Shown here in pieces: positions 1 to 64,000 of a stretch of 64,000 nucleotides of DNA (position 1 is its first letter; every line of letters begins with the position of its first letter). Source of the stretch: Pseudomonas moorei (GTDB taxonomy: Bacteria; Pseudomonadota; Gammaproteobacteria; Pseudomonadales; Pseudomonadaceae). The DNA is taken from positions 480,087 to 544,086 of the forward strand of contig NZ_VZPP01000002.1 of the NCBI RefSeq assembly GCF_008801475.1. The letters run 5' to 3'. Both the position numbers and the translations under genes were made by a program. A model generated the notes under the pieces. The model was not told the DNA's origin, did not search any database, and saw only the letters and a list, made by a program, of their open reading frames with translations.

Positions 1-1
1 A

Positions 2-439
2 TTACTTCGTGAAGAGCCTTTGGTAGAACGCTCATGGGCTGAAATTCAGCGCAAATCTGCATTGATTCAGCATCGAAAAAATTGGATGGCTACAGTTAAA
101 GAAACCACACACCCTAGCGCTAAGACTGTCCGCGCTCGCACCCCTGAGCTTTATGCATGGCTCTATAGAAACGATAAAGCCTGGCTTCTCTCGCAAACTA
201 CTAAATTACCTTCCGGTCGGATTGGAAATAATTCGCGTATCGATTGGGAGGCACGGGATGTAGACTTAGAAATATTCATTAGAAAATCCCTGATTGAAAA
301 GTTTGGAAGCGATAAAAACCTTAGATTAGATAATTTTGAGATCTTCTCCTTAGCTCCGACCCTATCATCTTGTTTAGAAAATAGAAGTCGATACCCTCGT
401 ACCCGCGCGTTGATTTCACTAATAAAAAAGAACAGTTAA
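2..439 (+). CDS. tnsD: TnsD/TniQ-family transposition protein, C-terminal part (5' truncated by window)
   Basis: The reading frame is open from the first bases and ends at TAA 437-439, leaving about 145 C-terminal residues. Motifs typical of the TnsD C-terminal region are visible: RTPELYAWLYRNDKAWL, followed by RIDWEARD about 30 residues later. In Tn7, TnsD binds the 3' end of glmS and recruits TnsC and TnsAB to attTn7, which fits the glmS gene at the other end of this island. Transcription runs toward glmS, opposite to tnsD in classical Tn7. The TTG at 20 is only an in-frame codon, not a likely start. The family is recognised from motifs only; whether the whole gene is intact cannot be judged. 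Confidence 0.72.
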   Translation, partial: LLREEPLVERSWAEIQRKSALIQHRKNWMATVKETTHPSAKTVRARTPELYAWLYRNDKAWLLSQTTKLPSGRIGNNSRIDWEARDVDLEIFIRKSLIEKFGSDKNLRLDNFEIFSLAPTLSSCLENRSRYPRTRALISLIKKNS

Positions 440-980
440 CCTGAGAGGAGCACCTGGTAAAAGTTACTAGTGTGAATTCGGACGGGGCGACCAGCTTTCG
501 GCGAGCATGGCGGCCACCGCTGCGGCCCGGCCGTGCCGACCACAAGCCGCTCCGTCCTGTCTGTACTACGACTTACCACGCCCTCCACACTGCGAGCTAA
601 AGAAGCGGCCGGATTAATCGACGCTGCCTTGCTAGTCCCCGACGATTAGGGTGCCGATATCTGGCAAAGCGTGGGCTCATAACCGCATGTTCCCACTACT
701 GCTCTATCACTCTCAATGATCGGAACAAGAAGGCGGCCAACCAAATATAGGATTTTCTAACGATATATAGTGAATTTTGCTACACATCGCTATATTTGCG
801 TATTGGTCGATCATCGCTATGAGCGTTGAATAAATTGCAGTGCAACGCGACAGGCAGCTCTTGGCCAGGTCCAGCCACTTGTGCGGGAGTGCCACGTAAG
901 CACCCTTTATCCGTTGATATAAATGCAAGCGCAGAGCCTCTAGCTCAGGCGTTCCCGGAATTTCTAGTCCTCCAAAAACG

Positions 981-1006
981 GAAAAACCGGCTAGCGCCGG
1001 CTTTTC
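981..1006 (-). terminator. Hairpin, probable terminator of the regulator-kinase operon
   Basis: An inverted repeat around a CCGGC/GCCGG core is followed on the minus strand by a T-rich run (TTTTTCCGTTTTT). It lies about 240 bp downstream of the kinase stop codon, so it could end that leftward operon. Confidence 0.5.
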
Positions 1007-1165
1007 CCCCCTCCAACCAGATGGTCAAGCCACGCCGGTCATGAGGGTTAGTTGTTGCGCGAACTATGGCGCAATAGAGGCCGTAATACAAGGGAACACA
1101 AAGCAGGCTACGACGCACGTCTGGTACTGGCCCGTCTCTGCCTTACGAAGGCGGTTCTGGCTTGG

Positions 1166-1209
1166 TTGCGTCCTTCGCGACAGGCACAAAACGGCCAAAA
1201 GCGGTCAAC
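1166..1209 (+). repeat. REP-like repeat, copy A
   Basis: Contains CGCGACAGGCACAAAACGGC and the following CAAAAGCGG. It resembles copies at 7007-7055 and 7746-7797, all in the same orientation, and belongs to a short intergenic repeat type common in Pseudomonas. Confidence 0.6.
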
Positions 1210-1245
1210 TGCAGTTAAAGGTTAGCGGCTACCTGCTTACCCAAT

Positions 1246-4200
1246 TCATTTATCCTGAATGAGCTGCAAGGCGCGATCAAAGTCGAACAGTTCCACCTGC
1301 GCCGCGGCGAGTGCCAGCCGTTCTGCCAACGCTCGATCAAGTGGCATATTGCGCAGTGCCGCCAGCACGTCCAAAGCCGTCGTATCACCCTCCTCCAATA
1401 GTCTGATCAGCCTATTCAGTTGCTCGCTGATTGCCGAGTCGTCCAGCGGATAGCCATCCATGGAGGCCGGTGTGTTTGCCTTAAGGTTGGCCAGAGCCGC
1501 CAGGGTCGGGAGCAAGGAATGCTCGACCTGCATCGCTAGCGCTTGCACTACCGAACCCGGCTCGCCGTTCTGGCAGGCCTGTTCTAACAACGTGCAAGCC
1601 TGCGCCACGGCCTTGGCGCCGATGTTGCCGGCGGTGCCGCGCAAACTGTGCGCCAGCCGTCCCGCGGCACCAGGATCCGGATCGATTCGTGCGGCCTGGA
1701 ATTGCTCCGCAAAGTCTGTCTGAGTATCGCGAAACTTGCAGAGCAGACGTAAATAGAGATCCCGCCGCCCCATGCAGGTGGCGAGACCCGCCACCACATC
1801 AATGCCCTCAAGACGATCTGGCAATCCATCGGCGAAGCCTGCGTTCAGCGGTGCTTGAGCGGCTCGTGGCTTGATCCACTTTGCCATTGTGGCGAACATG
1901 GTTTCGACATTCAGTGGCTTGGAGATATGGTCGTTCATGCCGCATTCGAGCGCACGCTCGCGGTCACCGTCCATAGCGTTGGCGGTCATGGCGATCACTG
2001 GCAGAGTGCTGAAGCGCAGTTGCTGGCGAATTTGCCGGGTGGCCGTGTAGCCATCCATCACTGGCATCTGGCAATCCATCAACACTCCATCGAAGTCGCC
2101 ATCCTCGCCAAGGATATCCAGGGCCTCTTGACCGTGCGTAGCGAGTCGCAAGCGTATGCCGACACTTTCCAGCAGTTCGCTGGCCAGTTCTTGATTTAGC
2201 TCATTGTCTTCGACCAAAAGCAGCCGGGCGCCGTTGAGACTGGCAACGGTACTGGCATTCTGTTGGGAGCGTTCGCCAGCCCGCGTATCGCTGTGGGTGT
2301 CTCTGCCCAGCACGACACCGATGGCTTCGAGTAACGATGACGGCGTGACGGGTTTGGTCAGTACCACCGGTAACTGGATGCCCTGGCGTTCGGCTTCTTC
2401 GCGGGCTTCTTCGCGGCCAAAAGCGGTGATCATGATCACCGATGGTGTGCGCATCAGACTCGCAGAATGCATTCTGCTCACGGCTTCCATGCCATCCATG
2501 CCCGGCATCCGCCAGTCCATCAAAACCAGATCGTAAGGCAGCCCCTTATGCTCGGCGTCGGCCAACAGGCGCAGCGCCAGACTACCGCTCTGCGCGACAT
2601 CCACTTCCAGGCCAAAGCTGCGCGCCATGCCCGAGAGAATTTCACGGGCACTCGCGTTGTCGTCCACGACCAGAACCCGCATGCCGAGCAGTTCGCCGGC
2701 CTTGAACATACGACGAGGTTGCAGTCCTTGCTGCACACCGAGTTGCATCTGGAAATGGAACGTGGAGCCGAATCCCGGCTGGCTTTCAACCCAGATTCGG
2801 CCGGCCATCAACTCCACCAGCTTCTTCGAGATGGACAATCCCAGCCCGGTGCCCCCGTACTTGCGCGTGATCGAACTGTCAGCCTGACTGAACGACTGAA
2901 ATAAGCGTGAACACTGCTCGACGGTCATGCCGATGCCCGTGTCGCGCACCCAGAAGTGCAGCTGCACGTGTTCGTTATGAGAAGCCATTTCTTCAACGCC
3001 GACCACGATCTCACCGTGTTCGGTGAACTTGGCGGCGTTGTTGCCCAGGTTGACCAACACTTGCCCCAATCGCAGGGGATCGCCAAGCAGAGCTGTGGGC
3101 AGGTCGGGCGGGATCTGAAATAACAATTCCAGCCCCTTGTCCTCGGTCTTCAGGCCGATCATGGCAGCGAAGCTGTCGAGCACATCTTCCAGTCGGAACG
3201 GGATCTGCTCGAGACTCATCCTGCCGGCTTCAATTTTTGAGAAGTCGAGAATGTCGTTGATGATGCCCAGTAGGTTCTCCGCCGAGCGGTGCACCTTTTC
3301 AATGTAATTGCGCTGGCGATTGTCCAGCGAAGTACGCAGCGCCAGATGGCTCATCCCGATGATGGCGTTCATCGGCGTGCGGATCTCATGACTCATGTTG
3401 GCAAGGAACTCACTCTTCGCTTGAGTGGCTTCTTCGGCCGCTGCTCGAGCCTCCGCCAGAGCCGTCACGTCGATGTTGATGCCGGTTGCGCGCAATGGCT
3501 TGCCGTCTGGTGTGCGTGAAAAACGGTTGAGCGAGCGGAACGTGCGCACCCGACCATCATTTTTGCGCACGATGCGAAAATCGAATTCGGCCCGATCATT
3601 GCCACTCTGGACGGCACTCTCGAACGTGCTGCTGACCCTCGCTACATCGTCGGGATGCACCAGCGCCTGCCAGTGCGCCAGCGTGCCACCGAAGCCGCCA
3701 GGCTCCAGACCAAACAGGGTTTCGAGCTGTGGCGTCCAATAATTTGTGCCGCTGACCAGATCGACGTCGAACAGACCGATGTCACCCGACTCCTGTGCCA
3801 GGTTCAGGCGATCGCTGGCAGTGCGCAACCTGGCTTCAATCGCCCTGCGCTCACTGACATCGCGCACCGAGGCGCACACGCAGACGCCACGCCCCTCCAG
3901 ACGGGGCAAGTGGGAAAGGCCGATTTCCACGGAGAACAAGCTGCCGTCCTTGCGCACGCCGCTCAGATCGTCCAGATCGCCGCCCATCTGCCGGGTTCCG
4001 CCGCTGGCAATGAAGCCGTCGCGTAACTTGACATGCCGCTCGCGGGCAGCCTGCGGTACCAGACGCTCAATGCTGGCGCCAATCAGCTCGCCGGGGGCGT
4101 AGCCAAACAGGGTGTCCATTTGCGGGTTGGTCATCAGGATGCGGCCATCGGCTCCCAGCACCAGCATGCCGTCCGGTGCGGCCTCGATGATGCCGCGATA

Positions 4201-5625
4201 CCAGGCCTCGGTGGCGCGCAGTGCTGCCTGCTGGGCCTCCAGCTCGCTGGCCTGGTGTTCCAGTTGCAAGGCTTGCGCGCCCATTTCGTCTGCCTGACGG
4301 CGAGTTTCCAGCAGCAGCGCCTGGGCTGCCTCACTGCGTTCCATAATGGCCATGGCACCGGCCAGCCTGGGCAGGACTTCTTGCAGCAGCAGCGCTTCGT
4401 TCTCTTCCAGTTGGCGAAAACCGGCCATTTCCATAACCCCGAGCAGGCGTTCGCCACGCAACACGGGCTGAACCAACAGGACGCTGGCGGGGGCTGCGCC
4501 CAACGGCGTACGCACATGCCAAAACGGTTCGGGTAGATCCTCAAGCTGACGAGGTTGGCGATCCAGCGCGCACTGGCCAAGCAACCCTTCCCCGAGATCT
4601 AGTTCTGTGGGTAGCGGGTGCGCACTGTCCACCGCATAACCGCTCACCAAGCGCAGGCGTGCCGCGCCTTCATAGAGAACGTAAAGCGCTCCTTGGCACA
4701 TGCCCAACTGCGGCGCGATGTGGCTGAAAAAAGCCTGAGCCAACTGCTGCGGCGTCTCCGCCTGTTGCAGGCCCACTTGCAGAAGTGAGGTGTGGTTTTT
4801 CACCCAACGCTGACGCTCAAGCTGACAAGCCTCCAGCTGCAGCGTGGCGATGGCACGCGCCAGGTCGCCGGTTTCGTTGCGAAGATCGGTGTGAGGGATC
4901 TGGCCGTCCAGCTTGCCGGACGCCAATTCGTCCACCGCCACGCGGACGCGATTCAACGGCACGCGAATCGAATAACTGACCAGCCAGGTCAACAGCAAGG
5001 CCAGCGCCGAACCACCCAGCAGCAAGATGTACGTGATCGCAGTACTGCGCTCTGCGTATTCCGCCAGGTTCTTCGCCGTATCGTGGATGTCGGTTTCCTT
5101 GTTTTTCTCGATCTGCGAGAGCAGCCCGTCGCCGCCCTGCTCCAGCGCAAGAAAATCCTTACTGTTGAGCAACATCAAGGCCTGTCCCAAGGAGCCCTTG
5201 CCAGCCAGTTCCAGTGCCTCATCGCCATTTTTTTGCAGACGCTGTAATAACACTTCGAATTCCACCAGGCTGCTGATGCTGCTCTGTCGGCGCAGTGTCG
5301 GACGAACCTGCTCCAGCGCTTCATGGAGTCGCTGTTGGGCGATATCCATCTGGGCTCTGGCGCTGATACGGATGTCCGCGTTGTTGGTAGCGATTGCACG
5401 TTGCATGGCGAGCAACAGATGCGGCAACTGCACCCGAACTTCCTGCACATGCTGAATACCCACCAGATCCTGCTGGTACAACTGCTGCATTTCATTTTTG
5501 AGCGAATACTGAGTGCGCAGGCTTTGCACACCCAATATCAGGATCAATATCAGCAGCGCAGCGAAGCCGATGATCAATTTACTGCGCAGAGACAGGCGCT
5601 CGAGCATCTCGAACAGTCTGTTCAT
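1246..5625 (-). CDS. Hybrid sensor histidine kinase (HAMP-GAF-PAS-PAS-HisKA-HATPase-REC-REC-HPt)
   Basis: A 1459-residue membrane-bound phosphorelay kinase. Transmembrane segments near 17-35 and 196-218 enclose a periplasmic helical sensor region. HAMP follows (219-272), then a GAF-like domain (about 290-430), a coiled coil (about 430-470) and two PAS domains (about 472-595 and 605-725). HisKA has H746 in SHEIRTP, and the ATPase has its N box near NNAAKF and DTGIGM. Two receiver domains follow (acceptors D1037 and D1184), then an HPt domain with H1326 in AHSLRG. All phosphotransfer residues are present. The gene starts 43 bp downstream of the HD-GYP regulator stop and is surely cotranscribed with it, so that regulator is the likely partner. 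The signal is unknown. Base use is Pseudomonas-like, unlike the AT-rich DNA to its right. Confidence 0.93.
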
Positions 5626-5668
5626 AAACGGCCTCTTTCAACGGGATGTGCAAACGGATGCGTGGGGC

Positions 5669-6826
5669 TCAGGGACGGTCGGCGATCTGCTCAAGCAGGG
5701 CTAACTGCCTGGCCATGTCCTGGTCGCTGTCGGCAAATTGTTCAGCAATTGCGCGGAACTGCTCGGCATTGGCGAGAAACGCGTCGCAGATGTCCGGATC
5801 AAAGTGCGAGCCCCGGCCTTCGCGGATGATTGCCACCGCCTGCTCATGGGACATGCCGGGCTTGTACACGCGGCGGCTGATCAGTGCATCGTAGACATCT
5901 GCCACCGCCATCAACCTGGCGCTGATCGGGATGTCGTCGGTGGCCACGCCTTGCGGATAGCCACTGCCGTCCCACTTTTCCTGATGGCCGTAGGCAATTT
6001 CCTTGGCCAAATGAAGGAAGTCGACGTTGATACCTAATTGATCCTCGGCGTGCTGGATGGCGTCGCGCCCTAACGTGGTGTGGGTCTTCATGACCTCGAA
6101 TTCCTCCGGGGTCAGGCGTCCCGGTTTGAGCAGGATACGATCGGGAATACCAATCTTGCCGATATCGTGCAGCGGGGCTGATTTGAACAGCAGTTTGATG
6201 GTGTCCTCGTCGAGGAAGTGACAGAAGCGCGGGTGATTGCTCAACAGTTCAGCCAGCCGTTTCACATAGTGCTGGGTTCGACGAATGTGGTTGCCGGTTT
6301 CGTTGTCACGGGTTTCCGCCAGCGAGGCCATGGCGTGGATCGTGACATCCTGGATGGCGATCACCTCCCGGGTGCGGCGCTGCACTTCCTGCTCGAGAAA
6401 TTCGTTCTGATTGCGCAGGAAATCGGCAACGGACTTGAGCTTGATCTGCGTCTCAACCCTGGCCATGAGCACGGGGGGAATGATCGGCTTGGTAATGTAA
6501 TCCGCAGCCCCCAGGCTCAAGCCGCGAATCTCGTCCTCCGTAGCGGTCATGGAAGTCAGGAAAATGATCGGTATGTGGCGAATGCGGGCATCACGTTTGA
6601 GCTGCTCGGCGACGTCATAACCGGACAGGCCCGGCATCATGATGTCCAGCAGGATCAGGTCGGGCAGTGGATCAGCCTGCAGAAGACGCAGGGCCTTCTC
6701 GCCGCTATTGGCGGCCTTGACCCGATATTTGTCCTTCAGCAACTCGGCGATCAACATCAGGTTGTCGGGGGTATCATCGACCACCAGAACGGTCGCTGAT
6801 GGATAAACGCCCTGAGTGCTATCCAT
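5669..6826 (-). CDS. Response regulator with HD-GYP domain (putative c-di-GMP phosphodiesterase)
   Basis: A 385-residue protein. The N-terminal receiver has acidic residues in VVDD and the acceptor D61 in LLDIMMPG. A linker coiled coil lies near 135-160, and an HD-GYP domain occupies about 165-365. The metal-binding HD pair is H220-D221 (LHDIGKIGIPD) and the GYP motif is at 289-291. HD-GYP proteins hydrolyse c-di-GMP; here the usual HHE triad reads HQE (281-283), so activity is uncertain. I chose the ATG at 6826 because AAGGGAG lies about 9 bp upstream and the receiver begins there; the frame is open further upstream without a sensible start. It is the first gene of an operon with the hybrid kinase. 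Confidence 0.9.
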   Translation of the reverse strand: MDSTQGVYPSATVLVVDDTPDNLMLIAELLKDKYRVKAANSGEKALRLLQADPLPDLILLDIMMPGLSGYDVAEQLKRDARIRHIPIIFLTSMTATEDEIRGLSLGAADYITKPIIPPVLMARVETQIKLKSVADFLRNQNEFLEQEVQRRTREVIAIQDVTIHAMASLAETRDNETGNHIRRTQHYVKRLAELLSNHPRFCHFLDEDTIKLLFKSAPLHDIGKIGIPDRILLKPGRLTPEEFEVMKTHTTLGRDAIQHAEDQLGINVDFLHLAKEIAYGHQEKWDGSGYPQGVATDDIPISARLMAVADVYDALISRRVYKPGMSHEQAVAIIREGRGSHFDPDICDAFLANAEQFRAIAEQFADSDQDMARQLALLEQIADRP

Positions 6827-7227
6827 GGTTGTTGGCTCCCTTGCCAGACAATTAACGAGTCGGCGTACTTGCACCAATCTCTTGCTGGCAAGCGTAGCTA
6901 GAAAAGCTGCAATCGCTAGGTGAAGATCGGCAGGTTGGTTCGAAGAGTCACTAAATCGAATGTCTGCTATTGGCCGATATTCGCCTGTCTCGACAGGCTG
7001 CAATGGGTCGATTTCTGCCGGTCACGACAGGCAGAAAACGGCCAATAGCAGACCATGGACACGCAGCTAACACGTCAGTAATGTGCTAAGTAATATGTCG
7101 CTTTCCCCCTTCTTGATGTCGCGTTTACAATTTCGATTTTTTGATTGCTCAAGGGATTACGCATGAACATAGGATGTTATGCCAAAAGCCGTTCGGCATC
7201 TAAAAGTTGAATTTAAGGAGCAATAAA
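6827..7227. other. Intergenic region with the regulator promoter, an inverted REP pair and a cassette boundary
   Basis: About 400 bp separate the leftward regulator from the rightward acetyltransferase. They hold the presumed promoter of the regulator-kinase operon (not resolved), an inverted REP-like pair (6961-7055) and, after a drop in GC near 7060, the GTTATGC sequence at 7176-7182 that matches an integron cassette boundary. Confidence 0.5.
6961..7055. repeat. Inverted pair of REP-like repeats (copy B is the right half)
   Basis: The left arm TGTCTGCTATTGGCCG (6961-6976) is matched by the right arm CGGCCAATAGCAGACC (7039-7054), with smaller inner palindromes such as CCTGTCTCGACAGG. The right half (7007-7055) is the same repeat as at 1166-1209 and 7746-7797. 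Confidence 0.75.
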
Positions 7228-7665
7228 ATGGAAATCAAGATTGATGTATTGGGTTCTCCAACAGAAAAGGATAAAGGAGTTCTGAATAATAGGTTTTCAG
7301 AATATCTTCGAATTCAATATCCAAATCTGCCACCAGAATCGGAAGATAAAATATTCATGGTGGTTGCACACGATGAAGTAGGCGACTACATCGGTGCAAT
7401 AAGCTGTAACTGTTACTGGGATGGCTTAGAAATTGACACCTTTTGGGTTAAGGAATCTCATCGCGGTAAAAAAGTAGGATCTATGCTTTTGGAAAAAGCA
7501 GAAGCGATTGGTGCCAACAATGGAGCAGTAGTTGCATTCTTAAAAACCGTTGATGCTAAAAAGTTCTATGAGCGGCATGGATATGAGATTTATGGTGTTC
7601 TTGAGGATCGCCCAATCGGGACTAACCTGTATCATTTAAAGAAACGGCTAGTAAAACATGCATAA
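7228..7665 (+). CDS. GNAT-family N-acetyltransferase
   Basis: A 145-residue protein with the acetyl-CoA-binding motif HRGKKVGSMLLEKA near residues 77-90 and a C-terminal AKKFYERHGYE segment typical of GNAT motif B. GNAT enzymes move an acetyl group from acetyl-CoA to an amine; the substrate cannot be told from the sequence. The start at 7228 has AAGGAG seven bases upstream. The gene is AT-rich compared with core genes and is framed by cassette-like recombination sites, which suggests arrival as an integron cassette. Confidence 0.85.
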   Translation: MEIKIDVLGSPTEKDKGVLNNRFSEYLRIQYPNLPPESEDKIFMVVAHDEVGDYIGAISCNCYWDGLEIDTFWVKESHRGKKVGSMLLEKAEAIGANNGAVVAFLKTVDAKKFYERHGYEIYGVLEDRPIGTNLYHLKKRLVKHA

Positions 7666-7731
7666 CAACTGGTTCAAATCGTTCACTTCGCTCAATGGGA
7701 CGGGCTAAAGCCCCCCTTAACCAAATGCTGG
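7660..7731 (+). repeat. attC-like (59-base element) site, 3' core degenerate
   Basis: It begins GCATAACAACTGGTTCAAAT, continues with CGCTTCGCTC-type and GGGACGGGCTAAAGCCC segments, and ends TTAACCAAATG. This order resembles attC sites of Vibrio, Shewanella and Pseudomonas cassettes. The final GTTRRRY core is not present. Confidence 0.55.
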
Positions 7732-7745
7732 TCAGAGTCCGCTTC

Positions 7746-7797
7746 GGGTCGACTACTGCCGGTCACGACAGGCACAAATCGGCCAGAAGCGGGCACC
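7746..7797 (+). repeat. REP-like repeat, copy C
   Basis: Carries CTGCCGGTCACGACAGGCAC followed by AAATCGGCCAGAAGCGGGCA, matching the right half of the 6961-7055 pair and the copy at 1166-1209 in the same orientation. It directly follows the attC-like site. Confidence 0.65.
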
Positions 7798-7829
7798 CAC
7801 TTCCGTCAAAAACTGAGACTGTAATTACT

Positions 7830-8706
7830 TTATTTGACCGCCAACATCGCCGATATTACTTTACGCATATTTTTGTTTCTGCCAAGTGAAAGTCGTGCAT
7901 AAAAATTCATTATATTTCTGATAAGCATATTTTTTGGCAATTCTTTGGCGAGATCTGATAATTTTTTATTTCCCGTTTTTTGAAAGTCATAACCATAATC
8001 ATTTAAAAATGACATCAAAGTAAAATGAAAGCCATTCAAGGCGTACCAGCGATTGCAACTCCGATCAGTCGAAATCCCGGAAAAATATCTAAACACAGGC
8101 GCAAATTCTATTTCAGGATTTTTATCTTTAAATTCGGAAAAATTTATAAACCCATTATCCCCCTCTAATTTATTAATGAGTTCTCGAAAATCATCTCCAA
8201 AAAAAATGATCGGTAGGTTTCGAATGGTCGTAATTTAGCCCTTCGAATATTCCGGCGTCACAGAAGAAATGCGGAAAGCACTTCAAATATTTAAGTAACT
8301 CTAGATCTTCTTTTGTACTTACCGTGCTATCTAGAAACACAAGTTCTAAATCGACCTTCCTGCAGATCGCAAAAAACAATAAAAACCTATAGCAAAATGA
8401 TTGCAAATAATACTTATCCTTAATTTGCTCATCGGCACTTTTAACATGCCAAGCTTCAGGCGCATTTTTAGAGAAATTCCAAAGTCGGTGATTAAGATAC
8501 TCTGCAGAATTTAGTAACGGCACTTTATATTTTGAGATAGCCTCTCTAACCCTCTTTCTTTGGTCGTATCTGTAATCGCTTTCTAGCTTGAATTTGTGGA
8601 AGCTTCGCTCCCAGACCGGTTTTGCCAGAGCTCGAAGAAATAGAACAGTTAATGTAGTCGACGCAGCAATTAATGCTGATTGAACATTTGGGTCGGTCAA
8701 ACTCAT
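7830..8706 (-). pseudogene. Hypothetical single-pass membrane protein, frameshifted in a T8 tract
   Basis: Two open frames read as one protein of about 290 residues if one base is added to a run of eight T (minus strand; eight A at 8199-8206 on plus). The first frame ends ...KPTDHFFWR. The second frame overlaps it and continues FGDDFRELINKLEG... to the stop at 7830 without a start of its own. The N-terminus has one transmembrane helix (ALIAASTTLTVLFLRAL), followed by a helical region with KYKVPLLNSAEYLNHRLWNF, a pattern seen in a widespread uncharacterised membrane family. The function is unknown. The shift may be a true mutation, a phase-variable tract, slippage during expression or a sequencing error. 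The gene is strongly AT-rich. Confidence 0.65.
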
Positions 8707-8812
8707 AAGTCAGCCTTCAATATATAACATTAAAATTTTTGACATGTGAATTACATGAAAATAGCAAATTAATCACTCCAGTGAATCATTAATAATTTTA
8801 GATCGAAATACG

Positions 8813-9094
8813 TCAGCTATAAACCGCTGATTTTAACCGAGCTCTTGTATCTTTCAGGGACAATAGGAAAATCTCGTCGTAACAGTTCGGCCAGCTCCTG
8901 ATGTTCATAGCACATCCGCTATCAGTAACTTCGATCTGGTTGTCGGTTCCATAATCCTTTCGGTCATAGGCCTGTAGCACAAGGACTTCGGAGGCTGATA
9001 TCAAACTTCGAAAAACCGCTTCCGCTCTGTCTTCCACTACATGATTAGTGTGACGTTTTGGAAGATCGTTGAAGTTACCAATTCTGTATCCCAA
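8813..9094 (-). pseudogene. DUF4365-like N-terminal remnant
   Basis: The translated segment RHTNHVVEDRAEAVFRSLI and, further on, DRKDYGTDNQIEV resemble the start of the DUF4365 domain, a nuclease-like fold found in accessory and defence-associated genes. After GCAMNIR the match stops, where VQLKG would be expected, and an unrelated tail leads to a stop. There is no ATG in the open frame; TTG at 9094 is the only plausible start. It is most likely the truncated 5' end of a lost gene. I recognise nothing in the 9095-9242 spacer. Confidence 0.45.
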
Positions 9095-9242
9095 GCACCA
9101 AGCATTTTTGTGGGAATAGTAGCAGGATTAGTGATGGCAATCGTTGCGCTGCAATCTGGACAATGCGCGAAAACAGCTAAATGCCGTGTCCAGCAGGTCT
9201 GACGCACGCTGCTGTGGCAGTTGTTTGGTAAAGTTTACGTTT

Positions 9243-10184
9243 CTAACTAACAAGGCTCGCACGTTTCTCTGTCATACTTTCGAACTGTAGCGACTTTTTT
9301 TCCAAGATATATTTGAAGGAGCGGATAAACTCTTCAAAGTCTGCGAACAACAAAAATATAAGTGTAGCGACAATGTAACAACACACCCTAAGATGTTCCG
9401 GCCCAAAGCTTAGATATGTTTTGATTTCATAGTGCAAATCAGATTTTGTCCAAGGAAACAAAACACGATCAAAACGAGAGTCAGTCACTTCATTCCACAG
9501 TTCTTTATATCGCTCATTACAATTTAGAGCGATTAAAAAAGATTCATAGGCGATTACGCAATCAAGTTTACGGTCAAAATTCAATATAGCTGCATTAAGT
9601 TTTGATCTTTTGAACTCCAAACTGCATTCATTGATCTCTGTTTCCGACTCTAGGATATACCTGCCGCATTTACAACCACTCCACAATACATTGAGGCAGT
9701 GATTTTCTACGCGAAAAGCACGATCACAGAATTGGCACTTCTTGAGTAATTTTACGTTATGTGTAGCGCAGACATTAATTTCATTTTGATGACTTCGCCT
9801 CCAAAAAGAGAAACCTACTCGTTCAATATCATCCTTTACACATTCGAGACATATAGCAACATTTTTACCCTTAGTAACATAACCAAAGTCACAGTTGCTC
9901 TTTTCTAGAAACCTGTGTCTCAAAAGCATAGATTCGACATCATCAACGATTAGACGATAACTAAAATAAACAGTGTGCTGCTGAACTAGCTTAATGAATC
10001 CGGCAAAGTGATGCCAGCTCATTAGATCTGCGACCAATATTAAGTCTTTGATCGACCATTCATCACCTTGCAATGACTTAAAAGGATCTTCGACTTCAAA
10101 TTTATCTTTTAAAAACAGCCTATTTCTTGAGATGTAAGAATCTAATGCCTCATCGGTTTGTATTTTTAAAAGCATATTAATCAC
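9243..10184 (-). CDS. TniQ-family protein (Tn7-like target-site selector homologue)
   Basis: A 313-residue protein with the zinc-finger arrangement of TniQ/TnsD: C112-x2-C115, then GFSFWRRSHQ, then C139, H142, C150 and C153. In Tn7-like elements such proteins choose the insertion site. It is shorter than TnsD (about 500 residues) and lacks the C-terminal RxDWxxRD region seen in the fragment at 2-439, so it may be a short TniQ or a decayed copy. The start is uncertain: GTG at 10184 or ATG at 10175, neither with a clear ribosome site. It lies 200 bp from the element end and reads away from glmS. Strong AT bias marks it as foreign. Confidence 0.72.
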   Translation of the reverse strand: MINMLLKIQTDEALDSYISRNRLFLKDKFEVEDPFKSLQGDEWSIKDLILVADLMSWHHFAGFIKLVQQHTVYFSYRLIVDDVESMLLRHRFLEKSNCDFGYVTKGKNVAICLECVKDDIERVGFSFWRRSHQNEINVCATHNVKLLKKCQFCDRAFRVENHCLNVLWSGCKCGRYILESETEINECSLEFKRSKLNAAILNFDRKLDCVIAYESFLIALNCNERYKELWNEVTDSRFDRVLFPWTKSDLHYEIKTYLSFGPEHLRVCCYIVATLIFLLFADFEEFIRSFKYILEKKSLQFESMTEKRASLVS

Positions 10185-10388
10185 AATTAGCGAATTTGGC
10201 TGTCAGCGCTATATTAATAGAAACGCGATATTCGCCTCGGTAAAACGAAAGAAAGGGAAGAGGGCCCCCTGCTTTAGGTTCTCAGCGACTCAAAGCATCG
10301 AGGGGGCAGTCCCGTCTCGAACTGAAACAGACCTTCTCAACGGCAGTTCTCGCAACGCAAGGAGACGAGCGGCACCTCCCTGCGTGTT

Positions 10389-10434
10389 GCGACAGTTTTT
10401 ATTGTTCCGCGACAGTTTTTATTGTCTAAAACCA
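10389..10434. repeat. Tn7-like transposon end with two tandem TnsB-type sites
   Basis: GCGACAGTTTTTATTGT occurs at 10389-10405 and again at 10409-10425, a 20-bp period. Read from glmS, each copy is ACAATAAAAACTGTCGC, close to the GACAATAAA core of Tn7 TnsB sites. The outer copy lies eight bases inside position 10434, as in Tn7 ends. Position 10434 is 25 bp from the glmS stop, the Tn7 insertion point. The terminal bases read TGG rather than the usual TGT. The target duplication would be AGGGT (10435-10439) if the end is placed correctly. Confidence 0.72.
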
Positions 10435-10458
10435 AGGGTTCGATCAGCTGTGGATAAC

Positions 10459-12291
10459 TTATTCCACAGTCACCGATTTCGCCAGGTTGCGTGGCTGGTC
10501 AACGTCGGTGCCTTTCAGCACAGCCACGTAGTACGACAGCAGCTGCAGCGGGATGGTGTAGAGGATCGGCGACAGGATGTCGTGGATGTGCGGCATATGC
10601 ACAACGTGCGTGCCTTCACCATTGGTCATGCCAGCCTGCTCGTCGGCGAAGACAATCAGCTCGCCACCACGGGCGCGGACTTCCTGAAGGTTGGACTTCA
10701 GTTTTTCCAGCAGCTCATTGTTCGGCGCAACGGTTACGACTGGCATGTCGTTATCCACAAGCGCCAACGGACCGTGCTTCAGCTCGCCAGCCGGATAAGC
10801 CTCGGCGTGAATGTAGGAAATCTCCTTGAGCTTGAGCGCCCCTTCCATCGCAACCGGGAATTGCGCACCACGTCCGAGGAACAGGGTGTGATTTTTTTCG
10901 GCGAACAACTCAGCGATTTTCTCCACGGTGCTGTCCATGGCCAGCGCTTCACCGAGGCGGGTTGGCAAGCGACGCAACTCTTCGACCAGCGTTGCTTCAA
11001 CGCTTTTGCTCAGCGTGCCGCGCACCTGCCCCAGAGACAGGGTCAACAACAGCAATCCAACCAATTGCGTGGTGAAAGCTTTGGTCGAGGCCACGCCGAT
11101 TTCGCGACCGGCCTGGGTCAGCAAGGTCAGATCGGATTCTCGCACCAGCGAGCTGATGCCGACGTTACAGATTGCCAGGCTGGCGAGGAATCCCAATTCC
11201 TTGGCGTTGCGCAGCGCGGCCAGAGTGTCGGCGGTTTCGCCGGATTGGGAGATGGTCACGAACAGTGTGTCCGGCTGTACCACTACCTTGCGGTAGCGGA
11301 ATTCACTGGCAACTTCGACCTGGCACGGAATGCCAGCCAGCTCTTCCAGCCAGTAACGAGCGACCATCCCTGCGTGATAGCTGGTGCCGCAGGCGACGAT
11401 CTGTACGTTGCGTACTTTGGCGAACAGCTCGGCCGCTTGTGGACCGAAGGCCTGCACCAGGACTTGAGTTTGGCTCAGGCGCCCTTCCAGGGTTCGCTGT
11501 ACAACAGACGGTTGCTCATGGATTTCCTTGAGCATGAAATGACGGAACTCACCCTTATCGGCCGCTTCTGCGCCATCACGGTACTGGACGGCTTCGCGCT
11601 CGACCGCCTTGCCGTCAACGTCCCAGATATGCACGCTGTCGCGACGAATTTCGGCGATATCGCCTTCTTCCAGGTACATGAAGCGGTCGGTGACCTGGCG
11701 TAACGCCAACTGGTCGGACGCGAGGAAGTTTTCACCCAGCCCCAGACCGATCACCAATGGGCTGCCACTGCGGGCAGCGACCAGGCGATCTGGCTGCCGA
11801 GCACTGATCACTGCCAGGCCGTACGCACCGTGCAACTCTTTGACAGTTGCCTTGAGGGCTGCGGTCAGGTCTTCCAGGTCCTTGAGTTTGTGGTCCAGCA
11901 GGTGGGCGATGACCTCGGTGTCGGTGTCCGAAGTGAAGGTGTAACCCAAGGCTTTGAGCTGTTCACGCAGGGCTTCGTGGTTTTCGATGATGCCGTTGTG
12001 CACCACCGCCAGGTCGCCGGAAAAATGCGGGTGCGCATTACGCTCACACGGGGCGCCATGAGTCGCCCAACGTGTGTGGGCGATACCCAAACGACCAACC
12101 AGCGGCGCTTCGGCCAGGGCCAGATCCAGCTCACTGACTTTGCCCGGGCGACGCAGGCGTTCCAGTTTTGCGTCATTGGTGTAGACCGCCACACCGGCGC
12201 TGTCATACCCACGGTATTCCAGACGCTTCAGGCCTTCGACCAGGATGGCGGTGATGTTACGTTCTGCGACGGCGCCGACAATTCCACACAT
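10459..12291 (-). CDS. glmS: Glutamine-fructose-6-phosphate aminotransferase (isomerizing)
   Basis: A 610-residue cytoplasmic enzyme that makes glucosamine-6-phosphate from fructose-6-phosphate and glutamine, the first step toward UDP-GlcNAc for peptidoglycan and LPS. The N-terminal glutaminase starts MCGIVGAV with nucleophile C2; two SIS sugar-binding domains follow, and the C-terminus ends LAKSVTVE as usual. AGGAGA lies upstream inside the end of glmR, whose stop is one base away. The 3' end is the TnsD-binding part of attTn7, and a Tn7-like end lies 25 bp beyond the stop codon. I saw no glmS ribozyme, as expected outside Firmicutes. Confidence 0.98.
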
Positions 12292-12292
12292 G

Positions 12293-13069
12293 CTATTTCT
12301 CCTGACTGACAGTCGCGCAGATCACTGTGATTCCACGCGCCTGTATCTGATTTCGTGCCTCAAGTGGCAGGCGATCATCGGTAATGAGGGTATGGACGCT
12401 GCTCCAGGGCAGTTCCAGGTTTGGGATCTTGCGGCCAATCTTATCGGCCTCCACCATAACGACCACTTCGCGGGCCACTTCAGCCATGACCCGGCTCAGC
12501 CCAAGCAATTCATTGAAGGTGGTTGTACCGCGGACCAGATCGATGCCATCGGCACCAATAAACAGCTGATCAAAGTCGTAAGAGCGTAGTACCTGCTCGG
12601 CCACCTGACCCTGAAAGGATTCGGAGTGCGGATCCCAGGTGCCGCCGGTCATCAACAGCACCGGCTCATGCTCAAGTTCGCTCAAGGCGTTGGCGACATG
12701 CAGGGAGTTGGTCATCACCACCAGGCCCGGCTGCAGTCCGAGTTCCGGGATCATTGCCGCGGTGGTGCTGCCGCTGTCGATTATGATTCGCGCATGTTCG
12801 CGAATACGCGCCACTGCAGCACGGGCAATGGCTTGCTTGTACTTGGAGACCGGCTGACCGAGGTCTGCAACCAGCTCCTGGGGCATGGTGATGGCGCCAC
12901 CATAACGACGAAGCAGCAGGCCGTTACTTTCAAGGGCTGCCAGATCCTTGCGAATCGTAACTTCAGAGGTTTCGAAGCGCTTGGCCAACTCATCCACACT
13001 GACTTCACCCTGCTCATTGAGCAAGGCAAGAATGTTGTGGCGGCGTTGAGGTGTGTTGCGTTTCGACAT
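12293..13069 (-). CDS. glmR: DeoR-family transcriptional regulator between glmU and glmS
   Basis: A 258-residue repressor-type protein. It has an N-terminal DeoR helix-turn-helix (about residues 6-60, with [10 protein letters not shown]) and a C-terminal sugar-phosphate sensor domain (DSGSTTAAM near 97-105). DeoR-type regulators of this family respond to phosphorylated sugars. Its position between glmU and glmS, the same in other Pseudomonas (PA5550 in P. aeruginosa), suggests control of amino-sugar synthesis. It is translationally close to glmS (one-base gap). Repeats of TTTCG/CGAAA upstream may be its own operator. Confidence 0.88.
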
Positions 13070-13077
13070 GACTTGGT

Positions 13078-13131
13078 AAGTTTCGTTTCGAAAGATAACG
13101 AAACCAATAAAAACCCATTAACGAAACTTCG
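13078..13131. promoter_or_regulatory. Candidate DeoR-type operator upstream of glmR
   Basis: The segment upstream of the glmR start has TTTCGTTTCGAAAG, then CGAAAC and, 16 bases later, another CGAAAC with TTCG. Repeated TTTCG/CGAAA elements are typical binding sites of DeoR-family regulators, so this is a plausible autoregulatory site. Confidence 0.45.
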
Positions 13132-13264
13132 TCAAGCCTGGTGCGATAAAGAGGTGCTGTGGATAAAAACAGCGCGGCAAATCCCGCTCCGGTGGGAGCG
13201 AGACTTGCCCACAACGCTACTGAGTGCCTGTGAATAACTTCAGGCGATCACCGATGTGGATAAC

Positions 13265-14632
13265 TCAGTTCTTCTTGATTTTCTCAGGCCGTTTCCAGCC
13301 ATCGATATTCTTTTGGCGGGCACGACCCACAGCCAACTGCGCCTTATCCACATTCAGGGTAATGGTCGAACCAGCCGCAGTGGTTGCTCCGGAAGAGATA
13401 TCCACAGGTGCCACCAATGAATTGTTGGAGCCGATGAACACATCTTCACCCAATACCGTTTTCCATTTATTCACACCATCGTAATTGCAGGTGATAGTGC
13501 CGGCGCCAATGTTGGTACGAGCGCCCACTTCGGCGTCTCCCAGGTAAGTCAGATGACCAGCCTTGGCACCTTCGCCCAAGTGGGCATTTTTCAGCTCAAC
13601 AAAGTTACCCACATGCGCGCGAGCCTCCAGCACCGTACCTGGACGCAAACGTGCGAACGGCCCGGCATCGCTGCCTTCACCCAGAATGGCGCCTTCGATG
13701 TGGCTGTTGGCCTTGACCACCACGCCTTTGCGCAAGGTACTGTCCTTGATCACGCAGTTAGGACCGATCACAACGTCGTCTTCGATGACGACCTTGCCTT
13801 CAAGGATCACGTTGATATCGATCAACACGTCTCGGCCAACCGTAACTTCACCACGGACATCGAAACGAGCCGGGTCACGCAGCGTAACGCCCTGCGCCAT
13901 CAAACGGCGACCGGCACGCAATTGATAGTGACGCTCAAGTTCCGATAGCTGCTTGCGGTCGTTGGCGCCCTGCACTTCCATGGCGTCATGGGGTTGTTCG
14001 GTGGCCACCACCAAGCCGTCACTCACCGCCATGGCAATCACGTCAGTCAGGTAATACTCGCCTTGGGCGTTGTTGTTGGAGAGCCGGCTCATCCAGCCGC
14101 CAAGGCTTTGGAATGGCAGGGCCAGAATACCGGTATTGCCTTCGGTGATTGCGCGCTCGGCTTCGCTGGCGTCTTTTTGCTCGACGATAGCGGTGACATT
14201 GCCCGCGGCGTCACGCACGATGCGGCCATAACCGGTCGGATCGTCAAGATTAACGGTCAGCAAACCCAACTGCTGTGGCGCAACTTTCTTGAGCAGGCGT
14301 TGCAGGGTTTCCACTTCAATCAGTGGCACGTCCCCATAAAGAATCAGCACCGTATCGGACTTGATGAAGGGTACGGCCTGGGCCACGGCATGTCCGGTGC
14401 CCAGTTGTTTGTCCTGAAGGACAAAATTCAGATCATCGGCCGCCAGACGCTCACGAACAGCATCGGCACCATGACCAATGACCACGTGAATGCGCTGTGG
14501 ATCAAGTTGTCGGGCGCTGTGGATAACATGACCGAGCATCGAATTGCCAGCAATCGGGTGCAGGACTTTCGGCAAGGCCGAACGCATGCGCGTGCCTTGA
14601 CCGGCAGCGAGAATAACGATTTCAAGAGACAT
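13265..14632 (-). CDS. glmU: Bifunctional UDP-GlcNAc pyrophosphorylase / glucosamine-1-phosphate acetyltransferase
   Basis: A 455-residue enzyme that makes the last two steps to UDP-GlcNAc. The N-terminal uridylyltransferase starts with [11 protein letters not shown], and YGDVPLI carries the metal-binding aspartate. The C-terminal left-handed beta-helix has hexapeptide repeats from about residue 250, with the acetyltransferase histidine region near AGHLTYLGD and the coenzyme A part near [10 protein letters not shown]. Length is normal. It lies downstream of atpC past a terminator, and about 195 bp before glmR. Confidence 0.98.
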
Positions 14633-14693
14633 GACTGGCTACTAATCCTGGGTGGTCAGCGGCTGCGACCATAGTGGTGGACATCAGAAAAGA

Positions 14694-14721
14694 AAAAAGG
14701 GTAGCCGAGGCTACCCTTTTT
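14694..14721 (-). terminator. Rho-independent terminator of the atp operon
   Basis: AAAAAGGGTAGCC pairs with GGCTACCCTTTTT. On the minus strand the hairpin follows the atpC stop by about 25 bases and ends in a T run. Confidence 0.9.
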
Positions 14722-14746
14722 AATCAATCACACAACAAGCGCTGCC

Positions 14747-15172
14747 TTAGCGGCCGAACTTCTTGCGGATCTGCTGGACGGTGCGCAGCTGAGCTGTAGC
14801 CTCGGCCAGACGTACGGAAGCAGAACCGTAATCGAATTCCGCGCCACGCTCATGCAATGCCTTCTCGGCAGCCTTAACGGCTTCCTTAGCGGAGGCTTCG
14901 TCCAGGTCGGCAGCACGTTGCACAGTATCGGCAAGGACCTTGACCATGTTCGGCTGAACCTCGAGGAAACCACCGGAGATGTAATACACCTCCTCTTCCC
15001 CGCCCTGCTTGACCAGGCGGATCGGGCCTGGTTTCAGGTTAGTGATCAGCGGCGCGTGACCCAGAGCGATACCAAGATCACCCAGTGCACCGTGCGCAAT
15101 CACCATCTCGACCAGACCGGAAAAAATTTCCCCTTCCGCGCTGACGATATCGCAATGGACTGTCATAGCCAT
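14747..15172 (-). CDS. atpC: ATP synthase epsilon subunit
   Basis: A 141-residue subunit of the F1 rotor stalk. The N-terminal beta sandwich ([17 protein letters not shown]) and the C-terminal helical hairpin are both present. It couples rotation to catalysis and inhibits ATP hydrolysis. It is the last gene of the atp operon, 45 bp after atpD, followed by a strong terminator. Confidence 0.97.
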
Positions 15173-15217
15173 CTGATTGCCTCAACCTAAATTAGCGCCC
15201 GTTGCCGGGCGCCGGGA

Positions 15218-16621
<1,404 letters not shown>

Positions 16622-17482
16622 TTAAACCGCGGCAGCGCCGCCGACGATTTCCGAGATCTCTTGGGTGATCGCAGCCTGACGCGCCTTGTTGTAGACCAGC
16701 TGCAATTCGCTGATCAAATCACCGGCGTTGTCGGTAGCGTTCTTCATCGCGATCATCCGCGCAGCTTGTTCAGCTGCGTTGTTCTCGACCACCGCCTGGT
16801 ACACCTGCGCCTCCACGTAACGCACCATCAAGCCGTCAAGCAGCTCTTTGGCATCAGGTTCGTAGAGATAGTCCCAGTGGTGCTTGAGTGCTTGATCCGG
16901 GGTTGCCACCAGCGGAACCAACTGCTCCACGGTAGGGTGTTGTGTCATGGTGTTGATGAACTTGTTGGATACCACGGACAAACGGTCAATACGGCCGTCC
17001 AGATAAGCATCCAGCATCACCTTGACGCTGCCGATCAGATCATTGATCGACGGCTCTTCACCCAAGTGGCTGATAGCTGCAACGACGTTACCGCCGAAGT
17101 TGCGGAAGAAAGCCGCACCCTTGCTACCAATCACGCACAGATCGATCTCGACACCGTTTTCGCGGTTTACCGCCATGTCCTTGACCAAAGCCTTGAACAG
17201 GTTGGTGTTCAAGCCACCACACAGACCACGGTCACTGCTCACCACGACATAACCGACGCGCTTTACTTCACGGTCGATCATGAACGGGTGGCGATACTCC
17301 GGGTTAGCGTTGGCCAGATGACCAATAACCTGGCGGATGCGCTCCGCATAAGGACGGGTAGCAGCCATGCGCATTTGTGCCCTGCGCATTTTGCTGACCG
17401 CCACTTTTTCCATGGCGCTGGTAATTTTTTGCGTGCTTTTGATGCTCGCAATCTTACTGCGAATCTCTTTTGCGCCTGCCAT
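16622..17482 (-). CDS. atpG: ATP synthase gamma subunit
   Basis: A 286-residue central shaft of F1. The N-terminal helix [20 protein letters not shown] and the C-terminal helix with [18 protein letters not shown] form the coiled coil that turns inside the alpha-beta ring. [11 protein letters not shown] is the conserved foot motif. It is 50 bp after atpA. Confidence 0.98.
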
Positions 17483-17532
17483 GTAACACCTATCAGGTTA
17501 GCAAGCGGGAGCCTTGCGGCTCCCGCTGCGGC

Positions 17533-19077
17533 TTACCAGGTTTGGGTGGCCTTGAACTTCTCGATACCGGCTTTCAGGCCGCTATCGATTTCGTCATTGA
17601 AGTCACCCTTCACGTTGATCTTCGCCATGAGGTCGGCGTGATCGCGGTTGAAGTAAGCAATCAGCGCTTGCTCGAAGCTGCCGACTTTGGTGATTTCTAC
17701 GTCAGTCAGGAACCCACGCTCAGCGGCATACAGCGACAGCGACATGTCGGCGATCGACATTGGCGCGTATTGCTTCTGCTTCATCAGCTCGGTAACGCGC
17801 TGACCATGCTCAAGTTGCTTACGGGTCGCTTCGTCCAGGTCAGAAGCAAACTGGGCGAATGCCGCCAGTTCACGGTACTGAGCCAGAGCGGTACGGATAC
17901 CACCGGACAGCTTCTTGATGATCTTGGTCTGAGCGGCACCACCCACACGGGATACCGAAACACCGGCGTTCACTGCAGGGCGGATGCCCGAGTTGAACAT
18001 GGCCGATTCCAGGAAGATCTGACCGTCGGTGATGGAAATCACGTTGGTCGGAACGAACGCGGAAACGTCGCCAGCCTGGGTTTCGATGATCGGCAGTGCG
18101 GTCAGGGAACCGGTTTTGCCGGTCACTGCGCCGTTGGTGAACTTCTCTACATACTCTTCCGAAACGCGGGATGCGCGCTCCAGCAGACGGGAGTGGAGAT
18201 AGAACACGTCGCCTGGGTAAGCTTCACGGCCTGGTGGACGGCGCAGCAGCAGGGAGATCTGGCGGTAAGCCACTGCCTGCTTGGACAGATCGTCATAAAC
18301 GATCAGCGCGTCTTCACCGCGGTCGCGGAAGAATTCACCCATGGTGCAACCGGCGTACGGTGCCAGGTATTGCAGCGCAGGAGATTCCGAAGCACTTGCA
18401 GCCACGATGATCGTGTTTTTCAGTGCGCCGTTTTCTTCCAGCTTGCGAACCACGTTGGCGATGGTCGATTGCTTCTGACCGATGGCTACGTAGACGCAGA
18501 AAATGCCGCTGTCTTTCTGGTTGATGATCGCATCGATCGCCAGAGCGGTTTTACCGATCTGACGGTCACCGATGATCAGCTCACGCTGGCCACGGCCGAC
18601 AGGGATCATGGCATCGACAGCCTTGTAGCCAGTCTGTACAGGCTGGTCTACCGACTTACGCCAGATCACGCCTGGAGCAACTTTCTCGACCGCATCGGTC
18701 TGGGTGTTGTTCAGCGGACCTTTGCCGTCAACCGGGTTACCCAGTGCATCGACTACGCGACCCAGCAGTTCCTTACCAACCGGAACTTCCAGGATGCGGC
18801 CTGTGCACTTGGCGCTCATGCCTTCAGCCAGAGACTGGTATGCGCCCAAAATAACGGCACCTACAGAGTCTTGCTCCAGGTTGAGGGCCATACCGTAGAC
18901 GCCGCCCGGAAACTCGATCATCTCGCCGGACATAACGTCGGCCAGACCGTGAATCCGCACGATACCGTCAGATACGCTGACGACAGTGCCTTCGTTACGG
19001 GCTTGGGAGGTCACATCGAGTTTGTCGATGCGGCCCTTGATAATTTCACTTATTTCGGAAGGATTGAGTTGCTGCAT
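17533..19077 (-). CDS. atpA: ATP synthase alpha subunit
   Basis: A 514-residue regulatory F1 subunit that binds non-exchanging nucleotide and carries the arginine finger. The Walker A motif is [11 protein letters not shown] near residue 170. The conserved start [14 protein letters not shown] and the signature [14 protein letters not shown] are present. It is 21 bp after atpH. Confidence 0.99.
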
Positions 19078-19098
19078 TGCTCTGCTGCCCCTTCAAAC

Positions 19099-19635
19099 TC
19101 AAGATTTCAATGCTTCGGCAAGTTTCGCGATTTTGCCGCGAATCGAGCCATCGATAACCAGGTCGCCGGCGCGGATGACAACACCCCCAATAAGGGAACT
19201 GTCTTCCTCGACTTGCAGGCGCACTTCCCGGTTGAGTCGTGCACTGAGAACCTTGGCGAGTTTGTCTTGCTGTTCTTGGTTCAATGCAAATGCACTGGTC
19301 ACTTCCACATCTACCGACTTCTCCTGCTCGGCCTTGTACAGGTCGAACAGGGCGGCAATCTCCGGCAACAGCGGGAGACGGTCGTTTTCGGCAACGACGT
19401 GGATGAAATTCTGTGCCTTGGCATCGAACTTGTCGCCGCACACGTCAATGAACGTGGCGGCCTTTTCTGCGCTCGTCAGTCGCGGGGCCTTGAGCACGCG
19501 CAGCATGGTGTCGTCTTGCGACACCGCTGCTGCCAGGCCGAGCATGGCTGACCAATTGGCCAGTTGCTGGTGGGCCTGAGCGTGCTCGAAGGCCGCCTTA
19601 GCGTAAGGTCGGGCCAACGTGGTCAGTTCTGCCAT
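19099..19635 (-). CDS. atpH: ATP synthase delta subunit
   Basis: A 178-residue subunit joining the top of F1 to the peripheral b stalk. The N-terminal helical domain ([14 protein letters not shown]) and the C-terminal [15 protein letters not shown] signature are seen. It lies 12 bp after atpF. Confidence 0.97.
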
Positions 19636-19647
19636 GATCGCCCTCGC

Positions 19648-20118
19648 TTAGATTTCAGCAGCCAGTTGGTTAACCAGCTCTGCGTGCGCGTTTTGATCGA
19701 TTGTGGCACCCAGGATCTTCGCGGCACCGCCAACGGCCAGGCTACCCACTTGGGCGCGCAGCGCGTCTTTGACGCTATTCAGTTCCTGTTCGATCTCGGC
19801 CTGAGCCTGAGCCTTCACACGGTCAGCTTCGACGCGAGCCTGTTCACGGGCTTCGTCGACGATCTGAGAACCGCGCTTCTTGGCTTGCTCGATGATTTCA
19901 GCTGCCTGAGCTTTCGCTTCGCGCAGTTGTTGACCCGCTTTCTCTTGGGCCAACTCCAGGTCGCGAGCTGCTCGGCTGGCAGCGTCCAGTCCATCCGCGA
20001 TCTTCTTTTGACGTTCGTGCAGCGCCGTGATGACCGGAGGCCATACGAACTTCATGCAGAACAGTACAAAAATCAGGAACGCAACGGACTGGCCAATCAG
20101 GGTCGCATTAATGTTCAC
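19648..20118 (-). CDS. atpF: ATP synthase b subunit
   Basis: A 156-residue peripheral stalk protein with a single N-terminal membrane helix (about residues 5-27), followed by a long charged coiled coil rich in Ala, Glu, Lys and Arg. It forms a dimer that holds F1 against the membrane sector. It lies between atpE and atpH as usual. Confidence 0.98.
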
Positions 20119-20176
20119 GCCAACACCTCGCAGTTACGTTGTCCATCACATCAAATTACTCGGAAGATCCGAGTAA

Positions 20177-20449
<273 letters not shown>

Positions 20450-20567
20450 TTACGTCGTATGGTTTAGGTTTTTTAGATTAAAGCGGTAAAACAAATCGTT
20501 TCAGATGCCCCGTGAGGAGCACCCTCCCGTTTGACCAGGAGGGACATCAGACTAGTCGAGACTGGTC

Positions 20568-21861
<1,294 letters not shown>

Positions 21862-21938
21862 CACTATTGCTCTCCAATGGTCGGCTGCCGAAATGCAACA
21901 ACTTGGCATAATTTGTGCCGACAAAATGCGCGCAGAGT

Positions 21939-21960
21939 ATAGGGGCGGTTCAGCCCCTAT
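21939..21960. terminator. Hairpin between parB and the atp operon
   Basis: A perfect 8-bp stem, ATAGGGGC and GCCCCTAT, with a six-base loop lies 50 bp beyond the parB stop. It has no clear T run, so termination is only likely, not certain. Confidence 0.45.
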
Positions 21961-22009
21961 TCAACTATCAGGTAGTGATTTCCGACTGCGCGCTACATGA
22001 GGAAATGTT

Positions 22010-22882
22010 TCAGCGAATATGAGCGAGTACACCTTGTAGCTCATCCAGGGAGTTGTAGCCAATTACCAACTGCCCTTTACCCTTCTTACCATGGCGGATC
22101 TGCACCGCAGAGCCTAGGCGCTCGGCCAGACGCTGCTCCAGTCGAGCGATATCCGGGTCTGGTTTTACCGGTTCAACAGGCTCCGGTTTACCACTCAACC
22201 ACTGGCGAACCAGTGCCTCAGTTTGGCGCACAGTGAGCCCGCGTGCGACAACATGTCGCGCCCCCTCAACTTGTTGATTATCCGGCAAACCGAGCAAAGC
22301 ACGGGCATGACCCATTTCCAGGTCGCCGTGAGAAAGCATCGTCTTGATAACTTCCGGCAATGAAATCAGGCGCAATAAATTGGCCACCGTCACTCGGGAC
22401 TTACCCACAGCTTCGGCCACTTGTTGCTGGGTCAGCTGGAATTCCTGCTGCAAACGCTGCAGGGCCACCGCTTCTTCGATCGGGTTAAGGTCTTCGCGCT
22501 GGATGTTCTCGATCAGCGCGATGGCAATCGCGGTTTCATCCGGTACATCGCGGACCATTGCCGGGATCGTTTCCTGACCGGCCTGTTGGCTCGCGCGCCA
22601 ACGGCGTTCACCGGCGATGATTTCGAAGCGGCCACCACCGATCGGACGAACCACAATCGGCTGCATGACGCCCTGGGCCTTGATCGACTGCGCCAGCTCC
22701 TCGAGCGCCTGAGCATCCATATCGCGGCGAGGCTGGTACTTGCCGCGCTGGAGCAAATCCAGCGGCAGATGTTGCAGCTCGCGCTGATCGGCTTGTATCG
22801 CTTGTTCTTCCAACGCGCTGACGGTCGGACCACTCAGCAGTGCATCCAGTCCACGTCCGAGACCTCGTTTCTTGACGGCCAT
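22010..22882 (-). CDS. parB: Chromosome-partitioning protein ParB
   Basis: A 290-residue parS-binding CTPase. The N-terminal CTP-binding box GERRWRAS, the helix-turn-helix (TQQQVAEAVGKSRVTVANLL, about residues 150-170) and a C-terminal dimerisation domain are visible. It loads at parS and slides to organise the origin region. Two perfect parS sites lie inside recF about 12 kb away. It follows parA by 9 bp. Confidence 0.97.
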   Translation of the reverse strand: MAVKKRGLGRGLDALLSGPTVSALEEQAIQADQRELQHLPLDLLQRGKYQPRRDMDAQALEELAQSIKAQGVMQPIVVRPIGGGRFEIIAGERRWRASQQAGQETIPAMVRDVPDETAIAIALIENIQREDLNPIEEAVALQRLQQEFQLTQQQVAEAVGKSRVTVANLLRLISLPEVIKTMLSHGDLEMGHARALLGLPDNQQVEGARHVVARGLTVRQTEALVRQWLSGKPEPVEPVKPDPDIARLEQRLAERLGSAVQIRHGKKGKGQLVIGYNSLDELQGVLAHIR

Positions 22883-22891
22883 GGGGATTCC

Positions 22892-23689
22892 TTAAGTTGG
22901 CTGGGCAGCGGCGATACGTGAGTTTTTGCGTTGACGACGAACCATCTCGCCGGCCAGAGCCAGGTAGGCAACAGCGCCACGGGATGATTTGTCGTACGCC
23001 AGCGCCGGCATGCCGTAGCTAGGAGCTTCGGCCAGACGGATGTTGCGTGGAATGACGGTGTCGTAGAGTTGCTCACCGAAGTGTTCCTTGAGCTGCGCCG
23101 ACACATCGTTCATCAGGCTCAGGCGCGGGTCGTACATCGTGCGCAGCAGACCTTCGACCTTGAGGTCAGGGTTCAGCAATTCGGCGATACGCTTGATGTT
23201 ATCCACAAGGTCGCTCAACCCTTCCAGTGCGAAGTACTCGCACTGCATGGGGATAATGACCCCATCGGCCGCGACAAGTGCGTTCAGCGTCAGCATCGAC
23301 AGCGACGGCGGACAGTCGATCAGGATGTAGTCGTAATTCTCGCGAATCGGCGCCAACGCGCTGCGCAGACGGCTTTCCTTCATCTGCATTTCCAGCAGAA
23401 CCACTTCAGCGGCGGTCAGGTCGCGGTTGGCCGGCAACAACTGGTAACCACCATGTTCGGAGAAGTGCATGGCCTGAGCCAGGTCGCACTCGCCGATCAA
23501 CAGGTCGTAGACCGAGTTTTCCAGACCGTGTTTATCCACACCGCTCCCCATGGTGGCGTTGCCTTGTGGATCGAGATCGATCAGCAACACCCGGCGCTTG
23601 GTCGCTACCAGGGATGCCGCGAGGTTGATGCAGGTGGTGGTCTTGCCCACACCACCCTTTTGGTTCGCTATCGCGAATACCTTAGCCAT
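22892..23689 (-). CDS. parA: Chromosome-partitioning ATPase ParA (Soj)
   Basis: A 265-residue deviant-Walker ATPase. MAKVFAIANQKGGVGKTTT holds the P-loop with the signature lysine K11 and K16. It moves ParB-parS complexes after replication. I take the ATG at 23689, the usual start in Pseudomonas; a TTG 18 bases earlier is less likely. It follows rsmG closely in the mnmG-rsmG-parA-parB run. Confidence 0.96.
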   Translation of the reverse strand: MAKVFAIANQKGGVGKTTTCINLAASLVATKRRVLLIDLDPQGNATMGSGVDKHGLENSVYDLLIGECDLAQAMHFSEHGGYQLLPANRDLTAAEVVLLEMQMKESRLRSALAPIRENYDYILIDCPPSLSMLTLNALVAADGVIIPMQCEYFALEGLSDLVDNIKRIAELLNPDLKVEGLLRTMYDPRLSLMNDVSAQLKEHFGEQLYDTVIPRNIRLAEAPSYGMPALAYDKSSRGAVAYLALAGEMVRRQRKNSRIAAAQPT

Positions 23690-23707
23690 TCTTGCTTGTG
23701 TTCCCAA

Positions 23708-24352
23708 TCATGCCGTGCGGCGCAGTATCAGCAGATGGCGTTGGCCTTGGCAACCGGGTACGGCCAGGGCGTGTTCGCTATCGAGGTGGAAGTCTGCCGG
23801 CAATGCTACCAGCTCATCGGCGGGATGAACGCCCTTCATTGCCAGCCAACGTGTATCGGTGTCGCCGAGGTGGCGAGTCCAGTTGGTGAAGTTCTCCATG
23901 CTGCTGAACGCCCGGGAAATGATCCCGTTGAATGGCTGAGCAGGCTGGAAGGCTTCGACACGACTGTGGATAACTTGCAGGTTATCCAGTTTGAGTTCGA
24001 GTTTGACCTGGGTCAGGAAGCGGGTTTTCTTGCCGTTGCTGTCCAGGCAGGTCACTTGGGACTCTGGAAACAGGATCGCCAATGGAATCCCCGGCATGCC
24101 GCCGCCGCTGCCCACGTCGAGCCAGCGACCGTTTTCGATGAACGACATCACGCTCAGACTATCGAGCAAGTGACGGGACACCATCTCGTCCGGATCGCGC
24201 ACGGCGGTCAGGTTGTAAGCCTTGTTCCATTTGATCAACAGGGCCAGATAACCCAGCAACTGCGCGTGCTGGGTTTCGGTCAGAGCAACACCGAGCTGGC
24301 GAGCACCTGTGGATAACTCTTCTGCATGTTGCGAGGTGACCAACGAACTCAA
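23708..24352 (-). CDS. rsmG: 16S rRNA (guanine-N7) methyltransferase RsmG
   Basis: A 214-residue SAM-dependent enzyme that methylates G527 of 16S rRNA. The cofactor motif is [16 protein letters not shown] near residue 77. It overlaps the mnmG stop by four bases (ATGA), which shows translational coupling. Loss of this gene is known to give low-level streptomycin resistance. Confidence 0.97.
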
Positions 24353-26250
24353 GCGCTTTGCTCCAACTGACGGCCCGCGCCGCGTTTTTTCAAATGAATC
24401 ATCAACAGCGAAATGGCTGCCGGCGTAACGCCCGGAATACGCGAGGCCTGACCCAGTGTTTCCGGGCGAGTCGCACCGAGCTTGCTCTGGATCTCTTTGG
24501 AGAGACCGGAAATGTTCGTGTAATCGATATCCACAGGCAGTCTGATGTCTTCACTGGCCCGCAGACGAGCGATTTCATCCTGTTGGCGATCGATGTAGCC
24601 GGCGTACTTGGTCTTGATTTCGACCTGCTCGGCGACCTGTGGATCGTCTGCGCCCCCACCGGTCACGGCGATCAGACCAGCGTAGTCGATTTCCGGACGA
24701 CTCAAGAGATTCAGCAAGTTGTATTCGTGGGTCAGCGGCGTGCCGAATTTTTCGGCAATCGCATCACCTTGCTCGGTACCCGGGCGTACCCAGGTGCTTT
24801 TCAGGCGCTGCTCTTCCAGTTCGATGCTTTCGCGCTTTTTGCAGAAAGCCGCCCAGCGGATGTCATCCACCAGACCCAGCTCGCGACCTTTTTCGGTCAA
24901 GCGCAGGTCGGCGTTGTCTTCGCGCAGGATCAAACGGTATTCGGCACGAGAAGTGAACATCCGATACGGTTCTTGAGTACCCAGGGTAATCAGGTCGTCG
25001 ACCAACACACCGATGTAGGCCTCATCGCGACGCGGGCACCAGGCATCTTTGCCTTGCGCACGCAGTGCTGCGTTGGTTCCGGCCAACAAACCCTGGGCGC
25101 CGGCTTCTTCGTAACCGGTGGTGCCATTGATCTGTCCGGCGAAGAACAGACCGCCGATCACCTTGGTTTCCAGGCTGTATTTCAGGTCCCGCGGATCGAA
25201 GTAGTCGTACTCGATGGCGTAGCCCGGACGCACGATGTGCGCATTTTCCATGCCACGGATCGATTGCACGATCTGCAGCTGGACGTCGAACGGCAAGGAT
25301 GTGGATATCCCGTTCGGGTACAGCTCGTTTGTCGTCAGACCTTCCGGTTCGATGAAAACCTGATGGCTTTCCTTGTCGGCAAAGCGATGGATCTTGTCTT
25401 CGATCGACGGGCAATAACGCGGGCCGATGCCTTCAATCTCACCAGCAGCGGAATACATCGGCGAACGATCGAGGTTCGCGGCAATGATTTCGTGGGTGCG
25501 GGCGTTCGTGTGGGTAATCCAGCAACTGACTTGGCGTGGATGCTGTTCCTTATTGCCCATGAACGACATCACCGGGATTGGCGTATCGCCGGCTTGCTCG
25601 GTCATCACCGAGAAATCCACAGAGCGGGCGTCAATACGCGGCGGCGTACCGGTTTTAAGGCGACCGACGCGCAGCGGCAATTCACGCAGACGGTGAGCCA
25701 GGGCAATGGACGGTGGATCACCGGCGCGACCACCAGAAAAATTTTGCAGACCGATGTGGATAAGTCCACCCAGGAATGTGCCTGTGGTCAAAACCACTGA
25801 ATCTGCCAGGAAACGCAGGCCCATCTGGGTCACTACGCCGCGTACTTGCTCCTGCTCGACGATCAGATCATCTGCAGCCTGTTGAAATATCCACAGGTTC
25901 GGCTGGTTTTCCAGAATTTCGCGGACAGCAGCCTTGTAGAGAATCCGATCGGCCTGAGCGCGAGTGGCGCGCACGGCAGGGCCTTTGCGGCTGTTCAATA
26001 CGCGAAATTGAATACCACCTTTATCGGTGGCCAGGGCCATCGCACCGCCCAGGGCGTCGATTTCCTTGACCAGATGGCTTTTGCCAATGCCACCAATAGC
26101 GGGGTTGCAGCTCATGGCACCGAGGGTTTCCACGTTATGCGTCAGCAACAGGGTTTTCACCCCCATTCGTGCTGAGGCCAGTGCTGCCTCGGTACCGGCA
26201 TGACCGCCGCCGATGACGATCACTTCAAAACGGGAAGGGAAATCCACCAC
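24349..26250 (-). CDS. mnmG: tRNA uridine 5-carboxymethylaminomethyl modification enzyme MnmG
   Basis: A 633-residue FAD protein (old name GidA). The dinucleotide motif is [17 protein letters not shown] at the N-terminus, with the conserved [16 protein letters not shown] segment following. With MnmE it modifies the wobble uridine of several tRNAs. Its partner gene mnmE lies upstream across an AT-rich spacer. Confidence 0.98.
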
Positions 26251-26798
26251 GCACCTCGTGCCTGCTTAAGTAGGTAATTCAGGAATAGTTTGAGCTCAGG
26301 TTTTTGGACCTGGTCGACAAGTATAGGGACTTCCCCCTTCCTAAAGAACCCTTTGCACAAAAATTAACCAGCTGTGGAGAAGTCGGAGTTATAGAAATTA
26401 AAAAGAGAGAAATTTATTAAATCTTTGTTTTTATGTTTATTTCTACTGACCGACCTTTCTGTGGATAGATCGACGCAGCCCTTTATTTTCAATGTGTACA
26501 GCGATTCAAAACCCTGTGGTCATGTACCAAGGAGGTCCTTGGATAACAGGTGTAAGCCTGTGGATTAAAGTATTGGTTATCCACAGAGGCGGTTATCTTC
26601 AGTTTTCGGGCCTTGTTATCAACTGCCCTTAGCGGCGGTTATTCACAGGGCTTAATCCACAGAAAACAGCTGATTGAGCAAATCCAGGGCACAGAAAATC
26701 CGCCAGCTCGGAAAAAATTCCGCTCGGCATAGCAGGCTGGTGTGGAAAAAAGGGAGAACAGACAGGCACGAATGGCCTGTCTGTGGACAACGAGGGGG
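26251..26798. other. Gene-free AT-rich spacer with DnaA boxes (origin-like)
   Basis: About 550 bp between mnmE and mnmG. It has an AT-rich run at about 26396-26446, one exact DnaA box (TTATCCACA, 26577-26585) and several near matches: TTATTCACA at 26639-26647, TAATCCACA at 26653-26661, TGTGGATAG near 26460, TGTGGATTA near 26559 and TGTGGACAA near 26781. It also contains the presumed promoter of mnmG. No gene is seen. Confidence 0.5.
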
Positions 26799-28169
26799 TT
26801 ATTTACCGATGCAGAAGCTGGAGAAGATCCGGCCCAACAAGTCATCGGAGCTGAAGGCGCCGGTGATTTCGCCCAAAAATTGCTGAGCCAGGCGCAAATC
26901 TTCGGCGAGCAATTCTCCAGCACCCGCCAATGTCAGTTGAGCGCGACCGTGCTCAAGGGAAGCGCTGGCATGTCGCAATGCCTCAAGATGACGCCGGCGC
27001 GCGCTGAAGCTGCTTTCGGAGGTCTGTTCATAACCCATGCAGGCCTTGAGGTGATCGCGCAGCAGCTCCAGCCCTGCGCCAGCGGACTTGGCGCTCAGGC
27101 TGATGGTGACATGGCCATCGTCACTGACATCCAGAGCGATCGCTTCACCCGTGAGGTCTGCCTTGTTGCGGATCAGCGTGACCTTTGCCGGATCGGGGCG
27201 GGTTTCGAGGAATTCCGGCCACAGTGCAAAGGGATCCACTGCTTCGGGGGCCGTGGCATCGACGACCAGCAACACGCGATCTGCCTCACCAATGGCTTTC
27301 AATGCCCGTTCCACACCGATTTTTTCCACATGATCATCGGTGTCACGAAGTCCCGCGGTGTCGACCACATGCAGGGGCATGCCATCGATGTGGATATGTT
27401 CGCGCAGCACGTCGCGAGTGGTGCCGGCAATTTCGGTCACGATTGCCGCTTCACGACCAGCCAGGGCATTGAGCAGACTGGATTTGCCGGCATTCGGTCG
27501 GCCGGCAATGACAACGGTCATGCCATCACGCAACAACGCGCCCTGCCCGGCTTCGCGCATCACGGTGGATAACTCGTCGCGCACTTTGTCGAGCATGCTC
27601 AACACGTGGCCATCGGCGAGGAAATCGATTTCTTCTTCAGGGAAGTCGATGGCGGCTTCGACATAGATCCGCAAGCCGATCAGTTGTTCGGTGAGGTTAT
27701 GCACACGCACCGAGAACGCACCCTGCAGGGAACGTAGCGCATTTCGGGCCGCCTGGGCCGAACTGGCTTCGATCAAGTCAGCAATCGCTTCGGCCTGGGC
27801 CAGGTCGAGTTTGTCGTTCAGAAAAGCGCGTTCGCTGAATTCACCCGGTCGGGCGAGTCGACAGCCCAATTCCAGGCAGCGCTTGAGCAGCATATCCAGA
27901 ACAATAGGGCCACCGTGCCCCTGCAATTCCAGGACATCTTCGCCGGTGAACGAGTTGGGGCCCGGGAAATACAGCACGATGCCTTGGTCCAGCACCTCAT
28001 CGTTGGCGCCGAGGAATGGCCCGTAATGAGCAAATCTTGGCTTGAGCTCACGACCACTGAAGGCCTTGGCCGCAGCGCTGGCCAACGGCCCGGAAATGCG
28101 GACGATGCCAACGCCTCCGCGACCTTGGGCGGTGGCGACGGCAGCGATGGTTTCACGAGGAGCGCTCAT
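26799..28169 (-). CDS. mnmE: tRNA modification GTPase MnmE
   Basis: A 456-residue enzyme that works with MnmG on wobble uridines. A folate-binding N-terminal domain, a helical domain with an inserted GTPase and a C-terminal CIGK motif with the functional cysteine are all present. GTPase motifs: [26 protein letters not shown] and NKAD. The ATG at 28169 ([13 protein letters not shown]) is the usual start; an earlier in-frame ATG would add six residues. Confidence 0.97.
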
Positions 28170-28201
28170 AAACCGGTATCCAGACAAAAGTGACAGATAG
28201 C

Positions 28202-28225
28202 AAAACGCCCCACTAGGGGGCGTCT
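28202..28225 (-). terminator. Terminator after yidC
   Basis: GACGCCCCCTAGTGGGGCGT followed by TTT on the minus strand, 25 bases past the yidC stop. Confidence 0.8.
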
Positions 28226-28248
28226 TGAGTGGTTATCCACAGTGTAAG

Positions 28249-29928
28249 TCAGGCAGCCGCTTTGGTAGCTGCTTCGATCTTACGAGTGATGTACCACTGT
28301 TGGGCGATGGACAGGCAGTTGTTCACTACCCAGTACAGCACCAGACCAGCCGGGAACCACAGGAAGAAGAAGGTGAAGATGATTGGCATCAGCTTCATCA
28401 CTTTGGCCTGCATCGGATCCGGAGGCGTCGGGTTCAACTGCTGCTGGATGAACATGGTTGCACCCATGATGATCGGCAGAATGAAGAACGGATCCTTGAT
28501 CGACAGGTCTGTAATCCACAGGATGAACGGAGCCTGACGCATTTCGACGCTTTCCAGCAGAACCCAGTACAGCGATAGGAAAACCGGCATCTGCACGAGG
28601 ATTGGCAAGCAACCACCCAGCGGATTGATCTTCTCTTTCTTGTACAGCTCCATCATGGCCTGCGACATTTTCTGCCGGTCATCGCCATGTTGCTCTTTCA
28701 GCGCGGCCAGTCTTGGGGCCACTGCACGCATGCGCGCCATGGATTTGTAGCTGGCGGCCGACAACGGGAAGAAAAGCCCCTTGATCAGCATGGTCAGGAA
28801 AATGATCGAGAAGCCCCAGTTACCCACAATGGCGTGGATGTGTTGCAGCAGCCAGAAGATCGGTTGAGCGATGAACCACAGAATGCCGTAGTCAACGGTC
28901 AGTTCCAGACCTGGGGACAACTGTTTCAGCACAGCCTGGCTTTTCGGACCGGCGTACAAAACAGCGCTGGTTTCAGCCTTGGCACCTGGCGCAACGGTCA
29001 AGGATGGACCGGTGTAGCCAATGATGTAGTTGCCTTTGCTGTCTTTACGGGTCTGGACGACGTTGTTTTCGCCCTTGGCCGGAATCCAGGCAGTCACGAA
29101 GTAGTGTTGCAGCCAGGCTACCCAACCGCCGGTAACGTTTTCTTTCAGCTGTCCTTTGTCCATGTCCTTCATGGACACTTTCTTGTACGGCTCGGAACTT
29201 GTCCACAGGGCTGCACCCAGGTAAGTCGCGGTGCCGGTGGCGGTGCTGGAAGACGGATCGGCGCTGGAGTCACGCTTCAATTGCGCGAACATTGCACCGG
29301 ACCACGGCTGAGTGCTTTCGTTGTCGATCAGGTAGGAAACGGTTACGTCATACAGGCCACGCTTCAGGGTGAAACGCTTGATGTAATTGACGCCGTCCTT
29401 GCTGAACTTCAGGTCCACGACCAATTGGTCCTGACCATCAGCCAGTTGATAGATCTTCTTCTCCGAGGAGTAAACCGGACGACCGGCAGGACTTGCGTCC
29501 GGGCCGTTGCTTCCGATCAAGCCACTCTGAGCCAGATAAGTCCGCTCGTTGCCGTTATCGAACAGCTGGAATGGAATTTCCGGATGGTCCTGGCGACGTG
29601 GATACAGCGGCAATTTCAGCTGCGCAACATCACCACCTTGTGGATCGATAGCCAGATCGAGCACATCCGTTTTGATCTGGATGAGGTCGGTGCTTGCCGC
29701 TACCGGAGTTTCGGCAGGTGCGCTGGTATCGTTTGCGGCGCGTGGAATGTCGTCACTGACGGACGCTTTATTGCCAGTTGCCGTATCCGGGAGGCCCGGT
29801 GCGGAAGTACTGGAAGCAACATTCTGAGTCGGCAGGGCAGCCTGGCCATAGTCCTGGTTCCATTTAAGAACCATAACGTAGGACACGATTGCCAGGGCGA
29901 CGATCAGGATCGTGCGTTTGATATCCAT
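28249..29928 (-). CDS. yidC: Membrane protein insertase YidC
   Basis: A 559-residue inner-membrane insertase of the gram-negative type. It has an N-terminal signal anchor (MDIKRTILIVALAIVSYVM), a large periplasmic beta domain (about 40-340) and a C-terminal core of membrane helices with the QMPVFLSLYWVLLESVEMR region. It inserts proteins such as AtpE and AtpB, alone or with SecYEG. It follows yidD by two bases in the rpmH-rnpA-yidD-yidC cluster. Confidence 0.98.
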   Translation of the reverse strand: MDIKRTILIVALAIVSYVMVLKWNQDYGQAALPTQNVASSTSAPGLPDTATGNKASVSDDIPRAANDTSAPAETPVAASTDLIQIKTDVLDLAIDPQGGDVAQLKLPLYPRRQDHPEIPFQLFDNGNERTYLAQSGLIGSNGPDASPAGRPVYSSEKKIYQLADGQDQLVVDLKFSKDGVNYIKRFTLKRGLYDVTVSYLIDNESTQPWSGAMFAQLKRDSSADPSSSTATGTATYLGAALWTSSEPYKKVSMKDMDKGQLKENVTGGWVAWLQHYFVTAWIPAKGENNVVQTRKDSKGNYIIGYTGPSLTVAPGAKAETSAVLYAGPKSQAVLKQLSPGLELTVDYGILWFIAQPIFWLLQHIHAIVGNWGFSIIFLTMLIKGLFFPLSAASYKSMARMRAVAPRLAALKEQHGDDRQKMSQAMMELYKKEKINPLGGCLPILVQMPVFLSLYWVLLESVEMRQAPFILWITDLSIKDPFFILPIIMGATMFIQQQLNPTPPDPMQAKVMKLMPIIFTFFFLWFPAGLVLYWVVNNCLSIAQQWYITRKIEAATKAAA

Positions 29929-29930
29929 GA

Positions 29931-30176
29931 TTACTCGGCCATCGAAGAAGAACGGGAGGTAGGGATAGGTGGAACCGGGTCATAACCACCGGGATTCCAC
30001 GGATGACAGCGACCTAAACGACGAAAGGTCAGCCAGCCACCGCGCAGGAGGCCATGATTTTCGATGGCTTCTAACGCGTAGCAGGAACAACTGGGGTAGA
30101 AACGACAGTGATTGGCCATCAGGGGACTAATGGCAAAGCGGTAAAACTGGATCGGAACGAGTGCCAGTTTACGCAT
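29931..30176 (-). CDS. yidD: Membrane insertion efficiency factor YidD
   Basis: An 81-residue protein with the family core [15 protein letters not shown] and [22 protein letters not shown] end (here [17 protein letters not shown]). It is an amphipathic membrane-associated protein that assists YidC. It overlaps the end of rnpA by eight bases and is followed at once by yidC. Confidence 0.96.
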
Positions 30177-30570
30177 CTGGACTGTCTACCCCTACAGTTT
30201 CGGTTTTCACTGCTGGTACCGGCGTGCTGCGTGCCAGTCGTTTCCAGAGCTTGCCGAAATGCTGAATCAATTCGGGGTTTTCTACGTCACCTAAACCTTT
30301 GCGCGCGACGATAACAATGTCCCAACCGACCAGTGAATCCTGGTGCAGGCGAAACGATTCGCGCATCAGACGTTTGAGGCGATTGCGCTCGACGGAGAGC
30401 TTTACGCTCTTTTTCCCGATAACCAGCCCGAGACGGGGGTGATCAAGATCGTTGTTGCGCGCAAGGAGCAGGAGATTTTTCCCCGGAACCTTGCCGGTAG
30501 GGGAGTCAAAGACTGCCTTGAAATGCCGGGGAGTAAGCAGACGCTTTTCCCGACTGAAGTCCTGACTCAC
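30169..30570 (-). CDS. rnpA: Ribonuclease P protein component
   Basis: A basic 133-residue protein that helps the RNase P RNA cut tRNA 5' leaders. The signature [16 protein letters not shown] is present near residue 60. The frame is open far upstream over rpmH, so the start is decided by homology. GTG at 30570 gives [12 protein letters not shown], close to other Pseudomonas (usually MVS...). GGAG directly abuts this GTG, which is unusually tight, so the exact start is uncertain. Confidence 0.93.
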
Positions 30571-30586
30571 CTCCAGTGCCGGATTA

Positions 30587-30721
30587 TCAAACTGCCAGAC
30601 GCGCACGACCTTTGGCGCGACGACGCGACAGAACGGCACGACCGTTCTTGGTAGCCATGCGAGCACGGAAACCGTGGGTACGAGCGCGTTTGATAGTGCT
30701 TGGTTGGAAAGTACGTTTCAT
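30587..30721 (-). CDS. rpmH: 50S ribosomal protein L34
   Basis: A 44-residue, very basic protein: [20 protein letters not shown] at the start and AKGRARLAV at the end, the standard L34 pattern. It is the first gene of the leftward rpmH-rnpA-yidD-yidC cluster, and its upstream side is oriC. Sixteen bases separate it from rnpA. Confidence 0.97.
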
Positions 30722-31287
30722 TGTCGTGTTACCTGGTTCGTCCACAACGGGCCGGAATGGCCCCCGTTTTAAGAGACCGGGGATTCTAGAGAAAGCAAGC
30801 CTCTAGGTCAATTTCCAACCAACGTTTCTTATAAATAGATCTCCGGACGTTTTGCAGCGCGACCCTCCTTCGCCAAACATAAAATTAAAGAAGGAGAGTA
30901 TTTAAAGCTTTTCTGTAAAGCTTATAAAAGCTAGGGGCGCGGTCATCTGTGGATAACTGGCTTCAGGCCTTTTAACACGTGATGTACAGAGAATGACAAC
31001 TACAGTGGAAAACCGTGTTCAGCCTGTGCTGCACTGTCGGATAACCTGTGGGCGAAAGAGTGCCTTATCCACAGGCAGGTTATCCACTGACTTTCACCCC
31101 CAGTTGTGCAATGGGCTCTGACCCGGTTATCCACAGAGCTTATTCACAGACCATTGGTCGTCTTTTTTGCGTATAAAACGTTGATTCTTCTTGGCTGGTG
31201 ATCAACCTTCATGTGGATAAGTCGGCGTCTGGTCGCTACAATGGCCGCTTGTTTTTGCCTCACCGGCTTTCAACTTAGGGGATATCC
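30722..31287. other. oriC: Chromosomal replication origin oriC
   Basis: The rpmH-dnaA spacer, the known origin position in Pseudomonas. Exact DnaA boxes (TTATCCACA or complement) lie at 30948-30956, 31065-31073, 31127-31135 and 31212-31220, with near matches at 31080-31088 (TTATCCACT) and 31140-31148 (TTATTCACA). An AT-rich stretch (about 30825-30935, with ATAAAATTAAAG and TTTAAAGC) is the likely unwinding region. The promoters of rpmH (leftward) and dnaA (rightward) must also be here; the box at 31212 is 68 bp before dnaA and may serve autoregulation. Confidence 0.93.
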
Positions 31288-32799
31288 GTGTCAGTGGAAC
31301 TTTGGCAGCAGTGCGTGGAGCTTTTGCGCGATGAGCTGCCTGCCCAACAATTCAACACTTGGATCCGTCCACTACAGGTCGAAGCTGAAGGCGACGAGTT
31401 GCGTGTCTATGCACCCAATCGTTTTGTGCTGGACTGGGTCAACGAAAAATACCTGAGCCGCGTCCTGGAGTTGCTGGACGAGCATGGCAATGGCATGGCG
31501 CCAGCGCTTTCCTTATTAATAGGCAGCAAACGCAGCTCGGCGCCGCGTGCCGCGCCGAATGCTCCGCTGGCGGCTGCGGCCTCCCAGGCTGCGGCTGCAC
31601 CGGTCAGCGCACCACCACCGGCGGCGGCTCCAACCAAGCGTGCCACGCAAAAAGTGGCCGAGGTCACTGAAGAAGAGCCTTCGCGCGACAGCTTCGATCC
31701 GATGGCCGGCGCCAGCTCCCAGCAAGCACCGGTTCGTTCTGAACAACGCACCGTGCAGGTTGAAGGCGCGCTCAAGCACACCAGCTACCTGAACCGTACC
31801 TTCACCTTCGAAAACTTCGTTGAGGGCAAGTCCAACCAACTGGCCCGGGCTGCGGCCTGGCAAGTGGCGGACAACCCCAAGCACGGTTACAACCCGCTCT
31901 TCCTTTATGGTGGTGTCGGTTTGGGTAAAACCCACTTGATGCACGCTGTGGGTAACCACCTATTAAAGAAGAACCCGAATGCCAAGGTCGTGTATCTGCA
32001 TTCCGAACGCTTCGTGGCCGACATGGTCAAGGCCCTGCAACTGAACGCGATCAACGAGTTCAAGCGTTTCTACCGTTCGGTGGACGCCTTGCTGATCGAC
32101 GACATTCAGTTCTTCGCCCGCAAGGAACGTTCCCAGGAAGAGTTTTTCCACACCTTCAACGCACTGCTTGAAGGTGGTCAGCAGGTCATTCTCACCAGTG
32201 ACCGCTACCCGAAGGAAATCGAAGGCCTTGAAGAGCGCCTGAAATCCCGCTTCGGCTGGGGCCTAACGGTAGCCGTCGAGCCTCCTGAGCTGGAAACCCG
32301 TGTGGCGATCCTGATGAAAAAGGCCGACCAGGCCAAGGTCGAACTGCCCCATGATGCGGCGTTCTTCATTGCCCAGCGTATTCGCTCCAACGTCCGGGAG
32401 CTGGAAGGCGCGCTTAAACGCGTGATTGCCCACTCGCACTTCATGGGGCGCGACATCACCATCGAGTTGATTCGTGAATCCCTGAAAGACCTGCTGGCGC
32501 TGCAAGATAAACTGGTCTCTGTGGATAACATTCAGCGCACTGTCGCCGAGTACTACAAGATCAAGATCTCTGACTTGCTGTCCAAACGCCGTTCGCGTTC
32601 GGTCGCCCGTCCGCGTCAGGTCGCCATGGCGTTGTCCAAGGAGCTGACCAACCACAGCCTGCCGGAAATTGGCGATGTGTTTGGCGGTCGCGATCACACG
32701 ACGGTGTTGCACGCCTGCCGCAAGATCAACGAACTTAAGGAATCCGACGCGGACATCCGCGAGGACTACAAGAACCTGCTGCGTACACTGACCACTTGA
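31288..32799 (+). CDS. dnaA: Chromosomal replication initiator protein DnaA
   Basis: A 503-residue AAA+ initiator. Domain I (1-80), a long Ala/Pro-rich linker (about 83-150), Walker [10 protein letters not shown] (208-216), Walker B LLIDDIQ (268-274) and a C-terminal DNA-binding domain with the signature [15 protein letters not shown]. The start is GTG at 31288 with AGGGGA upstream. A DnaA box also lies within the gene (32520-32528). dnaN follows 39 bp later. Confidence 0.99.
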
Positions 32800-32838
32800 T
32801 GAACACCAGCGCAGCTTATTAAGGCAAGGGACTAGACC

Positions 32839-33942
32839 ATGCATTTCACCATTCAACGCGAAGCCCTGTTGAAACCCCTGCAACTGGTCGCAGGCGTCGT
32901 CGAGCGCCGCCAGACCTTGCCGGTGCTCTCCAACGTGCTGCTGGTTGTCGAAGGCCAGCAACTGTCGCTGACCGGTACCGACCTGGAAGTCGAGCTGGTC
33001 GGTCGTGTTCAACTCGAAGAGCCTGCCGAACCAGGTTCCATCACCGTGCCTGCGCGCAAACTGATGGATATTTGCAAAAGCCTGCCGAACGATGCGCTGA
33101 TCGATATCAAGGTCGACGAGCAGAAGCTGGTGGTAAAGGCCGGCCGTAGCCGCTTTACCCTGTCGACCCTGCCGGCCAATGATTTCCCGACGGTTGAAGA
33201 AGGCCCGGGTTCGCTGACCTGCAGCCTGGAGCAAAGCAAACTGCGTCGCCTCATCGAGCGCACCAGTTTCGCCATGGCCCAGCAGGACGTGCGTTACTAC
33301 CTGAACGGCATGCTGCTTGAAGTTTCTGCCGGTGTCATTCGCGCTGTCGCCACTGACGGCCATCGTCTGGCCATGTGCTCGATGCAGGCCGATATCGGTC
33401 AGCCGGATCGCCATCAGGTCATCGTACCGCGCAAAGGCATACTTGAACTTGCCCGCCTCCTGACCGAGCCGGACGGCATCGTCAGCATTGTCCTGGGTCA
33501 GCATCACATTCGTGCCACCACCGGTGAGTTCACCTTCACCTCCAAACTGGTCGACGGTAAATTCCCGGATTACGAGCGCGTTCTGCCGAAAGGCGGCGAC
33601 AAGCTGGTACTCGGTGACCGCCAGGCATTGCGCGAAGCCTTCAGCCGTACCGCGATTCTGTCCAACGAGAAATACCGCGGCATCCGCCTGCAACTGGCCA
33701 ATGGTCAACTGAAGATCCAGGCGAACAACCCGGAGCAGGAAGAGGCGGAGGAAGAAGTCGGCGTTGAATACAACGGCGGCTCCCTTGAGATCGGCTTCAA
33801 CGTCAGCTACTTGCTCGACGTACTGGGCGTGATGACCACCGAGCAGGTTCGTCTGATCCTGTCCGACTCCAACAGCAGTGCGCTGGTGCAAGAGTCCGAC
33901 AACGACGATTCGGCCTACGTTGTCATGCCGATGCGTCTGTAA
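32839..33942 (+). CDS. dnaN: DNA polymerase III beta sliding clamp
   Basis: A 367-residue ring-forming processivity factor with three similar clamp domains. The start is MHFTIQREALLKPLQLVAGV and the C-terminus ends in YVVMPMRL, which lines the partner-binding pocket. The dnaA-dnaN-recF-gyrB order is conserved, and the gap to recF is 20 bp. Confidence 0.99.
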   Translation: MHFTIQREALLKPLQLVAGVVERRQTLPVLSNVLLVVEGQQLSLTGTDLEVELVGRVQLEEPAEPGSITVPARKLMDICKSLPNDALIDIKVDEQKLVVKAGRSRFTLSTLPANDFPTVEEGPGSLTCSLEQSKLRRLIERTSFAMAQQDVRYYLNGMLLEVSAGVIRAVATDGHRLAMCSMQADIGQPDRHQVIVPRKGILELARLLTEPDGIVSIVLGQHHIRATTGEFTFTSKLVDGKFPDYERVLPKGGDKLVLGDRQALREAFSRTAILSNEKYRGIRLQLANGQLKIQANNPEQEEAEEEVGVEYNGGSLEIGFNVSYLLDVLGVMTTEQVRLILSDSNSSALVQESDNDDSAYVVMPMRL

Positions 33943-33962
33943 TCATGCTCAGCAGAAGCTAG

Positions 33963-37489
<3,527 letters not shown>

Positions 37490-37515
37490 TACTCGTTTAA
37501 CTCGTCAAACGAAAG

Positions 37516-37543
37516 AGGCCAACGTCATGCGTTGGCCTTTTTT
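37516..37543 (+). terminator. Terminator of gyrB
   Basis: AGGCCAAC pairs with GTTGGCCT, followed by a T6 run, 27 bases after the gyrB stop. Confidence 0.92.
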
Positions 37544-37583
37544 GTTGCAGAACCAATCGATTGAAACGGCCATCTCGCAGGCA

Positions 37584-37616
37584 TAAAAAAACCGGCTATA
37601 TCAGCCGGTTTTTTTG
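37584..37616. terminator. Bidirectional terminator between gyrB and the acyltransferase gene
   Basis: An AACCGGCT/AGCCGGTT stem is flanked by A7 on the left and T7 on the right. It can end transcription from both convergent sides. The rest of 37617-37744 is AT-rich, with one DnaA box at 37731-37739 and no gene. Confidence 0.85.
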
Positions 37617-37744
37617 CGCCCGAAAAAAACTTATGCACGTTTTTCGGTTTTTTTGGCGTTTTTAAAATATCTATATAAATCAGTAAGTTAAAAACAATAT
37701 TCGACGCTTTTTGAACAAACGGTACACAGGTTATCCACAGAAGC

Positions 37745-38524
37745 TCAGACAGCCACTTGGTCATTGGCCAGTGGCGCTTGTGGAGCGGGTGGCAGCGAGC
37801 CCATTTCCCTTTGCATCTGCTCGTTCCAGGCCTGGACCCGATCATTCAGATCGGCAATGGATCGAGGTCCATTGCCTTCTGCATACATAGGGGCACCAAT
37901 GATCACGGTGATGACACCCTTCTTTTTCGCCCAACCGGTTTTCGGCCAGAACTTGCCGGCATTGTGCGCAATGGGCAGCACCGGCAGATCAGCATTCACC
38001 GCCAAAGCGGATCCGCCGCGGGAGAATTTGCCGATGGTGCCGTAAGGGACACGTGTACCTTCGGGAAAGATCAGCACCCAGACATTGTCCTTGAGTAGCT
38101 CGTCGCCTTTCTTCGCTACATGCTTGAGGGCGGCTTTCGGGTTGTCCCGGTCGATGGCAATCGGACGCAGCATGGCCATGGCCCAGCCGAAGAACGGCAC
38201 ATAGAGCAACTCACGCTTGAGCACCTGGCTCAAAGGTTCGAAGTAGGCCGAGAGAAAGAACGTCTCCCAGGTGCTCTGGTGGTTCGACTGAATCACACAG
38301 GGCCGGTCTGGTACGTTCTCGGCGCCCTTCACCTCGTAGCTGATACCCAGAAACACCTTGCTCAGCCACAAGGCGCAGCGACACCAATAAACGTTGATGA
38401 AGCGATAGCGCGCCTTGAACGGCAGAAATGGCGCGATAAAAAAGCTCAGGCTGCACCACAGCAAGGAGCTGGTGCCCAGCAGCAGGTAAAAGAGGAAGGT
38501 TCTGATGGCCTGCAGTATCGACAT
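37745..38524 (-). CDS. Lysophospholipid acyltransferase (PlsC/1-acylglycerol-3-phosphate acyltransferase family)
   Basis: A 259-residue membrane enzyme that puts an acyl chain on lysophosphatidic acid or a related lipid. An N-terminal hydrophobic helix is followed by the active motif NHQSTWE (HX4E where many PlsC have HX4D) and the FPEGTR substrate-binding motif. The ATG at 38524 (MSILQAIRTF) is chosen because it starts the membrane helix; an earlier ATG adds fifteen residues of no family match. It corresponds to PA0005 (called lptA in P. aeruginosa). It is the last gene of the leftward glyQ-glyS-gmhB run. Confidence 0.9.
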   Translation of the reverse strand: MSILQAIRTFLFYLLLGTSSLLWCSLSFFIAPFLPFKARYRFINVYWCRCALWLSKVFLGISYEVKGAENVPDRPCVIQSNHQSTWETFFLSAYFEPLSQVLKRELLYVPFFGWAMAMLRPIAIDRDNPKAALKHVAKKGDELLKDNVWVLIFPEGTRVPYGTIGKFSRGGSALAVNADLPVLPIAHNAGKFWPKTGWAKKKGVITVIIGAPMYAEGNGPRSIADLNDRVQAWNEQMQREMGSLPPAPQAPLANDQVAV

Positions 38525-38605
38525 GGCGACGTTTACCGTTACGGGCACTGCCCGACTGTTCAAGCGCACTCCCGAACATTCCCTGGTCAGGAGTTCGAGA
38601 GCGCT

Positions 38606-39139
38606 CTAATTGTTGATAAGTTCTGCGGCAATCGCCGCCAGATCGTCGAAAATCAAAGTGCCCACCGGCAGGCTCTTGCCCAAAGTCTTTTCGCCTTTTC
38701 CGGTCTTAACTAAAACTGGCTGAGAATCGACGGCTTTGGCGGCTTCCAGGTCACCGAGACTATCGCCGACGAACCATAGATTAGTCAGCGATACGTTGTA
38801 ATGTGCGGCGATGTTTTTCAACATCCCGGGTTTTGGCTTGCGGCAATCGCAGCCTTCGTCCGGCCCATGCGGGCAGTAGACGATCAAGCCGACTTCGCCG
38901 CCCTGCTCCGCCACCAGCGAGCGCAAGCGCTCGTGCATGGCGTCCAGGGTAGCGATGTCGTAATAGCCGCGAGCGATGCCGGACTGGTTGGTAGCCACCG
39001 CTACCGTCCAGCCGGCCTTGCTCAACTGCGCGATGGCTTCGATCGAACCGGGGAGCGGTATCCACTCCTCCACTGACTTGATGTAAGCGTCGGAGTCGTA
39101 ATTGATCACCCCGTCCCGATCGAGTATCAGCAGTTTCAA
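38606..39139 (-). CDS. gmhB: D-glycero-beta-D-manno-heptose-1,7-bisphosphate 7-phosphatase
   Basis: A 177-residue HAD-family phosphatase in ADP-heptose synthesis for the LPS inner core. The nucleophile motif is LILDRDGVIN, and the zinc-binding loop has CPHGPDEGCDCRKPKPG. I take TTG at 39139 as the start: GAGGGA lies six bases upstream and the HAD core begins at once. The start is 10 bases after the glyS stop. Confidence 0.92.
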   Translation of the reverse strand: MKLLILDRDGVINYDSDAYIKSVEEWIPLPGSIEAIAQLSKAGWTVAVATNQSGIARGYYDIATLDAMHERLRSLVAEQGGEVGLIVYCPHGPDEGCDCRKPKPGMLKNIAAHYNVSLTNLWFVGDSLGDLEAAKAVDSQPVLVKTGKGEKTLGKSLPVGTLIFDDLAAIAAELINN

Positions 39140-39149
39140 CAGCAGTCCC

Positions 39150-41204
39150 TCAGCCCAGCAATGAAATATCGGCGACGCCGAGGAACAGTCCCCGCAGACG
39201 CGCCAGCAACGCATAACGGTTGGCGCGAACTTTCGCGTCTTCCGCGTTGACCATCACGGCTTCGAAGAACGCATCCACCGGCTCGCGCAAGGCGGCCAGG
39301 CGTGCCAGGGATTCGCTGTACTGACGCGCTGCAGCCATCGGTTGAACAGCCTGGTCTGCCTGCTGGATCGCCGAGTACAGGGAGAACTCGTTGGCATTGT
39401 CGAAGTACTTGGCTTCCACGACGGTCGGCACGGAGCCTTCCACTTTGCTCAGCAGATTCGAAACGCGTTTGTTCACCGCGGCCAGGGCAGCGGCTTCCGG
39501 TAACTTGCGGAAGGCTTCCACCGCTTGTACGCGCTGGTCGAAGTCCAGGGCCGAACCCGGCTTCAGGGCGCGCACCGACAGGTAGGTCGCGACGTCGACA
39601 CCTTCGTCCTCATAACGAGCACGCAGACGGTCGAAGATGAACTCCAGTACCACGTCGTTCAGGCCGCTAGCCTTGACCTTGGCACCGAACGCATTCACGG
39701 CGAAAGCCACGGCGTCGGTCAGGTCGAGGTCGAGTTTCTTGTCGATCAGGATGCGCAATACGCCCAATGCGGCACGGCGCAAGGCATACGGATCTTTACT
39801 GCCGGTTGGCAGCATGCCGATGCCGAAAATACCGACCAGGGTATCCAGTTTGTCAGCGATGGCCACGGCCGCACCGGTCAGGGTGGTCGGCAGCTCGGCG
39901 CCGGCACCGCGAGGCATGTATTGCTCGTTCAGCGCCAGTGCAACGTCTTCCGGCTCGCCATCGTTGAGGGCGTAATAGTAGCCGGCGACACCCTGCATCT
40001 CCGGGAACTCGCCGACCATTTCGGTCGCCAGGTCGCACTTGGACAGCAGGCCTGCGCGGGCAGCCCACGCGGCGTTGCCGCCGATGCGCTGAGCGATGAA
40101 CGCAGCCAGTTTGGAAACACGTTCGGCCTTGTCATAGACGCTGCCGAGTTTTTCCTGGAACACCACGTTTTGCAGGCGCAGGTTGAAGTCTTCGAGTTTC
40201 TGCTTCTTGTCTTGCTTGAAGAAGAACTCGGCGTCGGTCAGGCGTGGGCGAACCACTTTCTCGTTACCGGCGATGATCTGCTGCGGGTCCTTGCTCTCGA
40301 TGTTGGCCACGGTAATGAAGCGTGGCAGCAACTTGCCGTCGGCATCCAGCAGGCAGAAATACTTCTGGTTGTCCTGCATGGTGGTGATCAAGGCTTCTTG
40401 CGGCACTTCAAGGAAGCGCTCTTCGAACGAGCACACCAGCGGCACCGGCCATTCAACCAGCGCGGTCACTTCGTCGAGCAGGTCCGGCGGCACGATCGCG
40501 GTGCCTTCCTGACGGGTTGCCAGCTCTTCGGTGCGCTTGCTGATGATGTCGCGACGCTCGTTTGCGTCAGCCAGGACGTAAGCGGCGCGCAGGTCAGCCA
40601 GGTAGCTGGACGGCGAACCGATGCGCACGCTTTCCGGATGGTGGAAGCGATGACCACGGGAATCGCGGCCGGCCTTCTGGGCGAGGATGGTGCAGTCGAT
40701 GATCTGGTCACCGAGCAGCATTACCAGCCATTGGGTCGGGCGAACGAATTCTTCCTTGCGAGCCCCCCAGCGCATACGCTTGGGAATCGGCAGGTCATTC
40801 AGGGAGTCTTCGACGATGGTCGGCAGCAGGCTCGCGGTCGGCTTGCCGGCGATGTTTTGGCTGTAGCGCAGTTTCGGGCCGCTCTGATCGATTTCGCTCA
40901 GGTCGACGCCGCACTTCTTGGCAAAGCCCAGTGCCGCTTGGGTCGGATTGCCTTCGGCATCGAACGCGGCCTGACGTGGCGGGCCATCGAGGTTGATGCT
41001 GCGATCGGGCTGCTGAGTGGCCAGCGAGGTGATCAGCACGGCCAGACGACGTGGCGCGGCATAAACGGTTTTGGTCTCGTAGTTCAGGCCGGCCGCTTGC
41101 AGGCCCTTGTCGATACCGGCCAGAAACGCTTCGGCCAGGGTGTTCAGGGCTTTGGGTGGCAGTTCTTCAGTGCCCAGTTCAACCAGAAAATCCAGAGCAC
41201 TCAT
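39150..41204 (-). CDS. glyS: Glycyl-tRNA synthetase beta subunit
   Basis: A 684-residue large subunit of the bacterial alpha2beta2 GlyRS, which binds tRNA. The N-terminus [16 protein letters not shown] is the family signature, and the C-terminal anticodon-binding domain is intact. It overlaps the glyQ stop by four bases (ATGA type), so the two subunits are translationally coupled. Confidence 0.98.
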
Positions 41205-42154
41205 TGTGCAGCCTCCAGCTTGGCCAGTACTTCATCACGCAGGTCCGGGGTTGCCATCGGGAAGCCCAGCTTGGCGCGAGCCAGCAGGTAGGCTTGCGCC
41301 ACGGAACGCGCCAGGGTGCGCACACGCAGAATGTATTGCTGACGCGCGGTTACCGAGATTGCCCGGCGCGCATCCAGCAGGTTGAAGGTATGGGAGGCCT
41401 TCAACACCATTTCGTAGCTCGGCAACGGCAGCGGCTGGTCGAGTTCGATCAGGCGCTTGGCTTCGCTTTCATAGAAATCGAACAGCTCGAACAGCTTCTC
41501 GACGTTGGCGTGTTCGAAGTTGTAGGTCGACTGCTCCACTTCGTTCTGGTGGAACACGTCGCCGTAGGTCACTTTGCCGAACGGACCGTCAGCCCAGACC
41601 AGGTCGTAGACCGAGTCCACGCCCTGCAGGTACATGGCCAGACGTTCCAGGCCGTAAGTGATCTCGCCCGTCACCGGGTAGCACTCGATGCCGCCCGCTT
41701 GCTGGAAGTAAGTGAACTGCGTCACTTCCATGCCGTTGAGCCAGACTTCCCAGCCCAGACCCCAGGCGCCGAGGGTCGGCGATTCCCAGTTATCTTCGAC
41801 GAAGCGGATGTCGTGCACCAATGGGTCCAGGCCCACGTGCTTGAGGGAGCCCAGGTACAGCTCCTGGAAGTTGTCCGGGTTCGGCTTCAGGACTACCTGG
41901 AACTGGTAGTAGTGCTGCAGTCGGTTCGGGTTTTCGCCATAGCGGCCGTCAGTCGGGCGACGGCTTGGCTGCACATAGGCGGCGTTCCAGGTTTCCGGGC
42001 CAATGGCGCGCAGGAATGTTGCGGTGTGGAAAGTGCCGGCGCCTACTTCCATATCGTAGGGCTGAAGTACCACACAACCTTGCTCGGCCCAGTATTGCTG
42101 GAGGGCGAGGATCAAGTCTTGGAAGGTACGCACGGCTGGCGTAGGCTGGCTCAC
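41201..42154 (-). CDS. glyQ: Glycyl-tRNA synthetase alpha subunit
   Basis: A 317-residue catalytic class II subunit with [19 protein letters not shown] and the [19 protein letters not shown] motif 2 region. The GTG at 42154 ([15 protein letters not shown] follows), with AGGTGA seven bases upstream, fits the family start; the frame extends 44 codons upstream over the divergent tag gene. Confidence 0.97.
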
Positions 42155-42235
42155 GAAATTCACCTGTTTCTTGGGCTGCGATTTAAAGAGCGGGAGTATA
42201 CCCGATTCGTTGCTGCGCACGCCCCCTGGAGCCTT

Positions 42236-42793
42236 ATGCCACGCTGCTTTTGGTGTTCCGAAGATCCGCTGTACATGGCTTATCACGATCAGGAGTGGGG
42301 CACGCCGCTACGCGATGCGCAGGGATTGTTCGAGTTGCTTTTGCTCGAAGGGTTCCAGGCCGGGCTTTCCTGGATCACCGTATTGCGCAAACGCGAACAC
42401 TATCGCCGGGTGCTGTATGGCTTTGACGTGCAGCGCGTGGCCCAGATGAGTGATGCTGAAATCGATGATCTGATGCTCGATCCGGGCATCATTCGCAATC
42501 GCCTCAAGCTCAACGCGGCCCGGCGCAACGCCCAGGCCTGGCTGGCGCTGGAAGACCCTGTCGAGCTTCTCTGGTCATATGTCGGCGGTGTTCCGAAGGT
42601 CAATCATTTCAAGGATCGCACCGAAGTCCCGGCCATCACACCCGAGGCGGTGGAGATGAGCAAAGGCCTGAAAAAGGCCGGCTTCACCTTCGTAGGCCCG
42701 ACCATTTGCTACGCGCTGATGCAGGCTTCGGGCATGGTCATGGATCACACCCGCGATTGCGACCGCTACGCGCAGCTGGCGAACGGCGGTTAG
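42236..42793 (+). CDS. tag: DNA-3-methyladenine glycosylase I
   Basis: A 185-residue repair enzyme that removes 3-methyladenine. The zinc ligands lie in MPRCFWC and near the C-terminal DHTRDCDRY, and [17 protein letters not shown] and [11 protein letters not shown] are family signatures. The start is ATG at 42236 with GGAG four bases upstream. It is divergent from glyQ and is followed 40 bp later by the acyltransferase gene. Confidence 0.95.
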
Positions 42794-42833
42794 AATAGCC
42801 GCCTCGCGCACAGCACAAGATCAGGAGTGACCT

Positions 42834-43721
42834 GTGGATAAGTTTAAAGGCGCCTTGCTGGTAGGCGCTCTGCGGTTGTTTGCCCTGCTCCCGTGGCGGG
42901 CGGTGCAGGCTGTCGGCTCGGCGATTGGCTGGGTGATGTGGAAAACCCCTAACCGTTCACGCGACGTGGTGCGGATCAACCTGTCCAAATGCTTTCCGGA
43001 GATGGACCCCGCCGAACGTGAGCGTCTGGTGGGCCAGAGTCTGAAAGACATCGGCAAGTCACTGACAGAAAGCGCCTGCGCCTGGATCTGGCCAGCCCAA
43101 CGCTCCATCGACCTGGTGCGCGAAGTTGAAGGCCTCGACATTTTGAAAGACGCCCTGGCCTCCGGCAAAGGCGTGGTCGGCATCACCAGTCACTTGGGCA
43201 ACTGGGAAGTGCTCAACCACTTTTATTGCAGCCAGTGCAAACCGATCATTTTCTACCGCCCGCCGAAATTGAAGGCGGTGGATGAATTGCTGCAAAAGCA
43301 GCGGGTGCAACTGGGCAACAAAGTGGCCGCTTCCACCAAGGAAGGCATCCTCAGCGTCATCAAGGAAGTGCGCAAAGGCGGTGCAGTGGGCATCCCCGCC
43401 GACCCGGAACCGGCCGAATCCGCCGGGATCTTCGTGCCGTTCTTCGCCACCCAGGCTTTGACCAGCAAATTCGTGCCGAACATGCTCGCGGGCGGCAAAG
43501 CGGTCGGTGTGTTCCTGCACGCCCTGCGTCTGCCAGACGGTTCGGGCTATAAAGTGATCCTCGAAGCCGCGCCAGAGGCCATGTACAGCACTGACACCGA
43601 GGAATCCTGTGCCGCCATGAGCAAGGTGGTTGAGCGCTATGTGCGGGCGTATCCGAGCCAGTACATGTGGAGCATGAAACGCTTCAAGAAGCGCCCGCCA
43701 GGTGAAGAGCGCTGGTATTGA
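42834..43721 (+). CDS. htrB: Lipid A biosynthesis acyltransferase (LpxL/HtrB family)
   Basis: A 295-residue inner-membrane enzyme that adds a secondary acyl chain to lipid A. The HX4E catalytic motif is HLGNWE (residues about 120-125), after an N-terminal membrane helix. It matches PA0011 by position. The start is GTG at 42834. This codon lies inside an exact DnaA-box sequence (42833-42841), so the start region is shared between coding and a possible protein-binding site. Confidence 0.92.
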   Translation: MDKFKGALLVGALRLFALLPWRAVQAVGSAIGWVMWKTPNRSRDVVRINLSKCFPEMDPAERERLVGQSLKDIGKSLTESACAWIWPAQRSIDLVREVEGLDILKDALASGKGVVGITSHLGNWEVLNHFYCSQCKPIIFYRPPKLKAVDELLQKQRVQLGNKVAASTKEGILSVIKEVRKGGAVGIPADPEPAESAGIFVPFFATQALTSKFVPNMLAGGKAVGVFLHALRLPDGSGYKVILEAAPEAMYSTDTEESCAAMSKVVERYVRAYPSQYMWSMKRFKKRPPGEERWY

Positions 43722-43748
43722 AACAATTGGCACAGTCTGTGGATAACT

Positions 43749-43843
43749 GTAGCGAGCCTGCTCGCGATGGACCTGAGGGCACCACGGGGAATCAGACTTT
43801 CCGCGTCATCGTTCACGACCATCGCGAGCAGGCTCGCTCCTAC
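43749..43843. repeat. REPIN: inverted pair of REP palindromes (type 1)
   Basis: GTAGCGAGCCTGCTCGCGAT at the left is mirrored by ATCGCGAGCAGGCTCGCTCC at the right, with about 48 bp between. This is the REP type most common in P. fluorescens-group genomes. Confidence 0.9.
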
Positions 43844-43878
43844 AAGTTATTCACAACACGTTCATAAGGGCGCAGTAG

Positions 43879-44118
43879 ATGTCCGAACACCGTAAATCAT
43901 TTCGCATCAAGATCAGTCACGAAACCGTTGGTGAATGCCTGGGCCAGACGCGCAACCTGTCGACCACGGGCGTCTACGTCAAGCATCCGGCATTGTCGGC
44001 TCTACCCAGGGGCGCGGTGGTTTACGGGCAGGTGCAGGACTTGCCCACAGGCGCGCCGCGTGTGCGCATGGAAGTGGTGCAAGTGGATGCCGAAGGCATT
44101 GGTTTGCGTTATCTCTGA
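43879..44118 (+). CDS. PilZ-domain protein
   Basis: A 79-residue single-domain PilZ protein. Basic HRKSFR near the N-terminus and NLSTTGVYVK correspond to the RxxxR and (D/N)xSxxG motifs that bind c-di-GMP. It may act as a c-di-GMP receptor; the target is unknown. It is the PA0012 equivalent by position. It stands alone between REP palindromes and a convergent TPR gene. Confidence 0.88.
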   Translation: MSEHRKSFRIKISHETVGECLGQTRNLSTTGVYVKHPALSALPRGAVVYGQVQDLPTGAPRVRMEVVQVDAEGIGLRYL

Positions 44119-44433
44119 TCAGTGCGCGTGACGATCCAGCTTTTTCAGGAACACCGTCATTTCCTTCTCGGCCTGTTTGTCGCCATGGGCTTTGGCGGCT
44201 TCCTGGCCTTGCTCCCAAGCGTGGCGCGCAGCCGGATAGTCCGCCAGCGCCAGGTGGGCTTTGCCCAATAGCTTCCATGCTGCCGAATACTTCGGATCAA
44301 TCTCGACGCAACGCTGGAAATGTTCCACAGCCTTGGCGTTCTCCCCCAGATCCAGGTAACCCTTGCCCAGGCCGAAGCGCAGCAATGAGTTATCCACACC
44401 CTTGGCGAGCATTTTTTCCAGGGATTCGATCAT
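44119..44433 (-). CDS. Tetratricopeptide repeat protein
   Basis: A 104-residue protein made mostly of TPR helices: LRFGLGKGYLDLGENAKAVE, then AAWKLLGKAHLALADYPAAR. It is likely a small protein-protein interaction module. The ATG at 44433 (MIESLEKMLAKG) has AGGAA seven bases upstream; the longer open frame runs into a REP repeat and is rejected. Its stop abuts the convergent PilZ gene stop (adjacent bases). Confidence 0.87.
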   Translation of the reverse strand: MIESLEKMLAKGVDNSLLRFGLGKGYLDLGENAKAVEHFQRCVEIDPKYSAAWKLLGKAHLALADYPAARHAWEQGQEAAKAHGDKQAEKEMTVFLKKLDRHAH

Positions 44434-44491
44434 GGGTGGATTCCTTGCATGAGGAGTGTCAGAGGACGTTATTTGTATCTTTGAAACCGCC

Positions 44492-44582
44492 ATCGCTGGC
44501 AAGCCAGCTCCCACTGGGTTTTCAGATGTACATGACGTTTGTGAACAATCGAAAAAATTGTGGGAGCTGGCTTGCCAGCGAT
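44492..44582. repeat. REPIN: inverted pair of REP palindromes (type 2)
   Basis: ATCGCTGGCAAGCCAGCTCC is mirrored by GGAGCTGGCTTGCCAGCGAT. It is a different REP sequence from the pair at 43749. Confidence 0.9.
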
Positions 44583-44609
44583 CGGGGCCCGTACAGCCGC
44601 TGCAAAACC

Positions 44610-45983
44610 TCAGAAAAAGCTCAGCCCCACATGGAACAGTTTTTCCACATCACGAATATGCTTCTTATCCACAAGGAACAAAATCACATGGTCCCCCGCC
44701 GCGATCACCGTGTCATCGTGGGCAATGATCACTTCTTCGTCGCGGATGATCGCCCCGATGGTAGCGCCCGGCGGCAGGCCAATGTTCTCGATGGCTTTGC
44801 CGATGACCTTGCTCGATTTCGCGTCGCCGTGGGCAATCGCCTCGATGGCTTCGGCGGCGCCCCGGCGCAGTGAGTGCACGCTGACGATGTCGCCGCGCCG
44901 CACGTGGGCCAGCAAGGTGCCGATGGTTGCCAGTTGCGGACTGATGGCGATGTCGATATCGCCGCCCTGGATCAGATCCACATACGCCGGGTTGTTGATG
45001 ATGGTCATCACCTTCTTCGCGCCCAGGCGTTTGGCCAGCAGTGAAGACATGATGTTGGCTTCGTCGTCGTTGGTCAGGGCCAGGAAGATGTCCGCGTCGG
45101 CGATGTTTTCTTCCATCAACAGGTCGCGGTCGGAGGCACTGCCCTGCAGCACGACGGTGCTGTCGAGGGTGTCCGAGAGATGGCGGCAGCGTGCCGGATT
45201 CATCTCGATGATCTTTACCTGGTAACGGCTTTCGATGGCTTCGGCCAGTCGCTCACCGATCTGCCCGCCGCCGGCGATGACGATGCGTTTGTAGGTCTCG
45301 TCGAGACGGCGCATTTCACTCATCACCGCGCGAATGTTCGCTTTGGCCGCGATGAAAAACACTTCGTCGTCCGCTTCGATCACCGTGTCGCCTTGGGGCA
45401 GGATCGGGCGATCGCGACGGAAGATGGCCGCCACGCGGGTTTCGACATTCGGCATGTGCTCGCGCAATTGCCGCAGTTGTTGACCCACCAGTGGCCCGCC
45501 GTAATAGGCCCGCACCGCGACCAGTTGTGCCTTGCCTTCGGCGAAGTCGATCACCTGCAAAGCACCCGGGTGCTGGATCAGGCGTTTGATGTAGTTGGTG
45601 ACCACTTGTTCCGGGCTGATCAGCACGTCCACCGGAATCGCGTCGTTATCGAACAGTTCGGAGCGCGTGAGGTACGCCGCTTCGCGTACGCGGGCGATTT
45701 TGGTGGGGGTGTGGAACAGGGTGTGGGCGACCTGGCAGGCGACCATGTTGGTCTCGTCACTGTTGGTCACGGCCACCAGCATGTCGGCGTCATCCGCTCC
45801 AGCCTGGCGCAGTACCGTCGGCAGTGAGCCGCGACCCTGGACCGTGCGGATGTCCAGGCGGTCGCCGAGATTGCGCAGGCGCTCGCCGTCGGTGTCGACC
45901 ACCGTGATGTCGTTGGCCTCGCTGGCCAGATGTTCCGCCAGCGAACCGCCGACCTGCCCCGCACCGAGGATGATGATTTTCAT
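44610..45983 (-). CDS. trkA: Trk system potassium uptake protein TrkA
   Basis: A 457-residue cytoplasmic regulatory subunit of the Trk K+ channel. It has two RCK units with NAD-binding motifs [13 protein letters not shown] (N-terminal) and [13 protein letters not shown] (about 240), each with a TrkA-C domain. It is the last gene of def-fmt-rsmB-trkA, 22 bp after rsmB. Confidence 0.97.
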
Positions 45984-46005
45984 CCAGTCACTCCATTGAA
46001 TCCGT

Positions 46006-47316
46006 TTAACCGCGCGCGGCGGCGATCTTGATCAGCTTGGCGTAATAGAAGCCGTCGTGTCCGCCTTCCTGCGCGAGCAATTGGCGACCATGGGGTTGCT
46101 TTATCCCGGCCGCGGTCGCGAGGTCCAGTTCACGGGCGCCCGGCGTGCGGGCAAGGAACGCTTCGATGACTTCGGTGTTCTCGGTCGGCAGTGTGGAGCA
46201 GGTGGCGTAGAGCAAAATGCCGCCGACCTCCAGGGTTTTCCACAGGGCATCCAGCAGCTCGCCTTGCAGCAGTGCCAGCGCGGCGATGTCATCGGGTTGG
46301 CGGGTGAGCTTGATGTCCGGATGACGACGAATCACGCCAGTGGCCGAGCACGGGGCGTCGAGCAGGATGCGCTGGAACGGCTTGCCATCCCACCAGGTGG
46401 CGGTGTCGCGACCGTCGGCGGCGATCAGCTCGGCGCTCAGGCCAAGGCGTTCGAGGTTTTCACGCACGCGGACCAGGCGTTTGGCTTCCAGATCCACGGC
46501 CACCACGCCTGCCAATGCCGGCTCGGCTTCAAGGATGTGGCAGGTTTTGCCACCCGGTGCACAGCAGGCGTCCAGCACCCGTTGACCGGGTGCGAGGTCA
46601 AGCAGATCGGCGGCCAGTTGCGCCGCTTCATCCTGCACGCTGATCCAGCCTTCGGCGAAACCGGGCAGGCTGCGCACGTCGGTGGCGGCGTCGAGGATGA
46701 TGCCGTCACGGCTGTAAAGGCACGCACTGGCGGCAATGCCGGCCTCGCTCAGCAAGCCGAGGTAGGCGTCGCGGGTGTGATGGCGACGATTCACGCGAAG
46801 GATCATCGGCGGGTGCGCGTTGTTCGCTGCGCAAATGGCTTCCCATTGCTCCGGCCAGAACGCCTTCAGGGATTTTTGCAGCCAGCGCGGGTGAGCGGTG
46901 CGCACCACCGGGTCGTGTTCCAGCTCCGCCAGCAGCGCTTCGCTTTCCCGTTGGGCGCGGCGTAGCACGGCGTTGAGCAAGGCTTTGGCCCAGGGTTTTT
47001 TCAGCTTGTCGGCGCAACCGACGGTCTCACCGATGGCGGCGTGGGCCGGCACACGGGTGTAGAGCAACTGGTAGAGGCCGACCAGCAACAAGGCTTCAAC
47101 ATCGGCGTCCGCTGCCTTGAAAGGCTTCTGCAACAGTTTGGCCGCCAGTGCCGACAACCGCGGCTGCCAGCGCGCGGTGCCGAACGCCAGGTCCTGGGTG
47201 AAACCGCGATCGCGATCTTCGACCTTGTCCATTTGCGTGGGCAGCGAACTGTTGAGTGAGGCTTTGCCGCTGAGAACAGCAGCCAGTGCCTTGGCGGCGG
47301 CCATACGCGGGTTCAT
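46006..47316 (-). CDS. rsmB: 16S rRNA (cytosine-5) methyltransferase RsmB
   Basis: A 436-residue enzyme that methylates C967 of 16S rRNA. An N-terminal NusB-like domain (about 1-140) is followed by a SAM-binding domain ([14 protein letters not shown]) and the two cysteines of the m5C family: DAPCSATG (motif IV) and ATCSTLP (catalytic motif VI). The start overlaps the fmt stop by four bases. Confidence 0.97.
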
Positions 47317-48272
47317 TGAGCGTCCGCCGTGTGACCGAGGACGGTGCCCACCGCGAATTTCTCACGACGGCTGTTGAACAAGTCGCTGAAGTTCAGCGCT
47401 TTGCCGCCGGGCAATTGCAGGCGTGTCAGGCACAGCGCCTGTTCACCACAGGCGACGATCAGCCCGTCCTTGCTGGCGCTAAGGATTTCACCCGGTGTGC
47501 CCTTCCCTTGCGCGAGGCTCGCGGCCAACACTTTCAGCGCTTCGCCATTCAAGGTGCTGTGAGTGATCGGCCATGGATTGAAGGCCCGGACCAGGCGTTC
47601 CAGCTCAATCGCCGGACGGGTCCAGTCAACGCGGGCTTCATCCTTGTTCAATTTGTGTGCATAGGTGGCGAGGTTGTCGTCCTGCACTTCGCCTTCCAGC
47701 GTGCCGGCAGCGAGGCCGGCAATGGCTTGAATCACCGCAGGCGGCCCCATTTCGGCCAGGCGATCGTGCAGGCTGCCGCCGGTGTCTTCGGCGCTGATCG
47801 GCGTGATGACCTTGAGCAACATCGGCCCGGTGTCGAGCCCCGCTTCCATGCGCATCACGGTCACGCCGCTTTCGGCGTCGCCCGCTTGCACGGCGCGCTG
47901 GATCGGCGCCGCACCGCGCCAGCGTGGCAGCAGCGAGGCGTGGCTGTTGATGCAGCCCAGACGCGGAATATCCAGCACCACTTGCGGCAGGATCAGGCCA
48001 TAGGCGACCACTACCATCAGGTCCGGTTTCAGTGCGGCCAGTTCAGCCTGGGCGTCTTCGTTGCGCAGCGTGGGCGGTTGCAGCACCGGGAGATTGTTTT
48101 CCAGAGCAAGCTGCTTGACCGGGCTCGGCATCAGCTTCTGCCCACGACCTGCCGGACGATCCGGTTGGGTGTAGACCGCAACGATCTCGTAAGGGCTGTT
48201 CAACAGGGCCTTGAGGTGTTCAGCGGCGAATTCCGGGGTGCCGGCAAAGACGATGCGCAGTGGCTCAGTCAT
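47313..48272 (-). CDS. fmt: Methionyl-tRNA formyltransferase
   Basis: A 319-residue enzyme that formylates initiator Met-tRNA. The N-terminal catalytic domain has [22 protein letters not shown] (conserved N and H) and AGLDTG. The ATG at 48272 ([15 protein letters not shown]) is the family start; a longer frame upstream overlaps def and is rejected. Confidence 0.97.
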
Positions 48273-48342
48273 GAAGGGCTCTCTAGTGCAAAGCATCTTG
48301 AAAAGAAAAAGGCTTGCCGCAGCAAGCCTTTGAAGGAGGGCA

Positions 48343-48849
48343 TCAAGCGTTCTGGCGGTGGAGCTTTTCCAGTTTCTTCTTGATCCGGTCGCGTTTGAGC
48401 GTCGACAGGTAGTCAACGAACAATTTGCCGTTCAGGTGGTCGCATTCGTGCTGGATGCACACCGCGAGCAGTTCTTCGGCGATCAGTTCGTAAGGTTGGC
48501 CGTCGCGGTCCAGGGCCTTGACCTTGACTCGTTGCGGACGATCGACGTTTTCGTAGAAGCCCGGCACCGATAGGCAGCCTTCCTGATACTGACCCATGTC
48601 GTCGGTCAGGGGCTCGAGCTCAGGGTTGATGAACACGCGCGGTTCGGTGCGATCTTCGGAGAGGTCCATCACGACGATACGTTTGTGCACGTTGACCTGG
48701 GTCGCGGCGAGGCCGATGCCCGGTGCTTCATACATTGTTTCAAACATGTCATCGACCAACTGACGCACTTCGTCGTCCACTACGGCCACTGGTTTGGCGA
48801 TAGTGCGCAGGCGCGGATCAGGGAATTCGAGGATGTTTAAAATGGCCAT
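48343..48849 (-). CDS. def: Peptide deformylase
   Basis: A 168-residue metalloenzyme that removes the N-formyl group from new proteins, the partner step of fmt. All three motifs are present: [18 protein letters not shown] (metal cysteine) and QHECDHLNG (HExxH). It is the first gene of the leftward operon and divergent from the LysM gene. Confidence 0.98.
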
Positions 48850-49020
48850 AAGCTTGATGACTGCACGTGTGAAGTAAGGTCGGGTCGATGGCCTGGCGAG
48901 TCAGAAGATGCAGGCTATCTATGTAAAACGTAGCTCCCTTCTTTTCATAAGCAAGCCGGGAGCGAGCCACTGACGGCTCTGGCGTTTCACGCGAACGCAC
49001 ATAATAAAGGGATTCACCGC

Positions 49021-50046
49021 ATGAGGAAATCACTACTCGCCTTGCTCCTTCTGGCCTCGGCAGGTTGGGCGCATGGGCAAGTGCAGCTCAGGGAAGGTTT
49101 TCCACAGCAATACACAGTGGTTGCAGGGGACACGCTCTGGGATATCTCGGCAAAATTCCTCCGTGAGCCATGGCAGTGGCCCGAGCTCTGGCAGGCCAAT
49201 CCCCGGATCGAAAATCCCGATCTGATTTATCCCGGCGACTTGCTATCGCTCGTCTACGTAGACGGCCAGCCACGGTTGACCCTCGATCGCGGTCCTTCCC
49301 GAGGCACCATCAAGCTTTCGCCACGGGTGCGCAGCAGCCCGGTCGCAGAGGCCATTCCGAGCATCCCACTGAAGTCGATCAACAGCTTTCTGCTGAGCAA
49401 CCGTATCGTCGACAAGGTCGAGGATTTCGACCAGGCACCCTACATCGTGGCCGGGGACGCCGAGCGGGTGCTCAGCGGCGTTGGCGATCGCATCTTTGCT
49501 CGCGGCCAATTCGACCCGGCGCAGCCGGTCTACGGCATCTTCCGCCAGGGCAAGGTCTACACCGATCCGCTGACCCAGGCGTTTCTGGGGATCAACGCCG
49601 ATGACATCGGCAGCGGCGAAGTCCTCGCCATTGAAGGCGACGTCGCCACGCTGGCGCTGCAACACACGACCCAGGAGGTGCGCCTCGGTGATCGTTTGTT
49701 CAGCGGTGAGGAACGCCCGATCAATTCGACCTTCATGCCCAGTGCCCCCAAAAACGAAATCAACGGCCTGATCATCGATGTGCCGCGCGGTGTCACCCAG
49801 ATCGGCGCGCTCGACGTGGTCACCCTGAACAAGGGCCAACGCGATGGGCTGACCGAAGGCAATGTCCTGGAAGTGATGAAGACCGGTGAAACCGTGCGTG
49901 ACCGGATCACCGGCCAGCCGCTGAAAATCCCCGATGAGCGCGCCGGACTGCTGATGGTCTTCCGCACCTACGACAAGCTCAGCTACGGGCTGGTACTCAA
50001 GGCATCGCGCTCGCTGGCGGTGATGGACAAGGTACGAAATCCGTAA
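49021..50046 (+). CDS. LysM-domain protein, secreted
   Basis: A 341-residue protein. An N-terminal signal peptide (MRKSLLALLLLASAGWAHG) is followed by a LysM domain with QYTVVAGDTLWDISAKF and NPDLIYPGDLLSL, which binds peptidoglycan. The rest (about 100-341) is a conserved domain of unknown role. It matches PA0020, upstream of dprA as in other Pseudomonas. It may be cotranscribed with dprA (81-bp gap, which contains a DnaA-box sequence at 50073). Confidence 0.9.
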   Translation: MRKSLLALLLLASAGWAHGQVQLREGFPQQYTVVAGDTLWDISAKFLREPWQWPELWQANPRIENPDLIYPGDLLSLVYVDGQPRLTLDRGPSRGTIKLSPRVRSSPVAEAIPSIPLKSINSFLLSNRIVDKVEDFDQAPYIVAGDAERVLSGVGDRIFARGQFDPAQPVYGIFRQGKVYTDPLTQAFLGINADDIGSGEVLAIEGDVATLALQHTTQEVRLGDRLFSGEERPINSTFMPSAPKNEINGLIIDVPRGVTQIGALDVVTLNKGQRDGLTEGNVLEVMKTGETVRDRITGQPLKIPDERAGLLMVFRTYDKLSYGLVLKASRSLAVMDKVRNP

Positions 50047-50127
50047 GCGTGCTTCACAAGTTACCAACAGAGTTATCCACAGCTTATTCCCGTTTGTACG
50101 GGTGCTCATAACGATCAAGGATGATCC

Positions 50128-51234
50128 ATGTCGATGCCTGCCTCTACACCGGTTTCCCCTGCGGAACTGGAAGCTCGTTTACGTCTGCACCGTCTACCTG
50201 AATTGGGTCCGGCGCGTTTCAAGAAACTGCTGGAGGCGTTCGGTTCGGCGTCCAAAGCCATCAGCGCACCCGCCAGTGCCTGGCGTGCGCTGGGTTTGCC
50301 GCTGGCCTGTTCCGAGGCCAGGCGATGCGCTGAAATCCGCGATGGCGCCAGCCACGCTTTGGCTTGGCTAGAGCGTCCTGGCCAGCATTTACTGATGTGG
50401 GACCAACCCGACTACCCTTCACTGCTGGCGCAAATCAGCGATGCGCCGCCGCTGTTATTTGTCGCTGGCGACCCCGGCATTCTGGAAAAACCTCAGTTGG
50501 CGATGGTGGGCAGTCGGCGTGCGTCACGGCCGGGCATGGACACCGCCGCGGCTTTTTCCCGCAGCCTGGCCGGCGCCGGGTTTGTCATTACCAGCGGTCT
50601 GGCCCTGGGCATCGACGCGGCCGCTCATCAGGCGGCTTTGGACATTGGCGGGCAAACGGTCGGGGTACTTGGCACGGGTCTTGAAAAATTTTATCCACAG
50701 CGCAATCGACGACTGGCCGACAAGATGATCGCCTCGGGTAGCGCGGTACTTTCGGAGTTCCCGCTAGACGCCGGACCGACCGCCAGCAACTTCCCGCGAC
50801 GCAATCGGATCATCAGCGGTTTGTCCCTCGGTGTGCTGGTGGTGGAGGCCAGCGTTGCCAGCGGTTCGTTGATCACCGCGAGGCTGGCGGCGGAACAGGG
50901 GCGCGAGGTGTATGCGATTCCGGGATCGATCCATCACCCCGGCGCCCGCGGTTGCCATCAGCTGATCCGCGACGGCGCCGTGCTGGTGGAAACCATCGAG
51001 CATATTCTCGAAGCCTTGCGCGGCTGGCAGCAGCTGCCGTTTTCCACAGAAGCGCCCGAGATGGCGGCGCCCCACCCATTGCTGACCCTGCTTCACGCCG
51101 CCCCGCTCTCCAGTGAAGCGCTGGCCGATGCCAGCGGCTGGGCCTTGCCCAAAGTGCTGGGGGCGTTGACGGAGCTGGAGATGGAGGGCCGCGCAGTCTG
51201 CGAAAACGGCCGCTGGTTTGCACGGGTGAGCTAG
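50128..51234 (+). CDS. dprA: DNA processing protein DprA
   Basis: A 368-residue RecA loader for incoming single-stranded DNA in transformation. The Rossmann-like core has MVGSRRASRPG, GLALGIDAAAHQAAL and FPRRNRIISGLS. A C-terminal winged-helix domain (about 305-365) is present. The gene is full length, but this alone does not show natural competence. Confidence 0.95.
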   Translation: MSMPASTPVSPAELEARLRLHRLPELGPARFKKLLEAFGSASKAISAPASAWRALGLPLACSEARRCAEIRDGASHALAWLERPGQHLLMWDQPDYPSLLAQISDAPPLLFVAGDPGILEKPQLAMVGSRRASRPGMDTAAAFSRSLAGAGFVITSGLALGIDAAAHQAALDIGGQTVGVLGTGLEKFYPQRNRRLADKMIASGSAVLSEFPLDAGPTASNFPRRNRIISGLSLGVLVVEASVASGSLITARLAAEQGREVYAIPGSIHHPGARGCHQLIRDGAVLVETIEHILEALRGWQQLPFSTEAPEMAAPHPLLTLLHAAPLSSEALADASGWALPKVLGALTELEMEGRAVCENGRWFARVS

Positions 51235-51288
51235 GTTTTATAAACAAGATCGGTAAACTGCGCAGAGCCTTATTCTGGAGTGTTTTTC

Positions 51289-51846
51289 ATGGTCAACAGT
51301 TGGCGTGTGCAACAAGCCGCGCAAGCAATTCGCGCCGGGGCGGTGATTGCCTACCCAACCGAAGCTGTCTGGGGTCTGGGTTGCGACCCGTGGGACGAAG
51401 AGGCCGTGGAGCGGCTGTTGCTGCTCAAGGGCCGGTCTGTGGATAAAGGCCTGATTCTGGTCGCCGACAATATCCGTCAGTTCGACTTCCTCTTCGACGA
51501 CTTCCCTGAGCTGTGGATGGATCGCATGGCCAGCACCTGGCCGGGGCCGAACACCTGGCTGGTGCCGCATCAGAACATGTTGCCGCAGTGGATTACCGGC
51601 GTGCATGAAACCGTGGCCCTGCGGGTCAGCGATCACCCGCTGGTGCGGGACTTGTGCTCGTTGGTCGGGCCGCTGGTGTCGACGTCCGCCAACCCTCAGG
51701 GCCGGCCGGCGGCGCGCACGCGGATTCGCGTGGAGCAGTATTTCCGGGGGCAGCTTGATCTGGTGCTGGGCGGGAATCTGGGAGGGCGCAAGAACCCGAG
51801 CGTGATTCGTGATCTGGCAACCGGCCAGGTGATGCGCGCAGGTTAA
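51289..51846 (+). CDS. tsaC: Threonylcarbamoyl-AMP synthase (TsaC/YrdC family)
   Basis: A 185-residue enzyme making threonylcarbamoyl-AMP for the t6A37 tRNA modification. The single YrdC domain has [32 protein letters not shown] and [12 protein letters not shown]. It is the short TsaC type without the Sua5 extension. The ATG at 51289 has TGGAG upstream; an in-frame ATG nine bases earlier is less likely. It follows dprA. Confidence 0.95.
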
Positions 51847-51863
51847 GGCCGAGGGTGACCCCA

Positions 51864-51954
51864 ATCGCGGGCAAGCCCGTTACCACAGTGGATTCTGGTG
51901 TTCACAAAATATGTGTTCACAGCCAGTCCTTGTGGGAGCGGGCTTGCCCGCGAT
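51864..51954. repeat. REPIN: inverted pair of REP palindromes (type 3)
   Basis: ATCGCGGGCAAGCCCG (51864-51879) is mirrored by CGGGCTTGCCCGCGAT (51939-51954) between the convergent tsaC and quinone reductase genes. Confidence 0.9.
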
Positions 51955-51978
51955 GAGGCCGAGCAGGCGCTGAAATTG

Positions 51979-52956
51979 TTAAGGCAACAACACCACTGAC
52001 CCCGTTGTGCGCCGCGCCGACAACTCGGTCTGTGCCTTCGCCGCTTCAGCCAGTGGGTAACGCTGGCTGATATCGACCTTCAGCTTGCCGCTGATGATCA
52101 TCTCGAACAGTTCATCGGCCATTTTCTGCAGGTTTTCGGCGTTGTTGGCGTAGGTCGCCAGTGTGGGGCGGGTCACGTACAGCGAACCCTTCGCCGCCAG
52201 AATCCCCAGGTTCACCCCGTCCACCGCACCGGACGCATTGCCGAAACTCACCACCAGCCCCCGGGGCGCCACGCTGTCGAGCGAAGTCAGCCAGGTGTCC
52301 TTGCCGACGCCGTCATACACCACCGGGACCTTTTTGCCGTCAGTCAATTCCAGTACGCGCTGCGTGACGTTTTCATGGCTGTAGTCAATGGTCGCCCAGG
52401 CGCCGTTGGCCTTGGCCAGCGCGGCTTTCTCCGCTGAACTCACAGTGCCAATCAACTTCACACCCAGTGCTTTGGCCCATTGGCAAGCCAGTGAACCCAC
52501 GCCACCGGCCGCCGCGTGGAACAAGATGGTTTCGCCGCCCTTGAGTTCGTAGGTCTGACGCAACAGGTATTGCACGGTCAGGCCTTTGAGCATGACCCCG
52601 GCGGCTTGTTCGAAGCTGATGGCGTCCGGCAGATGCACCAGGTTGGCCGCAGGCAATACATGCACGTCACTGTAGGCACCCAATGGCCCGCTGCCATAGG
52701 CCACGCGATCACCGACCTTGAATCGGGTGACTTCGCTGCCGACCGCCTCGACCACGCCCGCCCCTTCGGCACCCACACCCGATGGCAGGGATGGTGGCGA
52801 ATAGAGGCCGCTGCGGTAATAGGTATCGATGAAGTTCAGGCCGATGGCCTTGTTGCTCACGCGGACCTGCTGCGGGCCGGGCTCGGCGGGTTGGTAATCC
52901 ACATACTCGAGCACTTCGGGGCCACCGTGGGCACGGAACTGGATACGCTTTGCCAT
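51979..52956 (-). CDS. qor: NADPH:quinone oxidoreductase (zinc-independent MDR family)
   Basis: A 325-residue protein with the family start AKRIQFRAHGGPEVLEY, the NADPH motif AAAGGVGSLACQWAKALG, and no catalytic zinc cysteines, as in Qor. It reduces quinones by one electron. The ATG at 52956 has AGGAGA upstream; the frame is open far into the divergent hemF, but that part is antisense to it. Confidence 0.95.
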   Translation of the reverse strand: MAKRIQFRAHGGPEVLEYVDYQPAEPGPQQVRVSNKAIGLNFIDTYYRSGLYSPPSLPSGVGAEGAGVVEAVGSEVTRFKVGDRVAYGSGPLGAYSDVHVLPAANLVHLPDAISFEQAAGVMLKGLTVQYLLRQTYELKGGETILFHAAAGGVGSLACQWAKALGVKLIGTVSSAEKAALAKANGAWATIDYSHENVTQRVLELTDGKKVPVVYDGVGKDTWLTSLDSVAPRGLVVSFGNASGAVDGVNLGILAAKGSLYVTRPTLATYANNAENLQKMADELFEMIISGKLKVDISQRYPLAEAAKAQTELSARRTTGSVVLLP

Positions 52957-53097
52957 CTGCACTCTCCTGAGATCGTTTCTACCAAAGCGTCCTATCGGAC
53001 TCCTAAGCTTGATCTTCGTCAACTGCGACGAGCGCATCGGCGGTGGTATGCTACGCGCCCATTTGCGCCGGCTGAGCTCCAATGGAGCGCCGCGTAG

Positions 53098-54036
<939 letters not shown>

Positions 54037-54049
54037 ACGAGGAATCCTG

Positions 54050-54871
54050 ATGGACCGTTACGTCGTATTCGGCAACCCGATTGGTCACAGCAAGTCGCCG
54101 CTGATCCATCGCTTGTTTGCCGAGCAGACCGCCCAGAAACTCGACTACAGCACTTCGCTGGCGCCGCTCGACGATTTTTCCGGCTGTGCCCGGGCGTTTT
54201 TCCTCGAAGGTCGTGGGGCGAATGTCACTGTGCCGTTCAAGGAAGAGGCCTTTCGTCTCGCCGACAGCCTGACGGCGCGGGCCCAACGGGCCGGGGCGGT
54301 GAATACCCTGAGCAAACTGGCCGATGGCACTCTGCTGGGCGATAACACTGACGGTGCCGGCCTGGTGCGCGACCTGACAGTCAATGCCGGGTTCAGCCTC
54401 AAGGGCAAACGCATCCTGCTGCTTGGTGCTGGCGGCGCGGTGCGCGGTGCATTGGAGCCTTTGTTGGCGGAGCAACCGGCGTCGGTGATCATCGCCAACC
54501 GCACAGTGGACAAGGCCGAGTTGCTGGCGGAGCTGTTCTGCGACCTGGGCCCGGTATCGGCCAGCGGTTATGACTGGTTGCAGGAGTCGGTGGACCTGAT
54601 CATCAACGCGACGTCCGCCAGCCTCTCGGGCGAAGTCCCGCCGATCGCCGCCAGCCTGATCGAGCCGGGCAAAACGGTGTGCTACGACATGATGTACGGC
54701 AAGGAACCAACCTCGTTCTGCCGTTGGGCCAGCGAACACGGTGCCGCAGTGGCGATGGATGGCTTGGGCATGCTCGCCGAACAGGCGGCTGAGGCTTTTT
54801 TCCTGTGGCGCGGCGTGCGCCCGGATACGGCGCCGGTGCTGGCCGAGTTGCGCCGGCAGTTGGCCCTCTAG
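54050..54871 (+). CDS. aroE: Shikimate dehydrogenase (NADP+)
   Basis: A 273-residue enzyme reducing 3-dehydroshikimate in aromatic amino acid synthesis. [12 protein letters not shown] binds shikimate, NVTVPFKE carries the catalytic lysine, and [10 protein letters not shown] is the NADP-binding loop. The hemF-aroE pair is conserved in Pseudomonas. Confidence 0.98.
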
Positions 54872-54876
54872 GCCTT

Positions 54877-54906
54877 TGTGGCGAGGGAGCTTGCTCCCTC
54901 GCCACA
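54877..54906. repeat. Single REP palindrome (type 4)
   Basis: TGTGGCGAGGGAGC followed by its complement half TTGCTCCCTCGCCACA forms a near-perfect hairpin directly after aroE. It may also act as an mRNA-end stabiliser or terminator between the convergent aroE and SulP genes. Confidence 0.88.
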
Positions 54907-54934
54907 GGGTTCAGTGTATTTCCCGTGCGGTGTT

Positions 54935-56503
54935 TCAGTCTTCAAACCGAATCGGGCATTTCTCCGCGCCTTCGAGCTTGCGTAACTCTTCCACCACCTG
55001 CGGCCGAGCCTGGCGCAGGGTCAGGCTGCGATTCTGGCGCAGCAGTCGGCGCGCTTCCTGATGCAGCATTTCCACGCCCGAATAGTCGATGAAGTTGATC
55101 TGCTGCGCCTCGATCACCACCCGCGCACCGTGCATCAGTTGCAGGCGCACTTGCAGGTAGTGGCTGGCGCCGAAAAAGATCGAACCGCCGACCCGCAGAA
55201 TGTCCTCATCGCCATTGCGTATATGTTGTACCCGCGGTTGTGAGGTGCGTTTGAGGTAGAAGAACAGCGACGCCAGCACGCCGGCATAGATGGCCGTCTG
55301 CAATTCCAGCAGCAAGGTCGCGACGCAAGTCAGGGCCATCACCACGAATTCGGCATGGCTGACCCGCAGCAAGGCGCGAATGCCGCGATGGTCGACCAAT
55401 CCCCAGGCGATCAACAGGATGCTGCCGGCCATGGCCGGGATTGGAATGTGTGCGATCAGGCTGGCGCCGAAGATCGCGAACAGTGCCACCCACAACGCCG
55501 AAAATACCCCCGCCAACGGTGAGCAGGCGCCGGCTTCATAGCTCAGCCCTGAGCGGGTAAAGGAGCCGGCTGACAGCGATCCGGAAAAGAACGCACCGAT
55601 GATGTTGGATAAGCCTTGGGCGCGAACTTCCTGATTGGCATCGAGCAACTGCTGTGACCGTGCGGACAGCGAGCGGGCAATCGACAGGCTGGTCACCAGC
55701 CCGAGCATGCCCACGGCCACGGCACTGGGCAGCAGGCGCAGGATCAGGTCGAGGTCCAGCGGCAACGGGCTGAACGGCGGTAACTTTCCAGTGAAGGCGC
55801 TGACCAGTTGCACATGACCGAACATTGCTGGCCAGAGCCAAACCAGCAGCGCGCCCAGCATCAGCGTGATCAACAGGGTCGGCCAGCGCGGCAACAACAG
55901 TTTCAGGATCGCGCCGATCACGACGGTGGCCAGGCCCAGTGCCAGAGATGGTTTATCCACCTTGTCGAGATGCCTGAATAAATTGATGAAGCTGTCCAGG
56001 GCAGTGGCCTGGCTCGGCAAGTCCAGCCCCAGCAGATTGGGCAACTGGCCGACGGCAATCACCACGGCCGCGCCTAGCGTGAAGCCCAGCACCACAGAGT
56101 GAGAGACGAAATTCACCAGTGCGCCAAACCGCAACAAACCCAGCAGCCACTGGAAAACCCCGGCCAGGAACGTCAGCAACAGGATCAAGGTGACGTAGTC
56201 CTGCGTCGCGGGAACGGCCAGAGGACTGACGCTGGCGTACAGGACAATGGAGATGGCCGCCGTAGGACCACAGATCAAATGCCACGACGAACCCCACAAA
56301 CAAGCAATCAGCACCGGGATGATCGCCGCGTACAGGCCATATTCCGGTGGCAGGCCGGCAATCAGCGCGTAGGCGATGGATTGCGGCAGCGCGAGGATGG
56401 CGCCACTGAGCCCGACAATCAGATCACGACCAACGCTGGCGCGGGTTTGCCGGGGTAACCAGGTGAGGAAGGGAAAGAGTGAATGGCGACTGGGAAGGGC
56501 CAT
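54935..56503 (-). CDS. SulP-family anion (sulfate) transporter with STAS domain
   Basis: A 522-residue protein with about 10-12 membrane helices and a C-terminal cytoplasmic STAS domain (about 420-515, with INFIDYSGVEML). The family signature GLPPEYGLYAA is near the N-terminus. SulP carriers move sulfate, bicarbonate or other anions. The neighbouring choline sulfatase makes sulfate a plausible substrate. The ATG at 56503 has AGAGGA upstream. It is equivalent to PA0029 by position. Confidence 0.9.
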   Translation of the reverse strand: MALPSRHSLFPFLTWLPRQTRASVGRDLIVGLSGAILALPQSIAYALIAGLPPEYGLYAAIIPVLIACLWGSSWHLICGPTAAISIVLYASVSPLAVPATQDYVTLILLLTFLAGVFQWLLGLLRFGALVNFVSHSVVLGFTLGAAVVIAVGQLPNLLGLDLPSQATALDSFINLFRHLDKVDKPSLALGLATVVIGAILKLLLPRWPTLLITLMLGALLVWLWPAMFGHVQLVSAFTGKLPPFSPLPLDLDLILRLLPSAVAVGMLGLVTSLSIARSLSARSQQLLDANQEVRAQGLSNIIGAFFSGSLSAGSFTRSGLSYEAGACSPLAGVFSALWVALFAIFGASLIAHIPIPAMAGSILLIAWGLVDHRGIRALLRVSHAEFVVMALTCVATLLLELQTAIYAGVLASLFFYLKRTSQPRVQHIRNGDEDILRVGGSIFFGASHYLQVRLQLMHGARVVIEAQQINFIDYSGVEMLHQEARRLLRQNRSLTLRQARPQVVEELRKLEGAEKCPIRFED

Positions 56504-56571
56504 GGGTCCTCTCGGTTGGGGATTTTCGCAAGGGTAGCAGGACGACAACGAAATTGTGGCAGGGCTATTTC

Positions 56572-56703
56572 TGTGGCGAGGGAGCTTGCTCCCGCTCGGC
56601 TGCGTAGCAGACGCAAGCCCGGACGACTCGATAAGACAGATTCACCGAGTTGACCGGACGGGGAGCGCTACGCGCTCCAGCGGGAGCAAGCTCCCTCGCC
56701 ACA
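56572..56703. repeat. REPIN: inverted pair of type 4 REP palindromes
   Basis: TGTGGCGAGGGAGCTTGCTC (56572 on) is mirrored by GAGCAAGCTCCCTCGCCACA (ends 56703). Between the arms is an extra palindrome, GGAGCGCTACGCGCTCC. The repeat is of the same type as the single copy at 54877. Confidence 0.88.
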
Positions 56704-56711
56704 GGTCATTA

Positions 56712-57632
56712 TCAGAGCCTGGCTTTCACCGCCGGCAACGCATCCTTGCCATCCACGGTCTTCACGCCATCGAGCCACTTGTCCAGCACCGCCGGGTTGG
56801 CCTTGATCCATGCCTTGGCCGCGTCGGCATTGCTGATTTTCTTGTTCACCACCTCGGCCATGATGCTGTTTTCCATCTCCTGGGTGAAACTCAGGTTGGT
56901 CAGCAGCTTGCCAACGTTCGGACAGGCCTGTGCATAACCTTTGCGGGTCAGAGTGTGGACGCTGCCGGTATCGCCGAAATACTTCTCGCCGCCCTTGAGG
57001 TAATGCATTTTCAGCTGCACGTTCATCGGGTGCGGGGTCCAGCCGAGGAAGGTCACGAACTTCTGTTTTTTCACGGCGCGAGACACTTCGGCGAGCATCG
57101 CCTGTTCGCTGGATTCGACCAGTTTCCACTGACCCATGTCGAAGTCGTTCTTCTTGATGATTTCCTGCAACGAGGCATTCGCGGGCGCGCCGGAGCCGAT
57201 GCCGTAGATCTTCTTGTCGAACTTGTCGGCGAACTTGTTCAGGTCGGCAAAGTTATGCACACCCGCATCCCACACGTAGTCCGGGACGGCGAGGGTGAAT
57301 TCCGTGCCATCGAGGTTCTTCGACAGTTGCGTGACATCGCCGGTGGCGACGAATTTGTCGTAGAAGCCCTGCTGCGCCGGCATCCAGTTACCCAGGAACA
57401 CATCGACCTGGCCATCCTTTAGCCCGCCATAGGTGATCGGCACCGCCAGGGTGTCGACCTTGGCCTTGTAGCCCATGCCGTCCAGCAGAAACCCGGTGAT
57501 GGCGTTGGTCGCGGCGATGTCGCTCCAGCCGGGATCGGCCATTTTCACCGTATCGCAGCTCTGATCGGCAAACGCCGAAGTGCTGCCCAGAGCCAGGAGC
57601 CCGACCGTCAGTATTGTGGATAACCTTTGCAT
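56712..57632 (-). CDS. choX: Choline/betaine-type periplasmic substrate-binding protein
   Basis: A 306-residue protein with signal peptide MQRLSTILTVGLLALGSTSAFA (about 22 residues, given here as its first part MQRLSTILTVGLL). The mature part belongs to the OpuAC/ChoX family (DPGWSDIAATNAITGFLL near its start), which binds quaternary amines with aromatic residues. The ATG at 57632 has GGGGAA upstream. It follows betC by 16 bases, so it likely brings choline (or choline sulfate) to an ABC permease encoded elsewhere; no permease gene is in this cluster. Confidence 0.9.
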   Translation of the reverse strand: MQRLSTILTVGLLALGSTSAFADQSCDTVKMADPGWSDIAATNAITGFLLDGMGYKAKVDTLAVPITYGGLKDGQVDVFLGNWMPAQQGFYDKFVATGDVTQLSKNLDGTEFTLAVPDYVWDAGVHNFADLNKFADKFDKKIYGIGSGAPANASLQEIIKKNDFDMGQWKLVESSEQAMLAEVSRAVKKQKFVTFLGWTPHPMNVQLKMHYLKGGEKYFGDTGSVHTLTRKGYAQACPNVGKLLTNLSFTQEMENSIMAEVVNKKISNADAAKAWIKANPAVLDKWLDGVKTVDGKDALPAVKARL

Positions 57633-57648
57633 GGACTTCCCCTTAACA

Positions 57649-59163
57649 TTATTGATTTTGGCAGGGTTGTGGATAACGTGCTTTACGCTCCAGATCATCA
57701 AGGTCGATGTGGTTGCGCATGTACTGCTGACTGGCGTCCACCAGCGGCTGGTGATCCCAGCTCTTCAGCTTGCCGATGGTCAGCGCATCGGCGACGAAAC
57801 GCCGGCGTCTCTGGCTCGCGAGCACCTGTTGGTGGATCGCGGGGATGTCCCATCGGGCCCGCGCTTCGGCGAGAAAATCGTCGAACAGCAGGCGATGTTG
57901 CGGAGACTGGCTGAGTTCTTCCAGTTCGTGCGGGTCATTGTGCACATCGAAGAGTAGGCAAGGGTCGTCTTCGCTGTAGATGAATTTGTAGGCGCCGCGG
58001 CGAATCATCATCAACGGGCTGATGGTGCCTTCGGCCATGTACTCGCCGAACACTTCGTCGTGACCGCCCTGCCCTTGCAGGTGCGGAACCAGTGAACGGC
58101 CATCGAGCGGCAAGCCCGGTTCCAGCGAACCGCCCGCCAGTTCGACGAAGGTCGGCAGCAGGTCGGCAGTGGACACTGAGGCGCTGACCCGACCGGCGCC
58201 GAATTGCCCCGGGGCACTTATCAACAGGGGCACGCGAGCCGCCATTTCATACCAGTGCATTTTGTACCAGAGGCCACGCTCACCGAGCATGTCGCCGTGG
58301 TCGCCAGAGAACACGATGATGGTGTCATCGATGAGCCCGGTATCTTCGAGTGTTTGCAGGAGTTTGCCGACGTTGCTATCGATATAGCTGCACGCGCCGA
58401 AATAGGCGCGGCGGGCGTCGCGGATCTTATCCACAGGCAGCGGCTTGTCCCACAGGTCGTAGACCTTGAGCAAGCGTTGCGAATGCGGATCGAGCTCGTG
58501 TTGATCCGGCGTCGCAGGCAACGGGATATCGGCATCGTCGTACAGATCCCAGAATGCCTTGGGAATGGTGTACGGATCATGGGGGTGAGTCATCGAAACG
58601 GTCAGGCAGAACGGCCGGTCGCCGTCTTCGCGGATGTGATCGAACAAATACTGCTGGGCCTTGAACACCACTTCTTCGTCAAAATCGAGTTGATTGGTGC
58701 GTACGCAGGGTCCGGCTTGCAGCACCGAAGACATGTTGTGATACCAGGACGGGCGCACATCCGGCTCGTCCCAATTCACTGCCCAGCCGTAGTCGGCTGG
58801 ATAGATATCGCTGGTCAGACGTTCTTCATAGCCGTGCAATTGGTCCGGGCCGCAGAAATGCATCTTGCCCGACAGCGCGGTGCGGTAGCCGAGGCGACGC
58901 AGATAGTGGGCATAGGTCGGTACGTCGGCCGGGAAATCCGCTGCGTTGTCGTAGGCGCCAATCTTGCTCGGCAACTGACCGCTGACCAGGGTAAAGCGCG
59001 AAGGCGCGCACAGAGGGCTGTTGCAGTACGCGGCGTCGAATACCACGCCTTGGGCGGCGAGGCGGCTGAGATTAGGCAGTTTGATCGGCGAAGGACCGTA
59101 GAACGGCAACATTGGCGCGGCCATCTGATCGGCCATGATGAAAAGAATGTTCTTGCGCTTCAT
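57649..59163 (-). CDS. betC: Choline sulfatase
   Basis: A 504-residue type I sulfatase that splits choline-O-sulfate into choline and sulfate. The active-site sequence CAPSR (C52) is the formylglycine signature; FIMADQ at the N-terminus supplies metal ligands. The ATG at 59163 (MKRKNILFIMADQ) is the usual start. It leads the betC-choX operon and is divergent from a LysR gene, the standard arrangement for choline-sulfate use. Confidence 0.95.
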   Translation of the reverse strand: MKRKNILFIMADQMAAPMLPFYGPSPIKLPNLSRLAAQGVVFDAAYCNSPLCAPSRFTLVSGQLPSKIGAYDNAADFPADVPTYAHYLRRLGYRTALSGKMHFCGPDQLHGYEERLTSDIYPADYGWAVNWDEPDVRPSWYHNMSSVLQAGPCVRTNQLDFDEEVVFKAQQYLFDHIREDGDRPFCLTVSMTHPHDPYTIPKAFWDLYDDADIPLPATPDQHELDPHSQRLLKVYDLWDKPLPVDKIRDARRAYFGACSYIDSNVGKLLQTLEDTGLIDDTIIVFSGDHGDMLGERGLWYKMHWYEMAARVPLLISAPGQFGAGRVSASVSTADLLPTFVELAGGSLEPGLPLDGRSLVPHLQGQGGHDEVFGEYMAEGTISPLMMIRRGAYKFIYSEDDPCLLFDVHNDPHELEELSQSPQHRLLFDDFLAEARARWDIPAIHQQVLASQRRRRFVADALTIGKLKSWDHQPLVDASQQYMRNHIDLDDLERKARYPQPCQNQ

Positions 59164-59277
59164 GTGATCGCGGCATTCCATAGTGGATGTTTATGCGAGA
59201 GTGCTGCGATCGAGCATGTAACCCATGCGAATTGCGGTAAAGCCCCTGTACGGCAATGACTAGGATAAGCACAGCTT

Positions 59278-60228
59278 ATGTATGACGCCCTGGGTGACCT
59301 GTCCCTGGACTTGCTTCGCGCATTCGAGTCCGCGGCCCGCCAACGCAGTTTCACTGCCGCCGCTGTTGAACTCGGCACCACGCAACCGGCCATCAGTCAG
59401 CAGATCAAACGGTTGGAAGAACAACTGGCGACACGCCTGTTCGATCGCATTTATCGCGGGATCGAACTGACCGAGGCCGGGATGATTCTTTTCGAGCAAG
59501 TTCAGCTCGGTTTGCAGCAAATAGATGCAGGATTAAGCGCTATCAGTGCACAACAACAGCATGAGGTGCTGCAAGTCGCGACTGATTTCGCATTCGCGGC
59601 GTACTGGCTGATGCCGCGCCTGCACCGCTTTCACGCCGCCCATCCGCAGGTGGACGTCAGCCTGGTGACCAGTGAGCGCAGCCATAACATGGTACGTACC
59701 GATATCGACGTGGCGGTGCTGTTCGGGGATGGCCGCTTCAAACAGGGCGAAAGCCATTGGCTGTTCAGTGAGGAAGTTTTCCCGGTGTGCAGCCCGCAGT
59801 TGCTGAGTGAGCGTCCCCTGCCCTTGCCCGCCCAGGCGCTGCTGGAGTTTCCGTTGTTGCACCTTCGCGGTGAGAACAGCAGCCACTGGTTTGATTGGAG
59901 CGGCGTGTTTCGCGCATTGGGCATCACCTCTCCCCCGGCGCCTGGCCAGTTGCGCTTCGACAACTACACCCTGCTGATCCAGGCCGCGATTGGCGGTCAG
60001 GGCGTGGCCATCGGCTGGCGCCACCTTGTGGATAACTTGCTGGCGCAAGGTCTGTTGTGCCGCCCCATCGCCGAGACGGTGATATCCCGGCTGGGCTATT
60101 ACGTGGTCCTGCCGCAACGCAAGCGGCGCGGCGCATTGATTCAACAGTTTGTCGACTGGTTGATGGCCGAGCAGGCCAGCAGTGCGCAATCGCTCAACGG
60201 TCTGGCCCTGCCCTCAATTGCGGTTTAG
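59278..60228 (+). CDS. LysR-family regulator of choline sulfatase (ChoR/BetR-like)
   Basis: A 316-residue regulator. The N-terminal winged helix-turn-helix has RQRSFTAAAVELGTTQPAIS and a C-terminal periplasmic-binding-like effector domain follows from about residue 95. It is divergent from betC with a 114-bp shared promoter region, so it likely activates betC-choX in response to choline sulfate or a derivative (inference from arrangement). Its last four bases overlap the convergent next gene. Confidence 0.9.
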   Translation: MYDALGDLSLDLLRAFESAARQRSFTAAAVELGTTQPAISQQIKRLEEQLATRLFDRIYRGIELTEAGMILFEQVQLGLQQIDAGLSAISAQQQHEVLQVATDFAFAAYWLMPRLHRFHAAHPQVDVSLVTSERSHNMVRTDIDVAVLFGDGRFKQGESHWLFSEEVFPVCSPQLLSERPLPLPAQALLEFPLLHLRGENSSHWFDWSGVFRALGITSPPAPGQLRFDNYTLLIQAAIGGQGVAIGWRHLVDNLLAQGLLCRPIAETVISRLGYYVVLPQRKRRGALIQQFVDWLMAEQASSAQSLNGLALPSIAV

Positions 60229-60887
60229 GGTTCAGTCGCGATGAAGTTGACGTGCTCGCCGATGTGCAGGTTTAAACGCAATTCATCGGCGATTCCCACG
60301 GCAGTCCGGGTCAGACGTTTCAATGGCTCTGCCAGACCTGGCTCCAGGCTGCTGCTGACCTGACTGAAATGTTCGATGGTCAGTCCGGGCACGCCCCGCG
60401 GGGCGTTTACCAGTGTCCACTGCAATGCACTGCTTTGCAGCGCTTCGCGTATTTCTTCGGCCGCGTGACGTTGCAGGCCGTCGTCAATCTCGGGATCGTC
60501 CAGCACCTCGAAGTCGCCCACCAGAAACAACCGTGCAACGCCCGCCGCCCGCATACCATCGATTAACGCATCCACCGCCAGCACCTGCTCGACGGGGCCC
60601 GGTACGATGGTCTTTTCTACATATTCGCTGTTGAAGGGTAATCCTGGCGCGTCCAACAAGCAGATGACGGCTGAGCTGCCCGCTACGCTTTGCTTGACCC
60701 GATCGGCGTCAAACAGGTCGCCCGTCTTGGTGCGCAAGCCCGGACGTGGCGCGAGTGCCGTCAGGTCATCGAGAATGGCGATCACTTCATGTTGGCGGCG
60801 CAACATTTCAGCCATCAGCGCGCTGCCGAGGCTACTCATGGCACCATAAAGCACCACTTTCACCACTGGTGTTTCGGCATTTTTCAT
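60225..60887 (-). CDS. NAD(P)-binding (NmrA/atypical SDR-like) protein
   Basis: A 220-residue protein with a Rossmann start VKVVLYGAMSSLGSALMAEM (a variant of GxxGxxG) and an atypical SDR fold without an evident catalytic YxxxK. The substrate is unknown. The ATG at 60887 (MKNAETPVVKVVLYG) has GGAG upstream; the longer frame is antisense to the next gene. Confidence 0.8.
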   Translation of the reverse strand: MKNAETPVVKVVLYGAMSSLGSALMAEMLRRQHEVIAILDDLTALAPRPGLRTKTGDLFDADRVKQSVAGSSAVICLLDAPGLPFNSEYVEKTIVPGPVEQVLAVDALIDGMRAAGVARLFLVGDFEVLDDPEIDDGLQRHAAEEIREALQSSALQWTLVNAPRGVPGLTIEHFSQVSSSLEPGLAEPLKRLTRTAVGIADELRLNLHIGEHVNFIATEP

Positions 60888-60971
60888 GGCCGGGCTCCGT
60901 TGTTTTCTGCGTATATGGCGTGTGACCTGTGGGAAACGGTGAGGGTTCGACCGGGTTTTGGAGGGATTCAA

Positions 60972-61298
60972 ATGCAACGGATCAAGGGCTATCACGCCCA
61001 TGTTTACTTCGATGCCAACACCATCGATCAGGCTCGGGCGTTGTGTGAACAGGCAGCACAATTGTTTCCGCTGAAGATGGGCCGCGTCCACGAACGCCCG
61101 GTCGGCCCGCATCCGGACTGGAGTTGCCAGCTGGCCTTCGGACCTGAGCTCATCGGCGATGTGTTGCCGTGGCTGGCGCTCAACCGCAAGGGTCTGGTGG
61201 TGTTCCTGCACCCGGACACCGGCGACGATCTGCTGGACCACAGCGAGCACGCCATCTGGATGGGCGCGATTCGCCCACTGGATCTGTCTATTTTTTGA
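60972..61298 (+). CDS. DOPA 4,5-dioxygenase family protein
   Basis: A 108-residue protein: GYHAHVYFD at the N-terminus, HPDWSCQLAF in the middle and HPDTGDDLLDHSEHAIWMG near the end carry the conserved histidines of the small DOPA-dioxygenase family. Bacterial members cut catechols such as L-DOPA outside the ring diol, but the natural substrate here is unknown. The ATG at 60972 has GGAGG upstream. Confidence 0.85.
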   Translation: MQRIKGYHAHVYFDANTIDQARALCEQAAQLFPLKMGRVHERPVGPHPDWSCQLAFGPELIGDVLPWLALNRKGLVVFLHPDTGDDLLDHSEHAIWMGAIRPLDLSIF

Positions 61299-61657
61299 AC
61301 AGATGCGTTCTTCAGGCTCGCCCGGCAAATGTTCGTCCAGATGCAGCCTCGGCAAGCGGTTGTCGGTCCAGATAGCGTCCGACGACCGGTTATGCATCCG
61401 GTCAAAGCTTTCCTCGGCGAAAGCTGGCTGAAAGCTTCCCCGATTAGGATCGCCCTCACTGCCGGCAACAGACCGGTTGGCCAACACGAGTGTTCGATTG
61501 CTCGCCCGGCCCATTTAACAACAACAATGGTGATCCTGATGTCCTCTTCTATCCGCCGCTTCGCTCCAACTCCGTCCGTACGCCTCGTGCTTGCCATTCT
61601 GCGCTGATCCCGCCCGATCCGCCCTTTCCCTAGCCGCGCTACGCCTGGAGTATTCCC
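61299..61657. other. Gene-free leader region upstream of the CitMHS transporter
   Basis: About 360 bp. It has several short inverted repeats (such as AAAGCTTTCC...GGAAAGC-type arms near 61405-61440) and a small open frame at 61527-61607. It must hold the transporter promoter. I cannot assign a regulator site. Confidence 0.45.
61527..61607 (+). CDS. Possible short leader peptide (26 codons) upstream of the transporter
   Basis: An ATG after a run of CAA repeats starts a 26-residue basic peptide (MVILMSSSIRRFAPTPSVRL then VLAILR). It ends 50 bp before the transporter. There is no clear ribosome site, and the same frame is open for some way upstream. Coding is unproven; it could be chance or a translated leader. 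Confidence 0.25.
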   Translation: MVILMSSSIRRFAPTPSVRLVLAILR

Positions 61658-62965
61658 ATGCTGACTTTCCTTGGCTTCGCCATGGTCATCACGTTCATGT
61701 TCCTGATCATGACCAAGCGCCTGTCCGCGCTGATCGCCCTGATCATCATCCCGATCGTCTTCGCCCTGTTCGGCGGCTTTGCCCCGAAAATCGGCCCGAT
61801 GATGCTCGAAGGCATTACCAAGCTTGCGCCGACCGGCGTGATGCTGATGTTCGCCATTCTTTACTTCGCCCTGATGATCGACTCGGGTCTGTTCGACCCG
61901 GCCGTGCGCAAGATCCTCAAGCTGGTCAAGGGCGACCCGTTGAAAGTTTCGGTCGGCACCGCCGTACTGGCGCTCGTCGTCTCCCTCGATGGTGACGGCG
62001 CGACCACTTATATGATTTGCGTGGCCGCCATGCTGCCGCTCTACAGCCGTATCGGCATGAGCCCGCGGATCATGGCCGGCCTGATCATCCTCGCCGGTGG
62101 CGTGATGAACATGACCCCGTGGGGTGGCCCGACCGCTCGCGCGGCCAGTGCATTGCATGTGGATCCGTCGGCGATCTTCGTGCCGATGATTCCGGCGATG
62201 GCTGTCGGTGTGCTGGCGATCCTCGTCATTGCCTACTTCTACGGCAAGCGTGAGCGGGCGCGTCTGGGTGAGCTGCATCTGGTTGGCGATGAAGTCGACC
62301 ACAGCGTAATCAGTGTTTCGCAGTTCCCGGATGCCCGTCGTCCGAACCTGATCTGGTTCAACGGTGCCCTGACCCTGGCGTTGATGTGCACCCTGATCGC
62401 TGGTCTGCTGCCGCTGCCCGTGCTGTTCATGGTGGCGTTCAGTATTGCGATGATCGTCAACTATCCGTGCCTGCAACAGCAGAAAGATCGTGTCGCGGCC
62501 CACGCCGGCAGCGTTCTGGCGGTGGTCGGCCTGATCTTCGCCGCCGGTATTTTCACCGGCATCCTGTCGGGCACCGGTATGGTGGATGCCATGTCGAAAA
62601 GCCTGTTGGCAGTGATCCCTGATTTCCTCGGCCCTTACCTGGCCGTGATCACGGCGCTGGTGAGCATGCCGTTCACGTTCTTCATGTCGAACGATGCGTT
62701 TTATTACGGCGTGTTACCGGTACTTGCCGAAGCCGCCAGCCACTACGGTATTACCGCAGTGGAAATGGCACGTGCCTCGATCGTCGGTCAGCCCGTCCAC
62801 TTGCTGAGCCCGCTGGTACCATCGACCTACCTGTTGGTGGCCCTGGCCGGTATCGATTTCGGTGACCATCAGCGCTTCACCCTGAAATGGGCAGTGCTGG
62901 TGTGCATGTGCATACTGGTTGCCGCAGTGCTGATGGGGATTTTCCCGCTGTTCAGCACGCTATAA
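61658..62965 (+). CDS. CitMHS-family citrate transporter
   Basis: A 435-residue inner-membrane carrier with about 12 hydrophobic helices. It belongs to the citrate-Mg2+:H+ / citrate-Ca2+:H+ symporter family (CitM/CitH), with the conserved SLDGDGATTYMI and MNMTPWGGPTARAA segments. It likely takes up citrate bound to a divalent metal. The ATG at 61658 has CTGGAG upstream. terC follows in the same direction. Confidence 0.92.
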   Translation: MLTFLGFAMVITFMFLIMTKRLSALIALIIIPIVFALFGGFAPKIGPMMLEGITKLAPTGVMLMFAILYFALMIDSGLFDPAVRKILKLVKGDPLKVSVGTAVLALVVSLDGDGATTYMICVAAMLPLYSRIGMSPRIMAGLIILAGGVMNMTPWGGPTARAASALHVDPSAIFVPMIPAMAVGVLAILVIAYFYGKRERARLGELHLVGDEVDHSVISVSQFPDARRPNLIWFNGALTLALMCTLIAGLLPLPVLFMVAFSIAMIVNYPCLQQQKDRVAAHAGSVLAVVGLIFAAGIFTGILSGTGMVDAMSKSLLAVIPDFLGPYLAVITALVSMPFTFFMSNDAFYYGVLPVLAEAASHYGITAVEMARASIVGQPVHLLSPLVPSTYLLVALAGIDFGDHQRFTLKWAVLVCMCILVAAVLMGIFPLFSTL

Positions 62966-62984
62966 GCCCAAGACTCACCACTCC

Positions 62985-63017
62985 GGGTCCAGGCTTTGTG
63001 GTTTGAAGCCCGGACCC
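62985..63017 (+). promoter_or_regulatory. Stable hairpin in the terC leader
   Basis: GGGTCC and GGCTT pair with AAGCC and GGACCC around a nine-base loop, in the 85-bp spacer before terC. There is no T run after it, so it may stabilise or regulate the terC mRNA rather than terminate the transporter transcript. Confidence 0.5.
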
Positions 63018-63050
63018 TTCGTGGTTTAACACTCGCTCAAAGGAATACAC

Positions 63051-63818
63051 ATGGAATGGCTGACCAACCCTGAGATCTGGGTTGCCTTCTTTACCCTGAC
63101 CGCCCTGGAAATCGTCCTGGGTATCGATAACATCATCATGATTTCGATCCTGGTCAGCCGCATGCCCAAACACATGCAGGCGCGCACCCGGATTTTCGGG
63201 CTGGCGCTGGCCATGGTCACGCGGATTCTGTTGTTGCTGTCGATCACCTGGGTCATGCGCCTCACCGCCGACCTGTTCGTCGTGTTCGGCCAGGGTATTT
63301 CCGGGCGAGACCTGATCCTGTTCTTCGGTGGCCTGTTCCTGCTGTGGAAAAGCTCGCAGGAGATGTACCACGCGCTGGAAGGCGAAGACGAAACCAACGA
63401 CGAGCCGAGTGGCGCGGGCGGCAATTTCCTCTACACCATCATCCAGATTGCGATCATTGACATCGTGTTCTCCCTGGACTCGGTAATCACCGCGGTCGGC
63501 ATGGTCTCCCACGTACCGGTCATGGTCGCGGCCATCATCGTGGCCGTATTGGTGATGATGTGGGCTTCCGGCACCATCAGCGAGTTCATCGACAAGCACC
63601 CTTCGCTGAAGATGCTGGCGCTGTCGTTCCTGTTGGTGGTCGGTACGGTGCTGATTGCCGAATCCTTCGACGTGCACGTGCCAAAAGGCTACGTCTACTT
63701 CGCCATGGCGTTCTCGCTGGCGGTGGAAGCGATCAACATCAAGATGCGCACTGCGATTGCAAGAAAGAAACAGCAGCGTGACCCGGTGAAACTGCGCAAG
63801 GACATTCCGGGCCAGTAA
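63051..63818 (+). CDS. TerC-family integral membrane protein
   Basis: A 255-residue protein with about seven membrane helices. Conserved acidic residues lie in LEIVLGIDN near the N-terminus and FSLDSVITAVGM in the middle. TerC proteins are linked to tellurite resistance and manganese export in other bacteria; here the role is unproven. The ATG at 63051 has AAAGGA upstream. Confidence 0.9.
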   Translation: MEWLTNPEIWVAFFTLTALEIVLGIDNIIMISILVSRMPKHMQARTRIFGLALAMVTRILLLLSITWVMRLTADLFVVFGQGISGRDLILFFGGLFLLWKSSQEMYHALEGEDETNDEPSGAGGNFLYTIIQIAIIDIVFSLDSVITAVGMVSHVPVMVAAIIVAVLVMMWASGTISEFIDKHPSLKMLALSFLLVVGTVLIAESFDVHVPKGYVYFAMAFSLAVEAINIKMRTAIARKKQQRDPVKLRKDIPGQ

Positions 63819-63833
63819 CCCGGACAAAAAACA

Positions 63834-63855
63834 GTAGGAGCGAGCTTGCTCCTGC
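63834..63855. repeat. Single short REP hairpin
   Basis: GTAGGAGCGAGCTTGCTCCT: a lone REP half with its own short hairpin, 15 bases after the terC stop. Confidence 0.7.
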
Positions 63856-63907
63856 AATGGATCGGGACCTTCGCAGACTGTGTGAAAACACACTGAAGGC
63901 CAGCCCA

Positions 63908-63943
63908 ACAAACGCCCCGACTTGTTCGGGGCGTTTGTTTTTT
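63908..63943 (+). terminator. Terminator after terC
   Basis: ACAAACGCCCCGA pairs with TCGGGGCGTTTGT, followed by a T run. The 13-bp stem is perfect and the A-rich left side could also serve a minus-strand gene. Confidence 0.93.
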
Positions 63944-63972
63944 GTGCGGGCAACAGACGAAAAAAGGCCTTT

Positions 63973-64000
63973 CAGCCCATTAGCGCCATCAGCTGGCGGG
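63973..64000 (-). CDS. Possible 3' end of a gene beyond the window
   Basis: On the minus strand, codons reading RQLMALMG lead to a TGA at 63973-63975, just upstream of the strong terminator. This would be the last eight residues of a convergent gene. Too little is visible to identify it. Confidence 0.3.

Follow-up and report, generated by a model that had tools for sequence, protein, structure and literature searches.

A Tn7-like transposon family ending beside glmS in Pseudomonas and flanked by 4-bp target duplications

Tn7 carries tnsABCDE, has box arrays and TG/CA-type termini at its ends, and inserts just downstream of glmS with its right end towards that gene. In a broad definition set out in part of PMC8649781, Tn7-like elements are recognized by a TnsB lineage, terminal inverted-repeat arrays, TnsC and TnsD; boundaries are found there through the repeat arrays, and Gabija is among the cargo listed. 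Passages of PMC11406308 give a 5-bp duplication as the rule and describe orientation control, seemingly in all relatives. Elements of the dual TniQ-TnsD type, described for 998 loci in a section of PMC10293859, and CRISPR-associated transposons (CASTs; I-B, I-D, Tn7017) combine a long TnsD with a short TniQ. We analysed a 64-kb stretch of DNA, hereafter the window (G000:C2:480087-544086), together with 40 kb more read leftward, for which negative coordinates continue the window numbering. The element described here, E2, resembles Tn7 in its TnsA, TnsB and TnsD, related by profile, in its terminal box arrays and TG/CA-type ends, and in its position just downstream of glmS with the right end facing the gene. 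Unlike Tn7, its family carries 4-bp and not 5-bp duplications, the E2 ORFs scanned include none matching TnsE, a further core-only TniQ (TniQ2) lies at the right end, and tnsABC does not start at that end. The pair of long TnsD and short TniQ is shared with the dual TniQ-TnsD elements and CASTs, from which E2 differs in having no CRISPR genes among the ORFs scanned, in the tie of TniQ2 to the right end, and in the 4-bp duplication.

At the right end, we identified two exact tandem copies of GCGACAGTTTTTATTGT with a 20-bp period (letters of the window), and these 17-nt boxes start 70 and 50 nt ahead of the glmS stop codon (Table 1). No further copy with up to three mismatches was detected in the 64-kb window, and shuffled sequences gave a mean of 0.13 matches, with two copies in 0 of 100 shuffles. 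The tandem repeats noted earlier are thus exact, and their proposed role as TnsB-binding sites is kept as a prediction. The earlier note had set a Tn7-like end at the classical point 25 bp past glmS; E2 does stop at 10434, with 24 nt (10435-10458) between its end and the stop codon. The terminal TGG, which had seemed to depart from the usual TGT, is real: read inward, right termini of the family are TGG, TGA or TAG, in which they differ from Tn7, and left termini are TGA, TGG, TGT, TAA and others. The C-terminus of TnsD had also been recognized at the left edge of the window, and positions 1-10434 had been taken as part of one Tn7-family element. Positions 2-439 indeed encode the end of a 541-aa TnsD starting at -1186, and the leftward check found tnsABC and a matching left end at -19798. 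Assignment to the Tn7 family stood, with the correction that E2 belongs to a distant branch and is not Tn7 itself; this status, a second stacked element and the length of the duplication had been missed.

Table 1. Position of the features of E2 and of its target gene within the window
Feature	Position	Strand	Remarks
tnsD, C-terminal part, predicted glmS-site selector	1..439 (gene -1186 to 439, 541 aa)	+	Pfam TnsD E 2.6e-19
Cargo: hybrid histidine kinase	1246..5625	-	absent from the matches listed for the relative elements searched
Cargo: response regulator with HD domain	5669..7003	-	relatives give partial 35-41% matches only
Cargo: GNAT acetyltransferase	7207..7665	+	domain match
Cargo ORF, no family match	8191..8706	-	domain scan
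TniQ2, 313-aa core-only TniQ, predicted second target selector	9243..10184	-	Pfam TniQ E 6.5e-6; relatives' profile against Tn7 TnsD (8glu) E 2.2e-6; position kept
Inner predicted TnsB box, E2 right end	10389..10405	-	GCGACAGTTTTTATTGT on +; position kept in relatives
Terminal predicted TnsB box, E2 right end	10409..10425	-	9 nt from terminus
9-nt right terminus	10426..10434	-	CTAAAACCA on +; 5'-TGGTTTTAG read inward; last base of E2
Right copy of the 4-bp target duplication AGGG	10435..10438	.	left copy beyond the window edge, ahead of the left end at -19798
glmS, target gene	10459..12291	-	ORF; matched at 85-95% identity in relatives

The end finder delimited E2 as -19798 to 10434 (30,233 bp) and, stacked behind it, a same-family remnant, E1, as -24546 to -19802 (4,745 bp). 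The left-end boxes of E2, opposite in orientation to the right boxes, start at -19789, -19731 (weak) and -19678; those of E1 start at -24537 and -24425, and its glmS-facing right-end boxes lie just before -19802. The left end of E2, tnsABC, most of tnsD and the Gabija operon are located outside the window. From left to right, the matched ORFs of E2 encode a DUF4238 protein, an Abi_C/AbiJ-like protein, a GNAT protein, GajA, GajB, TnsC, TnsB, TnsA and TnsD, followed by the signalling pair, a second GNAT protein and TniQ2. GajA and GajB gave PADLOC E-values of 2.8e-218 and 4.1e-229, and this Gabija operon (L003:9458-13287) appears complete as cargo. The signalling operon (1246-7003) was considered as transposon core and rejected: no kinase match of at least 35% was listed outside G000 in the stretches searched, and among the matches listed in a second search, overlapping weaker ones aside, none reached 40%. 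E1 retains both ends, a 143-aa tnsA fragment, a 535-aa TnsD (Pfam TnsD E 1.6e-35, TniQ E 1.5e-10) and a 381-aa TniQ2; tnsB and tnsC were looked for in E1 and not found. The last base of E1 is the A of the left AGGG copy of E2, and the fourth base of the right duplication copy of E1 is now read from the first base of E2. Compared with the older E1, E2 likely inserted one base more distant from glmS, so that its target AGGG took in the final base of E1. To the left of E1, we observed a terminator-like inverted repeat (L002:15417-15446, window -24583 to -24554). Its counterpart stands directly behind glmS in L039, where no end was called; in G000, E1 and E2 part the repeat and glmS by about 35 kb.

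The transposition proteins were compared with those of Tn7. TnsA and TnsB of E2 gave no match in Pfam (E 0.01) or NCBIfam (E 0.1). At the profile level, TnsB (profile A6) matched Tn7 TnsB (7pik) at E 3.1e-11 and TnsA (profile A4) matched Tn7 TnsA (1f1z) at E 1.9e-6. Residues D310, D397 and E431 of TnsB and E59, D140 and K160 of TnsA, which we take to be catalytic, were invariant in 16 of 16 sequences each. TnsA is accordingly a predicted endonuclease by both profile and invariant residues. The integrase-core Pfam family was listed for none of 20 TnsB relatives at E 0.1, and Mu-transpos_C appeared weakly in two. A 448-aa protein at the expected position is the candidate TnsC; its match to Pfam AAA_22 (E 7e-4) does not reach the curated threshold. 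Among the E2 ORFs scanned, that is, all but the short ones and two longer ones, neither a Pfam match to TnsE nor a match to cas genes was found, and the only cas-related signal in E2 was a set of weak PADLOC TniQ-model matches to TniQ2.

By TnsB at E <= 1e-60, the family was detected in 28 of 398 genomes of the genus, the window's own included; an order-wide draw at E <= 1e-20 gave 2 of 293, namely the genome of the window and one other of the same genus. The TnsB alignment comprised 44 loci in named genomes, 34 from Pseudomonas and 10 more distant (27-38% identity; Burkholderiales and others, with L152 and L154-L159 at 33-37%), and a single-sequence TnsB scan of genome contigs gave no match. 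Wherever glmS was present in the stretch of a tested genome (17 of 17), a transposon end was located 22-26 nt from the glmS stop: 15 family right ends, one family left end (G292) and one end of another family (G149). The element in G292 (L095-L097) is reversed, with its left end towards glmS and a 4-bp duplication, GTTT, and so orientation control in the family is not absolute. A comparison of glmS loci, as the earlier note had advised, gave script-called Tn7-like ends before glmS in 12 of 30, at 16-25 nt from the gene, and none called in 18. By eye, L038, L046, L051 and L057 among the 12 are of the GTGTCAA type, and the uncalled L054 resembles a family end. At L118 (G022:C16, near 15500-15600), two right ends stand 86 bp apart before glmS with one TniQ2; tnsABC was not found in the 20 kb fetched, and this double end is perhaps a decayed stacked remnant.

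Members of the family also enter plasmids. One transposon was found in G057 (at glmS), in pCIP and in G686, its copies being 99.97-100% identical over shared blocks that measure up to 28 kb each and total 34.9-40.1 kb, at three sites with the duplications GCTG, CAGA and GCGC, respectively. As a flank of the G686 copy matches a plasmid at 99.6%, we infer that this contig is a plasmid. Among 72,556 plasmids, matches covering at least 80% of TnsB were found in five, of which CP027478.1 (62%) and NZ_CP087161.1 (57%; tnsB split by an IS5-type transposase) are family members. On the latter, which is conjugative, two elements of the family lie 3.7 kb from each other (82270-138496), the first with copper and arsenic resistance genes and the second with a type I restriction system.

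We then determined the length of the target duplication. At both ends, we took as terminus the TG or TA (read inward) that lies 9 nt beyond the terminal box, which gave a fixed register. Left ends were picked by box score and not by duplication, except that the right end of G200 and the control ends were chosen by eye and motif; for G694 the higher-scoring of two candidates was taken. Among 29 family elements with both ends, 27 had an exact 4-bp duplication, one had 5 bp and one had none, while mispaired flanks matched at 4 bp in only 4 of 812 pairs. The 5-bp case (CAAGC) is G192, in which tnsB is broken and another right end abuts the left end (L110, L111, L176, L177); the case without duplication is G690 (L150, L226, L227). 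Including the second pCIP element, which was found with its duplication as an aid and afterwards borne out by its empty site, 28 of 30 had 4 bp. These 28 duplications comprise 26 different 4-mers, indicating that they are mostly separate insertions. One-ended members were left out of the count, among them G214, G616, G280, G272, G006, G009/L132, L119, L121, L123, L137, L138, L151 and L153.

As controls, Tn7-like elements of other families in the same host genus were examined. Of ten control genomes, seven had a right end only and were unmeasured (G005, G059, G251, G040, G211, G101, G105); G139, G032 and G087 were measured, together with the other element of G149. In the same register, with the 9-nt spacing from box to terminus as set here, 5 bp was observed in four of four (4 bp:5 bp, 27:1 in the family vs 0:4 in controls; Fisher p 1.4e-4). 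G032 and G149 are inserted at glmS, as E2 is, and no glmS was found in the available sequence of G139 and G087. The ends of G139 and G032 are of GTGTCAA type, their TnsB being only 26% identical to that of E2, and further box variants occur in G149 and G087.

For E2 alone, AGGG and AGGGT fit equally, because the next target base is T. The earlier note had proposed looking for AGGGT beside a matching inverted end; a duplication is indeed present there, and its length is taken as 4 bp, AGGG, because this is the pattern of the family. The data could alternatively reflect an ordinary Tn7-like 5-bp duplication with the left terminus set one base wrong, the element starting GAATTT. In a one-base shift test, this would fit 10 of the 28 duplications in all, that of E2 in G000 included, and its mirror version, with the right terminus moved further in, would fit 11 of 28. 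Neither version can be the rule of the family, since 18 and 17 of the 28, respectively, contradict them, and 12 rule out 5 bp under either shift; AGGGT was accordingly rejected as a family rule. Exact empty plasmid sites gave the same answer. The site of the first pCIP element is occupied in pSTY by a single CAGA, that of pKor in pRBL16 by a single GAGA (40-nt flanks identical), that of G686 in p716811-VIM by a single GCGC, and that of the second pCIP element in NZ_CP083747.1 by a single CCAG. All four fit 4 bp; those of pKor and the second pCIP element rule out 5, while the other two also fit 5 bp with a shifted terminus and are not decisive alone. With the 5 bp of the controls read in the same register, a misplaced terminus is very improbable.

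Still less probable is a genomic island placed next to glmS through homologous recombination or by a site-specific integrase, the repeats being due to chance or otherwise unrelated. Homologous exchange between stacked elements could account for G192 and G690, but the matching inverted ends, the 4-bp duplications, tnsABCD inside and the occurrence of the same ends at unrelated plasmid sites all speak against such an island, and the exact empty sites already disfavour it. These observations altogether make us highly confident that the repeats form the right end of a Tn7-like transposon of 30 kb, which stops 24 nt from the glmS stop codon, and that its predicted TnsA-TnsB transposase likely joins with a 4-bp stagger, as 4-bp direct repeats flank the members of its family. 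A Burkholderiaceae relative (L154:17648-17653) has two back-to-back ends separated by exactly 4 nt (GTGA), a hint that the deeper clade including this relative also makes 4-bp duplications. No report of a 4-bp Tn7-like duplication was found in the titles and abstract starts of the open-licence literature, a search that is not proof of absence. A copper Tn7-like element of P. syringae, reportedly described by Aprile et al. in 2021, may be a known member of the family with a reported duplication.

TniQ2 was scanned in 40 sequences, which gave 37 family right-end rows, 36 of them distinct (G009 and L132 are one locus); six sequences had no right-end call and three other right-end rows belonged to other families. 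Each of these 36 right ends has a TniQ2 match that starts 111-458 nt inward and points away from the end. G022 has two ends ahead of one TniQ2 gene, and tnsB reads the opposite way in six (G149, G006, G122, G192, L133, L137). TniQ2 consists of a zinc-finger core with no match to the TnsD-type C-terminus. Both its position and its domain content, in line with the dual TniQ-TnsD pattern, suggest that TniQ2 is likely a second target selector. It is nevertheless a serious possibility, to which we give a little less than even weight, that the element jumps in the normal Tn7-like way and that TniQ2 modulates transposition, acts as an immunity factor or is a relic kept because of its place beside the right end. 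TniQ2 evolves fast, its copies being of variable length and sharing 23-28% identity with that of E2; no partner protein was identified, and a regulator that senses TnsB at this end would be well served by the fixed place, too. Against such roles, all 19 sequences compared have the WRR motif and the cysteines presumed to bind zinc, family members enter plasmids with no TnsE match among the E2 ORFs scanned, and short TniQ proteins are held, in the same section of PMC10293859, to mark elements with an extra selector.

From the ends, duplications, empty sites and near-identical copies at different sites, all observed directly, a course of transposition may be proposed. TnsD would likely bind the 3' end of glmS and recruit TnsC, which would activate TnsA and TnsB. 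Bound to the 17-nt boxes, two in tandem at the right end and two or three over about 130 bp at the left, TnsB would transfer the CA-3' ends to target positions 4 bp apart; TnsA would cut the other strand, so that the element moves as a simple insertion, and repair of the 4-nt gaps would leave the duplication. Other targets, plasmids among them, are likely reached when TniQ2, which reads inward from the right end, recruits this TnsABC. Because insertions of the family are nearly always flanked by 4-base repeats, as against 5-base repeats for Tn7 relatives, the machinery that cuts probably works to another spacing. An analogy from an unrelated element is offered by the murine leukaemia virus-type integrases, members of a DDE strand-transfer family whose relatives do not all have the same stagger length; the comparison is with retroviral integrases of 5 bp.

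The E2 family is Tn7-like by its proteins, ends and target. It has a Tn7-related TnsB with DDE residues, inverted box arrays at both ends and a TnsD/TniQ selector, as in the broad definition. Of the canonical features of Tn7 in the passages of PMC11406308, a predicted TnsA relative and insertion with the right end to glmS are present and the 5-bp duplication is not; cas effector genes, which define CRISPR-associated transposons, are absent from the E2 ORFs scanned. The family is thus a variant beside canonical Tn7 and not Tn7 itself. We see an even chance that it represents a TnsE-free branch of Tn7 whose strand-transfer complex has been re-set to a 4-bp stagger and which commutes between glmS and large plasmids, using TnsD for glmS and the core-only TniQ, in cis at the right end, for plasmids.

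The 5-bp duplication serves as a signature of Tn7 relatives, reflecting how far apart the two transposase active sites lie on the target, and a 4-bp branch breaks this rule. Boundary finders demanding 5 bp would miss such a branch. Through the short TniQ at their right end, the plasmid pathway of these elements becomes open to direct test, and the natural pair of 4-bp and 5-bp elements, both at glmS in one genus, offers a way to find what sets the spacing.
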